Assembly: GCA_949710005.1 (NCBI GenBank)
Contig: OX453276.1
Location: forward strand, 16,821,949-16,885,948
Reading direction: 5' to 3'
Length of the DNA: 64,000 bases
Origin: Ricordea florida
Lineage: Eukaryota > Cnidaria > Anthozoa > Corallimorpharia > Ricordeidae
Position numbers and translations under genes: made by a program. The notes below the pieces were generated by a model. That model ran no database searches and was not told where the DNA came from. It saw only the letters and a list, made by a program, of their open reading frames with translations. Below, piece by piece: positions 1 to 64,000 of the stretch. Numbering within the stretch: position 1 is the first letter of the stretch; every line of letters starts with the position of its first letter.

Positions 1-1168
1 AATAATCTTGTGTCGTGGTTGTCTGGCTTTCTTCAGTGTGGACACAACAGACTTTCTGGTCGAATGATTGGAAATCCGCTTTCCTTCTAGGTTTAGAGCC
101 TGTGCTAGGGTCTTCATGATGCTGCCAAGTTTATGCTCTCCCATTCTGGACTTGGCGTACCAAACTTCGGTTTTCGGACGCTGGATTATGGCCAAGTACA
201 GAGGACTGGAGGTTCACATTTCCAAAGGTCGCCTGTTGAGAAACTCTTCGATGAGTCTGACAGTATCTCTCGGACCGCCGTCCGTGGCCCACATTTCTTG
301 GGGTGTTTTTCGGTGTTAAACCGTCAAGCCACCAGAACGGGTCTTCGTTGGGTTCTTGTTGAAACGTACGCATTTCGCCATTTCTCCCCCCTCAAGCTAG
401 ATCCACAAAACTTCAAAGTCTTGTACGTAAGCGTCGTAATGGTCTTGGCGGCCTCGCAAACCAAAGTGCTCGGACAAATTTTTGAAGTTTGCATTTGTCA
501 GAGCTACTCCATTGTGGTCACCTAACAGCCCACCTGACCAGAAAGACTCCTCTTCTGCAGTGTTGTACAGCTGTGCGTGATTTTTCTCTTGCCGTAACCT
601 TGCATTCACAGTTGTTTGGCTTTTGCATGCAACACAGCCCTTGAAGATGCAAATTCGCGACTGTTTATCACGTTATATGGAGATTTGTGAGCTGTCTAGT
701 GTCGTTCAAGGGCCGCTTGCATGACTTTTAGAGAGTCTGGTTTGTACTCGGAGCCGTTTCGTTTTCTTACTGCCAAGTAGAATTTTTGAAGGACTTTGTT
801 TAAAGTTACAGGGGCCATTGTTTCAATGTTGACATTTATGTTACAGACTTAGCCCAGGACGACCAAATTCTCATCCATGTTGCTGTGCTTCTGTTTGTTT
901 TTGTTTTCTGCCTGTTTGAGTGTTTCTTCAAGTAGCTCATTTGAAGGGGAAACCTGGACTTGTCATGAACCGGTAGGTTGTTTGTTTCTGTAGTCATCTC
1001 TCTGAAGACGACTCGCTGGCTTGTTTGATTTGTTTTATTTTCAACTTCACCAATTGTACGGTTTTCTTTCATTTGAAAGCTTTCCAAGTCAACGGTTGAC
1101 AAAAGGCTGTCAAAATCTAAGGAAAACATATCTGAATAAAAGTCATTGGACCAGTTAATTTCGTCCAT
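1..1168 (-). pseudogene. Crypton-type tyrosine recombinase (DUF3504), decayed and cut by the window edge
   Basis: Read on the minus strand from about 1168, the translation follows the DUF3504 layout. It starts with an N-terminal segment ending in a TWMRIWSSWAKS-like helix, then FYLAVRK..GSEY.PDSL, then an EEESFWSGGLLGD..(A)L block leading to HFGLRGRQDHYD, where the LRG arginine is the expected first catalytic Arg of tyrosine recombinases. Next come WYAKSRMGEHKLGSIMKTL and ISNHSTRKSVVSTLKKA, with the H-x-x-R pair. The catalytic Tyr lies beyond position 1. In-frame stops at 397-399, 319-321 and 214-216, plus a frame change near 660-700, show it is dead. Family assignment is from remembered cnidarian and fish homologues; the reading frames are seen directly. 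No TIRs are expected for Cryptons. Confidence 0.8.
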
Positions 1169-1300
1169 GTTTGTTTTCAATCTGCACCTGTCAACCAGCT
1201 CACTTAAGAAATTTTTCTTGAGTTTGATTGGCTCGGACGGGGTAGGTAGTCAAAGTTTATTGGTTAATGGCATCAAGTGCTCAATTTTAATTGGCTGCTT

Positions 1301-1364
1301 AACTGTCTGATTTGACCTGTCCGATTACAAAAGTTTGTAATCGGACAGGTCAAATCAGACAGTT
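1301..1364. repeat. Perfect 31-bp inverted repeat with a 2-nt loop
   Basis: Positions 1301-1331 are the exact reverse complement of 1334-1364, with only AG between. The rest of 1169-1716 holds no gene I can recognise, apart from a short tandem AAGATATCGT repeat near 1539-1560. The hairpin lies between the Crypton remnant and the first THAP-DDE transposase and could belong to the end of either. Confidence 0.9.
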
Positions 1365-1716
1365 TGGACCTGTTAAGCCAATTAAGCCGTAAATAAGGAC
1401 TGTTAACAACCAATCATATTCGAGTATTTTGTTATTGACTCAATTATAGTAATAATGATTTGTTCTAGCAAGCTGAAAATTCCCCTAATTATAACACTTG
1501 ATAAAACTCGACGTTCTGTTTCATATCGACGCTTAAAAGTAAGATATCGTAAGATATCGTCGGGCAATAGCCCTTTTTACAGTTTCAGGCACCATATTGG
1601 ATTTGTAACCACGCAAAACATGACAGCGAGGTTAGTGTTGAGTCACGTTGCGAGTTTTCGGGAGATTATAGTGAAACGTGGCATTGCTCTGTTGTTTTCA
1701 TCAAGATATTTCGACA

Positions 1717-3496
1717 ATGAACAACACTTTCCCGAAGCAGGATACTCCGCCATCTTCTTCCAAAAGAAGAGGAAGACAGTGTGCCGCTTTTAGCTGTGCT
1801 AATAGCTATTATGACACAAAAGGCAATCCAACAGGTCTCCATTTCTTCTCGTTTCCGAAGGATGTCCAGTGGCGAACCAGATGGTGCAATCTCATGAAGT
1901 GCCAGCATGGAAAGGACGGATTCTTCATCACAAAATCAACTTTTTTGTGCTTGGAACATTTCAAAAAAGAAGACATCTGAAAAACATCGGCAGGTCGCTG
2001 GGAATTAGTGAAAGGTTTGTAATGTTTTTGTTTTGTTGTTGCTTGGATACTGAAATAAAGCCTTTGTCAGAGTGCCTGCTTTTGTTTTTATTTTTGGTCT
2101 TGTAGTATACTGTTAATTTTTAATAAACAGGTGATATTTATCTGTGTGCACTGTGATCTAATATGATATTTGTGAACTGGATGTAAAATTATAAGAATTA
2201 AATTTAAAAAAATAAGTTTTATTGTTATCTATAGGTACAGAACCATCTCAGTTTAACTGGTCAGCACCAAAAAAAAACAACGAAAACCGCCTGTTGAAAG
2301 GGTCCCAGTAGCAACTGTTACCTCTCAAGAAGTGTCATTTGAAGTTGAGGAATTGTTTGCCCAAGACGTTCAACCACCTGTGTCAACTGTCAATGCTGCT
2401 TCATCTTCACCAGCCCACGAAGAATCAGATGTCCTTAAGCTGCAATGGGAAATTGAACCACTGAAAGCACAATTAGCTGATTTTAAAGGAAAACTAATTG
2501 AAGTTGAGAAAGAGAGGGAGATTGTATTGGCATGCCAATTTTCACTGGACAAGATTAAAGATGATGATTCAGCAGTTCTATTTTATACTGGATTTCCAAA
2601 CTATGCAGCACTCATAAGCTTCTACAATTTTATTCAACCGAAGTTGACAAAGATGCAGTTCTGGAAAGGGGAGAAATTTTTGAAAGAGAGTCAGCCTTAC
2701 CAAATGGAAGATAACAGAAAAAAACCTGGGCCTTCAAGAAAACTTTCATACTTGGATGAATTTTTGCTTGTTCTTACGAGACTTAAGGCCGGTTTATTTG
2801 TACAAGATCTTGCTGATAGATTTGGGATCAGCACAAGCCTGGTGTCTAGAATCTGCATTACATGGATCAATCTTCTGTATGTGGAACTAAAAGACCTGTT
2901 TCCATTTCCAGCACAAGAACTGGTTCGCAAGAATATGCCACAAGAGTTTGCTCAATATGCAACAACTCAAATTATTTTAGACTGTACAGAACTTTTTATT
3001 CAACGTCCTTCGGCAATGCTTGCACAGTTTGAGACGTGGTCTGATTACAAGCACCACAACACTTTGAAGCTGTTAGTAGGTGTAACCCCAAATGGCCAGG
3101 TGAGTTTCCTGTCAGACCTCTGGGGTGGGCGAGTCTCTGATAAAAGCAGGGTTATAAAATTTGTTAGATCCTGGTGACAATGTCATGGTAGACCGTGGTT
3201 TTCACATCTCTAACATTGTCCCTGATGGCGTTTCAGTCAACATGCCACCATTCTTGGCTGGACGAGAACAAATGACTGCGGCAGAAACTAAGGAGACAAT
3301 GAGCATTGCATCAGTGCGCATTCATGTGGAGTGAGCAATCAGCAGAATTAAGACTTACCACATTTTGGATGGTACATTGCCCAACACACTTAGTCCATAT
3401 GCCACTCAGATAGCAGTGGTCTGTGGGGTATTGACAAATTTTTTGCCACCCTTGTTGGAACCGGCTAAAGAACCACTTCATGTGCCTGTATCATGA
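1717..3496 (+). pseudogene. THAP + DDE transposase, ISL2EU/IS4EU type (copy 1)
   Basis: Exon 1 (1717-2014) encodes a THAP zinc finger: a Cys pair, a conserved Trp, then CxEHF, with a GT donor at 2015. Exon 2 follows an AG at 2232 and carries a short linker, a helix-turn-helix (ADRFGISTSLVSRI) and a DDE_Tnp_4-like domain. Catalytic candidates are Asp in ILDCTE, Asp in MVDRGF and Glu in IHVE. The motif DYKHHNTLK..VGVTPNG is typical of this group. Lesions are an in-frame TGA after the THAP helix (1978-1980), a slip in the A9 tract near 2270-2279, a frameshift near 3155, and a TGA at 3332-3334 directly after the catalytic Glu. Stop at 3494-3496. It would bind element ends and cut DNA if intact. 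The arrangement facing a YqaJ gene matches the second locus at 34475-42598. Confidence 0.85.
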
Positions 3497-4167
3497 AGCT
3501 ACTAATTTTTGTTCTCTGTAACCTGGGAATGTCATGTAGAGCGAAATTATGTTTTGATCACTTGACCCTTCAAACCCTTACATCAAAAGTTAAACTCTCA
3601 TTTGGTGCCCTAATACATTTTCTACAGAAGTTGGGAGAATTTTTTAAAATATCAAGCAAATTCACTTTGTGTGATCATGCCCTTAATTCTTGTGACTACT
3701 CGGCATGATATGACATTGTTATTACAAGGAGACCTTTGATGCTAATTGCTCTTGGGACTTAAGGTGGTACCGGAGGCTAAAGTGACCTTCTTTTTTGGTG
3801 AGATTTTTTTTCAGCATGAAGATAATCTTTAAAGGTAAACATATGCCAAGTTTCAGGTCAGGGAAAAATATCCCGTCCGAGATATAGGCACGCAAAGTTT
3901 CGTTTGTACGGTCATTTTCGCGGCAAAAATATGAGCTCTATGCTGCGTTCGATACAGTTGTGTCCCACTGTGGAAGTCGCCAAGGATGGTCTTGCTGACA
4001 GCTTGATTCAATAAAACCTTGTAATCTGAAATGTAACACCCTCTTTGATCATGGCAGCTGAAGAAGCAACATGCGCACTTGACCGTCATTTCAAAGAGAA
4101 CGGGTAAATATATCGCTTGTTGTAATGAAATTTATTTTCTTTTCGTCACTTATTTGCTAAGTTAACA

Positions 4168-4871
4168 ATGGCGTTTTTGTCATCCAGTTTGCAAGGAGCT
4201 CCTCCAGGCCTTGAGAGATTGCTTCGTGGCTTCAACTTGAAAGCTGGCGAAACAAGTGAAGAAGAGAATTTTTGGAATCTTGTGGGTAAGTACCTCCGAT
4301 TTTTTGCTCTTGGTTCTCCCGGTGAGAACATTCGATGCTGTGCTTACCTTTCCACTGCCTTTTCTTCCTTTATTCTTTTTGTGTTAGTTGATAATTTCAG
4401 CCAACACTCTCCTTGTTCTTCCACGTGGCATGTTCCCGCATATAGTATATACAATAGTTTACGTAGCGTCTTGTTTTTACCACATTGCGATCTCAATTCA
4501 ACCCATTAGCGCTTTCTCACTTGTTGAAGACGCACAAAACGTGGTTGTGTTGGAGTGTAATATGTTTTTGCATTTTTATTGCCTCTACAGTATGGCAACA
4601 AAATCAGCGAGGGAAAATACAGTGGAAAGGCCCTTCCCACCTATGTCTATCCGGATTGCTTGAAAGAAGCAATCCGAACAATCATCGACGAGGGACTCCG
4701 GGACTATCCGAATCCTGAAACTTCAGCGGTAAGATATCATGTTTTGTTGTTTTGCCTCATTGAAAAATTCACATTTATGTAAACATTGATAAACAAATTA
4801 GTGCTTGTCTTTTGGTATACAAGGTTACCCTAACAGATCTAAGGGCTGCAAAATGGCCAGGGGATGCCTGA
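4168..4871 (+). pseudogene. Small three-exon gene of the Kolobok-like element, unknown function
   Basis: Exon 1 (4168-4285, ATG, donor GTAAGT) encodes MAFLSSSLQG...EENFWNLV. Exon 2 (4591-4728, preceded by CTACAG, donor GTAAGA) encodes YGNKISEGKYSGK..PTYVYPDCLKEAIRTIID. Exon 3 (4824-4871) adds VTLTDLRAAKWPGDA and a stop. An AATAAA signal lies at 4909-4914. Exons 2 and 3 join in phase, but exon 1 ends one base into a codon, so the first junction does not keep frame. Either an indel has occurred or the real donor differs. I do not recognise the protein. It lies just inside the left terminal repeat, opposite in orientation to the transposase, so it is probably the element's second gene. From 4915 to about 5414 I see only AT-rich DNA. 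Confidence 0.5.
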
Positions 4872-5538
4872 TTTTCTTCTTTATTTGTATTGTTCTGTAT
4901 TTTTTGGCAATAAAATGAATTGAAAAGAAATGCCTCTGTCATCATCTATTCTCATGAGTACGCTGAACCTGAAGTCCTTCCTTTCATTTTTACACACTCA
5001 CATTGTTTGATACAATAAATTATTACACCATACATGTATGAAAGAGCCAATTTTTATTACTTTATGTACAATCATGTCTCACCAAAAATTACATTTACCA
5101 GCAATATATACCTAGGTACTCTTACTTTCAGAAAGTCAAATTGTGGAAGAATGTAAACTAGATTCAAAACTAGGTCAAGTCTTACTGGCATTGTCCTAAA
5201 AATTATCATAATAAAAGACAAGACTCCTAGAGGTATATCTTGTGTAAAAACTACAATATTCTTTTTTTTTTCTTATAATTTTTTAACCATTTTGCAAGTA
5301 TAATTGAAATTTGATTTGAATCCCAATAACTCAACCCTTCAAGGGAAATCGAAAAAAGTTCTAGTTTTTGAAGTTCCCAAATTATCAGGGGTAAGATCAA
5401 TAGGAGTTTTTTTTGTATTTAAGTGATCGGCCGGACCCTGTTAAGGAGTCCAATGCCCGCCGGTCTACCGACTCATGTTGACCCACATAACAGTGGGCAA
5501 CATCACTCAAACACGGGAGTGCACCAGCACATGAACTG

Positions 5539-8359
5539 TCACCCGGGAATCAAACCCGGCCCACACATACAAAAGAACAACAACGACGACCCCAGAACTT
5601 CTGGCGGAAAAAAATGGTACAACAATAACACAGCTAACAAGGATGTACGAAAACGACGACCCCAGAACGACTCAAATGCCTTGACGAACCAAAAGTCCAT
5701 CAAAGAAGACCACGCGTTTGGGGAAACAACGAATCTCACCCACTGGGTAAGGAGAGCTGAAAGTTTCAGATGGACAGACACCACCCCAAAACCGCCTGCA
5801 CTGCAAGGCTGACTAACAACACATCGAGCTACAAGGTCCTTTTTGCCACTCCAAAAGAAATTAAACACAAGGCTATTAAGTTCAGAAAGAGCCCAGGGCG
5901 GAATGTGGACAAGTGATGCAACATACCATACCCTGGACAGGCCTAGAGCATTTAAAATAAGGGCTTTCCCCTTATAAGATAAATGGCGGGATCGCCAGGA
6001 GGCCAGACATTTCGTGACAGAGTCAATATGGGGGCGCCAGTTAGCTTCTGACACATCCCCGTTACCAATAAACGCCCCAAGGACCTTCATTTTGTCGGAA
6101 GTCCATTGGATTGCGATGGGAGAGTCCAGGTGGCCTTTCCAGGCACCTAACCAGAGACCCTCACATTTACTCAAATTGAGTTTTGAACCTGAACCCTTCT
6201 CAAACTGGTTATAAATTTCAAAAACGGCCCTGATGGAATTGTCAGTGGTGACAATGGCTGAAGTGTCATTAGCATAAAGAGAAACGGTGGGAAGGGGTGA
6301 CAAAGCACCCGGCAAAGAGAGACCGCAAATGTCAGGAGAGGAGCATATGGCACAGGCAAGGACCTCAATTTGGAGAACATAAAGAAGGGGCGAGAGTGGG
6401 CACCCCTGTCTGACACCGCGAGAAAGAGAAAAAAAGGCGGAGGAATAACCATTAACAGAAAGAGAGCTGCGAATGTCAGTGTAAAGAAGCTTGACCCAGG
6501 ATAGGAAAGATGGCCTGAAACCCATACGGCACAGGGTAGCAAAAAGGAAACCCCAGTCAACGCGGTCGAACGCCTTTTCCTGATCCAGTGAGAGGATAGC
6601 AACAGAGATGTTCTGTTCGGAGGCAAATGCCACGACATCCCTAAGGAGCGCAACATTTCCCCTGATGAATCTCCCAGGCACCCCACACGTTTGATCGGAG
6701 CGAACAACTCTATGAATGAGCTTAAGAAGACGGCCAGCAAGAACACGCGAGAGGATTTTAGAGTCGACATTCAGAAGCGTAATTGGACGCCAGTTTTTGG
6801 GTTCAAGCCAATTACCCTTTTTGAAAAGCAAGGAGATAATGCCAGTTCTAAGAGAGAGAGGGAGATGACCAGCCCGGAAAGAGTGATTTAGTACAGAGAC
6901 GAGATCCTCTCCCAGGAGGTGCCAGAACTTAAGATAGAACTCGACGGGGAGCCCGTCACAGCCCGGGGCTTTCCCCAAGGACATACGTTGAAGGGCAAGT
7001 TCGACTCCTTTGTTTGTAATAAAGCCCTTGCAAGACCTGGCTTCATCTGGAGACAACGAATCCGTGAGGTTGGATAGGAGCAGGTCCTGGGCGGATGGAT
7101 CCGTCCGGGTCTTGCAAAAAGGTCACGAAAAAAAGAGACCCACAAGGTGCAGATGCCATCTATGGTGGAGAAGAGGCTTCCGTCTGGGTCGCGGATGGCT
7201 GAGACCCAATTTGCTGCACCTCGCTGCTTTTCAAGGCAAAAGAAATAGGACGTGGAGGTTTCACCCTCCTCTGCCCAACAGACACAGGCGCGTCTGAGCA
7301 CCGGCGGCGATGGTACGGTCAAGGTCGGCAATCTTGTCTAGGACTGACTGGTAAACATCAGCTTCTGAGCAGGACCCTTGGTCAAGTCTGGATTTGAGAT
7401 GACTCGCCAGTCGGGTCAGAAGGTCTGTAGAAGACTTAGTGCGGGTAGAATTTGCACAACAAAAACGCACAGCAATATCTTTTAGGTGGCGCTTTCCGGT
7501 GTCCCACCACTTTTGGAGGGAGTGAAAACAGGTCTGACGAGAGCGCCAATTTAGCCAGAGGGAAGAAACAGCTTCAGCAAAAGCATCATCTTTCAGAACG
7601 GAAATGTTAAGCTTCCATCTGCCTGGTCCACGAGGTATGACGTCTGGAATTTGAAAGTGCAGCGTGACCCCACAGTGATCAGAAAAAGGACAAGGAAGGA
7701 TGTCACAAGCGGAAACTTGAGACACCCAAGCATATGGGCAGCCAGTAAGGTCAATACGGGAGGAGACTGAATTGTCCGGCCTCGTCCAGGTGAAAGCGGT
7801 GGAGGTAGGGTGAAGAGCCCTCCAGATATCGACCACACAGCAATCATCGAAACACTGAGACAGAAGAAGAGAACTCTCACGGGGAAGTGTCCGTGGAGTT
7901 GGAGTCCCTCCTGTCCAGAGCACGATTTAAAACAGTGTCGAAGTCACCCACCAAAATGGTGGGCGTACCTGGGTCAATTTGGCTGGCAACAAATTCCAAG
8001 AAAGTATTCCGGGCAGGGTTTCAATTTGGTGCATAAGCACAAGCAACACAGAAAGTTTTGCCCTGGTGATTGAGCTCAGCCAAGACAAAACGACCTTCTT
8101 GATCAGACCAGGAATTAGAAAGAAGAAAAGAGTTACGAAAGAGAATAGCGACCCCACAAGAGTGATTGGTCCTGGTAGAGACGACAGCCTGAAAACCATG
8201 AGAGGAGAACCACGGGAGGGCTTCCGTTGCAGAGACCACATGAGTCTCCTGCAAGCAAATAATGTCCAGGGTCAGACAAGATAACCACTGGAGAAGACCC
8301 ATCCGTTTGTTTGCATCACGAAGACCGTTGCAATTGAGTGTAATAATAGAAAGAGCCAT
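5539..8359 (-). pseudogene. LINE ORF2: endonuclease-reverse transcriptase (Tx1-like), defective
   Basis: The protein begins near 8359 with MALSIITLNCNGLRD and LDIICLQETH, the Asn and Glu of an exonuclease-endonuclease-phosphatase fold. After a frameshift near 8020 comes VGDFDTV, where the family usually has GDFN. SDHCG follows in the next frame. The reverse transcriptase occupies 5539-7056: KAPGCDGLPVEFY, NWRPITLLNVDSKIL, LDQEKAFDRVDWGF, SRGVRQGCPLSPLL, then SLYANDTSAIV. The active-site box reads YAND (6265-6276) instead of Y/FADD, so one catalytic Asp is Asn. Several frameshifts (near 6890-7330 and 7920) break the ORF. It would nick target DNA and copy its RNA at the nick if intact. The C-terminal region has WRSRHLSYKGKALILN, as in Tx1/L1 ORF2 proteins. 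Confidence 0.85.
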
Positions 8360-8708
8360 TTTGGAATTTGGAAAGAGGAAAAAAATGCAATGTAAAACCA
8401 ATTTGGAAGTAATCGAAAACATCAGTAAAAGAGAAGAGGTGGAGTCAAGACTCCCAACAGACTGAGATCGACTAAGAGGCAAGGAAAAAATCCTCGTAGA
8501 CCAATCAGTAGCGGCTGCCCTTTGCAAACGGTCAGAAGAGAGGAAGGGTTCATACGTTCTCCTGGATCTGCGACCAGATGCCTGAGGAGATGACAAGTCC
8601 TGGGTAGGACAAGCAGTGGGGGGAGGGGAAGGGAGGCTGCGAGCGTCAGCCGCCATTTCTGGCACTGAAACTGGCTCGTCAGCCTCAGTTTCCATAGAGG
8701 AAACATTA

Positions 8709-9486
8709 GGGACTTTCAGCAACAAGGACGGGGACGGCGACGGGGACCGCAGGCTCTCAGGGAAAATCCAAATAATCGTCTGCTCATGACTGGCGGGAAA
8801 AGTTTGACGTTCTGCGTTCGGCCCCAATGTGAAACGAGTCACTTTGACGTTGGCTGAAAACGTGAGTATTCTTTGTCGCCTTCCCTGCTATCTAAACGTT
8901 AAATATTCCCGGGAGACAATTTAAAATAACTTTCATCGCTTTTTTTCTTTCATAAAGTGAGATTATTCTTTAATTTGATAGTTTGTTTTTAAACAGAAAC
9001 GTTGAGACGCTGATCAAGACCGCACCATATTACAAACAAGGATAGCTGTCTCTTTAGAAAAAATGCAAAGAGCATCCAATCCGCTACAGATACTTCTTTG
9101 ATAGCACTCCACTACCTCAGGAATCCCCAATACTTCAGCCAGAAATGGTAAGTCGTTCTTGTAGAAGACAATCTCTAAAAGGCACTCGTTGTCTTCCAAA
9201 TCATCGAAGTCAAAACCGGGATAAGAATTGTACGGAAGATCAAAATCATCGGACCTGTTTAAATCGTGCAGGAGTAGAAGTTCCTCATCGTTTATCACAC
9301 CATCATCGTGGCTAATTAAAAGTTGATTTCGAACTTCTTTCAAAGACATCATGAGCAGCATTTTGTATTGGCTGCTTAACGGCCTCAACTGTTTAGAAAC
9401 TCCCGCCACAACAGCGTTCTCTCCCCAGTCTTTTTGCCGGTTTTGGAGTCCCCGTCGCCGTCCCCGGTTTCGTTGCTTAAAGTCCC
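8709..9486 (-). mobile_element. Harbinger-like deletion derivative in the LINE ORF1 tail
   Basis: Inverted ends start GGGACTTT at 8709 and finish AAAGTCCC at 9486. A 19-nt stretch CGGGGACGGCGACGGGGAC (8729-8747) matches its reverse complement at 9448-9466 exactly. Flanks are TTA on the left and TAG on the right, so a mutated 3-bp TWA duplication or a TA duplication is possible. Inside, 9014-9409 (minus) encodes a HARBI1-like N-terminus: LLLLHDLNR, DLPYNSYPGFDFDDLEDNEC, a FYKNDLPFLAEVLGIP segment and CSGLDALCI. No DDE domain is present, so it would need a helper transposase. The element separates two parts of the host LINE ORF1. Confidence 0.75.
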
Positions 9487-10332
9487 TAGTGACAGGGGGG
9501 GGGGGGGGGGGGCAAGGGGGATCGGACTTCCCAGGAGCACAATGTTGCTTCTTGGGAGTATCTACATTACTTTCTTTCTTATTATCTCATTTTCTTTTAT
9601 GTCTTTTCTTTCTTTGCTCTTTACTTAATACTTTATTACTGTTAACATTACTATCAATACTAACAGAAGGAGAAGAAAGCGGAGGGAAATGGGGGTCTTC
9701 GGAAGGGGGGGGATCTGAGAACAGATCCATGGAATCCTCCAAAGGGAGGGGGGGAGGGAGTCACCCCAATCTGGGGTTTGAGCAGAATGAAGATCAGGGG
9801 GGGGGCTCAACAAGTCAGCAGCAGGGGAAACGTCAGGAGGGACAACTGGGGTTCCCTCAGCAACAGACGCCCAAGGGGCGTTGTGACAAAAGTGGGCAAT
9901 ATGCTCTGGCTGACGGCACTGACGACATTTGCCCTTGAGAGGGCAGTTGGCAGCCTTATGCCCTTTAACGTTACAGATATTACATACCAAGGGTTGCTCC
10001 TTGTACCAAACCCCTACAGGTACCCCAGAAATAAGCAAGTCCTTTAAGATTTCTTTCTTAACTACCATACGGACTAATCGGGACCCGGGTAGCTTTGATG
10101 CCTGATATTAAGGACGTCACCAAACTGACTTAATTTCTCGGTAACAGGTGCATCAGGAATTCAAAAGGATAATGGTGCACCTGCACCACAGTAGAAGGCG
10201 GCTTTCCGCCCACAATTTTGCAGCTTCGGCCTCATAAGACGGCCCCCTCCTTTTGGAGAACTGCCTGCTTTTCGTCGGATGACTCAAACGTAACTAAAAT
10301 ATCCGAAGCAGGACGAATTTGAATGGACTTAA

Positions 10333-11812
10333 CCCTTTACCCCCCAAGGGACTAATGAGATGCATGACTCCTCTTCCCCAAGGGCCACTAGCCAAAATGA
10401 GAGTGATTTGAGGTGGCTTCACAAAAAGCTCTCTAGAGGGAAAATTAAGCATTGCACAACAACACAATAGAAAGAAACTTTGTTAGGAATTGAATAAACT
10501 TTTTATTTATGTAATCTTATGTAAAAAATTCACATTACTAACTGAATAAACACAAGTCAAAAATATGCAAACTGTCTCCATGTGATTCTTTAGCCAATGT
10601 TCAGTTCTTCTCAACAACAACAGCACTATATTTACAATGATGAAAGGCCTTAGTCATGGAAAAATAACAAAATATACATGTTTGGAATACCTTTTCTTCA
10701 CAAAAGTCATGGAAGCAATGTTCTGTGCACGGAAAGCACAGCTATCTCGCAAAACTTCTACACAGTAACACCGAGGTGATTTCAAAATTCGCGCCATTAC
10801 AGATCTCTCTCGGTGTGATTTGGGAAGCACTCCGTACAAATTCGTTTGTCACAACACGTGCACGCCAATCTACAAAACGTAGTTGAAACCAACCATGGCC
10901 TCATCTACAGATAAATTCTGTTTGGGGTGATACTCTTCGCATAAGTTCTTCACGACCGCATCTAGGAAAGGACGCACTTTGAAGAGCTTGTCGTGATTTG
11001 GCTGCCTGCGTGGAACAAAATTTTCATTGTTGTTCAAGTGCAGATACTGATTCAGTTTATCGTATCTGTTTCTGGCCATGACACGCTTTACAAATGAAAC
11101 ACAGAGAGCTGGATCATCGGACCAATACAAACTTGTTTCAGGCAAGACATGTATCCCAAAGAAGATTTGCAAACCGAAGAACGCTTGCATTTCTGCCACA
11201 TTCGTTTCATACCACTTCGGGTCTGGTTTTCTTGCAATGCATTGTCTCGCATAGCGGTTCGTTTCTTGGACGATATTCTCGAACAATTCTTCTGAAACAA
11301 AAAGGCAGAAGAAGTCTTTAGCCGTGCCATCTTCTGGAACTGTACTTGTTGCTCCAGTGGCGGAGGTGAATGCGGCAACATTTACTGGAGAGTCATCGCG
11401 ACTCCAACCTACTTCAGCGCCATCATCTTCATCTTCCGAAAACGATAAGTCTGAAAGATCTTCAGTGTTGACTGTTGAAACAGAAATATCGCTTCCCGAA
11501 TCGCTAGCGTTGTTATCTTGCTCGTTTTCAACCTCGAAATCTTCACTATCCGACTCAACGCGAGCAGCCATTGTGAAATTTTCAACATCAAATTTCTCAC
11601 AAATGTTGTATGGAACGAGACCCACGCGATCTTTGCAAACATCATTCTTAGCCTCTTTCTGATTGGTCAAAAACCCATAGCAACAAATGGGCGACTATAA
11701 GAAAGGATTCTATTGGTCTAAACATAGCAACCAAAAGAGTGCCAATTGGCACTCTTGGGATCTCGGTGCAAAAACTCAAGAGTGCCAATTGGCACTCTTG
11801 GGGGGTAAAGGG
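10333..11812 (-). mobile_element. piggyBac element with central transposase deletion, intact ends
   Basis: The 16-bp terminal inverted repeat CCCTTTACCCCCCAAG (10333-10348) is matched exactly in reverse at 11797-11812. TTAA flanks both sides (10329-10332, 11813-11816). The right subterminal region holds two near-identical palindromes built on AGTGCCAATTGGCACT (11735-11756 and 11777-11800); the left side has no copy. At 1480 bp it is shorter than typical autonomous elements. Its ends look young compared with the surrounding LINE. Confidence 0.93.
10654..11571 (-). pseudogene. piggyBac transposase, N-terminal half plus Cys-rich tail
   Basis: ATG at 11569-11571 (MAARVESDSEDFEVENEQ) begins an acidic N-terminus. 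The DDE_Tnp_1_7 core follows: F..LFENIVQETNRYA, the FFGLQIFFGI helix, LYWSDDP, MARNRYDKLNQYLHL, then LSVDEAMVGF. That Asp is the first catalytic residue of the family. The frame ends at 10870. The middle of the gene, with the second and third catalytic Asp, is missing. A Cys-rich segment in another frame between about 10870 and 10690 (CCDKRICTEC) resembles the C-terminal zinc-binding tail of piggyBac transposases. The gene therefore cannot make an active enzyme; the element could only move in trans. Confidence 0.85.
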
Positions 11813-13234
11813 TTAACAGTAAAGTCCTTAAAAGTCGACAACGCCGACTCAACAATTAAGGCAGGGGCAGTACCCTTAAGTTTGCCCTTAGTCTGCAAAG
11901 TAACGGTTTTACTATATAAAAGAGACATCATAAAAATATATCCTTAGGAAGTAAACTTTCACATATCTTAGAAGTAAACCTCTTCACATTTTGTTTCATT
12001 TCTTGGTTCATGTTAGATGGAACTTTCATTCAATAAGTGTTTCAAACTCTTTGCCAACATACATTTTTATCAGTTATTTGGCATTATTCTTTTTTATTAA
12101 AAGGACAGTCTCTGTGGCTTTTTCTCATGTGAGTTTTGCTACCACACCACTTACAGCTCTTTCCTCCTACTTCAAGACTTGCTCCTTCAGGGGCAGAAAC
12201 TGGTTGCTGTTTCTGTCAGCATTACAGCTTCTTCCTCATTGCAGGGGTCGTCTTCGTCATCATCTCCATAAGTATGCCTGATACGACAGCTCTTTACATA
12301 CTTCTTCCTGAAGTAAAACAATAAACAATGCATGGTAAATACAGTGTATTTAGGTGTCAAATTTGTTATAATATTTGTCAGGTCAACTATGCCCTCCATC
12401 CTCAATTCTTCTTTTTTTTCCCTTCTTACTTTACAAATCTAAAAATGATATTTTTTACGTCAGTGTCTGCTCCTCAGTTCTGTCAATTTTTGATTTTACA
12501 CACTTCTTTTTACCCTCCTCAGTCCTCTTCTTTTCCAACCTTCTCATTCTTTCCGCATTATCGACTGTACACTGCATGAGATAAAAGTGGTAAATAAGGT
12601 TAATAGTTGTCATTGGGGAAAAATAAACAAAAATGAAAACTTCCGATGCTCATGATTGTTTTAATCTCAATTCACACATTATATACATTTGAGATGCAAG
12701 GCAATATTGAAATTAGCTAGTAAACAACTTTAACTGCTCACTCCTTGAAAACATTCTAGAAATTAGAAAACATACCCTTTCTTGGACACCATAAAGCACT
12801 GGCAAGCCCGTTCTCGAATACAGGTTCACAATCCAGTGGTAAGTGGGTCCCATCCTTGTGAAGCACCACGTCATGTTTGCTTGGATTAAGCCAAGATTAG
12901 TTGATGCGTAGTAGTGCTTCAGGTGCAAGTTGATGTCCTTAGCCCTAAACTTAGTGAGGACACTAAAGGTTGACTCTGGAAGGTTCGAGTGCCCCTTACT
13001 CAAGCCTGGATCAATCACCTTGTCTGCACCAGCAGCCCTCTCTGCACATTCTATTTCATAAGCCATAGCATGGAACTCACATTTTAAAACATGAGCTGAA
13101 TGGTATTGCTCCCCGTGACATTTTAGTTCCTCATAAAACCCATCCTCGTCACATTTACACCCTTTACAGCTGCATTTCTTTACAGGGTGACCCATGACAG
13201 TAACTTAAGTTACTGATAAACTTGGGGCCCTCAG

Positions 13235-13720
13235 CTAAAAATAATTAGAATGCTAAAAATATATTATTTACAATAATAATATAATAATAATAATAATTTA
13301 ATTCTTATATTGCGCGCTTTCCATGAAATGATCAAACGCGCATTACATGATTTCTATCTATAATAATTCAATTGCACCATAAATAGACAGCTTTTTTAGA
13401 AGAAGTTCGTGATTTATAACATCAAAAGCTTTACGAAAATCTATAAATACCAGACCAGTCACTTCGTCATTGTCCATGTTTTTCAGGATGTGATCCGTAA
13501 GTCTGATTAGAGCTGTTTCTGTAGAGTGACCTGACCTGAAGGCTGATTGATACTCATATAACATGTTGTTGTCATGTAAAAAGTTAAGACAGCTGGCTAC
13601 GTGTTTTTCGATAATCTTCGAAAAGACAGGTAAAACTGATATCGGGCGGTAATTGTTGATATCGTTTCGTGCGCCTCCCTTGTGCAATGGTGTAACTTTT
13701 GCTACTTGCAATGAACAAGA
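13235..13720 (-). mobile_element. CR1-like LINE fragment inside the transposase gene
   Basis: 13358-13717 (minus) encodes part of a reverse transcriptase: KVTPLHKGGARNDINNYRPISVLPVFSKI, SAFRSGHSTETALIRLTDHI and VFIDFRKAFDVINHELLLKKL. The YADD box and all flanking LINE domains are missing. Downstream, 13235-13357 holds an (AAT)n-like tract and a GCGCGC-containing stretch. Upstream the frame runs into transposase sequence (EWERGSCSL), so the insertion point is near 13718. The fragment is too short to be more than a broken remnant. Confidence 0.75.
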
Positions 13721-14743
13721 ACCCCTCTCCCACTCATCTCCCACTCAAGCAAAGCATTGTTTGCCTGTATTTTTCGGGGTCTTTACCTGCATGCACCATT
13801 GCACAGTAATGATTCCGCTTTGCACCCTGGATGAAACCCGGGCTCATACATCCACATGAAGGTTTTTTGCATGTCGCAACATAAGTGTGCTTTTTCCCAG
13901 CACAACAACACTTCATTTCTTCCATACCAGGGTAATCCTTCTTGTGATTGTCAATAAATCCCTTGCTAAAAGAACTCTTTGTTTGGAGCTCTTGCAACTT
14001 CTTCCCATGAGCCCTCCCAACGTGACCACCACGCAGCATTATTTTGGACTCTTGTTCATCAGAAAAAGAGTACCTGAAACCCTTTGCAGAAGATGAATCC
14101 GCATCCTGCCAATTAACTTCCACTTATAATCCCTCCTCTTTGGCTTTTCCCCACAAAACCTGGGCCAAGTGTCCCTCTGCAGCCTTTGAAGTACCCTGCC
14201 ACAAATATTATCTGCCCCACGCATTGACAAGTGCCCATAATAGATGAGACCCCCGTCAAATAAATCTTTATAATAAAGGTACAGTTTTGGCTAACATGCC
14301 CCCTTATTTGCCAGCACCCATCGCATGTTGCCCCCCCCCCCCCTTGACCAACTCGCCAACTGACCATCTGGAAGGGCTTTCATATAATCTTTCTCCCTCT
14401 CGCACATTTCATCGAGTATGCCCTTGATGTGGGGATAAGCAAGGTCGATGATTTCTATAAATGGCTTGTCAGATAAAACACCCAAACCCAAACCCTTCCC
14501 CAAAGTTATGCCCACTTATGAAAAAAGCTAAGGATAGGGCTAAGGACACCAGATGACGGCGTGACTCTGCGGCTAGTTGGCTGCTTTGATAGCCTATTTC
14601 CGCTGTCCAGCATTCATTGCAGCGGAATAGAAATTTCATCGCACCACCTAATCCCCTCTTTTCATTTGCCACAAGCACAAGGTTACCTAAGGGGACATTT
14701 ACTTCATTGTTTTTCACATTGTTATATGTATCTTAGAATATAC

Positions 14744-14745
<2 letters not shown>

Positions 14746-14777
<32 letters not shown>

Positions 14778-14782
14778 TTAAT
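14746..14782. repeat. (AAT)n microsatellite
   Basis: A run of AAT units directly upstream, on the minus strand, of a transposase exon inside the Kolobok-like element. A poly-C tract at about 14332-14344 interrupts the same gene and may itself cause the frame change seen there. Confidence 0.9.
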
Positions 14783-15972
14783 AATGATTTCGAATGAAGG
14801 GGATACAGAAATTGAATCAACAAAAACTATTTTCTGAGGGAAAAAAATTAAGCATCATATATCAATCAATCAGAAAATTATATTTCTAGTTTGTCTAGTT
14901 TGCTAGGAATTCTTAGGCACTTTTTTACAATGCCCCAAAATACAAATTTACTCGCTTGGTGGTGTAGCAGGTGAGAACTACAGCTAAAGTTCACAGGTAC
15001 ATAAGCTTACTGGTATGTATGCAGAATTTGGCACCTTTTATGGCGAAGCAGTTTGTATTTGAAAAATATTATTATCAGACTTTTTCAAAGGTATAAACTC
15101 AAACAAATGGAAACGTACCTTTACACCTTCCCTCATTTGATGGACATTTGAAAAATTGGTTGAACTGCCTTACAAAATTCACGGTGCTTGAGGTGGTAGC
15201 CACAAACAGTCCTTCTGGAACTTGGATGCTGAAAACAAAAAGATTTGAACTCTTGTTGAGAAAACATGTATTAGCCATCTCATGTCGAATGGTCAACAAA
15301 AAGGAGTATACGAGAACAGGAGCCGAATACAGTATGAATTCTTGGCTCCTGGTGAGAATATGCACTGCACTCAATATTCACAGAAACGTATCAGGAAAAA
15401 TTACCCACAAATAAATACATGTGATAGCTTGACAACAACAAAAAATAACACGTCAAATAATCACAACTAACCCCGCCAACAACGGAAATCAGGAATCTTT
15501 TAAATACAATTCAGATGACTTACTGTAAGCTTCTGATAGAAATACTACAAGATAAAAGCTCACCATTCGTCCTTGCTTGCTTTAACACTTCGCTTCTCTG
15601 GCGGTTCCTAGTCTGTGTCATCATGTGAGGACAAAGCATCCGACGTCTTCGCTTTTGGATCACGCTCGATACGCTCATCATAATTTTGTACCGACTCACA
15701 CACAAATGCGTCAAAATTCCCTTCTGCTTTAAGCTGTGTCTCAACCTCTTTGCTGCTTTTGACAGACTTTCAGCGGGGTTTGTATATCTGTAGAAAACTT
15801 TCAGTCCTGTTGACGATGACTTCAGTTTTGTTTTGTCTTCGATTATTTTCCAACCAGGTTGTCGCAACTTTTCAAAATTAAGGACAATTCTTGAGTGTGA
15901 TCCCGAACCTTGAGCTTCATTAGCACTCGCAGACTTTTCCTTTGTCGCGTTGGAATACTTTTTTGGAGGCAT

Positions 15973-16886
15973 TTATCGCTGTCTTTGTAATCTCTGCTCG
16001 CTTCCCGTTCATTCCCTCGAAATGACTGCGTTTTGTCGAATTTCAACCTGTCAACTCTGACTGTTGGGGTGCCGTTGCTATGCAGAGGTGTCATTGTTTA
16101 TAATGCCTTCGTCTGATTGGTTTCGTGCGAAAAATAGCTCCCGGTAAAAGGAAGGAGGGCCCAAAATAGGGCCATTTTAAGTGATTTACCGCTGTTAACT
16201 TTTATTGTAGACGTGAAAACAATATGGCTGCCATCGAAATGAAGCTAATGTGAACTTTTGAGCCAGATTTTTTCAGTTTAAGCTCGATTTTTGGCCAAAA
16301 GGTGGTAGTTTGTGAAATTATATTACTTTTTGTAGTTTTGCTGGAAAGACACGAAACTTCGCAGATATCGAATATATACGTGAATGAACTTTTATGTGGG
16401 AGTATGTCAAATGCCTACAACTATAAGGCCCGTGGCAGGATGAAACATTTTTGAAAGGTACGAAACAATATTTCTTGACATATCTTTATTCTATTTCTTA
16501 TTCTTTGATGTACTCCAACAACAAACAACAGCAATAATCTTTATTTTTGTTCCTTGTAAATTAAAAATGCAACTTGTCTGGCCCGCAGGTAGGAAAGACT
16601 AATCTAGGCGGGCCACATAATTCTTGCATTAAGTGATACAAATAAATTTACCAAAGCTTATTGAAGTCCAAGGAATTCTCTTTGAGTTATATGGAAAAAA
16701 GTAAAATGTGAAGGTTTCGACCACACCCATAAGATCATATTATAGAAATTCTTTTCATTTTTTTGGAATAAACTATTTTTGAGAGAATCAGCACAAATAA
16801 AAGAGTCACCTGTGAAAATATGATTGCGATTGAAGAATTATTTTTACAGATTTTATGCATGTAAATATGTGCTAAAAATGTTGAAA
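15973..16886. other. Right flank of the Kolobok-like element, no gene seen
   Basis: AT-rich DNA between the first transposase exon and the right terminal repeat. It should hold the transposase promoter on the minus strand, but I cannot point to a core promoter. No further coding signal is visible. Confidence 0.5.
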
Positions 16887-17202
16887 TTAGCCTCCGGTAC
16901 CACCTTAAAGGATGAAGAGAACATTGAATGGGCCAAAGATGTTGTTTAAGCTTGTACCCATAGCAACACTTCCAAGCTTAAAAACTGATGTGGTCCTTTT
17001 AATGCTGTCAAATTGATTTAGGTGTAAATTCTCCTTACATTAAGGAATATTAATGTCATTATTCAGGGAAAAAGAAGATGATGTTGGACCCGTGAAATCA
17101 AGATAAGGCACCAATGTATATTGGCAAATAAATAAATAAACAAGTTACATGTTTACTTCAGTGTAAGAAGTAGCAAGGAATTGAGCTTCATAATTTTATT
17201 CT

Positions 17203-17780
17203 TCAAACAGTTACTTTTTTTTCCTGAGAATAATAATATCTGATTATAACAATTGTTTGAAATGTTAAATTCAGACCACTTGATGTGCAGGAATAATTGC
17301 CATATGGAATCCATCCACCGTGAATGTAAAGTAATTTTCCACGTTGAACCCTCCTGGTCAACATTTCCAAGCAAAAGATTTTTGATTTACATTCTTCATT
17401 GACATCCATTCCTGCTTTACTAAAAGGCGATTTAATTTCCATACCCCACTTGCTGTTCTGGTCCATGTTTGTCACAATCCTGTCCAGACTTGCTCCCAAG
17501 TATGGTTTTTTTCCTGGACACAAAAAGGCCAACCTCCTCCACTTTTAGATTGAATCCTTGTTGTTGCATTTCTCTCAAGTACAGTTTTACGGCTCTCTCT
17601 TCACTTTCAATACCATACTGCACTGCCTCTGTAGTAAAATTGGAGTAAAGCATTGCTTTAAGTTTGTTGGAAGGTTCCACTTTTCGTTTTTGCAACCTTT
17701 CCAAAATTTGAAGCCGTCAGAATTGATTTTCGCTTTTCAAACCAAATCGGATTTTGGCTCTGTCGCCTTGTTGACATTTC
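17203..17780 (-). pseudogene. YqaJ-like nuclease remnant (copy 1)
   Basis: Three short frames read in order give a YqaJ-type PD-(D/E)XK nuclease. The order is SQNPIWFEKRKSILTASNFGKV, then a YGIESEERAVKLYLREM segment with the first Glu, then VGLFVSRKKPYLGASLDRIV with the active-site Asp, and WGMEIKSPFSKAGM with the E-x-K pair. Frame changes near 17690 and 17520 break it. After the E-x-K motif the similarity fades (LYIHGG), so the C-terminal part is damaged. YqaJ genes accompany the transposase in ISL2EU elements. This one converges on the THAP-DDE gene at 1717-3496, with the Kolobok-like element between them. Whether both genes come from the same element is inference. Confidence 0.75.
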
Positions 17781-18269
17781 GGTTTCCTTTACTTCCTCTG
17801 ATATTTTGACAACATTCTCTGCACCACACACTGCACAGATAACTGAGAACACTGAGGCTAACCCACATTTTTTCTCTACTGTTATGTTCCACAATGACAA
17901 ATTGGCTGAAAATAAAATGACAATATTGATACTCTGGTAAATCTGATACTTTTTTTGGCAGTGTCTCTTCTCCATTAATTCAGAATAAATGAGCACAACA
18001 AAGTTTTTGCAAGAACTAACAAAATTTAAAAATGTAGGGAATGCAATTTGTAGTCCTTGGAAAATTTACAAATGCTTGTTTGTGCCAAATTTAGTAAAAA
18101 CATTTTTGTGGCTAACAATAGATATACAATTGTGTGATGCCTGGTATAGGGTAAGGGTAAAGTTTTTAGAACTTGCCCAAAAATTTCAGGACTAACCCTA
18201 GGATTTTTATACCTGATTGATATAATGTATAATCAACCTTATTGTTTCTTGGAAACCTGTTAATATCAT

Positions 18270-18450
18270 AGCCTCAAAGATGTGTGTACATATACTTGGC
18301 ATAAAACTGAGAATTCATTTTGACTTTTCTTTAGTGTGGCAGGAAAATTTTTCTTCTGACCTGCTTTACAGTGCTGACAACATTTCAGTGAACTTCTTAA
18401 AACATCCAAGTCAATAATTCTACTTCCATGTGGAATGCAATTTTCCTTCT
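18270..18450 (-). pseudogene. Possible Mutator-like transposase N-terminal exon
   Basis: Minus-strand reading gives NCIPHGSRIIDLDVLRSS followed by LKCCQHCKAGQ. This resembles the RIIDL...L..C..C opening of Mutator/Kolobok-like transposases or of proteins fused upstream of YqaJ. The match is short, and nothing else of such a domain is seen nearby. Confidence 0.35.
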
Positions 18451-18475
18451 TTGTTTGTTTCTGATAAAAATTCAA

Positions 18476-20081
18476 AACTTACACGTCTTAATGGTAATTA
18501 AATACAAAATTTCAAATTGAGAACTATTTCAGAGCCAAGAAAGCGCTTGTCTTAAACCTTTTAGGTGCCACTTATAGCGAAAACAAGATTTAAACCACAC
18601 CTGACTTAAACAGGTTTCTCTTTTCTTCGGTGGGGACCAATCTTTGACCATTCCTTGAGACTCTAATTTCCTCTTTGCACTCACATTTTCATATTGTTTT
18701 TATCAGGTGGCTTACTTATGAAAAGTACATTTTTCATGTACAAAGTAGTGATGATTTGTTTTCTTGTTTTCTTTGCTGCTGTTGCAGTTAAGCACAGTAA
18801 AGGTGCTCTTGTGAAATCCTTCACGTTGCTTATTTTGTTGTAGGCATCTCGAAAGGGTATTTTCTCTGGGTACGATCCAAAGCCCCTATCAAAAAATAGT
18901 TATAAAAAAGTCAATTAGGGGTGCTTAGCACTGGTGACAACATTGATGGCAAAACAACATATAGTGTGATGCACCTTTTTATCAATGTAAGAGCAAATGC
19001 ATTACTATCTGGGAAATAGGAATTACTTGGTTGGATATCTTAGGTTATCACCTAGAAGTTGTCTTTGTCTTTTATGATAAAGAGTAATTGCATTTCAAAC
19101 ATGTAAACCGATGATGATAGCTTTCAAATAGCACCTTTTAAACTCAGAAGAAAGTATTTTAGTTTTGAGTGACTTGATGACGGTTTATTGTTCAGTGCAA
19201 TCATTGGCTTCCAAGTTGACTTCAATATATAAATAGTCGTAGATTTAAGAATTTTCGTTACTATTCTCACCAGTTATTCACATAGTGAGAATTGTAAACA
19301 ACTATCTCAAGCAAGTGACCACCAAGATTTAGAAAAATTTGTGTTTCCAATTAAAGTTTGCGGGGCTACATAAACAATTTCAGTGCCTTCTAAGGATGAC
19401 AACTCGGAGCCCTTCCATTTTGGTGGCACTGATCCCTAGTTTCTCACAAGGTGATAACCAAAACCACTGGTTTTGTAGAGAAGATATCCTTGTAACTGTA
19501 AACAGCTGATAACTCGGCAGCCATTCATGCTGCTAGTTGGTAGATTAAAGATTTGCCCTAGCCCGTCAGGAGACACACAAATGTATTGCGTTTTTTAAGA
19601 AACCAAGTATGACTTTCCTTTGTAGGGAAGTTATTTCTTTTATATGGTTGTCGCCAAACTTGTAAACAGATGAATTTATGCCTTGATAATAGCGAGAAAT
19701 TTCGAAACTTGAGGATCTCATGGAAGCCATAATCTATTGTGGGCTCAACAATTGTCAGCGTATGGTCTAACAAGGGATGCGCATTACAGATTAAACAGAA
19801 CCGGTTTTTAAAGCCAGGAAATGTCCACCAGAAATCTGGTCAGCAGCTACATCAATGTTGTCGGGAGCCAGCAGAGGTCTCTCTCCCTCTTGTCATTTTT
19901 GTCACCCCGTGAGAGACCTCTGCTAGCAGGGAACCTCCCTGATAAAAGAAACGAAATGATTTGGTTCAAACCATACGCCAGGAGGATTATAGAAATTACC
20001 ATCTCTTGACCAGAGGATATTCTGTGGCTCTATGTTCCCACAAGGCTTATCTAATGAGGGAGATGTTTTTGGACTAACACT
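18476..20081. other. AT-rich stretch without recognisable gene
   Basis: Only short open frames with no family resemblance. Near 19860-19925 a GCAGAGGTCTCTC..GAGAGACCTCTGC inverted repeat (arms about 13 bp, loop about 30 nt) stands out. It may mark the terminus of an unrecognised element. Confidence 0.5.
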
Positions 20082-20390
20082 TCAGTGGATGAGGCTCCGG
20101 AAATGGAAGTTGACATTAGGATAAATAAAATGTAATGGCTTTGAAACTACGGAGGCAAGTCCCAAGACATGCATGAATGAGGACCATTTTCCCCTGGTAC
20201 AGGCAACGAGTGCTTCAGCCTTGACTCCCTCAGACTTTTTACGTGTTTCAGCAAACTTTTCTTCACCCACTTTAGCTAAAGCAATATAAAGTAGCGTGTC
20301 AAAGGTGAGATCTGTGCTGGTTTTTGTTGTCTCAATAAACACGTCATGGTCAGCATAAAACAGAGCATTGAAAAAATAATTCTCCAGCAA
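20082..20390 (-). pseudogene. Vertnin/OTU-like domain exon, uncertain
   Basis: The 102-codon frame contains TFDTLLYIALAKVGEEKF and, nearer the end, GKWSSFMHVLGLASVVSKPL followed by HFIYPNVNFHFRSLIH. The W-x(2-3)-H-x-LGLASVV-x-P-x(4)-YP-x-N pattern recurs in cnidarian transposon-linked proteins that resemble vertnin or OTU-type domains. No start, splice partner or catalytic residue can be shown. Same strand as the YqaJ remnant, so it could be an upstream exon of that gene. Confidence 0.35.
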
Positions 20391-20639
20391 CTAAAAGGGA
20401 CAATAACATTGCAATCGATTTGTTCCCACAAAGAAGAATTGATGCTTTATAACATGTTTGAACAGGGCATAATATGATGTAGACATTACTTGATCAGCAG
20501 TGCCACTAGTTTATGGTTAGGAACACTATGATTTGTTTTACCATAAGTAATCACGTTATCTACATGTTCAACCACTGGTACTTGTATTATGTGCCTTTCT
20601 TTGATCTTGTGGTATTCTTTCTTCACTTAGGAAATTTGT

Positions 20640-21875
20640 ATGAGGGTGCAGACCTCACCTGAAGGTGTGTTTGATTCAATGTCGTATGACAACCCTAATG
20701 CCTGCTCTGTGGGAGATGAGCTTGGTGATAGCGAGGACCTGTTAGAATGTCATCAAAACATCCGATCCCTACTACCAAAGATTGACGAAGTTCGAGCTTT
20801 ACTAGAGTCACATAAAGGAATCAGCATTCTTGGGGTTACTGAAAGTCATCTTTCCAAAAATGTTAGTGATACTGAAATAACGATTGATGGCTATAAACTT
20901 TACCGAAAGGATCGACAGAGTATTCACAGAGGTGGTGGGGTTCTTGTTTATTTAGTGGATTCTTTATCGGCTCTTAGAAGAGTAGATTTAGAAAAACCCG
21001 AGCTAGAAGCTATCTGGATAGAACTTACTCAGCCTCATTCAAAAGGGATTCTGTTGGGAACATTTTATCGACCTCCAGATGGATCTGATTTCTTGGATGC
21101 AGAGTTTATGTCGTCGTTTGAGAATGTTTTAGAAGTTGCCAATACCGAAAAGAAAGAAGTGATTATAATGGGCGATTTAAATTGTAATTTTTCACCTGGT
21201 GCGAGGTGTCAGGGAGAAACAAAGAAGCTCAAGAGCATTCTTCAAAGCATGAACATGACACAGGTTGTTAATGAGCCTACAAGAGTCACAAGGGAATCCC
21301 AAACTCTTATTGACATTATCTGTACTTCTCAACCACAGAATATTACCTTAGTCAAGGTGGTCAAGTCAGCACTCAGTGATCATGACATGACGGCTTTTGT
21401 TAGAAAGTTGAACTCGCTAAAGTTTAAACCACGAACGATAAAATGCAGAAGCTACAGCAAGTATTGTCCTACACGTTTTAATGAAGACCTGTCATCTGTC
21501 TCCTGGGACAACCTCAGTGAGTGTCAGGACGTCGATAATGCGTGGTTGAACTTCAAAACATGTTTCTTGCACGTGGCGGATAACCATGCACCTAAAATTG
21601 ACAAGAAAGTTCGTGGCAGAAACATCCCTTGGTTGTCAAACGGGATAAAGAAAGTAATGGCCGAGAGAGATCATTTTTACCGCCAAGCTCGTAGGACAAA
21701 CACCGAATTACACTGGTCTAGATACGAGAGTTTGAGAAATCAGGTTACTGCCATGATTAGAAAAGCGAAATCCAGCTACAACTGCAGAATCATAGAAGAA
21801 AATTCTGATGATCCCAAGAATTTGATTCTGATGATCCCAAGAACTGTTCAAAAAGACTTGTCAGGGCTGACATGA
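20640..21875 (+). pseudogene. CR1-like LINE endonuclease fragment
   Basis: The 411-codon frame is the AP-like endonuclease half of a CR1-group ORF2. It reads HQNIRSLLPKIDEVRALLE, ILGVTESHLS (catalytic Glu), GGVLVYL, GTFYRPP, IIMGDLNCNF (Asp and Asn) and ALSDHDMTA (the final Asp-His). A linker typical of the region before the reverse transcriptase follows: RGRNIPWLSNGIKKVM...ARRTNTELHWSRYESLRNQV. The endonuclease residues look intact. The reverse transcriptase is absent. A direct duplication of about 19 bp (ATTCTGATGATCCCAAGAA) at the end of the linker marks the break, just before the next gene begins at 21872. Confidence 0.85.
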
Positions 21876-23345
21876 TTGACTTGTCGAGAGATGAAGCCAT
21901 GACAACAGTTCATTTTGTACCAGAAGATCTGACCAAATTTATGGATGAGTTACTTCAAAACAATAATTTTTGTTCGGCATTTCGGCTTGTCCAAGGCATT
22001 TCAAAAAATCCTACAATGCATTGTCTCATAAAGGAATACCAAGCTGGTATTGACAAAGAAAAGAAACAAGAAGTGAGAAGGAGTTCCTTGAAACAAACAA
22101 GCAAGGTTTGCATTGGCAATTCACTAAATGATTCACGTGTGACTCTCACAGGTGAGAAGACACCAGAACACTTCAAGGACAGGGTAACTGCTGCCAATTC
22201 TATTGGCAGGCTGACCTGCTATGCAGATGAGAGGCGAAGAATGTTGTCAGTTGTTGCATTGGATTATCCATACGGTGTGTTGCAGGATTTGTTTAACTGT
22301 TCGTCAAAGATGATAGCAGCTGCTAAGGTCCACTGCATTTTGTTTGGTCCTGGTGGAACCCCTCCAGCAAAATTCAAGTTTAGGAGACAGTGTGTCAGTC
22401 CTGACATACTGATGGAACTATCTGAATTTTTTAATAGAGAAAGTGTTTCAAGGCCTTCTTCCTGCAGAAGTGTTATGATAGACGGCCAGGAAACAACAGT
22501 CAGGTACTGGAAGGACAGCATTAAGGAACTTGTCAACCAGAACTTGTTTGAATATCCCAGTGGTGTAAAACGCACCTACATTTACACCCACCTTCCATTC
22601 AACTGTCGTTACAACACAATGCTGGCAGGGTTGTGTAACCTGTGTGATGACTTTGGTTACTCCAATTTTGAGAAGTGTATGTCTTTCCTTACCTGTGTAG
22701 AAAGAGCAACGACTGTTTCTGTGAATGATTTTGAGGGCAAAGTTTTACAGTACCAGTGCTTTATGAAGACCCAATTTGCCCATCAAGTGCATAGGCATTC
22801 CCAATGCTTAGAACTTTGCATGAACAATGCATTTGCCTCGTGTTCGCAGCCACATGACAGGTTTTTCCCCTATGCATGTGTGCTCTACGATGTTTGCAAG
22901 CAACTACCCACACTGCTGTCCAGTGTCCCAAGTGCCAGTGAACGAGAAAGCTTGACAAAGGAACTTGATGAACTCATGAAGGTTCACACCCAATATGTGG
23001 CACATCTACTACGCACACAACACCAAGGCGATTATTATAAGTACATTCTGGATAACTTGCAACCAGGCGAGGCTGTGGCAATCATGGATTACAAAATGAA
23101 ATTGGAGTTGGGTGTCAGAACAAGAGAAATCCAGAGAGACTGGTATGGGAAGCGTGGAATTTCCCTACATGGCTTTCTTGCCATTGCCCAAGTGAGTGAA
23201 ACAGAGAGAAGAACAGAGGTAATTGACCTCTGGAGCGAGGACACCAAACAAGACGCTTGGTTCAGCCAGAGTGCTATGGATGTTGGCTTCCGCTGGATGG
23301 AAAAGGAGTTCCCTGGCTTTTGAGTGTATTTATTTTCTGGTAAGC
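21872..23345 (+). pseudogene. Long transposase-like ORF of an undescribed-looking family, ends at a TGA
   Basis: An uninterrupted 483-codon frame (ATG at 21872). Segments include RRMLSVVALDYPYGVLQDLF, VMIDGQETTVRYWKDSIKEL, NQNLFEYPSGVKRTYIYTHL, NTMLAGLCNLCDDFGYSNFE, a LLRTQHQGDYYKYILDNL helix, VAIMDYKMKLELG and WYGKRGISLHGFLAIAQ. It closes with WSEDTKQDAWFSQSAMDVGF. I recall similar cnidarian proteins that continue with VYLFSDNG-like text; here a TGA (23321-23323) precedes VYLFS and a GTAAGC donor at about 23336. The MDYKMKLE and DNG aspartates would be catalytic candidates of an RNase-H-fold transposase, which is inference. The downstream exon is not seen. Such a long clean frame next to decayed neighbours is unusual. 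Confidence 0.6.
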
Positions 23346-23590
23346 AGTCAACTCAGTTATAATAATACTGTTAGAAACGGAAAACAACTGTAGTGTGAAA
23401 GGCTTAGTTTGTATTTCATTTGAACATTGCATGGAAAAAGCTTCAATATAAATTGTAAAACATAGTGCTGATTATTATTCCTTATTATAGTAATTTGGAG
23501 CCATAGTTTCAAGGATTCACACAATTTGGAATGGAATTTCTCCAGGGATTATCAGACAAAATCTCCTTTCTAGTATCCATATGTTTTTGT

Positions 23591-25577
23591 AGCGGGGCTC
23601 CCGCGCGTGGAGCAGAGCCCCATACTCATGGAATATGGTCAACCTCTTTTCTTTTGGTTGTCACGTGACTGATCGAGCGTACGTACGTACGTACGTACGT
23701 CCGTACGCGTCTACAGATTGTACGGGTAGGGTAGGGGAGACTATCAAAAGGAAGGGAGGGGTATCTCAGGCGTGTCTTGGCAAATCCACATCTTTTATAT
23801 TGGACATTTACAATATGGTCAATTGACAGCTGTCAAAACGGGATAGCCACTGACCAGCATCACATGACCATATTGTGGGCTCATGTGTCAACTCATCGAG
23901 GTGATGTGATTTATTTGGAAGCTGTTCTGGTAGCCTGCATATTTTTGGCGGGAAATTGCGTTGACGACTGAAAAAGAAATTTTCAGTTCATTGTCTTTTT
24001 GAGACACAATATTAATACTCTACACTGTTAAAGTTTTACTAAAGGATAAACAAAACAATTTCTATTGCTATGTCAACAAACAATAGCAGAGAAAATATAA
24101 TTTGCAGAACACAGGGTTCAGGTGAAGAGCAACGGGAAAGAGAGCAAGAATTAACTGAGGAAGAATGAGCGAAGTAGATTGCCAAAGAAGGCGCGCTCGG
24201 GAAAGAGAAAGGAGACGAAATTATAGCGAAGAACGCTGACAAGCAGAAAGAGTCCGGGCTCGAGAAAATAGACAAAATGTTAACGAAGAACGCAGAGAAG
24301 CGGAAAGATTCCGTGCTGTGGAAAACAGACAAAATTTTAGCGAAGAATGCCGAGAAGCGGAAAGACTTCGTGCTGTGGAAAACAGACAAAATTTTAGCGA
24401 ATAAAGCCGAGAAGCGGAAAGACTCCGTGCCGTGGAAAACAGACAAAATTGTAGCGAAGAAAGCCGAGAAGCGGAAAGACTCCGTGCTGTGGAAAACAGA
24501 CAAAATTGTAGCGAAGAAAGCCGAGAAGTGGAAAGACTCCGTGCTATGGACCACAAATTTGCATAAGTTTTGTCTGCATAATATTTGCTCACTGATGTGT
24601 GACTCAGCACTCGCACTTTCCACTTTCCCTTAAACTTGACACTTGACTTGGAAAACCGACTTCTAAACAAACCTTCTTTAGAAAAATGATCTTCTGAATG
24701 CACTACTTTTGAATGAGAAGCAAACTGATGAAATATTTCAAATTTTTATGTCCTTTAATGATATAAACATCTCCCCTGTCGACGGCTAAGAAATACTCCC
24801 ACGGGAATTTTCTCTTGGCGGCAAATTGCAGAATGTAGCGCTTTCACTGGCAGCTTTTCGCGTTGTCGATGTTGTCATTTAGTGTGTCGATTGAGAACTT
24901 TGGTTTCAACGCCGTTTTCGTAAAAAATGTTCTTCTAAATTGTAAAATGTCTCAAATGTATGTTAGTCATTCACGTGTTGCGTTGGATCAGGTCTACTTA
25001 TAGTTCACACTTTTACGGTTATTTATTTCTTTTGTTTAAGTAACTACAGCTGATTGTAGTGAATAAATGAAGGCAGTAATTTTTTAAACTTACAATATAA
25101 TTAAGAAAAGAATAATTATTTTTTCATTCTCGTGAAAAATGTTTTTCGGGCTGGTAGATGTTGGTTACAGCTTGCCCGAAGGGCAATCTGTAAAATTAAT
25201 TTTCTTTGCACCCTGCTTGGAGTAAACATTTATTTTACCGAGGTGTTCGTTTTAACACGAAAATGACAAGAGTTGTGTCCTGCATTTCCCAGTAGCGTGT
25301 ACAAATCTTTTAAATACATTTACGCAAATAGAATGGTTAATTTCATTAGGAATAGAATACATTACATTGATAATTTGTGTTTTTTGTAGAATATACTCCA
25401 TGACTTTGTAGGTAGAAAGACCGTACTTATGGCAGACGAAAGTTTAGACAAAAATCATAGCAAGTTAACCGACCTCGACACTTAACTATAGTTAAAAACG
25501 TTTGTGAATTCCTTCGCAATATTTTAGAATGCTTTTACAGTTTAAAGTGAAATGAAAGTACTAACGGGAGCCCCGCT
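23591..25577. mobile_element. Element with 13-bp inverted ends AGCGGGGCTCCCG
   Basis: AGCGGGGCTCCCG at 23591-23603 is matched exactly in reverse at 25565-25577. Just inside the left end GGGGCTC..GAGCCCC can fold. A (ACGT)n run at about 23678-23699 follows. The only coding-like content is the 57-bp tandem repeat described next. No target duplication is obvious. It may be a nonautonomous DNA transposon or a deletion derivative. Between 24630 and 25560 I see no gene. Confidence 0.6.
24166..24560 (+). repeat. 57-bp tandem repeat encoding an Arg/Glu-rich 19-residue unit
   Basis: About five copies of a 57-bp unit lie at 24275-24555. In the frame starting at ATG 24166 each unit reads REAERLRAVENRQNFSEEC with small changes, forming a charged, probably helical array. 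In-frame TGA (24237-24239) and TAA (about 24402) interrupt it. Similar arrays occur, as I recall, at the N-terminus of cnidarian Helitron helicase proteins. The repeat is open in more than one frame because of its 57-bp (3 x 19) period. Confidence 0.7.
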
Positions 25578-25984
25578 TTTAGGCTTGGCTAAATCTATAT
25601 ATTATCGTTGTTCTATTTGCGCAAACTTGTGACGTATCAAATCATCTTGCAGTTTAGTTGTCATTTCATTTTGTCATGATTGCTACTGACATTGTGGGGT
25701 GAAATGCTGTCATGTTTTTTTTCTTTTAGGCTTATTGAAAAGGGTTAACCAAAATTCAGTGGCTAAAAGTTCCTTAGAAATTATTTGTCCAATGGTAAAT
25801 TTACATGTAACTTTTTTAAAAGGGCATTAGATTAATGAAGTACTGTATGCCTTTTTCCATTATTTCAAGGTATCAACAGCCATGATTTCCCAATGTTTAT
25901 TGTACAGAATATCATCTTTCAGTGTATGTTTCAATATTTTTGCACTCAAGTACTCTTATTCATATACAGTGTACATATTTGTAG

Positions 25985-27502
25985 GAATGCTTTGTGATTT
26001 AGGGCCTATTCAGTGTTACTGTGGAAAACCCTTGATTCATGGTCTGCTTCCTTGTTCTAAAACCCAGGGATACGAGTGGCAGAGACCCAAAATTGGTTCT
26101 CAGTGCACCAAAGCCAGAGCTGTCTGGCCAGGCTGTTACATTCCCGGGAATGGCTGCCCCCCATATTATTAGTGTAAGAGACTGCTGTGGTGTTGTCAAG
26201 TTCTAGTCTGATATGATAGCCAGAGAACAAATGTGAGAAAGATTTGAGAGCAAATGATGCTGCTTTAAGTTCCAAATAGTTGATGTGAGCCTTTGCCTCT
26301 GTTTCACACCACTTTCCCCCAGCTTTACCTCCTTTAGAATTTGTGCCCCAGCCAAGCTTAGACGCATCTGATTGCACAATATGAGTGAGATTCCCATAAG
26401 AAATTGGTTTCAAGGCTCCATCAATGTTGTCAATCCACCACTCAAGGTCAGAGTGAGAGACTTGAGAAAGTACCAGTTTCATATCAAAATTTCCTTTGTT
26501 AAGCTTAAGAGCCTCAATTTTTTCCATTTCAAGAGCTCTGTAATACAGCTGCCCATAGTCAACAGCTGGGAAACTTGCTACCATTAGGCCAACAACATGG
26601 GCAACCTCCCGAATAGTAGGAGAGTTGGAAGCAAGGAGCTTAGAGCAAGCACTCTTCAATTTTTGAGCTCGTTCAGATGTTAATGACACTGTCATTGTAA
26701 GGGAGTTTAACACAAAACCCAATAGTGTGAGTTGCTGGGCTGGTTCAATAACTGACTTGGTATCATGAATTAAAAACCCAGGCTGTTGGAAAAGCAAGGT
26801 GGTGGCAGATACATTTGCCTGACACTGACTGTATGTACCACCTTGCAAATAAGAGTTATCTATGTATCCAAATGAAATATGCCCCAATCTCCTTAGAGTA
26901 AAGTAAACTGGTTTCAACAGTTTTGTGAATATTCGGGGGGCTCATGCAAGTCCATTGGGTAGGCAGGTAAACTGATAGAGTTGATTACGCCACATAAATT
27001 TAAGGTACTTTTGATGATCAGGATGAATTGGGACAGAATAGTATGCATCCTGTAGGCCAATTGATGCCATAAAACAGTCTTTTCGCATTAGTTGCATGGC
27101 TGTTCTGATGGTTTCCATTTTAAAATGGTGGTAAACTACAAATGAATTAAACTTTTTTAAGTTTAAAATCATCCTATGTGAGCCATCTTTTTTAGGCCTT
27201 AGGAATATTTTTGAGTCAAAGTCCCCTTGTTCATGGTGGGACTTTATAATTACACCTTTCTGTAACAACTTGGCTACCTCAGAATCAACAACAAGGGATT
27301 CTCGAGAGGAAAACTGTGCCTCTATAGGTGCCCTAAACTGAACAGGGACAGATGAAAATTCTATCTTAACACCAGATATGGTGTCAAATAGCCACAGATC
27401 TGATGTCAACTTTTTCCAAGCGTCAGAATAAAGTGACAACCTGCCTGCTGGACAGCTGACATTGCATTTGCCCCCAACAGAATGTGGGAAGAAGTTATAC
27501 AA
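25985..27502 (-). pseudogene. DIRS reverse transcriptase-RNase H, catalytic site altered
   Basis: The RT begins in 27502-26942 with VAKLLQKGVIIKSHHEQGDF, SKIFLRPKKDGSHRMILNLK, FMASIGLQDAYYSVPIHPDH and the QFTCLPNGLA box. A TGA at 26942-26944 stands where the family has a Cys. The next frame carries APRIFTKLLKPVYFTLRRLG and FGYIDNSYLQGG. The YIDD box reads YIDN (Asn codon 26855-26857), removing a catalytic Asp. RNase H follows: VQSDASKLGWG, HINYLELKA, LELDNTTAVSYTNNMGG and ATRIPGF, then further stops. The enzyme would be inactive on two counts. Confidence 0.85.
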
Positions 27503-27544
27503 CTTACCTGTCTCTCTTTGTCAGTAGTTGATTGAAGTCAAGCA

Positions 27545-28340
27545 TCATGGTGTCTGGGATTTCCGTGCACCCCCTTTCTTCTTGGGGAAGTGCTGGGGGC
27601 GATAGCCCCTCTCCCTCTCGTTTTTTGGCCTGTGTGACCGGTGATGATAGCTGGAGGACCTCTCATGAGAGACTTTTTGACTCACTCGGTTGGTTGCTGT
27701 TATGTCTTGCAGTGTTTTGTTGAGGTCGTCCCCAAATAGTTGGTTTGTGCAAGGTGTATGCTCAGCACAATGTTGCTGGAATTTGTGGTTTAAATCCGGT
27801 TTGATGACCTCCCATCTATGGAGATTTAATTCATAATTGGCCGGTGACAAGAGGGAGACAGCATCAAGGCTCTGGCGAATGACCTCAGTCTTTTTTGCTT
27901 CGTCAAACTGAGTATTGTCCCAGTTGAGCATGCTATCAGTAATGCGAATGGTCGGCATTAGCCCTTTCAACAATAGACCCTGAACCTTTTGCATCCAAAT
28001 GTCTTTGGACCTTGTATGGCCTTGTAGCTAAAACCAAATTTCAGCATTTACACGAGTTGCGACAAGATTATCACAGTTTTGTGCCTTAAATGGAGGCTTT
28101 GTTTGTCTTTTAGCTTTTCCTCGCTCATTTTTGTTTGCGACATCTTGTTGACAGCAGAAGCGAGCTTCTCAGAGACCGCCGGTCCACAGGTTCCTGAGCC
28201 AACTCATTCAGGACATCAGAGGTTTCCTGCCCTTTTGGGCTGTTCGTTACAGTTTTCGATGAAGAAGTCAACAAATCTTCGACATCCTTCGACACGTCTT
28301 CCGAGGCTTCCTTTACCTGCTTAGAGCATTTAGATGGTCA
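27545..28340 (-). pseudogene. DIRS gag-like protein, partial
   Basis: From about 28330 the minus strand reads LNALSRQVKEASEDVSKDVEDLL-like acidic text, then after stops MQKVQGLLLKGLMPTIRITD, a helix-rich middle (ANYELNLHRWEVIKPDLNHKF) and a basic, His/Ser-rich tail (SSSYHHRSHRPKNERERGYR) typical of nucleic-acid binding gag tails. The tail ends about 40 bp before the RT frame. Role by family: coat the element RNA. Stops between 28000 and 28150 show decay. Confidence 0.65.
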
Positions 28341-28344
28341 TCAG

Positions 28345-29830
28345 GCTGCCTATAAATCACACCACAAACGATATTTTTACTCTTAAGGGATTAAATTTCG
28401 ATCCAAAAAGCCTAAAAAGCTTCTTTTGATGTTCTCTCTAGAACCTTGAACTTTAAACAATTATTAATGTACATACGAAAACCTCCACATGATACAGGTG
28501 TTGCAACATATTCAAATTGATAGTTTGGTAAACAGGCATTAAAATGTAGCCCGGATGAATTTTTTGTTTTGGCAATTTTTCATTCTAATTACACTGAATT
28601 GATAGTCAAGCTCATCTAATAGATGGTCTTGAAGGTTATCAATGTTTCTCCGCAGGCTTCTTACAATAGTATGGAGCATAAAGAAAGGAGATTGATTTTC
28701 TGATTCCATTAGAGACTTTTTAAACATGGAAGAATCATAAGGTGAAAAATATTTGTAGCATACTTAAGTCTCTGTCGGGGTTTAATTTTGGTTCAGTATT
28801 TAAGCAAAACAAATCTAAATCATAGATACTATGAAGTTTATCTAAGTACTTCTTGGTCGGCAAGTCACTGTTGAGCATGTTATTAAAACTGTCCATGAGC
28901 TCTAATAATATCGACATTCACACATGAAAGATCGCTTAGAACAGAGTTTTCGCTTGCACCCATCCTTATTATCTAAACAAAACAACTAACAAACACTACA
29001 ACAACATGAATACTCAGCTTTGACTTCCGTTTTTTGAACGGTGCGAGTCTGTGATATCTTTGATCTTGATGGCTTGAGATGTGGCGTCTTTGTGAAGGTA
29101 CACAAATGATCGCTTGGACCAGCAATACTGATATTGAAACTGCTCCTTGAACCTCTTAGCTTCAAATAAGACCTTCTGCATTCTTGGCATTAAATGGTCA
29201 AAAATTCTAACAGTAGAAAGGAAAACATCATGAGATAACCCAACAGCAGATGGGTCAACTCTACTTGCATTTCTTCTTTGATTCATAACATCATCTTTTG
29301 ACAACTGCCTAATGAATCGACAAATGATTGGCCTCGGGCTGCCATTGCCGGTGTTTCTTGTTGGGACTTGATGGGCTGTGTCGATGTCTTGGATTGATAC
29401 AGCGGATCCCATTGCTTTAAATAAACATTCGCAAAGCGCACTCGTAATTGCTGAGGATTCGTCTGGGCTTGTCTGAGGGACACCAACAATCTTAACTTTT
29501 TACTGATAGCTATACTCTTGAAATTCATTGATATTCCTAGAAACTTTATTAAGGTCAACAACAAGCTCGTCAAGTTTCGCACTTAAGAGTTTGAGTTCTT
29601 TGCCAGCAGAGACCCTAATTCGTTCAAAATTATCATATTCTTTACTCATAAATTCTAAGCTTTGCACTGTTTCATCTTTTGTTGCTGCAGGTTTATTGAT
29701 TGCCCCAGCAGCATCTCCTTCATCTTAGCAATCTCATCTGCCATGACAGACAGTTGATCCTTAAGATTGCTGTTCTCTCTCTTAAGGCTTGCAACAGACT
29801 CAGCATTCTTTGTTTCATCAGAGAACAAGT
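28345..29830 (-). mobile_element. CR1-like LINE, ORF1 and start of ORF2
   Basis: ORF1 lies at about 29830-29014: a coiled-coil N-terminus across frames (29750-29430), then MGSAVSIQDIDTAHQVPTRN, RPIICRFIRQLSKDDVMNQR and a C-terminal FQYQYCWSKRSFVYLHKDAT block. That is an RRM-plus-C-terminal-domain ORF1. ORF2 starts near 28917 with MSILLELMDSFNNMLNSDLP and LHSIYDLDLFCLNTEP. It goes on to a frame with PFFMLHTIVRSLRRNIDNLQ, the opening of the endonuclease domain, then breaks up by 28345 at CGVIYRQ. The rest is missing; the DIRS fragment begins there. The ORF1 resembles the one at 48240-49052. Confidence 0.75.
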
Positions 29831-29884
29831 AAATAAAACGATTGGGAAAGAAACAAACAAAACATTATCGAAACTTGACTAGGA

Positions 29885-30527
29885 TTAGCTGGAGCTCGTG
29901 AAGTAATGTCCGTCCTGGCCAACTCACCCCTGACATTTACAAGTTAGATGATATGGAATACAAATTTAAAGGCTACATGTACTAGTTAGTGTTTTATTTA
30001 CAAAGTTAAGGGTCCCTAACTTGTTTTTTACCTACACACTAACAGCCATTTATGATCGTACCTCGAGTTTATTTTTGAAGGGAAATTGAGAATAGTACTT
30101 CAGCGAGGTCTCGCATGTTTTTGCAACATGTGCACTAAGGCAGTCAAAAGATGAAAGTGAAGGTGCAAGGATGCTTTTGTTTCAATGTTAATTTTTCATG
30201 GTGATTAGTATTTTGTCCGTTTGAATGATGATTTTCAGTAAAAACGTTTTTTCTTAAAGGGCCGCAGACCTCAAACCCAATTAAACCCTTGGGTCATCCC
30301 TTGTCTTCAGCTGTTGTTGAGTCTTCAGCTATTGGACCCATTGTTGCTGATGGTTTGCCCATAAATTCTGAACTTTGGAGCGAGTCTCCCATTCGAGATC
30401 TTTCTATACGCATTCGAGATCTTGCTGGTGTAGATGGCAAGAGCACTAAATCAGCAATGTAGGTTGCAATTACAAATACCTGCATTTTGTTACAATTTAA
30501 GTTTGTTGACTGTATTTACATCATCTG
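29885..30527. other. No firm gene; open frame after an AG at 30258
   Basis: On the plus strand 30259-30459 reads openly (SAVVESSAIGPIVADGLPIN, then LWSESPIRDLSIRIRDLAGV) after a CTTAAAG acceptor-like site. It could be an exon of an unknown protein. I do not recognise it. Confidence 0.3.
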
Positions 30528-30588
30528 CTAGCTGTGCCATGCTGATGAGGCCTAACAAGGCCGAAACAGCAGTCCATGGCTGCTGGCT
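30528..30588 (+). ncRNA. Hammerhead ribozyme, minimal type I
   Basis: All core parts are present in order. Stem I 5' strand GCCATG (30536-30541), CTGATGA (30542-30548), stem II GGCC-TAACAA-GGCC (30549-30562), GAAA (30563-30566), a minimal stem III made by C30567 with G30572 and A30566 with T30573 around an AGCA loop, and the GTC cleavage triplet 30572-30574. Stem I 3' strand CATGGC (30575-30580) pairs perfectly with 30536-30541. An outer AGC/GCT pairing (30530-30532 with 30586-30588) extends stem I past an internal loop. Predicted self-cleavage after C30574. Minimal hammerheads of this form are known from Penelope-like elements and other animal retroelements. No reverse transcriptase of that type is seen next to it. 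Confidence 0.85.
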
Positions 30589-30779
30589 TTTGAGCTCAAT
30601 TTTTTCATCTTTTTTTTGGTAGCAACAGGGTTTTATCCCTTCTAACACTGTTGCCTCAATGCACATATGCGTGGCCTCAACTTACCCTTATTACATTTTA
30701 ACATTATATAATATACTATACGAATTTTCTAGAACTATCTGTGAATGTATTTAAACAGCGTTATCGCACAACTCTACAC

Positions 30780-30962
30780 TTACTTACGGAAGCTCGGAGT
30801 TAGTCTAAAGTGGTCAAGAGTTATTTGGAGATTGCACCGTTTCCTGTGATTGAAGAAGCTATCCGAGGAAGAATTGAAGTTGTTTGCTCTCAAGTGGATA
30901 TATCTCAAAGGAGTTTGTGACTTTTCCTTATACAGATACACCACTGTAGATTTCCTAGCCAT
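30780..30962 (-). other. Short minus-strand frame, unassigned
   Basis: Sixty codons with MARKSTVVYLYKEKSQTPLR and FNHRKRCNLQITLDHF. No homology recognised and no splice context resolved. The surrounding 30590-31380 interval shows nothing else. Confidence 0.2.
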
Positions 30963-31381
30963 TTCACAGTTACGAATTATTTATTTATTTCAACGGCAAT
31001 GATTTTTCCCCAGCATGTGTTTTCGGCTTTCCATCAAACTGACGAAAGTAGCTCAACTTTGAGGGTAATTTTAAAAAGTGTGGCACCTTTCTGATCTTTG
31101 CTATCTGTATGAATACAATCTAGAAATCATAATAAAACTCAACAAGGAATAACATTTTTGTGCTCTCCACGTTTTCGGAATAGACCGCCGTTTGAATTTC
31201 CAGAAATTTCGTAAAAAACCTGATAATTAACAAACATTGGCCTTGTCGATCTGCATGTCAAAGTCAAACTTCATTTGATGGCGTGATAGGTCTTATCCAA
31301 GTTCTTTCACATTTTAAGGTTATTTCTGAATCATCTGAAACTATATTGGCCCTTGATTCCATGTCCTTGGTCCGTTTTAAT

Positions 31382-32097
31382 GCTTCGGTCACTCTGAAGT
31401 ATGCTTGCTTGTGACGTCAGACAAGCAAGCCTTAGCACGAGCTAGAGATTCGAGCAAGCGGGATCTGGTCACATTGAAAGAACAGCTTGCTTATTTATAA
31501 TATATCTAACACGCGTTTCGATATAGACAAATTCTCAATGCTCCTGTTTTTTACTGTTTTTACTTTACGCGTACGCGAGCAAAGAAAAAGAGCTTTACGA
31601 TGAAGACAGTGACAGGTGTTTCTTCAAAATACCAGGTTTTCAGAATATTTTGTTCAAACAGTTCCAGTAAATAAATTTGTAAACTGTTCTCGGCACCTTG
31701 CTAAACGGAATGGGAGATGGAGTTGACGAAGACCTTGAGATTGAAGTCTCACATGGAGACGGAGTCCTCGAGCTTGACATATTTTGAAGAGAGAAAATAC
31801 TCACAACGCCCAACAGTCTGCATGCACTTGTTAATGCCCAAAAAGTAAAGGAAATGCCAAACTGTCAAACAGTGCTTGTCCTGATTGGTCATTTGATTAT
31901 CTAGCTCAGCTCAAGAGCACTCAGCAGCGCTCTTGAATTGAGCTGCGGTTCGTTTGAAGTTTAAACAACTCCGCCTTCTTTTTTAAGCAAGCAAGCAATG
32001 CCAAGTTTGATCAGTCACATTTGTAACAAGCTTGGAATTTGCTAGATAAACAAAAATTGACCAAGCAAGCACGATTCTAGCGTGAGTGTGACCGAGG
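31382..32097. mobile_element. Possible MITE with imperfect inverted ends
   Basis: The left side TCGGTCACTCTGAAGTATGC..GCTTGCTTG near 31387 is mirrored, imperfectly, by the reverse complement of 32050-32096 (TCGGTCACACTCACGC...TGCTTGCTTGG). Inside, around 31910-31950, AGCTCAAGAGC and GCTCTTGAATTGAGCT can pair. No ORF is present. Ends and any target duplication are not resolved precisely. Confidence 0.45.
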
Positions 32098-33044
32098 GAT
32101 AAGAAGTTATCTTGTTTATAAAATGGCAGTATCCGAAAGCGTGACTGGTTCATGACACCGTCCTGAGAGGTCTTTTGTTAAAATTAGTTGGATGCAATCT
32201 TGTTCATCGAGATTACTCTTCAAGACATGGCGGTGAAATTTCTAGTGCAAATAAAACACTTTTCTTTGCAAATACGACGCGATGCGTCGCTGACAAAGCG
32301 TTTTAACCCAGTCTCCTGACAAACTTGAAAAATGCGTGACTTTGTATTTCATCCCCAGTTCTCCTGCACTGGGTGATGACCTGATACGGTAATTATAATT
32401 AACAAATACTGGCTCGTTCACTTGCTTTATTAACTTCTTAGGTTGTAATGTCCCTCTTTAATTTTGTAGAGGATATTTTTGCTCCTGAAGTAACTGCTTT
32501 AACTCTAGAAACATCGAAATTATGTCTCACTTTGAAAAATAGAACGGTATGAATCAACGTAAGAAATAGACAGTTCTGTAAAGACATTCTAAGCACCTTT
32601 TACATCTTGCAAAAATCCAGGAATACTTGTGTATTTTTGAACAAATGTACTTGTCCTAATTATACTAACGCGCTGGACCAAACAATGTAAAACAAGAATG
32701 TTTATTTCATACTTGCGCATGCGCATCTATCTCGAGACCTCTCACACAGAAGACTCCAAGGGCTACGCAATAACCGACTGTGCCAATCGTTGCTCCTCAA
32801 AAAAGGGAAAACGTAAAATATTGTGTGGTAGAATGCTTACCTGACCCAATGGAAATTGTGATTCCAAAAATTGCGTGAATATTCTTGGACATCTCCAAGT
32901 TGATAACATGATTATTTTTTAGCTTTTTCCTTGCTCCTGAATGAAGAGGATATCGACATGTCCTCAAAGGACGCCAGTCGCGACCCAAATTATGTCTGTG
33001 TTTTGGACACATGAACATTTCTTCTTGCCGGTGTGGTGGTGTCA

Positions 33045-33115
33045 CAGCGTTTTGGGCATCCCCGCGTTTAGGGCATCCCCATTCCCATATCCCACAGGGA
33101 ATGCCCAAAACGCTG
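33045..33115. repeat. 15-bp inverted repeat, 41-nt loop
   Basis: CAGCGTTTTGGGCAT (33045-33059) is the exact reverse complement of 33101-33115. The loop holds two further GGGCATCCCC copies. Low-complexity relatives of this unit lie between the arms. The surrounding 32100-34474 interval has no recognised gene. Confidence 0.8.
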
Positions 33116-34474
33116 ATCGCTTCGACTGACTTTGCCTAAATTATTTCAGAGTGGGGAAAAGTCGGGATTGTTAATCACGAATTTACGGCGAAATAGTGTA
33201 GATGCTTCTTAGAATTACATCGTCTGACACTTTTCGACGGGTTAATTGCGCAGAAAAAAATAATCATAGGCAGTAAACGTTGGCTCAAAACATGGCGAAA
33301 CTGAAATTTACAACCGCATAACATCGCTTCGATGTACGACACTTCATTGTTTGCAAAGATATCAATTTTAATTAATAGAACTGCTTACAAGCGAGCAAAG
33401 CCGCAATCACCGGCAGCTGTGATCGTCTGATTCCAAACAGCCAAAAACAAGAATACTAAACAAAACAATCAAAAGACAAACATGAATAGAACTGCGTTTT
33501 GCGGTGTTGAATTCATACTATTCATGACATTTGAGATCTGTACAACTTGTAACCCCACAGCGCTACTTGATACAGGAAAGGCTGTCACACAATTACAGAG
33601 GCCTCAAATCATCAGAAATAACCAGAGGTGGGGTGACAATTCCCCACCAATTTTCTAAGAGTTGTTTTGTCTTACACTGGAACAGATTTGTATATTTTAG
33701 TCAGGAAGCAGCTCGCCAAAAAACGATTTTCGCTAAACATTTTGAGTAGAAGCAGGCAACATAGCTTAAAATCTTCATCTTACCATCCTGATTAAGAATT
33801 GTGCTGTTGCCCACTCCAAATGTTATGATGTCTGTCATTAAACGGGTTTTTTGTCTAGGCCCTCACTCCTGCATTATGAAAACGAGGCTGAACTGTAACA
33901 TTTATATAAACCCAATAAAAAGTACACAATACGATGGGGAAATAGCTGCATCTTTGCTACTTGACGTTTAGAGCTCGATAGACAGTAGTGTGGGAGATAA
34001 AATGCGTCACGTGATCAGTTATGAAGAGTCACGTGACTTTCCAATAAAATCGGTTTTAAAGTATAAAAGACGCTCTATTCACGATTTTCTTTTAATATAG
34101 TTTTCAACTTACTGACGTTTCTCATTTCGATTTAGACATCCAACAATAAAAACACAAACATGCAATAGGTGATCAGCTATGATGGATCAGCTATTTGATT
34201 TTTTTCAACACAGAATAATGGTATCCACACTCACAAAACAGATTAACTTGTTGTTCTACACTAAAACAAGTAGAACTTGCGTCTTTGTGTGGTTTTGGCC
34301 TCCAGCCCTGTGGTGCATTTATCACATAGTACATTCAGACTTGAGGTCTAATTATTAAATAGGGAAATGAATTGCATGAAACTAGGAGCAGGGCAATGAT
34401 TCTTGAGGCCCCCAACAGTGTTGAGGTTTTTAGATGCTACATGATTAGTTTCATTCCCTTTCTTATAATTTCAG

Positions 34475-35504
34475 AATGAGCAGCTCTTGTATTCACATCA
34501 CAGCATTGCTGTTTAGAGTTGAGGCTGCTAATAGGAGTGGAATGACCAACCCAGCTTGCACATCAAGACAATGTGTGTGGAATGTCCCATCAGAAAAGAC
34601 AGTTATCAAGCCAACAAAGATTGCTGACATGAATTGGAAGTCATCAAAACTAAATAAAGGTAACTCAATGCGATATAGTAAACATAGGATATAGGAATCA
34701 CTGCTATTGGAGAAATGCTAAAAAATAAATATCCTAAACGATTTTGCAAACAAGGCTGAACTGATTCATGCAGGCGTAGCCTCTTTCAGCCGGTAGAAAA
34801 AAAGAGGGCTCTGGATGACAATGAGAGAAGGAGAAGTTTCTACGAGAATTTAAAGGATGCATTTCCAGACTCCTGTTTTGTGTTGATGGGTCAAGCTGAA
34901 TGCACACCGGAGCCACTGCAGCCAATATCTACTCCTAGAGAAAGTAACATACTCTCCAGTGATGAAATTGATGCTATAGAGAAAATAACCGTTGGCCAGG
35001 CTGATAATGAGGCTTGGCACAGTCAGTGAAGAAAATAGTGCCAATAAACTTGTTGATAGCTTATTGGGAAAAGCTAAACCACCTACAAATTTACCAGCTC
35101 TTAAATATGGCAGAGATATGGAGCCCATTGCAGTTGAGGAATTCATCAAATACTTCAAAAAACATCACAAGGATGTTAGGTATAGAGAATGTGGTGAAGC
35201 AGTAGTAGAGATCAAGAACCCTTTTAGCATTGCCAATGAAATTCCCTCACCACATAATCTGTCATACTTGTGTATGTGTAATGGACCAGTAGCTTTAAAG
35301 CAGCAGCATCAGTACTTTGCACAGGTCCAGGGTGAGATGGCCATAACAAAGAGGCCATTGTGCTATTTCTTTGTATACACACAAAAGGGCTATCACTTGG
35401 AAACATTCAGATTTAATGCCACATACTGGTGTAGGCTTGAAGAAAATCTAACCTGGTTTTATAATAATTGTCTTTCACCAGCCCTGAAACTACACCAAAA
35501 ATAA
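34475..35504 (+). pseudogene. YqaJ-type nuclease gene (copy 2), active-site segment deleted
   Basis: Exon 1 (34475-34660; acceptor TTTCAG, donor GTAACT) encodes SCIHITALLFRVEAANRSGM and a Cys-rich ACTSRQCVWN segment, SWIM-like. Exon 2 (from about 34774) encodes KKRALDDNERR, FYENLKDAFPDSCFVLMG and IEKITVGQADNEAWHSQ. After a frame shift near 35000 the nuclease reads LPALKYGRDMEPIAVEEFI (first Glu) and VVEIKNPFSIA (E-x-K), then QQHQYFAQVQGEMAITKR, the conserved Gln-rich helix. The segment between, which should carry the GASPDG-like Asp, is missing: RYRECG jumps directly to EAVVEIKNP. So the fold is present but the metal-binding Asp is not. It faces the THAP-DDE gene at 40898-42598. Confidence 0.8.
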
Positions 35505-36153
35505 ATTGTTTAAAAAATTACCTGGAAAGTGGATGTGACTGAGAAAACTTTATAAACAGGTTATCATTTTTATCTGGAGCCTGCACAATATAATTCAACA
35601 ACTACATGTATTATTGTGTAGTCATTGCTTTAGTTGATCCTTTATATCTAATGTCAAAAGTGGAAAACATTCATCAAGTTGTTAATAAAAAAGATTGCTT
35701 CCTACACTAATTATACTGGTCTTATTAGATATCAACATAAATTTTATTACTGGGGTAGCCAGGGTTTTGTCAAAAGGGGCTCAAAGGGGGCCCAAGGCTA
35801 CAAAGGGAGGGGCCTGAGCTCTCTCTGAACTTGATTGTCCCATATATTTACTATATATTAATTTTCAGAGAAGTGGGCTAGGCCCTTTGGTCACCCCCTG
35901 CAAAGAGGCTTGTACAAATTGCATACTGCAGCACAGACAATGATAATTTTTTTTTTCAACAGACTTATGCTGGCAATACAATACTCAATACAGTTCCTTA
36001 CCGAAAATACAATTACTTGCAATACGGGCTACTTACACTGCTAACAATATAATACTCTACTTACGTTACTTGCTGTACATACAGTTACTTACAATACGTT
36101 ATACTGTATATTGACTTTGAGGAGGGAGGAGTACTTCTCACTAAAACATTTAA

Positions 36154-39100
36154 TTAAGACAAATTTTCAAGCTTGTATTTAATGTGTAGCTTACTGATAA
36201 AATCCTGAATGGAGATGGCCAGGCTATTTAACTTCATTGAATAAATATAATGGTGCATAAATAAGGTGGTGTAGTTGAATTTCCGTATTATTGCTATGTC
36301 GTGGGAGCTTGCAGTAATACTGAACAAGGTCTCCTCTGTGGTAGGAGAAATTTGACACGCATTCACTTGGTTGAACCAGCTCAAGACTTTTTGGATAAAC
36401 AATTTGGTAAACATACATTCGATAAAAGAGTGCTCAATTGAATCTTTATCTCCGCAGTATAGACATTCATCGTCAGCCTTAATACCAAATCTGAATAGTT
36501 CTTTCTTAGTTACTATCGTTCTATGGATTAATTTAAATTGAAACTCTTTGAGTTTAGTTTCCTTACAAATGTTTTTTAGTGATTTAAAGATCTTAGTCCA
36601 CACGTCCCTTTTTAAAGAGAGTTTTTCGCTCCAACGTTTAGGGCCCGTTTGATCTTCGGTGTGAATCTTGACGTTAAGCAAATTATAAAAGTCCTTTGAC
36701 TTAGCCTTGTGCAGATAAATTTGTGTCGATTCGTTGAGGGAAAAGATATTATTTCCGGTAAAAAATGATTTGTTGATGATGTCGGAGCACTTGGCTAGAG
36801 ACCTTAAGCGTTCCGGAATAGCACTAACAACTTGACGATACTGTAAAAAATTGGATTCACAGGAATATTTATCCCAAAACTCGCGGAATGTTAAAAAATT
36901 GCCACTTTCATTCAAGAGGTCATTAATTGATAGAATACCCTTTTTAAACCATTCACTAAGGAAGATGGGTTTCCTGTCCACCAATATATCTTTGTTATTA
37001 AACAATACTAACTCCTGTTTTTGATCATACGAGTAAAGAGTTTTTGATTCGTTGAAGGAGTCTAGTATCTTCTTATAAAAGGGCGGGAGATCTTTCAAAT
37101 AATTTGTGTCGTAGTTGCACCTTAGTAGAAAGTTTAACCCTCCCTTTCTTCTGAAATAGTGCTCTGGAATAATACACCAATTACTATTGTCCGAAGTCCG
37201 CAACAGTCTCCGGAGCCAGGCGAGTTTTAGGGCTTTTAACATAATATCAAAGTCGGTCATGCGTATTCCACTGTTGTCTGGATCCTGGTAAAGGCCTGAT
37301 CTTTTTATTTTATCTTTTTTATTTTTCCAGAGGAACTTAAAAGATTTTGTTCTTACAATTTTCACAATTCTTTTGGGAACATCCAGATTAGAGGCCGAAT
37401 AAATAAGTTGCGATATGCCCAAGGTTTTAATTAACATGGCTCTTCCAAATATCGTCAAGTCCCGTGATCTCCACATATCCAGCTTAATTTGCAACTTTTG
37501 GATCTTTTTGTCAAAGTTGAGCTCATTATTCTCCTTAGTATTATACGAAAAACATATCCCCAATATCTTAACGGGGCTGTGGGACCATTTTAAATCCAGA
37601 TGCTTACTTCTATTACTTTTCCATTTCCCCAACCAAAGCGCCTTCATTTTCTTTACATTTAAGGACAGACCAGCAATTCGTTCGAAATCCCCAACAATTT
37701 TCAAGGCCATTTCTAAAGATTCTATGTCCGCATTGAATAGAGTTGTATCATCAGCGAATTGGGACAGCTTGATTTCCTTACCGAAGACTTTGATTCCTCT
37801 CACGTTGGAATCCTGACGTATCTTATTTGAGAGTACCTCTGCAGAAAGAATAAACAAATAAGGGGAGAGTGGGCAACCTTGTCGAACTCCTTTTGATGGT
37901 TTAAACCAACTCGTTATAAAACCATTGTTTTGTACTGCACTTTCTATGTTCGTGTAGAATATCTTAATCCAGCGCTTGATGTCACTACCAAAATTAAAAT
38001 GATCTAAAGTTTTCATTATAAAGGACCATTCAATCGAATCAAAAGCTTTACGGAAGTCTAGGGAGATTAAAATAACCAGGTAAGTTATGCAGATTCGTAT
38101 ATTCCATTATGTCACTTATAAGTCGGATATTTTCCCCAATGTATCTCCCTTTTACGAAGCCTGTTTGGTCAGAGTGGATAAGGTTTGGTAGTGTCGGTTC
38201 AATGCGTTTTGCTATTGCTTTTGCCGCTATTTTAAGATCAACATTAAGCAAAGTAATCGGTCTCCAGTTTGAAAGATCTAGGAGTGACCCGTCTTCTTTC
38301 GGAACTAAAGTAATTATTCCCCTTCGTTGTGAAATGGAGAGTTCACCTTTCTCGTGCGCTTCGTTAAAACTTCCTATTAAATCGTTTCCTAAAAGATCGA
38401 AAAAATAGGTATAAAATTCAACGGTAAATCCATCTTCCCCCGGTGCTTTATCATTCTGAAAGGTTTCTAGTATCTTTTTGCATTCTTCGTACGTAAGTGG
38501 ACCCTCCAAGGTTCCTTGCACGTCCTCTGAAAGCTTAGGCAATTCAACATTTTCAGTGAATGTGTTATAAGCAGTTTCAGAAAAGGTTAAATCCGAGGTA
38601 TATAGGTTTCTATAATAATCTTCAATTTGCTCTAGAATCAGTGTCTCATTGCGCGTAATAGAATCATTTTGTAATCGAAGTTCACTAATAGTTTTTTTGT
38701 TGTAGTTACTTTTTTCAAGATTGAAAAAATACTTTGTTGGGCGTTCACCATTTTCTATCCAGCGACATTTTGCTCTAAACATTGCCTGTTTTCCTTTTTC
38801 TTCGTAAATTGACTTAAGTTCCGTTTTCAGTCCGTCATACCCCTGTAGAACTCCATCGATGTAAGGAGAAGAAGAAGAAAAATTATCGCAGATAATAACA
38901 TCAAGTTGGTCTATTCTACGTCTTAATTCCTGTTCTCGGTTGCTGATGCATTTTGCTTTATTTTTGGAAAAGGAAATAGTCGCAGATCTAATTTCCATTT
39001 TCATTAACTCCCAAAAGAGCCTCTTATCCATCACATGGCTATAATAACTGCACGCGTGAGCGTATGTATCACAAACCTTACTCACATACTGCATGTCATT

Positions 39101-39805
39101 CAATAGGGTGTTGTTAAATTTCCAGAGTCCTGGTCCCCGAGGAGGTTTGTTGGGCCAAGATAGCGAAATATAAATTGCGTTATGGTCAGGTGCGATAGCA
39201 TGATAAATTTCCGAATTCTTTACATCCCCAGAGAGACTTTTTGCAATTAAGAAAAAGTCAATCCTAGATTTAAGTTTAAGAGATTTTGATTCGTACGTGA
39301 ATTTGCGTAACTTTGGATGTCGCATTCTTTGAATATCCACTAAGTCAAACATTTCCATCGTTGTCAGAATGAGATTACGGTAACTGGACGGTTTCCACGG
39401 TGCACCTCCAATCTTATCTTTTTTTGAGCTCTTGCATGAATTGGAGTTGATTAGCCTGGTCATTAGGTGTGTAAATATTGCACAGTGATAGTTTTTGTCC
39501 ATTAAGAGTGACTGTAATAAGCACTATTCTGCCCGAGTCATCGGCATAAGAATAATCAACTCTTGGTTGTACAAAGGGATCAATTAGAATACACACACCT
39601 TTACTATGCGTGGTGCCATGTGAGAAAAATAGCTTGCCACCCCATTCTTTTCTCCAAATATTTTCATCGGCTTGTGTTGAATATGTTTCTTGTAAAAAAT
39701 AAATGTTTGCTTTTTGATCTTTTAGGTATGAAAATATACTCGTCCTCTTGATTTGATCTCTGATAAAACGTCAAATTTGGACAAACCAACCTTATTCATA
39801 TTACA
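36154..39805 (-). pseudogene. LINE ORF2: endonuclease-reverse transcriptase (Tx1-like)
   Basis: The endonuclease shows ANIYFLQETYSTQADENIW, KGVCILIDPFVQPRVDYSY and LSLCNIYTPNDQANQL. The segment with the GDWN-type Asp is gone: LQFMQELKK passes straight to KDKIGGAPW in another frame. AIAPDHNAIY supplies the last motif. The reverse transcriptase reads NDKAPGEDGFTVEFYTYFF, NWRPITLLNVDLKIAAKAI, SLDFRKAFDSIEWSFIMKTL (across a one-base shift near 38050), SKGVRQGCPLSPYLFILSAE and SQFADDTTLFNADIES, with an intact FADD box. The last 300 residues end with a CLYCGDKDSIEHSFIEC zinc motif, as in Tx1/L1 ORF2 tails. 36154-38016 is one open frame of 620 codons, the best-preserved RT in the window. Confidence 0.88.
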
Positions 39806-40023
39806 CGATAGAAAAGAAAAAAAGGAATTAAATTACGAGAAAAAAACAAAACAAAACAAAAACTCACGAAAGTATAAACAATCCAGACAACGAACACTGA
39901 CAAATACACACAACAATACAAAAGAGAACAACTAAACCTTTTTGCAAGTAGAGTAAAGAGATAAGTCACAGTTCCAAACAGAGTCCATCCCCTCTCCCAA
40001 AATAATTCTGAAAGCAGGCTACA

Positions 40024-40881
40024 GATTGTCGAGGTCCTCTAATTCGATGATTTTGATGGGTTTCCCGTTCGGCGAAGTCTTCACATAAATTGTTCCGTAC
40101 ATCGACCATGCGCTCAATAGCTCGCCATCTCTACGTTTCTCGTTAGCTCTCGACATGATGCGGCGACGATAGGAAGTTAAATTTTCGTTAATGAAGATCC
40201 TTGTCGATTGTACTTTCGTTGCGTAAGAGGGGTCGGGGAAGAGGTCAGCCAGTTTGACGTGTTTAAGTTTTGTTCTAGCTCTGTAGAGATTCGTCTTATT
40301 GCTTTGTTGCCCCGAGTATTTAATTTATGGGAAATTTCAATGTCATCGGAGTTGACAGGAACCTCTAGCACTTCTGCTACTTTTAGGATGGCCTCTTCTG
40401 TGGAGTTGTACACGCTTTCTGGAATTCCAAGGAATTCAAGAGAGTTTTTCCTGGTATACTGTTTTAGACTGTCTTGGAGGTCGTAAAGCTCTGCTATTTC
40501 CTCTTGTTGTTCATTTATTCGTTTCTTCGCATCGTCGAGCTCTTTCTCCGTAGTTACAAACTGTGTCCTGGCTTTAGTGAGTTGTTTCTTGAGGTCCACA
40601 ATCTCACTTTGCTGTTTGTTTACAGTGGATTTTAGTTCTTTTACGTCTTCGCTGATTTTCTTGTTTTCCAATAGAATATTATTGACTGTGATTTGTATAT
40701 CTACCAACATCTCTCTTAAGTCCATTAGACTTGGTTCTTTGTTGTAGTCTTCGGTGGTTGGAGGTTCTGTTGCGAAGGTTTCACCTTCAACATCCGCCAT
40801 GTTGGTTCGCTTGGATTCTGACTGTCCTTCTTCAACGGAGCCACGTTCACCACGTTTATGCTTTCGACCTCTTCCAGTCAT
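40024..40881 (-). pseudogene. LINE ORF1: coiled-coil RNA-binding protein
   Basis: ATG at 40881 (MTGRGRKHKRGERGSVEEGQ), then an acidic stretch and a long coiled coil of heptads (VDIQITVNNILLENKKISED through NEQQEEIAELYDLQDSLKQY). An RRM-like core starts with RKNSLEFLGIPESVYNSTEE and runs to ISHKLNTRGNKA. A frameshift near 40270 separates the C-terminal domain, readable as TKVQSTRIFINENLTSYRRR and WSMYGTIYVKTSPNGKPIKI, ending near 40024. Organisation matches L1/Tx1 ORF1 trimeric chaperones. It starts within about 20 bp of the end of the flanking transposase frame. Confidence 0.8.
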
Positions 40882-40897
40882 ATGATTGTATCGTGGG

Positions 40898-42598
40898 TCA
40901 TTCCCTGCTTGTCAATACTAAAAAAGATTGATTACTTTCACATTGAAGGGAAAAGTATTGGGGACGTAGACTGCTGCCAATAAGAGAGATAGGCAGTTCA
41001 TTCGTGATTATACGGAATGTTTTCAGTCGCCTGATGGCCTGTTCTACAAAAATGCGTAGATTAGCTACTGTCTTAGTTTTCTGTACATCAGCTTTTGTGA
41101 AGTGTTCTTGTCCACGTTTCCCTGGTGGAATAAAAAGGTCAGCTCTGTGAAGCAAGAGATCCTCTGCAATAGTGAATCCACGATCTGCCATTATTGCATC
41201 ATATGGCTCAAGGATGTTGTAAAACTCTGATTCCCTTGTCAAATGGACATCTGAGGTACGCCCGCCCCATGCCTCTGAGATGAAGTTGAAGGCCCCATTT
41301 GGGGTGATTGAAACTAGGATTTTTGCAGTTTTGTGGTGCTTGTAATCTGGCCACGTTGATGCTCTGATTACAGGGTCACTTGGGGTCTCTATAGAAATTT
41401 CAGTGCAATCTATTATATGGCGCACCTTGCAGTATCCTCCTTTTTTGAACTTCTGTGGCAGTATTTTCTTTACAACTTCCATGCTAGGATTGTATATTAG
41501 GCATTTCAGTTCACTAGCCAAAATTTTGACCCATGTGTTGAAAATAGTTGATACGGTACTGCTTGAAATGCCAAATCTTTGTGCAAGGTCTGCATTTGTG
41601 GATCCCAAACGGAGTTTCATTAGTGTTAAAAGAAACTCGTCCTTTTGAGAAAGAGCCCGTTTTGGTCCAAATTTTTTTGGTGATTTCCTAAAGTTCCTGC
41701 CTTTTATGGATGTTTTCTTAGGGCCACTCCAATATGTCACTTTTTTTATAGATCCTTTCGCAGAATCAAATAATTTGTTAAAGGCAGGCCTTGATGGGAT
41801 ATACCAGTCAGTAAATGTACAGTCTGGTTATTTTTCAGATCTGAATGCTTCAATCCCTTATCCTGTTTGGCCACAAGTTGAACTTCCAGCAACTTCACTT
41901 TTTCAATTAGCTCCTGTATTTTCTCTGAAAGTTCCATGATTTTTTCATCTTTGTCTTGCCTGCCTTTCAAGCAAGATGTGTTCATGCAAAAATTCGAATT
42001 TTCATTAATTTCATACCAGCCATAGACATAGCAATGGTCATGAATTACGGATGCTCTGTCTATGTCAACACAATCACTGATAGAAGTAGAGGGCTCAGGG
42101 TCTAAGAGCTCAAAACCATCACAAGCCAGGTTGTCGGCTGAGTGCTCAAGAACAGGCACTGGTATTTCATCGCTACATGTATCTAGCTTAGCTCGTTTTA
42201 TGGATCTTACAACAAGAGAGTTATCCCGTGGCGTTGGTGGTGGGCGTTTATAGGCTCTCGTTTTCTTGTTGTGACCAAGTTGCAAAGTCGGGTCTGGGTT
42301 TTCAGCCGTTGGTTCACCGTCAACAAAGTGTAGATTACAAACTCTTGAATCCTTGTTAGGCATCCAAAGAGTCCCATTCAAACTGTTCCTGCTTACATTT
42401 TTCGCCCATTGTAATCGGCGTTCCGGGTTCTTCTTTTCTGTCGGGAACGGGAATAATTTGAAGGGTGGGTGGCAGTCACACATGCTTGAGCCATTGTTAC
42501 AACCATGAAGCTTACAGGTTGTAGCAGCCCATTTCCCTAGCCTTTGTCCACTGTTAGGACAGCCTATGACAACACAATTTCGGTGGCCGAATCCCATG
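40898..42598 (-). pseudogene. THAP + DDE transposase, ISL2EU/IS4EU type (copy 2), one frameshift
   Basis: ATG at about 42598 (MGFGHRNCVVIGCPNSGQRL) follows an intron-like TTTAAATGTAG. The THAP finger has C..C, an inserted Cys/His-rich loop, LQWAKNV and CNLHF. A linker and a coiled coil (KIMELSEKIQELIEKVKLLE) come next. Near 41800 the frame shifts by one; the new frame continues RPAFNKLFDSAKGSIKKVTYW. HTH: ADLAQRFGISSSTVSTIF. Catalytic residues all look intact: Asp in IIDCTE, Asp in MADRGF and Glu in IFVEQAI, with DYKHHKTAKILVSITPNG between. The end (IGSSLRPQYF) does not match the family, so the last residues are probably lost to the LINE insertion. Closer to functional than copy 1. Confidence 0.85.
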
Positions 42599-43616
42599 GA
42601 CAAAGTATCTACATTTAAACAAAAGAAATATGACATAAGTCTGAGTATAAAATAAGAAAAATCATATTCGTAGCATCTGAAATCAACTACACTGCAGCCT
42701 AAATTCGTTAGAATGACGTTGCTAAAAAGTAACGAAACAATAACTTACCTTTAAAATACCTTTGATTTGGTTTTTCTATATTCCTGCACATGTAGTTCGG
42801 CTCAAAAGGAGGGTCTCTTTGCGTGAAAGGTCACTGAAGCCAAGCCAGTCGATGTAATCCGATATGGTGAAGCTGCAAGTTGATGCCCACTTTTCTGAGC
42901 CCGCCTACCCACAATGCCCGCAATCCAATAGGAAGTCCAGAACTCCTGACGCATGTATTATCCCTCATACATCTTTTCATGGCAAATTAAAGCAAGCTAC
43001 AAGCTAGACTGATTTTCTTCAAGTAAACCAAAATGAGAAAAATTCCTGCTCCTGCCTGAAATTAAACAAAACCAACTGACACAATTAACTACCGTCCTTG
43101 GTGGTAAGCCATCACTTTCCAAAGTGGACTATGTTTTGAACACATAAATGAAAATTCTATCAGAAAAATTATAGCAAAATGGAAGCAGCGAATAAGCAAT
43201 TTGTGACCACTTTGTGAACTCCGCACATCTGGTTTATCTCTAAACAAACAAATCAATATACCATTGGTATTAAAAGGATTGTGGATTAAATCTTGAAATT
43301 CGGCTCTGTACTGTAATGGTAGATGAATGTTGTCAAGGAAACATGAAAGTATTGACTTTCCCATTATGTGATCAGGAACTACATATAAAGTGGAATCCCG
43401 ATTCCTTGAACCTTCGATTTCTCGAACCCCCCCCCCCCCCATAACTTGATTTGAAAGTGGTTTCTTCACTCCAAAACAAACTGCACTGAATTTTAGCCCC
43501 CAATTTCTTGCAACATTATTTTAATTTAACTTTCTGTTAGAAGTTCAAGAAATCGGAATTCCATTGTACCCTTTGTTGCATTGTTCCTGGCCTCCCAAAG
43601 TACTTTACAGATTAAC
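42599..43616. other. Upstream flank of the transposase, no gene
   Basis: AT-rich. Should contain the transposase promoter and the element's outer inverted end, which I could not identify. A poly-C run occurs at about 43430-43440. Confidence 0.4.
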
Positions 43617-43624
43617 CTATATTA

Positions 43625-43892
43625 TGTAGTCCCTATATTGCAAGGCTAAAACAGGCAAAAAATTACCAATAATCTTGTCTTGACCTCGCCATTGCCTCCA
43701 CTTCCTATCATCAAGATAAGACTGAAGGTTATAACGTGACATGCCATGCTGTACTTTAATAGGAGCCTTCAAATTTGCCCACTTCGATCGATTCTGCTTC
43801 CTAGGTGTGTACCCCTGCAGTGATAAATCCAGGAAAATCGTATGTTGGGACTGTGGTCCCACTGGACTTGAATATGATGGGACATTCTTCAT
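43625..43892 (-). pseudogene. Unassigned transposon-like exon
   Basis: Minus-strand frame with PQSQHTIFLDLSLQGYTPRK, NRSKWANLKAPIKVQHGMSR and YNLQSYLDDRKWRQWRGQDK, followed by ATTATTG and a GTAATT donor-like site near 43662. I recall the PIKVQ-G-SRY..QSYLDE..W..WRG text from other cnidarian transposon proteins but cannot name the family. No partner exon was found on this strand. Confidence 0.4.
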
Positions 43893-44293
43893 TTTTACGG
43901 GTCCAATTTTTTAAATGATAAAACTGGAGTTAATATTAATTAGTAGCATCATGCATTTGTTCATGATAAACTTTTAATTGTCTTTATGTTAATCGAATTT
44001 TGTATTTATTGACTAGTCAAACATCATATATAACTACAATGTATGAACACAATTTTTGCAACAAATTCAACTTAATATTACAGAAGTTGAAATCTCCAAC
44101 TTCTTACAGAGTATCTTCAGTTCTTGTATACCATCCGAGTCAAACATCATAAGGTTATATGAATGTAACATATGGACACAATTCAGTCTCAATTACACAA
44201 GCCCAAATCTTCAACTCCTTAAAGCTTTCAGTGCATACATCCTCCTCTGCTTTTTTAACGAGGACTAGTGAGCAGCACAAAGGAGAACTTTGT

Positions 44294-44369
44294 AGTTGTA
44301 ACTGTCAGTTTTAATTCCAACGTGTTTCGTCTCAAACGGAGACTTCTTCAGGGAATGAATGTTACAACT
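44294..44369 (-). ncRNA. Hammerhead-ribozyme-like fold with extended stem I
   Basis: Read on the minus strand: outer stem I AGTTGTAAC (pairs 44361-44369 with 44294-44302), an internal loop, inner stem I ATTCC/GGAAT (44352-44356 with 44314-44318), then CTGAAGA (44345-44351), one extra A (44344), stem II GTCTC-CGTTT-GAGAC (44329-44343), GAAAC (44324-44328), a two-base AC loop and a GTT triplet (44319-44321). C44324 with G44321 and A with T form the minimal stem III, and cleavage would follow the last T. The single unpaired A next to stem II departs from the canonical core. The CCTGAAGAAG..CGAAAC arrangement is widespread in animal Penelope-like elements as I remember them. Confidence 0.65.
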
Positions 44370-44505
44370 TAGGATAGCATATATATACATGAAATAATGC
44401 TACGTAATACACACGTGTTAGCGTGAAACTTCCCGTGGGAATGACTAATAGCATATACATGCGTAGCTGTACGTTACGAAAAACGCCTAAATTGCGGAAT
44501 TGCGT

Positions 44506-44565
44506 GTTTTATATTTTGGGGGCCATACGATTAGCCCCAATCGTATGGCCCCCAAAATATAAAAC
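44506..44565. repeat. Perfect 27-bp inverted repeat with 6-nt loop
   Basis: 44506-44532 is the exact reverse complement of 44539-44565; loop AGCCCC. It lies 140 bp from the hammerhead-like fold. Downstream, 44566-45088 has no recognised gene except a minus-strand open frame (44509-44805, with LSPQLRDLLGDFMRWLREHS) and ATC/ATT microsatellite DNA at about 44885-44970. Confidence 0.9.
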
Positions 44566-45944
44566 AAGAAAAAATAAAACATGCTTTGGGAAGATGCTGC
44601 TCAAGATTCTCATAGGCTCCCTAGTCGTCCGTGATGACCTCACTCCCTGGATGGAGACATGTCTCAAGAATTGGCTAGAGTGTTCTCGCAACCACCTCAT
44701 AAAATCCCCTAGCAAGTCTCGTAGCTGTGGAGATAACTCCAAAGACCCACATGTCTGGAGCACGTCTTCCCCTGTTGTACTACAGAATATAGGAATAATT
44801 AGCACTGGTACAGTTTGAGTGGTAAATATCAGGCGGATTCAAACCACAGCAGGTTTTTTGTTAAAAATGAGCTTGTTTGTTGTTGTAGTTATTATCATCC
44901 TCATCATCATCATTATTATTATTATTATATTATTATTATTGTTATTATAATCATTATCATTATCATTGTGATTATTTTATGCCAACCTTTGCCTTGTGAT
45001 TGAATTTGCTTTACAGCACGAATCTCGCTGCCATTTCCACCTGACCAAGATTTTGATAAATTTTTGACACTTTTTTGACACTTTACCAATGAGCCAAAGT
45101 GGGTGGAGACAGTTTAGACTGATATGTGGTGCGACGAGAATTTATGGGATATTTTTAGTTTGTTGGTCGGCAGACGACATGAAATTTCAAGTGAAAGTGG
45201 AGTATGGGAGAGAGAAATTTCTAAAGTTTTACGTTGAAGCAGACATTGTCGATGGAAAGGTACTAAGGTATTCATTCTTGTAGAAGACATCCGATGGACC
45301 TGCGGTAGCTTGCCACATCACATGTCCAGCACTTTGTGGATACGATACAAGGACGAAGATGCCGATTTTGTCAACCTCAACGAGGACAACACAGATAATT
45401 TCCAAGAGATGTTTGTTTGTGCCAGTTCAGTAGATGAAGGGCTACATCGGAAGTACTTCTGAGAGTCAGTGAGCTAGATTCACCTGTAGTTCAACCAACG
45501 GTCCAGGCAAAAAGAAGAAAGCTTGAACAAGAAATGACTACTCCAGCGAGGGAAACTGAGCACATGCACAAACTTGATCCTCGCTCACTTGAGAGCAGTT
45601 TTGCGAATGCCACAAATCCCGTGCGATCGCCACTCGACTACGTAAAAGCAGAATTGGCCGAGAATGTGCAGTTAAAAAAAGTTGTATTATCAAGTGCGAA
45701 AGAGGAGTTGGTCAAGGCAACCGCCCAAAATGAAGCGCTCACTCCTCTCTCAGCCATGCGATCAAGGATGTGTGGAAATTGTCACGAATCTGGTCATACA
45801 AAACCGAAATGTGTTTCACCTCCCTGTCATCATTTATCATCATTTTATTATTATCATTAATTAATTACAATTTAAAATATGCATGTGCCCACAGTTAGCC
45901 TAAGTGCTATTTAAGTGGGTCGCATGCTCGGAACAATATTTAAA

Positions 45945-45980
<36 letters not shown>
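45945..45980. repeat. (TA)n microsatellite
   Basis: A run of TA repeats at the 3' side of the CR1-like LINE insertion in the PB1-knuckle gene. A neighbouring ATT/ATC-rich stretch (45820-45860) begins exactly where the knuckle-coding sequence stops. Confidence 0.9.
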
Positions 45981-45983
<3 letters not shown>

Positions 45984-46141
45984 ACTTACATTTACACTTA
46001 TACATTAACAATTATACAAAGACTACGATAAACTGATGAGGATAAGTACAATGAGTACATATGAATGAATGAATGGTCTAGTCTCACACTACAGCTACAA
46101 GTTTACAGAAGGAATATAATGACAAGACTAAATAAAAAAAA

Positions 46142-48018
46142 TTAAGTATAATTAAATTTGATTTTTTGAATGATTTCTTGAGTGGAGATGTAAGAGTCTT
46201 CATCGGTAAGAAAATCAAAGAGTTTCTTTCTTATTTCTTTTTTGAATTCATGTTTTTTTAGATGTCTTAACTTTTGTGGCATTTCATTCCAAACGTTCGT
46301 TCCAATTCTGGAGAAAGAATTTAATTGGATAGAGAGTCTAGAACTTGGTTTATAAAAGTTATTATTGGTAGAGGAACGAGTATTGTAAGAATGGATATCA
46401 GAAACATCCTGGAAAAGATCCCTGATATTGCAAGGTGCATTATTATGTCTTATGTCAAACATCAAGTTTGCAATAAGTTCATAGTAAGTAAATTGTATAG
46501 GTAAAACTCCGGCATCCGTAAACAAAGGGACAGCGTGCTGATAGTGATCCGAAAAATAAATCAGGCGGAGAGTACGTTTTTGGAGTTTAAGGAGCTTTTC
46601 CAGATATGAATTACTTGCCTGACCCCAGACTAACAGACCATAAGTTAAGTAAGGTGTAACAAGAGAATGATAGATATTTAAAAGAGTTGTTTTCGGTACA
46701 AAATGTCGTACTTTGGAGATGAGACCTATGGTATGGCTGATTTTAATAGCAACATGATCAATATGATGCTTCCAAGACAAGTGATTATCTATTATAATTC
46801 CTAGGTTTCTGACAAGCTCCTTACGCTCCAGAGCTAATCGTTCATTAATTTCGTTATCAAATAACGTTAATCTAGGATAGTAGGTAAGTTTCTTCTTAGC
46901 AGGACAAAATATAACGAAATTTGTTTTCTTAATATTCAAAGTTAATTTATTTGCGGTGAGCCAATGGTACAATTTAAAAAGTTCCTGATTTACAATATCC
47001 TCTAATAACTTAAGATCTTTGTCCGCGTACAATATATTAGTATCTTCCCAAATAAGAAGAAATCAAGTTTGTCGGAGGCTTTGTGAATATCATTGATATA
47101 AATTATGAAGAGAAGAGGGCCGAGGACAGAACCTTGAGGTACTCCACATGTAGCATCTATTTTTCCAGATATGTGCGAATCGATTTGAGTTGTCTGAGTT
47201 CTGCCATTTAGGTAGTATGAAAACCAATCATTTACTGTGTCTCGGAAGCCATAATGATTTAACCTCTGAAGAAGAATGTGATGATCAACAGTGTCAAAAG
47301 CTTTTTTTAGATCAACAAAGACACCACATAAAAATAAGCGCTTGTCCATGTTTGTTTGTATGGTGTTCACGATGTCAAGAATTGCATGTTGAGTTGAGTG
47401 CGCTTTCCGGAAGCCATGCTGAAAAGGAGAAAGCAGATTGTTCTGCTCAATGAAAGATTCCATTCTACTGTACATCTATCTTTAAAATATTCTGTTAAAG
47501 TTGGACAGGAGAGAAATAGGTCTATAGTTATTTGGGTCGGATTTGTCGTCTGATTTAAAAATAGGTATGACCTTTGCCATTTTTAATTTGTTTGGATAGA
47601 CACCAGTTGAGATAGACAGATTTAAGATCTCAGCTAGGATGTTGCTTATAATATTGGATGCGCATTTGAGTAGAAATGTTGGACAAGAATACAAACCATG
47701 AGATTTATGATTAGGAATCCGAGAGATTTCCAGTGCCACTTCAGTTGGTGTAACTAAGTTAAAAGCAAAAGAATTGATGGGAGTGTAAGAACTGTTAAAA
47801 AAATCAGCATTTGTGCGTTGAGGAGTTGGCAGTTTATTTGCTAATTTAGGTCCTACAGAAGCGAAGTGGTCATTTAGAGCGTTTGCTATTCTACTGGGAT
47901 CACTAGCGAGAGAGTTGTTATTATTAGGGTCCTTAATGAATCTGATAGATTTGGCACTCTTCCTCCCACGAGCTAGGATGTTATTTATTCCTTCCCATGT
48001 TTTCTTCACGTTTCTCAA
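46142..48018 (-). pseudogene. LINE ORF2 reverse transcriptase (CR1-like), active site broken
   Basis: Three frames in order. 48018-47482 has the pre-RT linker, FLLKCASNIISNILAEILNL and VIPIFKSDDKSDPNNYRPIS. 47475-47002 has FQHGFRKAHSTQHAILDIVN, GVFVDLKKAFDTVDHHILLQ and CGVPQGSVLGPLLFIIYIND. 47032-46142 has LYHWLTANKLTLNIKKTNFV, LGIIIDNHLSWKHHIDHVAI, SLVTPYLTYGLLVWG and a C-terminal IGTNVWNEMPQKLRHLKK. At the active site (about 47041-47055) a deletion shifts the frame and the box reads GED instead of ADD. No endonuclease domain is left, so retrotransposition is impossible. Confidence 0.87.
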
Positions 48019-48239
48019 GTTGTCATGAATGTTTACTTAAGCGTGTTAAAGTACAAATTTTGTTCGGATATAATTTATAGTTAATCGCATCACCAGTTGT
48101 GTACAGTTTATTCTTAATCTGTATGGATTTTCGTATGCTTACATGATTTTTCTTTAGTTTTGTGTCTGCCTTTCATTACAAGTTACGACAACAAGTGTTA
48201 CTTAGCTGAGAGATCCATTTAATCAGTTGAAGAGATGAG

Positions 48240-49052
48240 TCATTCTCGTAGCCTTAGCTTGCTCAAATCGTCCAGTGACATCAAGCGAATTGCCTCAGAT
48301 GTATCCGTTTTGCGGAGATAGATTCTGTCTTCCTTCGCCCAGCACCATTTGTAACTAAACTCGACCTCGTAGCAACTCTTGTAATTTAGGAGTGAGGTGG
48401 CTGTAAATCGCAATTCTATCCATCACTGCAGTGGATGGGAGGTCTAGGAGATCGGTGGTTAAATCATTAACGCTTCCTCGGGACGCTAGCACAGCGTCGC
48501 GAACCATCCTTCTGGTGAATTTACATACTATTGGGTTAGGTAGTCTTCGGTGGCCATTGCTTGCAGTTACATTTCGCGAAGGAACCCTATGTGCAATGTC
48601 GATGTCAGTGATCGAGACGTCAACTCCGAGGCCAGAAAATAACTTTAGATTTAAGTTAGCAGCATCTTGTGAAGATTCATGTTCTTTAACCTCGGGCACG
48701 CCAACAATCTTTAAGTTGTATTGGTAGCTATAGTGGAGCATTTCATCGACAGCTTTGCCGATCTTGTCGACATTTCTCTGTAATGAATCCAGCTTTCGAG
48801 CAAAATTATCAAGAAAATCTCCCATGGCAGTATTGGACCTTAGTAATAAGTCATAACCATCACTCAGGAACTGTACGTCATGCTCCTCTGGTAGAGCCAC
48901 TGTCGCTGCCTCAGCTTCGCGGCGACCATCTTTCTGCTCCGCCATCTTGTTCCTCAGAAATTCGAGTTCCTTCTTCAATTGAAGTAGTTCACTTTTCAAT
49001 TGGTCGTTTTCCTTCCTTAGAGACTTAATTTTATCTTTGCCCTTCTCTGTCA
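48240..49052 (-). pseudogene. LINE ORF1, coiled coil + RRM-like
   Basis: Start at about 49052 (MTEKGKDKIKSLRKENDQLK), an uninterrupted coiled coil through ELLQLKKELEFLRNKMAEQK, then SYQYNLKIVGVPEVKEHESS (RRM beta-1), DIDIAHRVPSRN and PIVCKFTRRMVRDAVLASRG. After a shift near 48357 the C-terminus reads FSYKWCWAKEDRIYLRKTDT. It is the same type of ORF1 as at 29014-29830. It sits 5' of the LINE RT on the same strand with the endonuclease deleted between them. Confidence 0.8.
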
Positions 49053-49969
49053 TTGTGTAAGAAACGGGATTTGTAAGAGTAAGTAGTATACCAACGTTAT
49101 ATGCGGAGCGCTCTCTGAAACGTCCGCACAGTTCGTCCGCAACTGTCCTTAACATGACACTTGTGGTTTGAGGGACAAGCACCCTGAGCTGAAACTTAAG
49201 ATATCAGAGCGGCAAAAAGAAATCAAACGATTACAGCAAGAACACTGCGATGCAGAATCAAAGCTGAAGGCGTTTTGCGAGTCCCGTGTGAAGGCATCAA
49301 CTTCATTTTTTGCAGTAATGCGTCCCAGACTTAAAGTGCGTAATTTAATCAAGTACAGTGACCATGCTTCCTTAGACCGAGATCTTCTTATTCTTGAAAA
49401 AACACTGAATGGAAAGATTCCTGAATTTGATACGAGCGAGGATTGGCAGTTGCCAATTCTGATTTAACAGTATCGAAATAGAAATGTTGATATTTATTTG
49501 AACAGCATCGTTTTCTTCAAAGATAGTTAACAAAAAATTGAGTTTTTAGGGTATAATACCACCTTTAAGAAAGCAGAGCAAAATGTAATCATGTGCTGTG
49601 AAGTTTATTAGGACTTGTTTATATCATCACGATTTAAGCACATATGAGCACTTTGATTTACTAGAGAAGTATTTTACGATACTTGGAAGTACCGGTAAAT
49701 CACTGCATTTAACTAACCTTTATCTGAATGTTGAATTTGAAAGGAGATTTAGAAGACGAGAGGAATGCTGAAGAGCTTCGAAGGATTGCTTGATGAAAAC
49801 ATGCCATCTTGGAAAACTTGGTAACCAAACTACGAATTTGAGGAGTACTGGAAACTAACATAGCTGCACATGCACATTTGATTTGTTGTTGGTCATTGAC
49901 TTTTGTTAAGTTGGTGGCTCCTAAAGGAGCCGTTTGTTTAGTAAGCAAAGTCCCTGCTCACTTGAACCC

Positions 49970-50460
49970 AGCAAATGTTTCATCATCGCTGTCACCAAAC
50001 AAGTTCTGCCACTCTCTTGATGTTAGGTGGTCTGCATACACTCCATCTTCATCCTGGAGTGGTAGGTACATCTTCAGTTTCCTCCCAGATAATTGTGCAA
50101 TCCATTGAATTGGAAATTCTGCACTTCTTGAAGGATCAGGCTACCGTCTCAGCCGGAAGACTACAACAGGCATCAAGGACCCAGTGGGAAGTGATGCTGC
50201 TCTCATGTTTAAAGCTGGAGTGAAACTCTTCTGTCCTTCAATCGTCCAGTTGTTCCATCGCTCCCAGAGACGATCCTTAAAAAGCTTGTTTAGGGAACTG
50301 TCTAGTGGTTGAAGAATGCTGGTTAAACTACCTGGGATTACAGTGATGTCAGTGTTAGTTTGGTGTACTGCTCACTTCACTGAGTCGACAACTCTTTTGC
50401 TCCACTGAGCACTCCTGTGACGATGCATATTAATCGTAATGGCCTTTTTTCCAATAAAGC
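49970..50460 (-). pseudogene. pogo/Tigger-like transposase, C-terminal fragment
   Basis: Minus-strand frame around 50390-50200 reads TNTDITVIPGSLTSILQPLD, then NKLFKDRLWERWNNWTIEGQ and FTPALNMRAASL, the conserved end of the DDE_1 domain. The tail LTSREWQNLFGDSDDETF (near 50020) is also typical. Stops and frame changes occur, and the catalytic Asp residues upstream are missing. It abuts a CACTA-type fragment near 50460. Confidence 0.75.
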
Positions 50461-51056
50461 TTTTCAAACTGCTCACAGAATTTAAGGATAAGCAAGTCAG
50501 CTCTTTGTAGATCTGCAGTGTTTCCACACAAATATTCACATGCCAATACAAATGTCTGCAACAATGAAGGTGTTTATCTTCAACAACCCCCTTAAGAGCA
50601 ACCACAGAGCAAATCAAAGTCCAGTTCTTCCATTGCCCTGCTGTATATGATTTGCTTTTTGCTAATGATTCTTTGCTTGACCCACATATTAAAAACACGT
50701 TTCGATTTTCCTAATAAAAGACGGTGCATGGGGTCCACAGCACAAAATCTAATGACATCAAATTATTCAAGGTCTAGCAAGGAGCTCCAGTAATTAATAC
50801 CAAATTTGTGACTCAATTTGTTCCTGTTTGTTACAGTTTGACATTGTTCAATTCTTTTGGCATTTATCCTGTACTGCCTATTTGTGTGAGCATCCCATCT
50901 TTCTCTGGCAAAACCAGAGTAATCTTTCTTTTCCCTAAATCGACCAGGGAACACTTTCAGACAATGTGAACACCCGAGATACATGCTGTGACCTTTAATA
51001 CCACATAACTTTCGAGCTGCAGGTATGTCAGCTGAATGCATAGTACAGCTGCACAA
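50460..51056 (-). pseudogene. EnSpm/CACTA-type transposase (Tnp_2-like) fragment
   Basis: Frame 51056-50763 carries SADIPAARKLCGIKGHSMYL, GCSHCLKVFPG, DYSGFARERWDAHTNRQYRI, matching the PA.RK.CGF..H....C..C pattern of the Tnp_2 family. After a stop the next frame has VIRFCAVDPMHRLLLGKSKR, with the DPMHNL-like motif, then AGQWKNWTLICSVVALKGVV and GKKAITINMHRHR. A GTGCAG acceptor precedes 51045. Only the central domain survives. Upstream, 51061-51175 is unassigned. Confidence 0.75.
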
Positions 51057-51175
51057 AATTACAAGCTAATCGAACTCAGGCTTGAAAGCTTGGAAGCTTC
51101 TTCAGGTGATCTTCATTGTAGTTGTCAACCTCTTTGTTAGTTTTGAAGACATGCAGCGCTTCTGAAGGATAATTA

Positions 51176-52539
51176 TCATCTGATTTGGATACAATTCTGG
51201 ACCTGAGCAAAGCAAGATCGCCTTCTGTGACTGTTCTGAATGCCGATATCATTGTGGACCATGAATGGATTACCAGCTAGGATATTGACGTCTGACGAAC
51301 GACAAGGGCATCCAGCTCCAAGGTCCACTGTGGAGCAGTGGACTTCACCAATGACATCCATTAGGGTTACTCCATCAGCCTTCCTGGCCATTTGGGAGGC
51401 CTTGGTGATCGGGAAGCCATACAGCCTGGAGGAGGTGCAAATCTTTTTGGAGGTGGCACCAGTGTCCAGGGTTAGCTGCACGGGGTGTTCGTGATAGAAC
51501 ATGTTAAGGCCAGGTGATTGGACTATGCTGATGCAAAGGGTTGCAGGCTCTTCACCCTGGACTGGTGGGGCTACGAGGTCGCTGCTCTCACCAAGGGGCT
51601 TGTACTCATTGACACCGGGGTCTTCGGAGTCATGCATCACCAAGCAAGACCAAGCCCATAGTCAACAGTCGCGATCAGGGAGGTAACGGCAATCCATCAG
51701 GTTGTGAGTGGTAAGTGGGTGTCTGGCAGTTTTGCAGAGGATACAGGACAAGAAGGGCAGCATCGGGGTTGGCCCTGAACACTACTAGGATTGTGCCTTG
51801 GTGCGCTATTGCCGAGACGCCTGGCTTTGGTATCTTCAATGCTATGTAACTTGTCAAGGAGAGATCCAAGAGCTTCACAGATCCCAGGTTTTAGAGGAGC
51901 CAAGGTCTTATTGCGTAATTCAGAGCCATACTTTTGTTTCACTAGATTGGGTAATCCAGGGTGTATCAACTGGAGCCAACGGACTACGACTGTGTTCTCT
52001 AGGGTAGAAGAGAGATCTTCATCAGAAGTTGCAGCATCCCCATGGTGTGTTAAGCCACCGTGAACAGAAAGGAGGTTGTCCTCAAAGAAAGCCATAAGAC
52101 GTTGGAACAAGTCCTTGGGTCTCTTATCTGGTTGAAGGTGTATGCTGACCAAGTCAAGAAAATGTGCGCTGGTGGACTGGAAACCATAACGTTGGCAGAT
52201 TTTCTGCCAAATGTCGTTCAGTGAGGTTGAATGTTTAACAATAGAGTTTGTAGAGATTACGGGACAGAAGTTGGCTGTCTGGCCAAGTAGTAAGTCAAGA
52301 TGGGCATTCTTCTGGACGGCAGTGAGTCGCTGGGCTTCAGGAACAGCAGTGCCATCATTGGTAAGGCCCCTATGCAGATAAGCGGCGGTTTGTTTCTGCC
52401 AAGTTGCATCAAGGAAGGGAATGAAATTCTTGTCGAGTGAAAGGAGATAGATCAAGTTCTGCCGCCAACTTTCATACAAAGTAATTGTCTCAATCTTTGT
52501 TAATTGCCACTGTTTGGGTGCTCAAGGCAAGGCGGCCAT
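51176..52539 (-). pseudogene. Ty3/gypsy-like gag and protease fragment
   Basis: Gag starts near 52539 (MAALP, then a TGA, then YESWRQNLIYLLSLDKNF) and runs through KSIVKHSTSLNDIWQKICQR-like and LQPDKRPKDLFQRLMAFFED segments to 51697, ending in a Cys-bearing SVQGQPRCCPSCPVSSAKLP stretch. The next frame (51643-51176) holds an aspartic protease with QLTLDTGATSKKI and a VHNDIGI segment near the end. No reverse transcriptase, RNase H or integrase follows; pogo and CACTA fragments lie beyond. A left LTR was not identified, although TGTTGGAATTC..(minus strand, near 52735) could begin or end one. Gag and protease would package and mature element particles. Confidence 0.75.
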
Positions 52540-54803
52540 GGTGGAAAGTTCAGTTCACTTGCTTGGAATTATGGCTATGAAAAGTTGGAGTTACATTGCT
52601 TTGGAGTAGAAGTCACAGGATCCGGAGACCACACTTGTTTTAGGGAATTCGAAGGGTGAGTTAAATGCTGCCACCACGCCAATCAAGGATAAACACTGCA
52701 TTTAATTGTAGGTTTAATAGAATTCCAACAGCCATCAAAAGAGCAAGTGCATGCACGATGACAGAAACTGCTGCATACAATGTAAATGATATAGTGGCGT
52801 AGCACAAATGATACCGTCAATGAATCAACAACATTTGATGAAGATCAAGTATTATGTGATCTTACGTGCTAGCATGTGTATGAGAACTTGTCAGGGAAGC
52901 TGGTTTCAGATCAAAAATCTTGGACTGTAGATTCAAAATACGCGTTGTCTGCAAAGATCGAAACCATGATTCTGAAGAATGAAGTTTCTTCTTCGAAGTT
53001 TGATGTTTCATCAATTAGTTTATGTCTGTAGATACTGCTCAGTTTTATTTGTGTCAAAATCCAAGAATTGTCTGTTGATGAATAAGAGAGCGCTTACCAA
53101 TGCATGTTTTCTACAGTAAAACATGACAAATTGGACGTCGCACTTTCATGTGAAAACTTTCATCGAACTCATACAATATCTCTAGTTTTTAAATACGTTT
53201 ATGGTTGATTAATGTTTGCAAACATTAAAAGCTTAGCTGAAAATATGTGAATACAGTAGAAATAATCAGTAAAGTTACGATGACGCTTTCTTTAATCAAC
53301 TCACATAGCGATTTCGATTTTGTTGGTTGAGTTATCAAAACTCTTTGTCTACATGTATTTTATTTTTGCAGTGTAAAATTTTACTATGTTGAAGAAACAC
53401 ATGTGATGCTAGTAGCCTTTTGACGTTGGTAAAAATTGTTGCAGCATCTTAGCACAAAAGATAACGAAAGAAATCTTTGTCAAGATTTGTTGACAATTAA
53501 AAACACTGATTTGGACTGGACTTGAAAAGTTGTTTTCTTGACTGCCTGTTTGCTTGCTGTTGACTTCTGAGAAAGTTGTGAACTTCTCCAGTTGTGAGGA
53601 CTGTGGATTTTCTTTCTGTGCTTTCGGAGTGAGTTGGCGACTGAAGTAGTACTGCATGGGACGGTTCGCCTGTATAGTAAACTTCGCTCTCAGAATGTTC
53701 ACTTTCATCTCTCATTTTGAAAAGAACAAAATTTTGCAGCGCAGGCCGTACAGGTCATATGATAATTAACCGTATTCAGTTTTTAAACGGGAGTTTGCTT
53801 TTGCTCGTGCTTGTGTTTCCATTCAACCAGCTAAATTTTGCTTCACTCGTCATATGTGTGTTCTTTTAGACAGTTTTTACTTTCACTTTCTATTTTCATG
53901 CTACTGTGGATTGAACCACAGGGACTAGTGGCTTGTTTATGTAGCTAAAGAGAAATTCACGCACATATATGGCAGGCAGCCAGTCCTTCATTTGCATTTT
54001 ACCTTGCTAATTGGCATTTGACATTCCCCTTCTTTTCAAGACTGGTTCTTTTTGCATTTGTCGCTGTAACAAAAATGAACAATACCTAAATGAGGAAGGT
54101 CTACAAAACTTTCATATTTTCATGTTTTTAACTTGCGCGTGGTAGATGAGTCAGTGTGAATGTAAACATGATTAGATGTAAGTTAAAAAAATTTTCCAGT
54201 TGTGATCGCAATTGATTATGTTATCAATTTCTTCCAATTTAGTGGGGAAAGATCATTTTAGCTACTATTAGTGGGAACACTGAGAAAGACAAACTGCCTG
54301 GAGCGTTAATGCTATGCGTAGAAGAGGAACTTGTGAGCTTCTCCCGAGAGGATCTGATAAACTGAAAAAGAAAGAAATTAGATCATAGCACTATTTTAAT
54401 GGTGCTATCCTGGATTGATTCGACTTGCTGTCTATTCAAATAAACTAGATCTTTTATTTGTGTAAAAAATGGATAGCTGTGAAATCCAATTGCCCCAGCT
54501 TGCAAAGGAAGTGGAGATCTTGAATTCAATAAGATCCCTTGTATCAAGATCCCCTCCTTCTTACCTCTACCTGCTTAACTTGTAGAGATGCACACATTGC
54601 TATTTTAGTTTGTCTTAAACTTTGCAGTTATTGTCATGCGCTTTAACTTTTTGATTTGGAGAATGTTCTTTTTACGTTAATATTCCTCTTGTCCATGACA
54701 ATGGAACGAAGCATGTTCTATGTAATACGCCCGCCCCCTTTATTTTCGTTTTCTCTGTATCAGTATGTATGAAGTAGAGGATTCTCTGTAAGGTTTTAAA
54801 TAC
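52540..54803. other. No recognised gene
   Basis: Long AT-rich stretch with only short frames. The minus-strand frame 53409-53715 (SESEVYYTGEPSHAVLLQSP) has no match that I know. LTR sequence for the adjacent Ty3-like fragment may lie in 52650-53000 but cannot be delimited without a second copy. Confidence 0.5.
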
Positions 54804-55478
54804 CTTTTGAAACACTTGTTTCTGTGCGTGGGAATACTGAACTAACGCCAGCGCACCCTTGGCAGTTTCTTCCTCTATTTTGAGGGGAATATTGATGTCC
54901 TTCACAGATTTCTTTTCCAACAAATCCCTTGTGACGGTGTTAAAGACATGAAGGTTTATGCAGAACCTATGAAATTTAAAATAACAATCAGGAACAACTT
55001 GGCGTCTTGTTGAGCCTGAAGTATTAGGAGAAATGTTGGACGCATTTTTTTTTTCACATTTGGACAGTAAATTATTTCAGAAATGCCTTTTCTTTTAAAA
55101 AAAAAAACACTCTGCTTAATCTGTTAATGATAAAGACACCAAACCAAAACACTTATAGACTAAAACACCGGGACTAAATTTTAAGAGAGTGGCCTGCCTG
55201 GTATTAACTTGACAGAACGAAAACAGGCAAACTGTATGATTTAGAGAAAATTCATTGGATATGATGTCGTTAACCCTTTATGGGAATAATTTAACTTTAC
55301 CTTAAGAAGTAATTGATGTATTTACTGACACTAAAGTCAGCTTCTCCAGATTCCCATGCATCATTCATGGTTTGAGTTACTTCCATATCAAGGGTCCTGT
55401 ACACCTGGTACGCCTTGTCTGTAAACTCGTATACTATGCCCCCTTGCTGATGTTTGTTCCAAATGACCTCATAAATGT
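54804..55478 (-). CDS. Exon pair of an unidentified gene, possibly DUF3987-like
   Basis: Exon A (55301-55478; acceptor ATCACAG, donor GTAAAG) encodes IYEVIWNKHQQGGIVYEFTD, YQVYRTLDMEVTQTMNDAWE and DFSVSKYINYFL. Exon B (54804-54966; acceptor TTCATAG, donor GTATTT) encodes FCINLHVFNTVTRDLLEKKS, VKDINIPLKIEEETAKGALA and QYSHAQKQVFQK. The exons join in phase through an Arg codon with no stop or frameshift, unlike almost everything else in the window. The pattern resembles DUF3987 (YfjI-like helicase/primase) proteins I recall, but weakly. It could be a young mobile element or the only host gene here. Flanking exons were not found. Confidence 0.45.
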
Positions 55479-56022
55479 CTGTGATGGAATAGATAGAACA
55501 AAAAATTATGAATGTTTGACTATTTCGTTTAAATCAACTTGTATGTATGTATACGTGAATTCATGTACTGTGTTCGGTTGGGTTTGATTTATCCACACTT
55601 TAGATTGATAACATTGCAACTGCTGAGGCGGACTACAATTCATACCCACTCCCTAGACAATACCGACAACATTCTTTCAAACAATCATAAATCTTAGCAC
55701 TTTTAGCATTTCTCCAAACATTTTGACATATTTTTAGTTTAAGCAAATCGCTCTCTGTATTGAAATGTTTTAACGGTTCATTTCATGTTATCACTTATGT
55801 TTATCCGTCAAAGACAGTATTTTGGCTGTTGAAAGTTCATGTTTTTTATTTTTATTAGAAAACGCTGATTCAATTTTACTATGCAAAAAACTGTTGCTCT
55901 ATATCTATTCTAGGATATTCGTTAAAATTCAACCTTGCTTTAATAAGCCTGACTTCACTTCAGCGAGTTAAAATCCTGATTTAAATCACTCACAATCCTG
56001 ATTTATTAAATCCCAATCGAAT

Positions 56023-58440
56023 GTGACTCGGTCATGTCCTGGCAATAGTACTGCCGCTAAATCTTTGAAATTCCGTACTAATTGTCCTTCTCCTTTGGGG
56101 CCAGAGCCAGTTCAAGAGTCAGTTGTTGATTTCAGTTTTAATATTTGCCATCCAGCACCATCACTTTACCTTACATCAATCCCTGTGGCCAAGGTCAAGT
56201 CGTCTTCTCATGTGTGTGCTTCCAAGCCAAACATGGAGACTCCAACCACCTGGATAAAACTCGTTATTCAGTACTCTAGCAAGCCCATGACTAAAATACT
56301 TCCAAAGGACTATGAGGCTATAGGAAAGGCGCTTGCCTTTGGACCACCACAGGGACTGGCAAACGTGGTCGTCAAATGCAAGGATTTAAACAAACTTGTT
56401 GTTCAAAATGTAATGAAACTTGTGTTGAACGAAGTAAGTTCCCTCTGCTCTAGAAACAACCCGTCATTATTAAGAAAGTACAACAAGGGGGACCTTGTAA
56501 ATTTCGATTCACAATCGGTTGGCGAGGAGTGGAAAAAAAGAGCACCACTGTTTTTTTCTTTCCTCATGACGTGTTGCACACATGAAGGCGTGAAATAGCT
56601 ACTGAGAGCTGCAGTTGCTTGCTCTGTGCTTCTTAAACAGCATGACCCACAAATGAATGCAACTGCAAATGTTTTAGGAGTCCCCATCAAAACAAGCTCA
56701 ACTGAGGTGAAGAAATGTTTAAATCTTTTGTCATTTGAGTTTCTGTTTGTTTCATTTAGAATAATATAAAAAATATCGAAAGCATGTCATGAGCTAGTTG
56801 GAGCAACTGATGTAAAATAAGGACAATTAAAAAGTTAGGTGTACATTGTGCCATGTTAAACAAATTTTTAGAACTGAAGTTATCTTGAGTGTTTGAATAA
56901 CATGAATAAATATAGGCTAGACTTAATATTTGTCATGTCATAGCTTGAAAGATTATTTGAATTTAAATGGTCTATGTAGCCAAAATTCTCTATGCATTTG
57001 AACCCAAAAATTACAGTTTGTCTTTTTTACATGTAATACTAAGTTTTTAGTGAAACTGATTAGTGCTAGATAAAGCCAGATGAGGCAAGAGAATTTTTAA
57101 TTCTTGAAGGTCTGGACCGGGGGTGGGTACTCCCATAAATTTTGGACAGGTGTGTACTGTGAACTGTCTCAAACCCTGACCCTATTTAAGGATGAAGGAA
57201 ACGAAAATGGGCACCCTATTAAAGGCCCAAACCCAAAAAATGACACCCTATGCAAGGGAGAAACGAAAACTAAAAATAGCTTAAATGGAAAAAAAAACCA
57301 ATCTTTATAAAATCGCTAATACATCATTTGATCATTTGTTTTCCACTTAACTGGGTATTTACGCACTATGTTAGCTGATACAATTTAGGCACCCTGTCTA
57401 AGGATCACACTGGAAACACTATGCCAACATGGGCAAAATTGATACCCTATTTAAGGATTGAGAACCTCAAAAACCATACCCTATCCCGCGGCACATACCT
57501 ATATAGCCCATACATGGGGGGGTCTGGAACACCATTTTCAGCAATTTCTTAAGATGTTTCAAAACCAATGTTTTTCACCTGGGGCTATTATTATATTCCC
57601 AACTACACATTTTTTTAGGATTTTGGGTTATCGCAATTGCTAGCTGTGGTCTTTTATATGTAGAAAAAAAACTTTCTTTTAACACATTTATTTAGTCTGC
57701 ATTCTGTTTGATATTGTGTTGTTCTCTAAAACCATCCATAGAAAAACATGTCTAATTTGGCTAAATTTTTTTCTTATGCCCATAGGCCACCTTGCACAGA
57801 TTATCAAAGCTAAAAGTCACATGTTGTAATACATGTGTTTTGAACAAGCTTGATATTTTGAGAATGAACCATGACAACCCATTGAAAGCTCAAGCAGCAG
57901 ACAGCAAGGGCACTTGCCGCAGCACGTTTGCTCCAACACATGTACAGAAGATTGTGTGCCTTCCCAACTTGTATCTCAAGCAAATGCATCTGTAAAGGAA
58001 CAACAATTAAAGGCCTGTCATCCAGGATTTACAATTGCCTTTGATAACATTGATTTAGAAATCAATAGAAAGAACATGGCAATGTCTCAACAGAACAGAG
58101 ACATCCACTGGGTTAATCACAAGATGTTTTTAAACAGGGTTTCCAGGAATTTGTTACCATCTGATTGCTCAAGATGTGATTTGTCAACTGTCCAAAACAG
58201 TAATTTTCTACCTGATTTCCTTGATCAACAAAGGCAACATTCCAACTACACCATTCTTGTATCTTGAATATTGGTGCAGTACTTTGATGCATATGAGCCT
58301 TTGAGAGATGTCTGCATTCAGCACATACCCCATACATATATAACAAGGAGATTTCTGAACAATCAGTAAAGGTGAAAAAGCTACATAATATTGACAATAC
58401 AGCCCACTCTAAACTGGATATACTCAGTTTCAATGTTGTT
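56023..58440 (+). pseudogene. DUF6589-like transposon-associated protein, several exons
   Basis: 56023-56598 encodes PTTWIKLVIQYSSKPMTKIL, ILPKDYEAIGKALAFGPPQG, LVLNEVSSLCSRNNPSLLRK and SVGEEWKKRAPLFFSFLMTC. Beyond the TAG, RAAVACSVLLKQHDPQMNAT continues the family pattern to about 56700. Later exons: 57790-57905 (RLSKLKVTCCNTCVLNKLDI and MNHDNPLKAQA), then 58010-58270 with FTIAFDNIDLEINRKNMAMS, NRDIHWVNHKMFLNRVSR and VQYFDAYEPLRDVCIQHIPH. The DN-D...IHWVNHK..NR and HIPH motifs are those I associate with DUF6589. In-frame stops break it. The biochemical function of the family is not known to me. Confidence 0.55.
57100..57660. repeat. CCCTATTTAAGGAT-type degenerate repeat in an intron-like stretch
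   Basis: Near 57180, 57210-57250, 57390-57420 and 57445-57490, copies of ACCCTATTTAAGGAT / ACACCCTATGCAAGG-like units recur with spacing of tens to about 200 bp. It lies between DUF6589-like exons. It looks like a dispersed repeat common in cnidarian introns; family not known. Confidence 0.4.
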
Positions 58441-59632
58441 AAGCTGACTCTGTGTGTCTGTGCAGTAGGCTCACTGTGTCCATGTATGTTTAATTACATT
58501 AAATGAATTTATCTCTTAAAATATAGCAATCCTATATTTAACAATTACTTCCATGGGCACTCATTGGCTTTTGTTATGTCATATCCAAAAGCATGAGAAA
58601 CACCCAAATATTTGCAATATTTGAGTTCCCTGGATGTTCTCATGCTGAGACAAACACCTACCACTTTGCATACAGATGTGCATGTAGACTGTACAACAAC
58701 TTATGTGAATATCTTTTGAAAAAATAAGCTCTCTGCAAACCACCAAAAGCCAATTAGAAAACCAGCCTCTTTATTTCACCTATAGGTCATAGTCTCTTGT
58801 ATCAGTAGGACCCAAGGAATGTACATTATCAGTCACATGATTCTCTAAGTTGCGACTTCTTAAAGAAAAATTTTGAATTAATTTGAATGAGTAAGATACT
58901 AAAGACTTTTCTAAATCAGAAAACATTGTAAATGAAATATTTGAGGTAAACTGAATATTTGTTACATTGTGTGGTTCCAGAAAATGTCCATAGTTCCCCT
59001 ACAGAAGGGATTGGAAAACCTGGAAGTGGGTCTCAAAGGGCACACATTTCAAGGAAATGTACAATGTATGAAGCTTAATTGAAATTTCCAGAGGAGTAGG
59101 AGTGGGGGTCTTAGGAAACGTCCCTTCCATGGAGGATGGGGGTATGAATATTATCTGAAACAACACATTACTCTTTGTTTTTGCTAACATTGTATTTCCA
59201 CTTTTAGGCAAATACTTGTACAATTTTTTATATTCATTTTATTACAAAACATGACTATGAAATGAAACATGAAAAAACAGGTTTTACGTAGTAAGAGGTG
59301 TCATCTATTGCTTTTCCTTAAATTCCTTTTTTTCCTTTAACGTGCGGTTCAAGGAAATATAATCGCTTGCCACACTTTCTTTGGAAATTACAAGGGTGTG
59401 GGGTCTCAAAAGCCAATTTTTTTTAAACAAAAATATGAAGCATAACTGGAGGTTATTCATACAATATACCTTACACAGGGAAAGAGAAATTTTCTGAAAC
59501 AACAAAATACCAACATGATGGCAATCAACAAATGAGTGAGTATAGTTTAATATCCATGGCAATATTATGTAAGAGGGTACCATAACAGTTCTGTAGTCGT
59601 ACACATTAAACAAATATGTAAACCCTACTTAC

Positions 59633-61745
59633 TTATTGAAAATTGTTTAAGTGCATCCACTGCAGTGTTAGGGACTCCAGAAATTCCCAATCTGCCAGAT
59701 ACGTCAGCACATGTACTTAGTCCAAGTTGAGATAGGGACAGATTCTCAGTTGCCATTTCAAACAGAGTCATCATTAAGCAATTCATCCCATTGTTCATCA
59801 AGTTCAAAATCATATCCATCTAGAGATTGGTCATCACTAAATAAATGCTCCATTTCACCAACATCTCCATACACTTGGCTTAGAATTTCCAAAATTTTGT
59901 AGGCATGCTTTAAGTGCCATATTTCAACCAAAGAACACACGTCATCGATGGTGAACAGTTTGTCTATGTTGTCCAACACTTGTGACATTTGTTGTTCTGA
60001 AAACCCCAGAAGAATATGAGGGTTGGTTAGGGTATTAAAATCTCCACCTCCAGATGTCTAGGTCAAATCAATGATGAGTGACTTGTGGTAATACTTTAAA
60101 TGTTCATGAACGGTAGTCTTTTGTTCCCTTAATACCTGCCTTGTTCTTGAAGGGGCGCATTTACTTTCTACTTTACTAGCTCCAGGAATTTAGTCAGGCT
60201 GACCACGATCTCACACACCACATTTACATTCATTTGCACAATTGTCACAGCACATGTGAAGTGATTGTGGAAAACCTGAAGTTCCATCAAAGTTGTAGAG
60301 AAGTGTGTTCCGTCTGCACTCTTTAGACTTGACGTACTACTTCATGTCTTTGTCAACACGGTTCAGAAACAACGCCTGGTATACGATGAATGCCACACTC
60401 TGTTTCCCATCTCTCCCTGCACGCCCCGTTTCCTGAATGTAGGCCTCAACATTTTTGGATGGCCCAAAATGAATTGTGTGATGCACGCCTTTACAGTCCA
60501 CGCCCATTCCAAAGGCAATTGTTGCCACCAACACTCTGACAGGTGAATCTTCTTTTTGAAATGCATTCAACACAGCTTCCTTGTTGCTATCTGGCATACA
60601 GGAATGCAGCATTTCAAGGACAACATTTCTTTGGTCATTACTGCCATCAGCAAAGAAATTGTCACCAAGCGTTCCTCTGATGGTTGAGTAGAGCACACCA
60701 CATTGTTTTATGGTCTGACAAGATATAATCATGGTACATGTAGCATTGGTTTTCATCTGTTTAATTTCATCAACCAACCACTGAAAATAATCCTCAACAG
60801 ATTTATCTTTCTCCGTGTAATGCATGGAATATGCAATGTTGACCTTGGCAGGGTTTTCATATATAACATGCGGAAGCTCCATCATCAATATTTCCACGAT
60901 GGCCTTTCTGTTGGAGCTTGTGGCAATAGCAGTTAAGGCTATCATCTTTACTGAAGGTGCCAGTGATCTTAATTCGTGAAATTCCGAATAGGTTTCCCTA
61001 AAAGCTGCCATGTTGTTTGTTGTCACACACACTGAGAGATAAACATTTATATCAAGCGCAATATTTCCCATGATTGAGAGAAGTTTATTCAAAAAATCAA
61101 ACAATCCAATTCTTTGTCAAGTTTCTTAAAAAACAGCAGTGCAATCTTATTTGACCTGTAAGTCTTAACTGTGCCGAAAGCAAAAGTTGAAATAAGCACT
61201 CCAAAATTGAGAAGTAGCTGCAATGGCCTACCTTTTCAGACAACCTCACAAACATGCATATATAAACAGATTATGTTTGCTTACCACTGCTTTATTACAT
61301 GAGCTTCATTGACAGCAATCGCACACAGTTTATTGGAATACACATAACTCGATAGCTCTTTTCGCCAGCATTCAATTTTTAACCATGCTTCAGGACTTCC
61401 ATAAACGACTGAAAACGCTCCCTTCTCAACACCCGTCGCTTTTTCATTGTCTGTGTCGTTGAGAGTGGCTGCTGAAACTCCAAGATTGGTAAGCTTTTCG
61501 ACCTGGTCTTTCATAAGATTTACCAAAGGCGAGATCACAACGTGACCACAGGTATTACACAAGACATCAAAAAGCAATGGTAAAGCTTGATATATCAAGG
61601 ATTTTCCAAAACCAGTAGGTAAATTAACAAATAAATCGGTTTCCTTTAACACAAAGTGCATTATCGCTTCTTTTTGGAGTGCATTAAACTCTGAGAAACG
61701 AATTTGTTTGCACAGTCGCTCCAAAGCACTGCTTACATCCACCAT
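59633..61745 (-). pseudogene. RecQ-family helicase with C-terminal extension, decayed
   Basis: ATG 61743-61745 (MVDVSSALERLCKQIRFSEF). Exon 1 has motif 0 FNALQKEAIMHF, Walker A LPTGFGKSLIYQ, HVVISPLVNLMKDQVEKL and motif II NEAH (Asn codon 61308-61310; the family has DEAH), ending at a GTAAGC donor near 61284. Exon 2 (from about 61010) has KMIALTAIATSSNR (motif III), VRVLVATIAFGMGVDCKGVH (V) and YIQETGRAGRDGKQ (VI), then a CRR...CCDNCANECKC zinc-binding region. A C-terminal extension (MSQVLDNIDKLFTIDDVCSL, LKHAYKILEILSQVYGDVGE) ends at a GTAAGT donor at 59632. In-frame TGA (60211-60213), TAA (60190-60192) and TAG (60058-60060) and a one-base slip near 59765 make it a pseudogene. The exon 1-2 junction is unresolved. 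Confidence 0.8.
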
Positions 61746-61850
61746 GTTGCTGCGGGAATACAACACAAGGTCAAAGTCCCACTTTCCAGAAATTGGAAGG
61801 TGAGCTATGATTGGCCAACCGCCGGCGAACGGAAGTGGCACCTCGGTTGA

Positions 61851-61890
61851 GCAGACGTCTGTGGGGGAGAAACGCCCTAAGGACGTCTGC
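61851..61890. repeat. 9-bp inverted repeat GCAGACGTC...GACGTCTGC
   Basis: Arms 61851-61859 and 61882-61890, 22-nt loop GTGGGGGAGAAACGCCCTAAG-like. It lies about 100 bp upstream of the RecQ start codon. A second short palindrome (GCCGGC) lies nearby. I recall this unit from coral intergenic DNA, where it may be part of an element terminus. Confidence 0.6.
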
Positions 61891-62389
61891 GCAGGAGGCT
61901 ATGTGAGCTCTGGCCATACACTCCAACCACGGAAAACTGATATCCCTTGCTTCTAATAGCACACTGTTCACAGTTGCTTTGGGCGTTGCCGTAAGGGGGT
62001 GAAAATTTCTCCTGTTTGCCATTATTATCGATATAGTTCCATACTGAAAACAAAAAAAAGCAGACAAAATCAACTTGACATCATCGATTCACTTTCAAAT
62101 GATAATTTTATGAAACGGAACTGTTTGTTGATTTCAATTTTCTCTCACCTAAGAAAAGACAAAAAGTCATGTAGCGGATATAGAGATCTCTCAAGTCAGC
62201 TCACTGAGTGGTCAAAAGGTCAAAACATCAACGACAACATTCCTTAACGGCAACATAATTGTGTTCAACGAAATGGAATGCAAACCTAATTTTGACCTGT
62301 GGCTTTCCAGAGTGGCTCTCCCTGTGAACGGTTATAGGCAGAAAAAACCACATTCTTGTAATGACACCAAAATGGCCACCCCATTCTAA

Positions 62390-62465
62390 AGATTCCCCAT
62401 TCCCCGATCCCCATTCCCCATCTCCATCCCCATCCCCATCCCCATCCCCATTCCCATTCCCCAAT
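62390..62465. repeat. (CCCCAT)n-like minisatellite
   Basis: CCCCATTCCCCATCTCCATCCCCATC-type units, G-rich on the minus strand (GGGGATGGGGATG), with potential to form G-quadruplex. Upstream DNA 61891-62389 and downstream 62466-62969 show no gene. Confidence 0.85.
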
Positions 62466-62969
62466 TCCCTGTTTTAAAGATAGCCCTTCATGTGCTCATA
62501 GCTATGTTCAGCTAATTGGAGAATATATATTTTCTGGAATTGTCAAATTGTAAGCGTCAATCAAGGGCTAAACGATTCCTGCAGATTGAAATCAGGAGGA
62601 AAGAGCAGCATTCAGAACTCGCTGTCAACAAATCGAGTGAAGATACTTGATTTCCTGGTTCCTTTATTAAGTTAAAATAGATATCTTCCTTCTCGACAAT
62701 AATTTATTGAGTTGGATGATTCTAATATTTAGCTTGAACTTTAAACAGTCTTCAGCGACATAGAAATTTCGTTAAAGCATCGCCGGTATTTTTGGCGTCC
62801 CTAAACAAAAGCCGGAAATCTGTATATTCATTTGTGACATCTCCCACGACGGGATACAAAGACAAAAAAGCATTCTCTGATTGGGCAAGTTTCAAAGGAC
62901 GAATTTGGCACAAAAAAGTTCTTGAAAATGGAACGGAAGCAGTTGTTAGCTAAATTCGGGAAAGTTATT

Positions 62970-63533
62970 TTATTCGGATGTGAGCAGCCCTTTCTTTGGG
63001 GGGAGCGTTGTGTGACATCCCAAAAAACCCCAAAAACGGAGTTCTTTTGTTATTTCATCTTGTGATTTAAAATACATAGGTAGGTTAAAGTTAAACTCAT
63101 CTACTTTTGCAACAATGTCATTAAACAGCTGAAACAGGTTGATGGAGGATAACTGCTGATTTGTTTGTTCCATAAGAAGGGTGATGGCACAGAGAACTGT
63201 ATACTCTAATTGGTTAAAACACCCTTCGTTGATTGCCTCTCCTTTGAAGTTTGCAAATTTCAGAGGCGACAGCCCCCTTTGATGCTGCTGATACACGTGC
63301 TGTTTCCTCTTCCTTGCTTTTCTGGGAGTACTGTGGGGTTGCTTACGCTCTCCTTGGTTGTCGTAACAGTCGTCTTATCCACACTTTCCTTGGCATCTGC
63401 AACATTTGGTACATTTTCTAAAAGCAGACAAGCAAGAGCACCATATTTTCGATTTGTAGACACTCGCCCTGACCTTCATTCGTTTGGAAGTGTTTGAACC
63501 ACGTAGACAACCTTTAGTCATAGATATCTCCAT
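62970..63533 (-). pseudogene. Cysteine-rich (CXC-like) protein, one internal stop
   Basis: ATG 63531-63533. The frame reads MEISMTKGCLRGSNTSKRMK, YKSKIWCSCLSAFRKCTKCC, RCQGKCG, then TAA, DDCYDNQGERKQPHSTPRK, a basic stretch, and a longer helical part (INEGCFNQLEYTVLCAITLL and FQLFNDIVAKVDEFNFNLPM), with a stop at 62970. The C-x-C...KCxKCCRCxGKC...C.N pattern resembles CXC-type zinc-binding tails. The TAA after KCG is the only break across 187 codons. It lies on the same strand as, and upstream of, the RecQ-like gene and may be part of the same element. No name is known to me. Confidence 0.5.
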
Positions 63534-64000
63534 GGAGTTTACGGGTCCAACAATAAACTTAATTAGAATATATCGATACGGTAGAAATTTTGCTTTATAG
63601 TTTGGAAATTTGCATTTCTATGCACTACTTAACAATTACACATCGAGCCCTAGTGTTCTATGAGCAAATTGTCCATGAGGCACAGCCGGGTTGACTAACA
63701 TTAAAAAGGCTACGCGTGCAATAGTTTTTTCTATCGGCTAATAAAAAGCAGTGGCAGAACCAATCAGATTCATGGACTTCTAATAGAATACGGCTGAGTT
63801 TATATAATTTTTAGGGTCAAAAAACGATAAGCCGTAGAAATTATACTCCATATTCATTTTAAAAACGTTAAGCTACCAGAAATATATGTAAATTAGATTA
63901 GTCATATCAATTATGAATTACAAATATGTATCATTGATCATTGTTATTAATTATACTGAAATAAGAACAATATTTGTGGCAGTTACGGGGTTCGCTTTCT
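63534..64000. other. AT-rich end of window, no gene seen
   Basis: Only short frames and AT-rich sequence. It may contain the promoter of the cysteine-rich gene. Confidence 0.4.

What the first reader, a model, noticed from the sequence alone, without database searches (positions are those of the whole stretch)
30528..30588. Intact canonical minimal hammerhead ribozyme
Every conserved core base is in place: CTGATGA, a 4-bp stem II, GAAA, a two-pair stem III with an AGCA loop, a GTC cleavage triplet, and a perfect 6-bp stem I. The chance of all parts pairing by accident is small. Minimal hammerheads are known in Penelope-like elements and retrozymes, yet no reverse transcriptase is seen within several kb, so the carrier is unclear.
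Basis: partly seen in the sequence, partly recalled or inferred. Interest (0 to 1): 0.8.

Follow-up and report, generated by a model that had tools for sequence, protein, structure and literature searches.

The report
Coral retrozyme with two-sided insertion marks
The spot is a self-cutting RNA motif inside a short repeat found in hundreds of places in this coral-like animal's genome, and the way its copies sit in the DNA suggests that a Penelope-type reverse transcriptase copies the RNA into both sides of a DNA break at once.

Summary
The hammerhead is real: 35.4 bits with Rfam HH9 (E 2.5e-7, but below that family's cut-off of 52), with compensatory changes against other hammerheads of the genome. 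It is full-length, not minimal. Its carrier is now clear: window 30521-30705 is a truncated copy of a 258-nt, tandem-forming, non-coding repeat with 846 ribozyme cores in the host genome, matching published metazoan non-LTR retrozymes.

New here is how copies insert. In 100 mapped loci, 135 of 146 three-prime ends lie at one of two sites, A (u185) or B (u226); 46 of 100 loci are head-to-head, none tail-to-tail; in 36 of 37 pairs with both outer ends classed, one end is A and the other B. Target duplications are 11-16 bp and the target motif is two-fold symmetric. Penelope-like elements of this genome show the same orientation bias (13 of 13 inverted neighbours) and a tail on one arm only (4 of 5 loci examined, the fifth unreadable). 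I infer that a Penelope-type enzyme primes both DNA ends on retrozyme RNA. The partner element was not found and nothing was tested at the bench.

The parts
30521..30705 (+). truncated single retrozyme copy, u1-u185 of the 258-nt unit; 3' end at site A; no target duplication found
   Evidence: 93% identical to the natural unit of L045; duplication score 4
30528..30586 (+). type I hammerhead ribozyme including the outer stem I helix (30528-30532 with 30582-30586)
30536..30580 (+). inner stem I (30536-30541 with 30575-30580) enclosing core, stem II and stem III
30542..30565 (+). catalytic core CTGATGA, stem II with loop TAACAA, and GAA
30566..30574 (+). two-pair stem III with loop AGCA, and the cleavage triplet GTC (30572-30574); predicted cut between 30574 and 30575
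   Evidence: cleavage itself not tested
30690..30705 (+). sequence ending at site A, one of the two recurrent 3' ends of the family; the tail from A to B is absent here

Best explanation
Window 30521-30705 is a truncated genomic copy of a non-LTR retrozyme, a 258-nt non-coding repeat whose RNA is cut by its own type I hammerhead. Inferred cycle: tandem copies are transcribed; the hammerhead frees unit-length RNA; this is circularised; a Penelope-type reverse transcriptase with endonuclease binds the region downstream of the ribozyme and makes a staggered, two-fold symmetric cut (11-16 nt apart, most simply with 3' overhangs) in AT-rich DNA. Both 3' ends of the break prime synthesis on the retrozyme RNA, one from site A and the other from site B, about 41 nt apart. 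On a circular template a cDNA can exceed one unit. The two cDNAs are joined, giving head-to-head inserts with a tail on one side only, flanked by a target duplication. If one arm is lost or very short, a single-orientation copy remains, as in the window. Shown here: the repeat family, tandems, two end sites, orientation bias, the A-plus-B rule, duplications, target symmetry, and the same orientation and tail pattern in Penelope-like elements of this genome. Inferred: cleavage, circularisation, the enzyme, priming of both strands, use of one RNA for both ends.
For: Family and tandems. Two end sites: 135 of 146 three-prime ends in A or B, 17.8% expected. Orientation: 46 of 100 loci head-to-head, 0 tail-to-tail; in the 100 listed of 721 site-A pattern places, 11 inverted neighbours within 700 bp, all head-to-head. 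A-plus-B: 36 of 37 classed pairs, 1 A-A, 0 B-B; 27 of 27 in sets B and C, which played no part in noticing the sites. One event per insert: duplications (score 9 or more) in 32 of 45 head-to-head loci against 0.5% for mismatched flanks. Symmetric target: 37 sites, p 6e-7 and 6e-8. Template circular or multimeric: 48 of 146 segments exceed one unit (list). Penelope-like elements: 13 head-to-head, 2 same-strand, 0 tail-to-tail neighbours among 125 GIY-YIG matches; one tail per pair in 4 of 5 loci. PMC11167929 (abstract and parts 1-2 of 4): a purified Penelope protein cuts and extends both strands and starts at two internal RNA sites that bound the genomic tail.
Against: No Penelope-like element sharing sequence with the retrozyme was found (8 loci compared); those fetched sit in (TA)n, whereas retrozyme targets are mixed AT-rich sites. 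My Penelope-like calls rest on GIY-YIG domains and a YxDD motif; Pfam RVT_1 did not match them at E 0.001. 9 of 46 head-to-head loci have one outer end at neither site, and one is A-A. 45 of 98 loci show no duplication at the cut-off used, the window copy among them. Cleavage and circles were not tested, and in PMC11167929 the hammerhead was not needed for insertion in vitro. The AC-rich hairpins around A and B are predictions without covariation.
Confidence: 0.7

Rival explanations
1. Retrozyme mobilised by a LINE: ordinary target-primed reverse transcription, with L1-type twin priming making the inverted copies.
For: 11-16-bp duplications are LINE-like; PMC4918200 made this comparison for Nematostella repeats (passage). 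LINE-type ORFs are present in the window. Twin priming also gives head-to-head inserts.
Against: Twin priming starts the second cDNA at variable places in the RNA (recalled); here both outer ends are fixed, one A and one B, in 36 of 37 classed pairs. The target motif is symmetric about both cuts. I saw no poly-A or other 3' repeat at the ends printed (by eye).
Confidence: 0.15
2. Head-to-head copies come from snap-back or self-priming, as proposed for rotifer Penelope elements in PMC3846280, or from later recombination between independent insertions.
For: PMC3846280 reads palindromic junctions that way (passage); 5 of 46 retrozyme pairs have inner ends within 5 nt of each other, and two Penelope-like loci are near-complete palindromes (L072, L073).
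Against: In 41 of 46 pairs the inner ends differ by more than 5 nt. A shared duplication brackets 32 of 45 pairs, so two separate insertions are unlikely. Neither idea predicts the A-plus-B rule.
Confidence: 0.08
3. A domesticated intronic hammerhead like the amniote HH9 type, acting on a host mRNA.
For: The best Rfam match is HH9.
Against: The score is under the HH9 cut-off; the core is present in 846 dispersed places and the whole 185-nt copy is repetitive.
Confidence: 0.02
4. Chance or a dead remnant: the letters resemble a hammerhead but this RNA does not cleave.
For: A single truncated copy, 93% identical to the natural unit; sub-threshold Rfam scores; RNAfold prefers another pairing.
Against: All core bases are intact and 8 of 17 pairs vary on both sides across 7 hammerheads of the genome; descriptor chance about 1 in 60 windows.
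Confidence: 0.05

Closest known systems
Metazoan non-LTR retrozymes (Cervera and de la Pena 2020, PMC7229834; e.g. the coral Acropora millepora, units of about 225 and 245 bp)
   Same: Type I hammerhead, short non-coding low-GC unit, tandem copies, no LTR, duplications longer than 4 bp, stony-coral-like host (paper: section 13 read, other passages)
   Different: Unit 258 nt; fixed A/B ends, head-to-head order and symmetric target are not mentioned in the parts read; expression and circles not tested here
Penelope-like elements (PMC3846280 passages; PMC11167929 parts 1-2)
   Same: Head-to-head inverted copies, tail on one of the inverted ends, two adjacent start sites downstream of a hammerhead, short duplications, AT-rich targets
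   Different: No ORF in the retrozyme; no sequence similarity beyond chance to 8 loci compared; full-length instead of minimal hammerhead; duplications 11-16 bp against 8-10 bp in the rotifer passages
Rfam Hammerhead_HH9 (RF02275), amniote intronic hammerhead
   Same: Secondary structure and core, 35.4 bits
   Different: Under the gathering cut-off of 52; a mobile repeat, not a conserved intronic locus
Plant LTR retrozymes (PMC4918200, passages)
   Same: Small non-autonomous hammerhead repeat thought to move through RNA circles
   Different: Plant ones have LTRs, PBS, PPT, 4-bp duplications and type III hammerheads

Membership tests
Metazoan non-LTR retrozyme | Type I hammerhead with full core and stem I/II architecture | tested here: met
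   tertiary contacts themselves not testable
Metazoan non-LTR retrozyme | Short repeat unit (about 170-400 nt), low GC | tested here: met
   258-nt unit, GC 0.45; window copy GC 0.43
Metazoan non-LTR retrozyme | Occurs in tandem copies in the genome | tested here: met
   Tandems such as L011, L023, L045, L090; the window copy itself is single
Metazoan non-LTR retrozyme | No protein coding | tested here: met
   Longest stop-free frame 85 codons in a tripled unit, read without a start codon; no protein search was made with it
Metazoan non-LTR retrozyme | Duplications longer than 4 bp when present | tested here: met
   11-16 bp in the family; none found for the window copy
Metazoan non-LTR retrozyme | Self-cleaved, circular RNA in the host | not testable with these tools
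   No RNA data at hand
Penelope-like element | ORF with reverse transcriptase and GIY-YIG endonuclease | tested here: not met
   The unit is 258 nt and non-coding; it is not filed as a Penelope-like element
Penelope-like element | Head-to-head inverted ends with a tail on one of them | tested here: met
   supports works like, not is a
Rfam HH9 | Score at or above the gathering cut-off (52 bits) | tested here: not met
   35.4 bits; best of the genome 39.8

The most novel reading that the evidence does not exclude
Animal retrozymes are parasites of Penelope-type machinery: one RNA circle carries two reverse-transcription start sites, and a dimeric Penelope-type enzyme uses one site for each end of a symmetric DNA break, so that every insertion is built from both sides at once. 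The A-plus-B rule would then be a genomic record of obligate two-site, two-strand priming.
Probability: 0.55. Interest if true: 0.8.

Novelty: new member of a known kind. Interest (0 to 1): 0.6.

Why it matters
Which enzyme moves animal retrozymes is treated as open in the papers seen: they argue from co-occurrence, shared hammerheads and tandem copies (PMC7229834, PMC7761336), a later review still names LINEs or Penelope-like elements (PMC11722881), and PMC7761336 says the repeats show no motif that would reveal the helper (passages). A specific insertion signature shared with Penelope-like elements makes the question testable in any genome. It would also support, from genomes, the two-site and two-strand priming reported for one purified Penelope protein (PMC11167929).

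Tried and rejected
Host-gene role for the hammerhead: rejected, since the whole 185-nt copy is dispersed. Autonomous partner by sequence: only chance-level matches between the unit and 8 Penelope-like loci; partner unknown. Run-off of synthesis at the ribozyme cut (u55): not seen, 1 of 54 five-prime ends not selected by the ribozyme lies in u53-57; instead 9 of 54 lie in u66-73, at the 3' base of the ribozyme's stem I (1.7 expected, p 4e-5, interval chosen after seeing the data). Coral MITEs (CMITE, PMC2872659, part 1 of 4 read): another sequence, found in 5 of the loci searched, none in the window. Species: 61 GFP-family matches, whose best solved relatives are mostly coral-type GFPs by name, and the CMITE core point to a stony-coral-like anthozoan; no name assigned. 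Exact ribozyme patterns: 0 hits in viral contigs and in genome contigs. No tandem array of the motif in the window. Pfam PF26215, a number I recalled, is not in the library.

L116 was dropped (79 of 80 loci scored) and 2 of 100 loci. L109 and L110 look like duplicates of one insertion and both count; without one the rule stands at 35 of 36. L101/L102 (same ends, same duplication) and L098/L099/L113 (same inner end and length) may be related too and were not removed. Seven head-to-head loci have one arm of 34 nt or less (L010, L015, L038, L080, L096, L108, L148), four of them among the 36. In one search the cluster with most homology was used per locus and further pieces (L009) ignored.

Full report
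The motif. The stretch 30528-30588 holds every claimed part of a hammerhead. Rfam at gathering thresholds reports only a histone stem-loop in the window. With an E-value threshold the best match in 30300-30800 is Hammerhead_HH9, 35.4 bits, E 2.5e-7, over all 77 model positions including the outer stem I; the family's cut-off is 52, so by the curators' rule it is no HH9 member. A descriptor for core and stems finds only this site in the window and gave 1 hit in 60 resampled windows. Aligned with six other hammerheads of the genome, of which L049 and L125 are clearly different families, 93.9% of pair cells are standard and 8 of 17 pairs change on both sides, more than in any of 500 shuffles. RNAfold alone prefers another pairing.

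The carrier. The window lies in a genome of 538 Mb in 48 contigs. A query of 30480-30700 gave 59 matches, with 40 of 1504 first-look candidates scored; most aligned copies begin at 30521 and end at or near 30705. Tandem copies set the unit at about 258 nt, taken from a natural array in L045. The ribozyme core occurs 846 times with at most 2 mismatches, against 0 for the reversed pattern. The unit has GC 0.45 and no stop-free frame over 85 codons. These are features of metazoan non-LTR retrozymes as described for stony corals (PMC7229834: section 13 read; abstract and passages).

How copies end. I mapped 100 loci on one natural unit (u1 = window 30521; predicted ribozyme cut u54/u55): set A, 40 loci best matching the window; set B, 40 by position for the ribozyme core; set C, 20 by a pattern next to site A. 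Of 146 three-prime ends, 135 lie in A (u176-194) or B (u217-243), where 17.8% would be expected; 5' ends are scattered. 46 loci are head-to-head, 54 have one orientation, none is tail-to-tail in its outer order; L105 has a further inverted ribozyme inside. Without any mapping, the 100 listed of 721 places of the site-A pattern have 11 inverted neighbours within 700 bp, all head-to-head, and 7 same-strand neighbours. Both outer ends could be classed in 37 pairs: 36 are one A and one B, one is A-A, none B-B (p 3e-10 if each end chose freely); 9 pairs have one unclassed end. The sites were noticed in set A; in sets B and C together 27 of 27 classed pairs follow the rule and 6 pairs have an unclassed end. 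Probable duplicate loci are listed under Tried and rejected.

One insert, one event. Duplications of score 9 or more flank 32 of 45 head-to-head and 21 of 53 single-orientation loci, against 0.5% for mismatched flanks. The 37 clearest are 11-16 bp long and 71% AT, against 57% in the 8 bases beyond. The left edge and the reverse complement of the right edge share one motif (p 6e-7 and 6e-8), while the unreversed right edge scores like background. In 41 of 46 pairs the inner ends differ by more than 5 nt, so snap-back synthesis does not explain most pairs. 48 of 146 segments exceed one unit, the longest 964 nt, which needs a circular or multimeric template. No pile-up of 5' ends is seen at the ribozyme cut.

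Penelope-like elements in the same genome. A GIY-YIG search scored 150 of 1215 candidates and listed 125 matches; neighbours within 5 kb are 13 head-to-head, 2 same-strand, none tail-to-tail. Five fetched pairs are long inverted repeats (L071-L074, L077). In four of them, from two families, one arm stops at the (TA)n target and the other carries 77 or 80 nt more before (TA)n (counted by eye); in L072 one arm does not reach that point. Five large ORFs of these loci match GIY-YIG and none matches RVT_1 at E 0.001; a YxDD motif is present, so Penelope-like is my reading of ORF, order and ends. A hammerhead-like motif precedes site A, tail and site B in the ends printed (by eye). Retrozyme and Penelope-like sequences are not alike beyond chance.

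Mechanism. PMC11167929 (abstract and parts 1-2 of 4) reports that a purified lizard Penelope protein cuts and extends both strands, that synthesis starts inside the RNA at two adjacent sites in an AC-rich stem loop, and that the stretch between them is the known genomic tail; it also reports that the hammerhead was not needed for insertion in vitro. PMC3846280 (passages) describes the tail as optional on one of the inverted repeats, duplications of 8-10 bp, and head-to-head as the usual order, which its authors read as self-priming. The retrozyme shows the same pattern: two sites about 41 nt apart flanking a stretch of 66% A+C (48% in the whole unit) with predicted hairpins, one tail per pair, head-to-head order. 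Priming from both 3' ends of a break yields head-to-head and not tail-to-tail inserts. That A pairs with B almost always suggests one RNA serving both ends. The enzyme's identity and the single-RNA idea are inference.

What is in print. Seven searches listed, and the passages read held, no report of head-to-head retrozymes or of fixed retrozyme ends. PMC7761336 says the repeats show no motif pointing to the helper; PMC7229834 calls Penelope-like elements a strong candidate; PMC4918200 likened 15-bp duplications in Nematostella to LINEs. Subscription journals, preprints and supplements were not searched, so priority is not claimed.

The window copy itself is ordinary: truncated at u1, ending at A, without a duplication, 93% identical to the natural unit. 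The interest lies in its family.

Noticed in passing
window 49892-49936, minus strand: Histone 3' UTR stem-loop over its Rfam cut-off (37.1 bits), the only gathering-level RNA match in the window; it marks an animal genome.
   Followed up: no
L071, L073, L074, L077 (Penelope-like loci): Head-to-head Penelope-like elements seated in (TA)n repeats, with a 77- or 80-nt tail on one arm only.
   Followed up: partly
L078 3301, L074 4880, L071 4987 and other spots: Several minimal hammerhead-like motifs beside Penelope-like ORFs and (TA)n runs.
   Followed up: no
L125 about 1493-1553, minus strand; L126 about 1493-1553: Other hammerheads over the Hammerhead_1 cut-off, L125 with 54 bits; L049-L051 carry one inside a longer dispersed repeat.
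   Followed up: partly
retrozyme unit u66-u73: Excess of 5' ends at the 3' base of the ribozyme stem I, 9 of 54 segments, as if synthesis stopped at the folded ribozyme; interval chosen afterwards.
   Followed up: partly
L105 about 480-586: Inside a head-to-head insert the ribozyme core occurs on the + strand and, 79 bases on, on the - strand, hinting at repeated template switching.
   Followed up: no
window 24213-24545: 57-bp tandem array, 5.8 copies, open in frames on both strands.
   Followed up: no
window 40901-42744, minus strand: DDE_Tnp_4 transposase ORF and an overlapping THAP-domain ORF.
   Followed up: no
genome contig C11, about 8.9-19.8 Mb: Most of the 61 GFP-family exon matches lie on this one contig.
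   Followed up: no
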